Of a stretch of DNA of 7,320 nucleotides, positions 1-7,320 are shown one piece after another. The position numbers and the translations under genes were made by a program. The DNA comes from an uncultured Lachnospiraceae bacterium. Its GTDB lineage: Bacteria; Bacillota_A; Clostridia; Lachnospirales; Lachnospiraceae. Numbering within the stretch: the first letter of the stretch is position 1; every line of letters starts with the position of its first letter. The stretch covers positions 1 through 7,320 of the forward strand of contig CACZQE010000231.1 of the NCBI GenBank assembly GCA_902783205.1. Reading direction: 5' to 3'. The notes below the pieces were generated by a model, which had not been told where the DNA came from, did no database searches, and saw nothing but the letters and a program-made list of their open reading frames with translations.

Positions 1-644
1 CCGGCATCAAGGAGCTCGCTGCCTATGCAGGAAGAAAGAAAACTCTTTCCCACTCCGGTCTTGCCCCTGATCAGGAGATTGGAAGCTTTTCCCTGTCTGA
101 CATCCGCAATGAAACGGTCGGCTGTGTCAAGCACACGGCGGATATTATCCCGGGGTGACTCTTTGTCACCGGGTCCGGGAACGGAAGCGTAGAGGTCGGT
201 CCTGAAATTTCTGAAATTGGCATCCTTTCTGATATCCGCAAGATTGGACTGGGCTATGAGCAGATCCCGGATCCGTTTTTTAAAGCACCGGCACTTGTCG
301 TTTTCCACATAACCGGTGTCCCTGCAGACAGGGCAGACATAAATGGGATCCAGATAGTCTGCCGGGTAGCCGTTTCTGACCAGTAGGTCAGTCCTTTCCA
401 TGGCAAGATCCCTGATCTCTTCTCTGCAGGCAAGTTCCTGGGCTGCAGCCGCTGCACCTTCCAGAAAAAGAAGTTTCCTGGTCCGCTCAACGGTACGGGA
501 AGCAATCTTTTCGTCTATCTGCCGAATGGCAGGCACTGCCTGATATACCTCATCCCGCCTCTCTTCTTCTATATACCGGTTTTCTCTCCGTATCCGGTCA
601 TACTCATCCATGATCCGGAGATGCTGGCGGTTGGTCAGCTTCAT
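1..644 (-). CDS. dnaC: DnaC/DnaI-like replicative helicase loader ATPase (3' part cut by window edge)
   Basis: The first 214 codons are present and the frame is still open at the left edge. Visible elements, in order: a helical, charged N-terminal part; a cysteine cluster YVCPVCRDTGYV followed by CRCF (C104, C107, C118, C120), which looks like a zinc-binding knuckle; and the Walker A loop GKTGVGKS at residues 194-201, preceded by the hydrophobic strand NLLI. This order, a Cys-rich N-terminal domain then AAA+ ATPase, matches Gram-positive DnaI and clostridial DnaC-like proteins, which load the replicative helicase onto DNA at the origin and at restart sites. Walker B and the sensor motifs lie outside the window. 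The start is well supported: AGGAGG at 650-655 sits 5 nt upstream of the ATG, and the start overlaps the dnaD stop in an ATGA (641-644), implying translational coupling. The family call is firm. Whether the product acts at oriC, in restart or in both is inferred from the family and from the dnaD neighbour. Confidence 0.93.
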   Translation of the reverse strand, partial: MKLTNRQHLRIMDEYDRIRRENRYIEEERRDEVYQAVPAIRQIDEKIASRTVERTRKLLFLEGAAAAAQELACREEIRDLAMERTDLLVRNGYPADYLDPIYVCPVCRDTGYVENDKCRCFKKRIRDLLIAQSNLADIRKDANFRNFRTDLYASVPGPGDKESPRDNIRRVLDTADRFIADVRQGKASNLLIRGKTGVGKSFLSSCIGSELLDA

Positions 645-1666
645 GGCTTCCTCCTGTCTCTGTCAAGCAGTCTGGCTTCCAGTGCCCCGTAATCATAGGA
701 TCTCTGATCAAAGGCTGTCTGGGAGCCGCCTGAGGCAGGAACTTTTTTTGTCTCCTGCACACGGGCGCCGGCATGAGCCTCATCCAGAGCCTCCACGTCC
801 TTGAGGGTTCTGACGCCCTTGGCTTTCCAGACATCCAGAATCTTGGAAGCATAGGGGAAGCTGGCCTGGTGGATGGACAGGATGGTCTTGCTGCAGGCTG
901 CAGTGATCAGGTCCGTATCAAATCCCATCCGGTTCCAGCGTTCAATGTATTCCATCTCGGAAGCACCCAGGCTGCGTCCTGTCAGGCCGAAAGCCCTGAT
1001 GACCGGATATACATTTTTCTCATAAAGGCGGCTGTGTTCCCTGGCTTCCGGCACGGTACGGATGCCCTGCCGGAACCACTCGATCGCTACCCGCTCCACA
1101 TAGCGCATACTGGTGTGCCCTTTGCTGACGCAGTATTCGATCAGGTGCTCCATCAGTTCGCTGGAGAAGGCCAGCTGGCTGCTGATATAACAGAGGGAAT
1201 TCAGCTCGGAAACGGAAAATGTTTTCCCGAAATATGTCTCCGCCATAAAAATGACTCTGCTCAGATCCCGGTTTTCGGAAGCGGCTTCGATCTCCAGAGG
1301 AGTCAGTGTTCTTTTAAAAGGAATACTGTCCCGGGCCGGCCTCCCGTCGGCGGCTTGTAGAGCGCTTTGGGTTCCGTCATCTTCGGGCGCCGCTTCTGCC
1401 TCAGGTCCGGTCTCTTTCCTCTCAGAGAGGAGACCTTCCTTCTGCCAGTAGGAGAGGGCCCGCAGTATATCCTTCCGGGTCAGCTCCAGGCGGTCTGCCA
1501 GTTCCTCGGCTGTCGCGGGAATCCCGCTGTTCTCCAGCCGGAGGATCATGAGATATACCTTGATATACTCCCCGTCTGTCCTGTTCAGATACCGATCTAT
1601 AAAATCATTGGACAGTACGGTAATATCAGGATGAAGATTGTGTGCTGTCATAATTTCCTGGTTCAT
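641..1666 (-). CDS. dnaD: DnaD-domain replication initiation/primosome protein
   Basis: This is a 341-residue protein. Residues about 11-82 look like a winged-helix domain (ITVLSNDFIDRYL at the start, then DILRALSYWQKEGLL as a probable recognition helix). An acidic, Ala/Pro-rich linker follows at about 83-115. Two DnaB_2/DnaD-type helical modules then follow, each ending in the family's YxxxIxxxW-like signature: Y189 to W197 (YVERVAIEW) and Y272 to W280 (YASKILDVW). The tail is polar. Family proteins bind and remodel DNA and recruit the helicase loader during initiation and restart. Two C-terminal modules in one chain resemble the domain content of Bacillus DnaB more than the single-module DnaD. 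The gene overlaps the following dnaC-like gene by 4 bp. The chosen ATG has AAGGA 9 nt upstream (1676-1680). An internal ATG at codon 6 also has an AGGA-like site, so the true start may be 5 codons later. A promoter and a DnaA-box cluster lie upstream. Confidence 0.92.
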   Translation of the reverse strand: MNQEIMTAHNLHPDITVLSNDFIDRYLNRTDGEYIKVYLMILRLENSGIPATAEELADRLELTRKDILRALSYWQKEGLLSERKETGPEAEAAPEDDGTQSALQAADGRPARDSIPFKRTLTPLEIEAASENRDLSRVIFMAETYFGKTFSVSELNSLCYISSQLAFSSELMEHLIEYCVSKGHTSMRYVERVAIEWFRQGIRTVPEAREHSRLYEKNVYPVIRAFGLTGRSLGASEMEYIERWNRMGFDTDLITAACSKTILSIHQASFPYASKILDVWKAKGVRTLKDVEALDEAHAGARVQETKKVPASGGSQTAFDQRSYDYGALEARLLDRDRRKP

Positions 1667-1694
1667 TTACACCATTCCTTATCCTTAGTGTAGG

Positions 1695-1724
1695 CATGCG
1701 GATCAGTCCGCATGTTTTGCAAAA
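1695..1724 (-). repeat. Perfect hairpin plus adjacent palindrome in the dnaD leader
   Basis: An 8-bp perfect inverted repeat, CATGCGGA / TCCGCATG (1695-1702 and 1707-1714) with a 4-nt loop, is followed directly by the 10-bp palindrome TTTTGCAAAA (1715-1724). Read on the dnaD strand, the palindrome falls at about the predicted transcription start and the hairpin lies at the beginning of the 5' leader, about 28 nt upstream of the ATG. It could be an operator, an mRNA-stabilising stem, or neither. The hairpin followed by four T residues would look terminator-like on the plus strand, but no plus-strand gene reads into it. The structure is seen directly; the function is unknown. Confidence 0.55.
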
Positions 1725-1727
1725 ATA

Positions 1728-1756
1728 AGTATAGCATAAGAGATTCAAAAAATATA
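1728..1756 (-). promoter_or_regulatory. Predicted sigma-A type promoter for dnaD-dnaC (extended -10)
   Basis: Read on the minus strand, TGC-TATACT forms an extended -10 (hexamer at 1728-1733). A weak -35, TATATT, lies at 1751-1756 with a 17-bp spacer. The predicted start point is near 1721, giving a leader of about 55 nt that contains the 1695-1714 hairpin. The nearest DnaA box begins about 20 bp upstream of the -35, a position more compatible with activation or looping than with simple occlusion. The call rests on motif match and spacing only. Confidence 0.6.
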
Positions 1757-1776
1757 GAAGGAAAGAAAAGAGGCCA

Positions 1777-2022
1777 TGTGGATAAAACCGTGGATAAAAC
1801 CCGGGGAAAACGGTGGAAGAAATAAGGCAGATTAATTGTGGATAAAGTGGATAAAGATGTGGATGGACAGAAAAAACAGGATGTTGTGGAGGGATTACCG
1901 AAAAGAGGGCGGGAGACGGAAGATATAGAAGGGGGTCATTGGGGATAAAATGTGGATAAAATGGGGAAAAGCGTAAAAAAACCACTTTATCCGACATTTC
2001 TTACGGAAAAAAATGTGGATAA
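1777..2022 (-). promoter_or_regulatory. DnaA-box cluster (four perfect, several near-perfect, all co-oriented)
   Basis: The 9-mer TTATCCACA, the consensus DnaA box, occurs perfectly on the minus strand at 1777-1785, 1837-1845, 1951-1959 and 2014-2022. One-mismatch copies lie at 1789-1797 (last base G), 1846-1854 (last base T) and 1940-1948 (TTATCCCCA). A two-mismatch copy lies at 1858-1866. All point the same way, toward dnaD. Perfect boxes are paired with imperfect ones at start-to-start distances of 12, 9 and 11 bp, and box 2014-2022 is followed by TTTTCCACT at 2023-2031. This density is far beyond chance in 250 bp and is the kind of array DnaA-ATP binds cooperatively. It sits upstream of the dnaD-dnaC promoter, so DnaA control of the helicase-loader operon is the simplest reading. 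An origin or a titration site is the alternative. dnaA and dnaN are not in the window, which weighs mildly against canonical oriC. The box at 2014 is also part of the murC terminator stem. Confidence 0.85.
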
Positions 2023-2027
2023 AGTGG
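1975..2027 (-). terminator. Rho-independent terminator of murC
   Basis: On the minus strand the arms CCACTTTATCC (2017-2027) and GGATAAAGTGG (1982-1992) pair perfectly over 11 bp. After a single bulged base (1993), six more pairs form (ACATTT / AAATGT, 2011-2016 and 1994-1999) around an 11-nt loop. Seven consecutive T residues (plus-strand A at 1975-1981) follow the stem immediately. The stem begins about 22 nt after the murC stop codon. The TTATCCACA box at 2014-2022 lies within the first arm. This suggests that murC transcription ends before dnaD and that dnaD relies on its own promoter. Confidence 0.88.
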
Positions 2028-2048
2028 AAAACTTTTACAGAGCAGGAG

Positions 2049-3464
2049 CTATTCGTTTTCTGCCTGCTCTTTGCTGCCGGAGGCTGCTTTTTCAAGAAGC
2101 TCTTCACCAAGTTCTACGATATCACCTGCGCCGACAGTCAGGACAAGATCCTTTCCTCCGATTCGGGACAGGAGATAGTCCTCGATCTCTTCAAAAGTGT
2201 GGAAATAACTTGTATCCGTCCCTGCCTGACTGATTATTTCAGCCAGATCTCCTGAAGAGACCAGCCCGGTATCAGGCTCCCTGGCGGCAAAGATATCGGC
2301 CAGGACCACATGGTCCGCCGAGGATAAGGCCCGGGCAAACTGGGGAAGAAAGGCTCTGGTCCGGGTATAGGTGTGAGGCTGGAAAACGACCCAGAGATCA
2401 TCGTGACTGATCTCGGAAGCCGCACGCAGGGTTGCCTCGATCTCGGTGGGATGATGGGCATAGTCATCGATGACTGTCACATCCCCGATTTTTCCCTTAA
2501 ATTCAAATCTGCGATGCGTTCCTCCAAAGGAAAGCAGGCCGCTGCTGATCATATCAAGCGGCAGGCCCATGGCCCTGGTACAGGCAATGGCAGCCAGAGA
2601 ATTGGTCACGTTGTGGATTCCCTTGACCTTCAGCCGGATCGTGCCGGCCTTTTGGCCATGTTCGATCAGGCTGTAGGAAACATTGCCCTTCTCGTCAAAG
2701 ACAACATCCTCTGCCGAGTAATCATTATCCTTTGACAGTCCGAAGGTAATGTGGGCTGCCTGTACACCTTCCAGCACGGCGTCGGTATGGGGCATGTCAC
2801 CGTTGATGATGACAAGGCCTGACGGATCAGTCTGAAATGCAAATGTACGGAAGGAATTGATGATATCATCCAGATCCTTAAAGAAGTCCATATGATCCTC
2901 TTCCACATTTAATATGATGGAGTAGAAGGGATAGAGGGAAAGGAAACTGTTGGTATACTCACAGGCCTCCGTCAGGAAGACATCCGACCTGCCGATCCGG
3001 ATATTGCCGCCAATCCTGTCCAGAATACCGCCGATGCTGACAGTGGGATCCATATCGCACTGGAGCAGGATGTGGGTGAGCATGGATGTAGTCGTAGTCT
3101 TGCCGTGCGTACCGGCAACTGCGATGGTTCTGAGGAAATTGTCCATAATCTGACCCAGAAGGTCCGCCCTGGAGAGGATGGGAATCCCGTGCTTTAAGGT
3201 TTCGGCAAACTCCGGATTGTCCTCATGGATGGCAGCGGAGTAAACAACCAGGTCAATTCCGTCATGGATATTTTCGGCTTTCTGCCCGATAAACACCTGA
3301 GCCCCCTGATCCTCAAGCTGCCCGGTAAGAGGGGAAGCCTTCATATCGGAACCCGATACGGTAAAACCTCTTTCAATCAGGATCCTGGCAAGGCCGCTCA
3401 TGCTGATGCCTCCGATTCCTATAAAATGTACATGGACCGGATGTCTGAAATCTATTTTATACAT
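2049..3464 (-). CDS. murC: UDP-N-acetylmuramate--L-alanine ligase MurC
   Basis: This cytoplasmic Mur ligase uses ATP to join L-alanine to UDP-MurNAc, the first step of the peptidoglycan stem peptide. Taking the ATG at 3464 the protein has 471 residues, normal for MurC. Visible motifs: the N-terminal nucleotide-binding FIGIGGISMSGLA (14-26); the ATP loop GTHGKTTT (118-125) with catalytic K122; EACEY (166-170); NVEEDHMD (186-193); the FGGTHRRFEFKG stretch; and the C-terminal DDYAHHPTEI (333-342), whose HH is characteristic of MurC rather than MurD/E/F, followed by QPHTYTRT. A GTG three codons upstream would extend the frame, but it lies inside the GAGGTG ribosome binding site, so it is unlikely to be the start. 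The gene has its own promoter (3533-3561) and a terminator, so it is probably monocistronic. It is divergent from glgC. Confidence 0.97.
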   Translation of the reverse strand: MYKIDFRHPVHVHFIGIGGISMSGLARILIERGFTVSGSDMKASPLTGQLEDQGAQVFIGQKAENIHDGIDLVVYSAAIHEDNPEFAETLKHGIPILSRADLLGQIMDNFLRTIAVAGTHGKTTTTSMLTHILLQCDMDPTVSIGGILDRIGGNIRIGRSDVFLTEACEYTNSFLSLYPFYSIILNVEEDHMDFFKDLDDIINSFRTFAFQTDPSGLVIINGDMPHTDAVLEGVQAAHITFGLSKDNDYSAEDVVFDEKGNVSYSLIEHGQKAGTIRLKVKGIHNVTNSLAAIACTRAMGLPLDMISSGLLSFGGTHRRFEFKGKIGDVTVIDDYAHHPTEIEATLRAASEISHDDLWVVFQPHTYTRTRAFLPQFARALSSADHVVLADIFAAREPDTGLVSSGDLAEIISQAGTDTSYFHTFEEIEDYLLSRIGGKDLVLTVGAGDIVELGEELLEKAASGSKEQAENE

Positions 3465-3470
3465 ATAAAA

Positions 3471-3476
3471 CACCTC
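3471..3476 (-). promoter_or_regulatory. Ribosome binding site that fixes the murC start
   Basis: GAGGTG on the minus strand lies 6 nt before the ATG at 3464-3462. Its GTG (3473-3471) is in frame with murC and could be mistaken for an upstream start. No other Shine-Dalgarno-like sequence sits before it, so the ATG is preferred. Confidence 0.8.
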
Positions 3477-3532
3477 AATTTGTAGTAAATGAATGGTTTA
3501 ACCCAATATATAGTATTTGAAATCTCATATGT

Positions 3533-3561
3533 AGTATATAAGAAGGAACTTCTTTTTGCAA
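3533..3561 (-). promoter_or_regulatory. Predicted murC promoter
   Basis: On the minus strand a -35 TTGCAA (3556-3561) and a -10 TATACT (3533-3538) are separated by exactly 17 bp. The predicted start is near 3526, about 60 nt before the murC ATG. The -35 hexamer is its own reverse complement and also fits a rightward promoter. An inverted repeat, AAGAAG-GAA-CTTCTT (3540-3554), fills nearly the whole spacer and is a possible operator. Confidence 0.7.
3540..3554. repeat. Inverted repeat inside the murC promoter spacer
   Basis: AAGAAG (3540-3545) and CTTCTT (3549-3554) form a perfect 6-bp inverted repeat around GAA, lying between the predicted -10 and -35 of murC. A protein dimer bound here would block or distort that promoter. 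With such low-complexity arms the repeat could be chance in an AT-rich region. Confidence 0.4.
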
Positions 3562-3584
3562 GAGAATGATTCACGTGGTATAAA
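3556..3584 (+). promoter_or_regulatory. Predicted distal glgC promoter sharing its -35 with murC
   Basis: On the plus strand TTGCAA (3556-3561) is followed after 17 bp by TATAAA (3579-3584), with TGG in front giving an extended -10. A transcript from here would start near 3591 and carry a glgC leader of about 175 nt. I see no terminator, riboswitch-like fold or small open frame with a good ribosome binding site in that leader. The stretch 3591-3700 is AT-rich with no feature I can support beyond one near-match DnaA box (3633-3641, TTTTCCACA on the minus strand). Confidence 0.55.
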
Positions 3585-3708
3585 ATCAACAAAAAACACA
3601 GTAATCATTTGTGGCTTTATGCAATTTTCAGTTGTGGAAAAATAGACAGACCATAATAACTAGACAAAAATCAGAGTCCTATACTGGGTTTTATTGTGCG
3701 AAAGTGCT

Positions 3709-3736
3709 TTTCAATTAACTGCAGCAGTGTTATAAT
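3709..3736 (+). promoter_or_regulatory. Predicted proximal promoter of the glgC-glgD-spoVG operon
   Basis: A consensus -10 TATAAT (3731-3736) preceded by TGT forms an extended -10. A weak -35, TTTCAA (3709-3714), lies 16 bp upstream. The predicted start near 3743 leaves a leader of only about 24 nt, just enough for the ribosome binding site AGGGGTGA (3753-3760). A small palindrome, ACTGC-A-GCAGT (3718-3728), lies in the spacer and could be an operator. Confidence 0.72.
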
Positions 3737-3766
3737 ATTTTATATGTGACAAAGGGGTGATTCTTT

Positions 3767-5029
3767 ATGATAAAAAAAGAAATGATAGCAATGTTGTTAG
3801 CGGGCGGACAGGGAAGCCGTCTTGGTATTCTTACATCAAGGCTGGCAAAACCTGCTGTGGCATTTGGAGGTAAGTACAAGATTATTGATTTTCCGCTCAG
3901 CAATTGTATCAACTCCGGCATTGATACAGTTGGTGTACTGACACAGTATCAGCCTCTGAGACTGAATCAGCATATCGGTATCGGGATCCCGTGGGATCTT
4001 GACCGCAATATCGGCGGTGTCTCTATTCTTCCTCCCTATGAAAAGTCAGAAAATACGGACTGGTACTCCGGAACGGCCAATGCCATTTTCCAGAATATGG
4101 AGTTTATGGAGTACTACAACCCGGATTACGTAGCAATCCTGGGAGGCGATCACATTTACAAGATGGACTACGAGCAGATGCTCGAGTTCCACAAGAAAAA
4201 TGATGCCAAGATCACTCTGGCGACCTATGAGGTTCCCTGGGAGGAGGCCAGCCGCTTCGGCCTGGTCATCACCGACGAGAACGGCCAGGTGGTAGACTTC
4301 GAGGAGAAGCCGGAAAGACCGAGAAGCAACAAGGCATCCATGGGAATCTATATCTTTGACTGGGATGTGTTGAAAGATGCCCTGCAGCAGCTGAAAAATC
4401 AGCCCGGCTGCGACTTCGGCATGCATGTGATTCCCTATTGCCATCAGAGAGGGGATAAGATCATGTCCTACACCTACCAGGGCTACTGGAAAGACGTAGG
4501 AACTCTCAGTGCTTACTGGGAGGCCAATATGGAGCTGATCGACATTATTCCCGAGTTCAATCTTTACGAAGAATTCTGGCGCATCTACACCAAGTCTGAC
4601 ATGATCCCGCCCCAGTATTTTGCACCGGGCTCCAAGGTGAGCGGCTGCATTATCGGCGATGGATGCGAGATCAGTGGAGAAGTTTACAACTCCGTACTGG
4701 GCGCAGGTGTAGTGATTGAGGAAGGCGCAAGAGTATCCAACTCTATTATCATGAGTAATTCCGTAGTAAAGAAGGGTGCTCAGCTGGAGAAGACCATCCT
4801 GGCCGAAGGAGTCACGGTGGGAGAAAAAGCACAGCTGGGTGTATTTGAGGAAGCTGAAAACAAGTATAAGCCCAACGTGTACAGCGGAGGTCTTGTCACT
4901 GTCGGGGAAGGCTCTGTCATACCGGCGGATGTTAAGATCGGAAAGAATGTGGCGATCCTCGGCGAGACCACGCCGGAGGACTACCCGGACGGCATACTGG
5001 CAAGCGGCGAATCAATTATCAGAGCGTAG
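3767..5029 (+). CDS. glgC: Glucose-1-phosphate adenylyltransferase (ADP-glucose pyrophosphorylase), catalytic subunit
   Basis: GlgC makes ADP-glucose from ATP and glucose-1-phosphate, the committed step of bacterial glycogen synthesis in the cytoplasm. The 420-residue protein has the nucleotidyltransferase loop [13 protein letters not shown] (11-23), the KPAVAFGG segment (K28), the GTANAI motif (102-107), the metal-binding [10 protein letters not shown] with D128, and the sugar-phosphate site FEEKP with K181. SMGIYIF and YWKDVGT follow. From roughly residue 285 on there are hexapeptide-type repeats of a left-handed beta-helix (for example [20 protein letters not shown]), which in this family carries allosteric and oligomer contacts. 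The ATG has AGGGGTGA 6 nt upstream. glgD starts 18 bp after the stop, so the two are surely co-transcribed. All catalytic residues I can check are intact. The length is close to the E. coli enzyme and longer than the Bacillus one. Confidence 0.97.
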
Positions 5030-5047
5030 AGGCAGGTGACTTAAAGT

Positions 5048-6172
5048 ATGAAAGCAATAGGTATCATTTTAGCGGGTGGTAATAATAAGAGAATCGGCCG
5101 TCTTTCCGACAAAAGGGCTATCTCGGCATTGCCGATCGCCGGAAGCTACCGGGCGATTGACTTCGCGCTCAGCAACATGACCAATTCCAGAATTTCCAAA
5201 GTGGCGGTATTTCCCCAGTTCAACGCCAGATCACTGAACGAACATCTGAGTTCGGGAAAATGGTGGGACTTCGGCAGAAAGCAGGGAGGACTCTATGTCT
5301 TTACCCCGACTGTCACAAAGGAAAATAATTTCTGGTACCAGGGTACGGCAGATGCCCTTTATCAGAATATCGATTTTCTCAAAAAGAGCCATGAGCCGTA
5401 TGTGATCATCGCGGCAGGCGACGGCGTCTATAAGATGGATTATTCAAAGGCGCTGGATGCACATATTGCAAAAAACGCGGACATTACCGTCGTCTACAAA
5501 ACCATGAAGGACACGGATGATGACCTGACCCGGTTCGGAATTCTCAAGCTTGACGAGAACGAAAGAATCGTGGAATTTGAGGAGAAGCCACTGGTGGCAT
5601 CTTCCTGCAATGTCTCCATCGGTGTGTACATCATCAGAAGAAGACACCTGATCGAAATCCTGGAAAGATGCGCCAGGGAAGACAGGCATGACTTTGTCAA
5701 AGATGTTCTGGTCCGCTATGTGAACGTCCGTAAAATCTACGGATACAGGCTGAACACATATTGGAGAAATGTTGCAACTGTCGATTCCTATTACCGTACC
5801 AACATGGATTTCCTGAACAAAGATGTGAGGGAGTTCTTCTTTAAACAGCATCCGGACGTTTACTCCAGAGTGGATGACATTCCGCCGGCAAAATATAATT
5901 CCGGCGCGGACATCAGCAACAGTATCGTTTCATCAGGATGTATCATCAACGGAAAAATTGAAAATTCCGTACTTTTCAAAGACGTTTATATCGGTAACAA
6001 TTGTACTATCCGTAATTCGATCATTCTCAATGATGTATATATCGGCGACGATTCCTACATCGAGAACTGTATCGTGGAGAGTCGTGATACCCTCCGTCCG
6101 GGCACTAATTATGTCGGAACGGATGGCGAGATCAGGATTGTTATCGAGAAAAATGTAAGATATATATTGTAA
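5048..6172 (+). CDS. glgD: GlgD, GlgC-like regulatory partner subunit of ADP-glucose pyrophosphorylase
   Basis: This 374-residue GlgC paralogue probably forms a hetero-oligomer with the GlgC encoded just upstream; in Gram-positives GlgD raises GlgC activity while having little or none itself. The nucleotidyltransferase fold is recognisable: [12 protein letters not shown] (8-19), then [36 protein letters not shown] with D125 kept, FEEKP with K180 kept, and YWRNVAT. The ATP loop is degraded: the glycine of GGxG is N13, and the KPAV lysine equivalent to GlgC K28 is I25. The C-terminal part has hexapeptide beta-helix repeats ([20 protein letters not shown] and following). AGGTGA at 5034-5039 lies 8 nt before the ATG. 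The family call is firm; lack of catalysis is inferred from the substitutions. Confidence 0.94.
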
Positions 6173-6200
6173 CCCGTCAAACCATTATGGAGGGCAAGTA

Positions 6201-6491
6201 ATGCAGATTACTGATATTCGAATCCGTCAGATTACGAAAGAAGGGAAAATGAAGGCGGTGGTATCAGTTACGTTTGACAACGCTTTTGTGGTACATGACA
6301 TCAAGATTATCGACGGCGAAAAAGGGTTGTTTATCGCAATGCCGAGCAGAAAGGCTTCAGATGGCGAGTACAGAGACATCGCTCATCCGATCAATTCTGA
6401 TACACGCCGTATTCTCCAGGAACAGATCCTGGATGCTTATGCGAAGGTGGAAGAAGAGATGCCGCAAGATGCAGAGGAAGACATAGATTAA
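6201..6491 (+). CDS. spoVG: SpoVG, nucleic-acid-binding regulator of septation/sporulation
   Basis: The 96-residue product is nearly the length of Bacillus SpoVG and carries the family hallmark stretches: [11 protein letters not shown] at the start, [20 protein letters not shown] in the middle, then [10 protein letters not shown] and [13 protein letters not shown]. The C-terminal tail is strongly acidic ([13 protein letters not shown]), as is common and variable in the family. SpoVG proteins bind DNA and RNA and influence cell division, sporulation and cell-envelope or virulence genes in different Firmicutes. The gene starts 28 bp after glgD with GGAGGG at 6189-6194 as its ribosome binding site. 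I see no room for a clear separate promoter in that gap, so it is probably expressed with glgC-glgD, although a promoter inside glgD cannot be excluded. It is followed by a terminator. Confidence 0.97.
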
Positions 6492-6547
6492 GAGACTTGA
6501 AAATGCGGATTGTAGATAAAAACGTAAAGCTGAAGAGTTGATACCAG

Positions 6548-6593
6548 AGGAGGAGAATTCCGCGAAGGGCGGGGTTCTCCTCTTCCGCGTTTT
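6548..6593 (+). terminator. Probable terminator after spoVG
   Basis: A long stem forms between 6548-6563 (AGGAGGAGAATTCCGC, starting at the A of 6548) and 6569-6584, around a 5-nt loop GAAGG, with three G-T wobble pairs and otherwise full pairing. Four T residues follow at 6590-6593, but separated from the stem by CCGCG, so the U-tract is weak and offset. An alternative fold pairing CGCG (6561-6564) with CGCG (6586-6589) would put the T run directly after the stem. The position, about 55 nt after the spoVG stop and before a new promoter, supports a terminator. Confidence 0.65.
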
Positions 6594-6619
6594 AAGCCCG
6601 GTCTGAATAAATGTGGTCT

Positions 6620-6648
6620 TTGTGAAAGAAAGTAATCTATGGTATACT
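6620..6648 (+). promoter_or_regulatory. Predicted promoter of the glycerophosphotransferase gene
   Basis: TTGTGA (6620-6625) and TATACT (6643-6648) are 17 bp apart, and TGG before the -10 gives an extended element. The predicted start near 6655 leaves a leader of about 37 nt. A TATAAT at 6659-6664 could be an alternative -10 but has no reasonable -35 at the right distance. Confidence 0.68.
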
Positions 6649-6691
6649 TATAGTTCAGTATAATGATAAGCAGATCAGCAGGAGGACTGCC

Positions 6692-7320
6692 ATGAACACG
6701 AACAGAGTATTTGCGGGATTTGTGAACTTTTTCCGGTGGTGGAAGGTAAAAAAGAATAGGGTAACCCTGATAGAAAAGCTGCCCACCGGCGGCACCGGCG
6801 GCCTTTACGAGATGGTGAGAGAGTGCCGCAGGAGAGATCCGGGTCTGAAATTTCATGTGATCACCCACCGGGACTACCGGGTAAGCCTCTCTAATCTGCC
6901 GGGCCTTATTCGTCTGTTTACGGTCAAGGCATACATGCTGGCTACATCATCCTACATTTTCCTGAACGACAATTTCCTGCCCATGGCATATATGGATCTG
7001 GATCCGGAAACCACGGTGGTACAGTTATGGCACGGCATCGGGTCATTTAAAAAGTTCGGAGCTTCATCAGAGACAGATGAGACCGTTCTTCGCGAACTGA
7101 AGGAAGCCAGCCGCAGGGTAACCTATATACTGGCAGGATCTGTTAATATCCGCGGCCATTATGCCCAGGCATTCATGGTGCCCGAACACAAGGTGCTGAC
7201 CATCGGCTGCCCCCAGGTGGATTATTATTTCCGGGACCATTCCCCGGAGAAAACCCGCAGGGAACTGGAGGACAGATATCCTTCCCTTCGCGGGAAGAAG
7301 CTGGTACTTTATGCGCCCAC
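6692..7320 (+). CDS. CDP-glycerol glycerophosphotransferase family protein (TagB/TagF-like; 3' end cut by window edge)
   Basis: The first 209 codons are present. The clearest signature is VVQLWHGIGSFKKFGAS, with H114 in the WHG motif; this is the hallmark of CDP-glycerol:poly(glycerophosphate) glycerophosphotransferases, whose histidine acts in transfer of glycerol phosphate to a lipid-linked acceptor during teichoic-acid-type polymer synthesis. YILAGSVNIRGHYAQAF, KVLTIGCPQVDYYF and a terminal KKLVLYAPT, which opens the second Rossmann-like half in this family, agree with it. The N-terminus has a short basic, aromatic segment (NFFRWWKVKKNR) that may touch the membrane; there is no signal peptide. 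AGGAGG (6680-6685) lies 6 nt before the ATG. The acceptor and whether it is a primase (TagB-like), a polymerase (TagF-like) or a capsule or glycan decorator cannot be decided from this half, which lacks the second catalytic motif region. Confidence 0.92.
   Translation, partial: MNTNRVFAGFVNFFRWWKVKKNRVTLIEKLPTGGTGGLYEMVRECRRRDPGLKFHVITHRDYRVSLSNLPGLIRLFTVKAYMLATSSYIFLNDNFLPMAYMDLDPETTVVQLWHGIGSFKKFGASSETDETVLRELKEASRRVTYILAGSVNIRGHYAQAFMVPEHKVLTIGCPQVDYYFRDHSPEKTRRELEDRYPSLRGKKLVLYAP
6784..6801 (+). repeat. 9-bp perfect tandem duplication within the glycerophosphotransferase gene
   Basis: CACCGGCGG occurs twice back to back, in frame, giving Thr-Gly-Gly-Thr-Gly-Gly in the protein (around residues 32-37). 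It is GC-rich compared with its surroundings and could be a replication-slippage product, or simply a glycine-rich loop. Confidence 0.6.

Follow-up and report, generated by a model that had tools for sequence, protein, structure and literature searches.

We identify a conserved row of DnaA boxes upstream of the helicase-loader genes dnaD-dnaC in an uncultured Lachnospiraceae bacterium and its relatives. We propose, with a probability of about two in three (0.68), that this array acts in cis as a regulatory platform, where DnaA would assemble head to tail to control dnaD-dnaC transcription. The proposal draws on features read directly from the DNA: the position and orientation of the boxes, their tandem geometry at 9 and 12 bp, their conservation, their avoidance of the core promoter, and the persistence of the array beside dnaD. 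From these we infer both DnaA binding at the array in the cell and activation of the dnaD promoter. Because a row of DnaA boxes is conserved before helicase-loader genes, the proteins that act downstream of DnaA are probably supplied under its control, which would tie initiator and loader into a single circuit in Clostridia that are abundant in the gut.

A co-oriented DnaA-box array in the murC-dnaD gap

The window, by which we mean the whole stretch of 7,320 nucleotides analyzed, contains the following features.

2049-3473, minus strand: murC, the gene upstream of the array (TIGR01082, 465.6 bits)
1974-2027, minus strand: murC intrinsic terminator, a hairpin (2027-1982) and T run (1981-1975) with DnaA-box letters in the 5' arm; the RNA fold of 2040-1972 has -28.7 kcal/mol, z -9.4
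2014-2031, minus strand: box group 1, TTTTCCACT (two mismatches) abutting a perfect TTATCCACA
1940-1959, minus strand: box group 2, a perfect TTATCCACA and TTATCCCCA, 11 bp apart
1837-1866, minus strand: box group 3, CCATCCACA (two mismatches), TTATCCACT and a perfect TTATCCACA, 12 and 9 bp apart
1777-1797, minus strand: box group 4, TTATCCACG and a perfect TTATCCACA, 12 bp apart
1728-1738, minus strand: extended -10 promoter element TATGCTATACT, the top-scoring site in the gap, with a predicted start site at about 1721
641-1666, minus strand: dnaD, encoding a DnaD-domain protein (TIGR01446, PF07261)
3-644, minus strand: dnaC-like helicase-loader gene, encoding a DnaC-like AAA+ protein and truncated at the window end (top-scoring model NF005304, 193.9 bits against a cut-off of 215)

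The gap between murC and dnaD spans 382 bp and holds seven DnaA boxes of the form TTATCCACA, all on the minus strand. Four are perfect (2014-2022, 1951-1959, 1837-1845 and 1777-1785) and three carry one mismatch (1940-1948, TTATCCCCA; 1846-1854, TTATCCACT; 1789-1797, TTATCCACG); two-mismatch copies belonging to the same series lie at 2023-2031, 1962-1970 and 1858-1866. Across 2000 dinucleotide shuffles of the gap, neither box count, four perfect or seven with up to one mismatch, was ever reached, the shuffle means being 0.0055 and 0.16. Over both strands of the whole window, 10 matches with up to one mismatch compare with 1.69 expected, and none of 200 shuffles reached 10. The preliminary description had reported four perfect and at least three one-mismatch boxes on one strand, in pairs 9-12 bp apart. 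Scan and shuffles confirm these counts, and the start-to-start spacings measure 9 bp (2023/2014 and 1846/1837), 11 bp (1951/1940) and 12 bp (1789/1777).

The array is conserved in relatives and stays by dnaD

Conservation of the boxes in the murC-dnaD gaps of relatives had been named as a check on a regulatory role. Our survey comprised 140 loci: 39 DnaD loci from genome contigs, 100 further regions, and the window. To obtain the 100 regions, we searched 146 genomes, of which 144 gave a match and 10 were already among the 39, and hand-picked from the remaining genomes, mostly for clear matches; the sample is not random and its loci are related to one another. In 122 of the 140 loci murC precedes dnaD, with a gap of at least 80 bp in 114 of these, the window included. 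The boxes prove to be conserved: sense boxes with up to one mismatch number at least one in 112 of the 114 gaps, at least two in 106 and at least three in 92, and one locus (L017) carries an array of 8. Two gaps of at least 80 bp (L168 and L179) hold no sense box, and none of the 8 murC-dnaD pairs with gaps below 80 bp holds a box.

Orientation is strongly biased. Across the 122 murC-adjacent loci (41,085 bp), we counted 503 sense against 56 antisense boxes with up to one mismatch, and 281 against 10 perfect boxes, with 7 and 1 matches for a reversed-box control. Permuted-box controls (n=40) gave a mean of 18.4, a median of 10 and a maximum of 213; the maximum belongs to TTTCCACAA, which is one letter off the box shifted by one base and therefore partly counts the boxes themselves.

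The array also adjoins dnaD when murC lies 3.0 kb away (L014), 4.2 kb away (L009) or inverted (L011). Among the 18 loci without murC upstream, it is present in L006, where the contig ends, and in L011; the other 16 show no array. One carrier outside the close group of the window (G149) encodes a DnaD that shares 74% identity with the Defluviitalea phaphyphila protein; the array thus extends beyond a single genus and, going by that name, beyond a single family. Genome-wide, abutting double boxes (up to one mismatch) occur 120 times in 40 picked genomes, and dnaD accounts for 63 of these, spread over 31 genomes; a control pattern occurs 2 times in the same set. The complete relative G041 contains 74 perfect boxes against 19 matches for the control.

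Spacing sets these arrays apart from dnaA loci. Among 384 cases of neighboring sense boxes in dnaD arrays, 154 stand 9 bp apart and 57 stand 12 bp apart, where random placement predicts about 1.4% each. Counted over both strands, neighbors in dnaD arrays share a strand in 291 cases and face opposite ways in 58. At 45 dnaA loci, by comparison, the favored same-strand spacings are 11, 22, 14 and 12 bp, 9 bp accounts for only 5 of 172, and opposite neighbors are common (132). In 20 loci near the window, we also tried a fixed layout of eight slots (0, 9, 73, 170, 182, 191, 239, 251), which is fully occupied in nine and filled to at most six by random placement. We do not accept it as proof for the window, because the layout was derived from some of the same loci and the five slots filled there (six with two mismatches) were matched by random placement.

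Taken together, the array has the features expected of a DnaA-regulated promoter: its boxes exceed chance, are conserved and co-oriented with dnaD, and lie upstream of the predicted promoter. The earlier suggestion that DnaA would control dnaD-dnaC thus agrees with what the sequences contain.

Box position favors activation over occlusion

The preliminary description placed the array about 20 bp upstream of a predicted -35. By eye we find no good -35 there; an extended -10 stands out instead, and the -10 hexamer of TATGCTATACT (1738-1728) begins 43 bp downstream of the last box. Across the surveyed loci, 106 yielded an extended -10, at a median of 52.5 bp before dnaD, and in 90 of 105 loci no more than 110 bp separate it from the closest upstream sense box. 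Of 535 boxes, only 2 reach into the core promoter. The earlier preference for activation over occlusion, should the array be regulatory, holds up here: boxes kept off the core promoter fit activation or upstream assembly better, although this is not proof. DnaA at the array would be about twice as likely to activate the dnaD promoter as to repress it.

The -35 match averages 3.1 of 6 positions against 2.5 by local chance. As this is somewhat better than local chance, the promoter may depend on an activator, but we do not take its poor -35 to prove activation. We also draw nothing from helical phasing between the -10 and its nearest box, since some signal appeared at all periods tried (9.5 to 11.5) among loci that share ancestry. 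A generic promoter and terminator scan missed both the extended -10 and the long-stem terminator. Separately, the predicted dnaD 5' leader contains an inverted repeat at 1695-1714 (CATGCGGA-TCAG-TCCGCATG), which was not seen in a few relatives compared by eye.

We propose that DnaA would coat the tandem, co-oriented boxes upstream of the dnaD promoter and, bound about 50-120 bp upstream of the start site, would activate an extended -10 promoter with a mostly poor -35. In B. subtilis, DnaD reportedly lowers the binding of DnaA to DNA, so DnaD supply raised in this way would close a negative feedback loop on DnaA. DnaD is named among the proteins that affect DNA binding by DnaA in B. subtilis, in the portion of the source considered (PMC4447404), which makes such feedback plausible. 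A site with at least seven boxes would also keep some DnaA from oriC. Within the accessible portion of the open-licence PMC literature, we found no report that DnaA controls dnaD or any Lachnospiraceae gene and no experiment on DnaA at the dnaD array. The array offers a compact promoter for testing feedback of DnaA level on initiation.

The murC-side boxes overlap a terminator

Beyond the preliminary description, we find that the murC-side box pair forms the 5' arm of the murC intrinsic terminator. At group 1, a stable hairpin followed by a T run lies just past the murC stop. Of 114 loci, 64 show a hairpin and T run no farther than 160 nt from the murC stop, with the 5' arm overlapping a box in 43, and the first sense box begins 0-3 nt past the stop in 65 of 110 loci tallied. 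No earlier description of this overlap was found in literature that was searched for the point only indirectly.

These observations could mean that the boxes are mainly letters of the murC terminator, kept for termination. We regard this as very unlikely, because pairing of the stem needs neither TTATCCACA nor a second abutting copy, the promoter-side groups lie outside the hairpin, and the same test detects no such hairpin in 50 of the 114 loci. Conservation of group 1 may nevertheless be, in part, terminator conservation. Where murC is not followed by dnaD, five of 16 murC loci (L233, L235, L236, L237 and L238) still have two perfect sense boxes in the 700 bp downstream. The pair on the murC side may therefore predate dnaD, be independent of it or not serve it, which speaks against a reading centered on dnaD alone.

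An origin at the array is disfavored in relatives

A box density this high resembles that of an origin, and the preliminary description had offered a functional or remnant replication origin as an alternative. The dnaA loci of relatives argue against this. DnaA scored above the cut-off in 31 of the first 39 genomes, and 30 dnaA loci from this set carry boxes of their own, 5 to 19 per fetched stretch. The location of dnaA and of the GC-skew switch, proposed earlier as a check, could be read in G041 (3,515,670 bp), where dnaA lies at 25 and dnaD at 3,322,523, 193 kb apart. In 20 sampled stretches, skew has a positive sign between position 1 and 1.22 Mb and a negative sign from 1.55 Mb onward; it flips only at dnaA and between 1.22 and 1.55 Mb. 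The values flanking dnaD are -0.106 and -0.112, with no change of sign at the array. A strict DnaA-trio pattern is absent from the window gap, and its longest run in the 114 gaps is 3, against up to 7 around dnaA. Skew and dnaA-linked boxes lead us to reject the array as an origin in the relatives, and an origin, working or remnant, now seems extremely improbable.

DnaA titration is a stronger candidate, though still an unlikely one: the array would time initiation by keeping DnaA from oriC and would lie beside dnaD by historical accident. Dense boxes do occur here outside oriC, the dnaD array of G041 being its densest perfect-box cluster apart from oriC (four within 198 bp). In B. subtilis, deletion of six DnaA-box clusters reportedly leads to early initiation (PMC5295017), and the boxes retained past murC in 5 of 16 loci without dnaD would also suit titration. 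Such a role would favor a fixed or origin-near site, yet the distance between dnaA and dnaD ranges from about 44 kb (G136) to 1.26 Mb (G139) in the 11 relatives' genomes with both on one contig, so that no relative distance to oriC is conserved. All 11 have a sense box, 10 at least two and five at least three; the array is weak in some, with two sense boxes in five genomes and one in G098. Titration needs neither a fixed orientation (503 vs 56) nor 9/12-bp spacing, and the array remains next to dnaD where murC is displaced. We therefore favor transcriptional control of dnaD-dnaC by DnaA.

Related arrays at other genes

An array similar to that of dnaD also precedes hpf, a ribosome hibernation factor gene, in relatives, a finding that goes beyond the preliminary description. 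Among 33 further cluster loci (L186-L217 and L225), hpf lies near the boxes in 17, mostly directly downstream and in the same sense. These hpf arrays (L186, L188-L194, L196, L197, L199, L201-L203, L210, L211 and L215) show spacings of 9, 12, 42 and 53/54 bp. Seven loci (L200, L204, L206, L208, L209, L213 and L216) share the 9-and-53-bp layout, although no hpf turned up in their vicinity; six of these adjoin an NlpC/P60 gene. Clusters also lie between nusG and nrdD (G014, G009) or a dUTPase gene (G041) at L198, L212 and L225. L205 is dnaA itself, and L217 is another murC-dnaD gap.

The array at hpf may point to a connection of initiation with ribosome hibernation. A wider reading, which we offer as speculation and consider rather doubtful, is that Lachnospirales share a replication-linked DnaA regulon with one geometry (co-oriented, 9 and 12 bp), comprising dnaD-dnaC and hpf and, in some, clusters at nrdD or dUTPase genes. 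The terminator-arm pair at the murC stop would then be a DnaA-sensitive switch through which replication initiation is coupled to the transcription of cell-wall genes, the supply of helicase loader and the capacity for translation.

Comparison with known systems

The Clostridia bipartite oriC, in the portion of its description considered (PMC7561715), uses the same box sequence; unlike the dnaD array, it brackets dnaA and has a DnaA-trio and an unwinding region. The dnaA regions of our relatives favor 11-12 bp spacings, often with opposite orientation. B. subtilis DnaA-box clusters (PMC5295017) and E. coli datA (PMC5010248) resemble the array as dense DnaA-binding boxes outside oriC, binding at the present array being predicted, and their reported role is to hold or inactivate DnaA. 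datA and DARS reportedly keep their relative distance to oriC (PMC5010248), which the present array does not.

DnaA-regulated promoters of B. subtilis are alike in having non-origin DnaA-box clusters at gene promoters. The direct targets named in the considered portion of a review include no dnaD, dnaB-dnaI or helicase-loader gene (PMC8203912); here, the target would be dnaD-dnaC, with co-oriented 9/12-bp tandems and one pair inside the terminator of the upstream gene. The nearest case appears to be Caulobacter crescentus, whose DnaA regulon, according to the same portion of that review, includes the dnaB helicase and dnaQ (PMC8203912). There too, predicted DnaA boxes precede a gene of the helicase-loading step; the two cases differ in phylum, and the target in Caulobacter is the helicase, whereas here it would be the loader.
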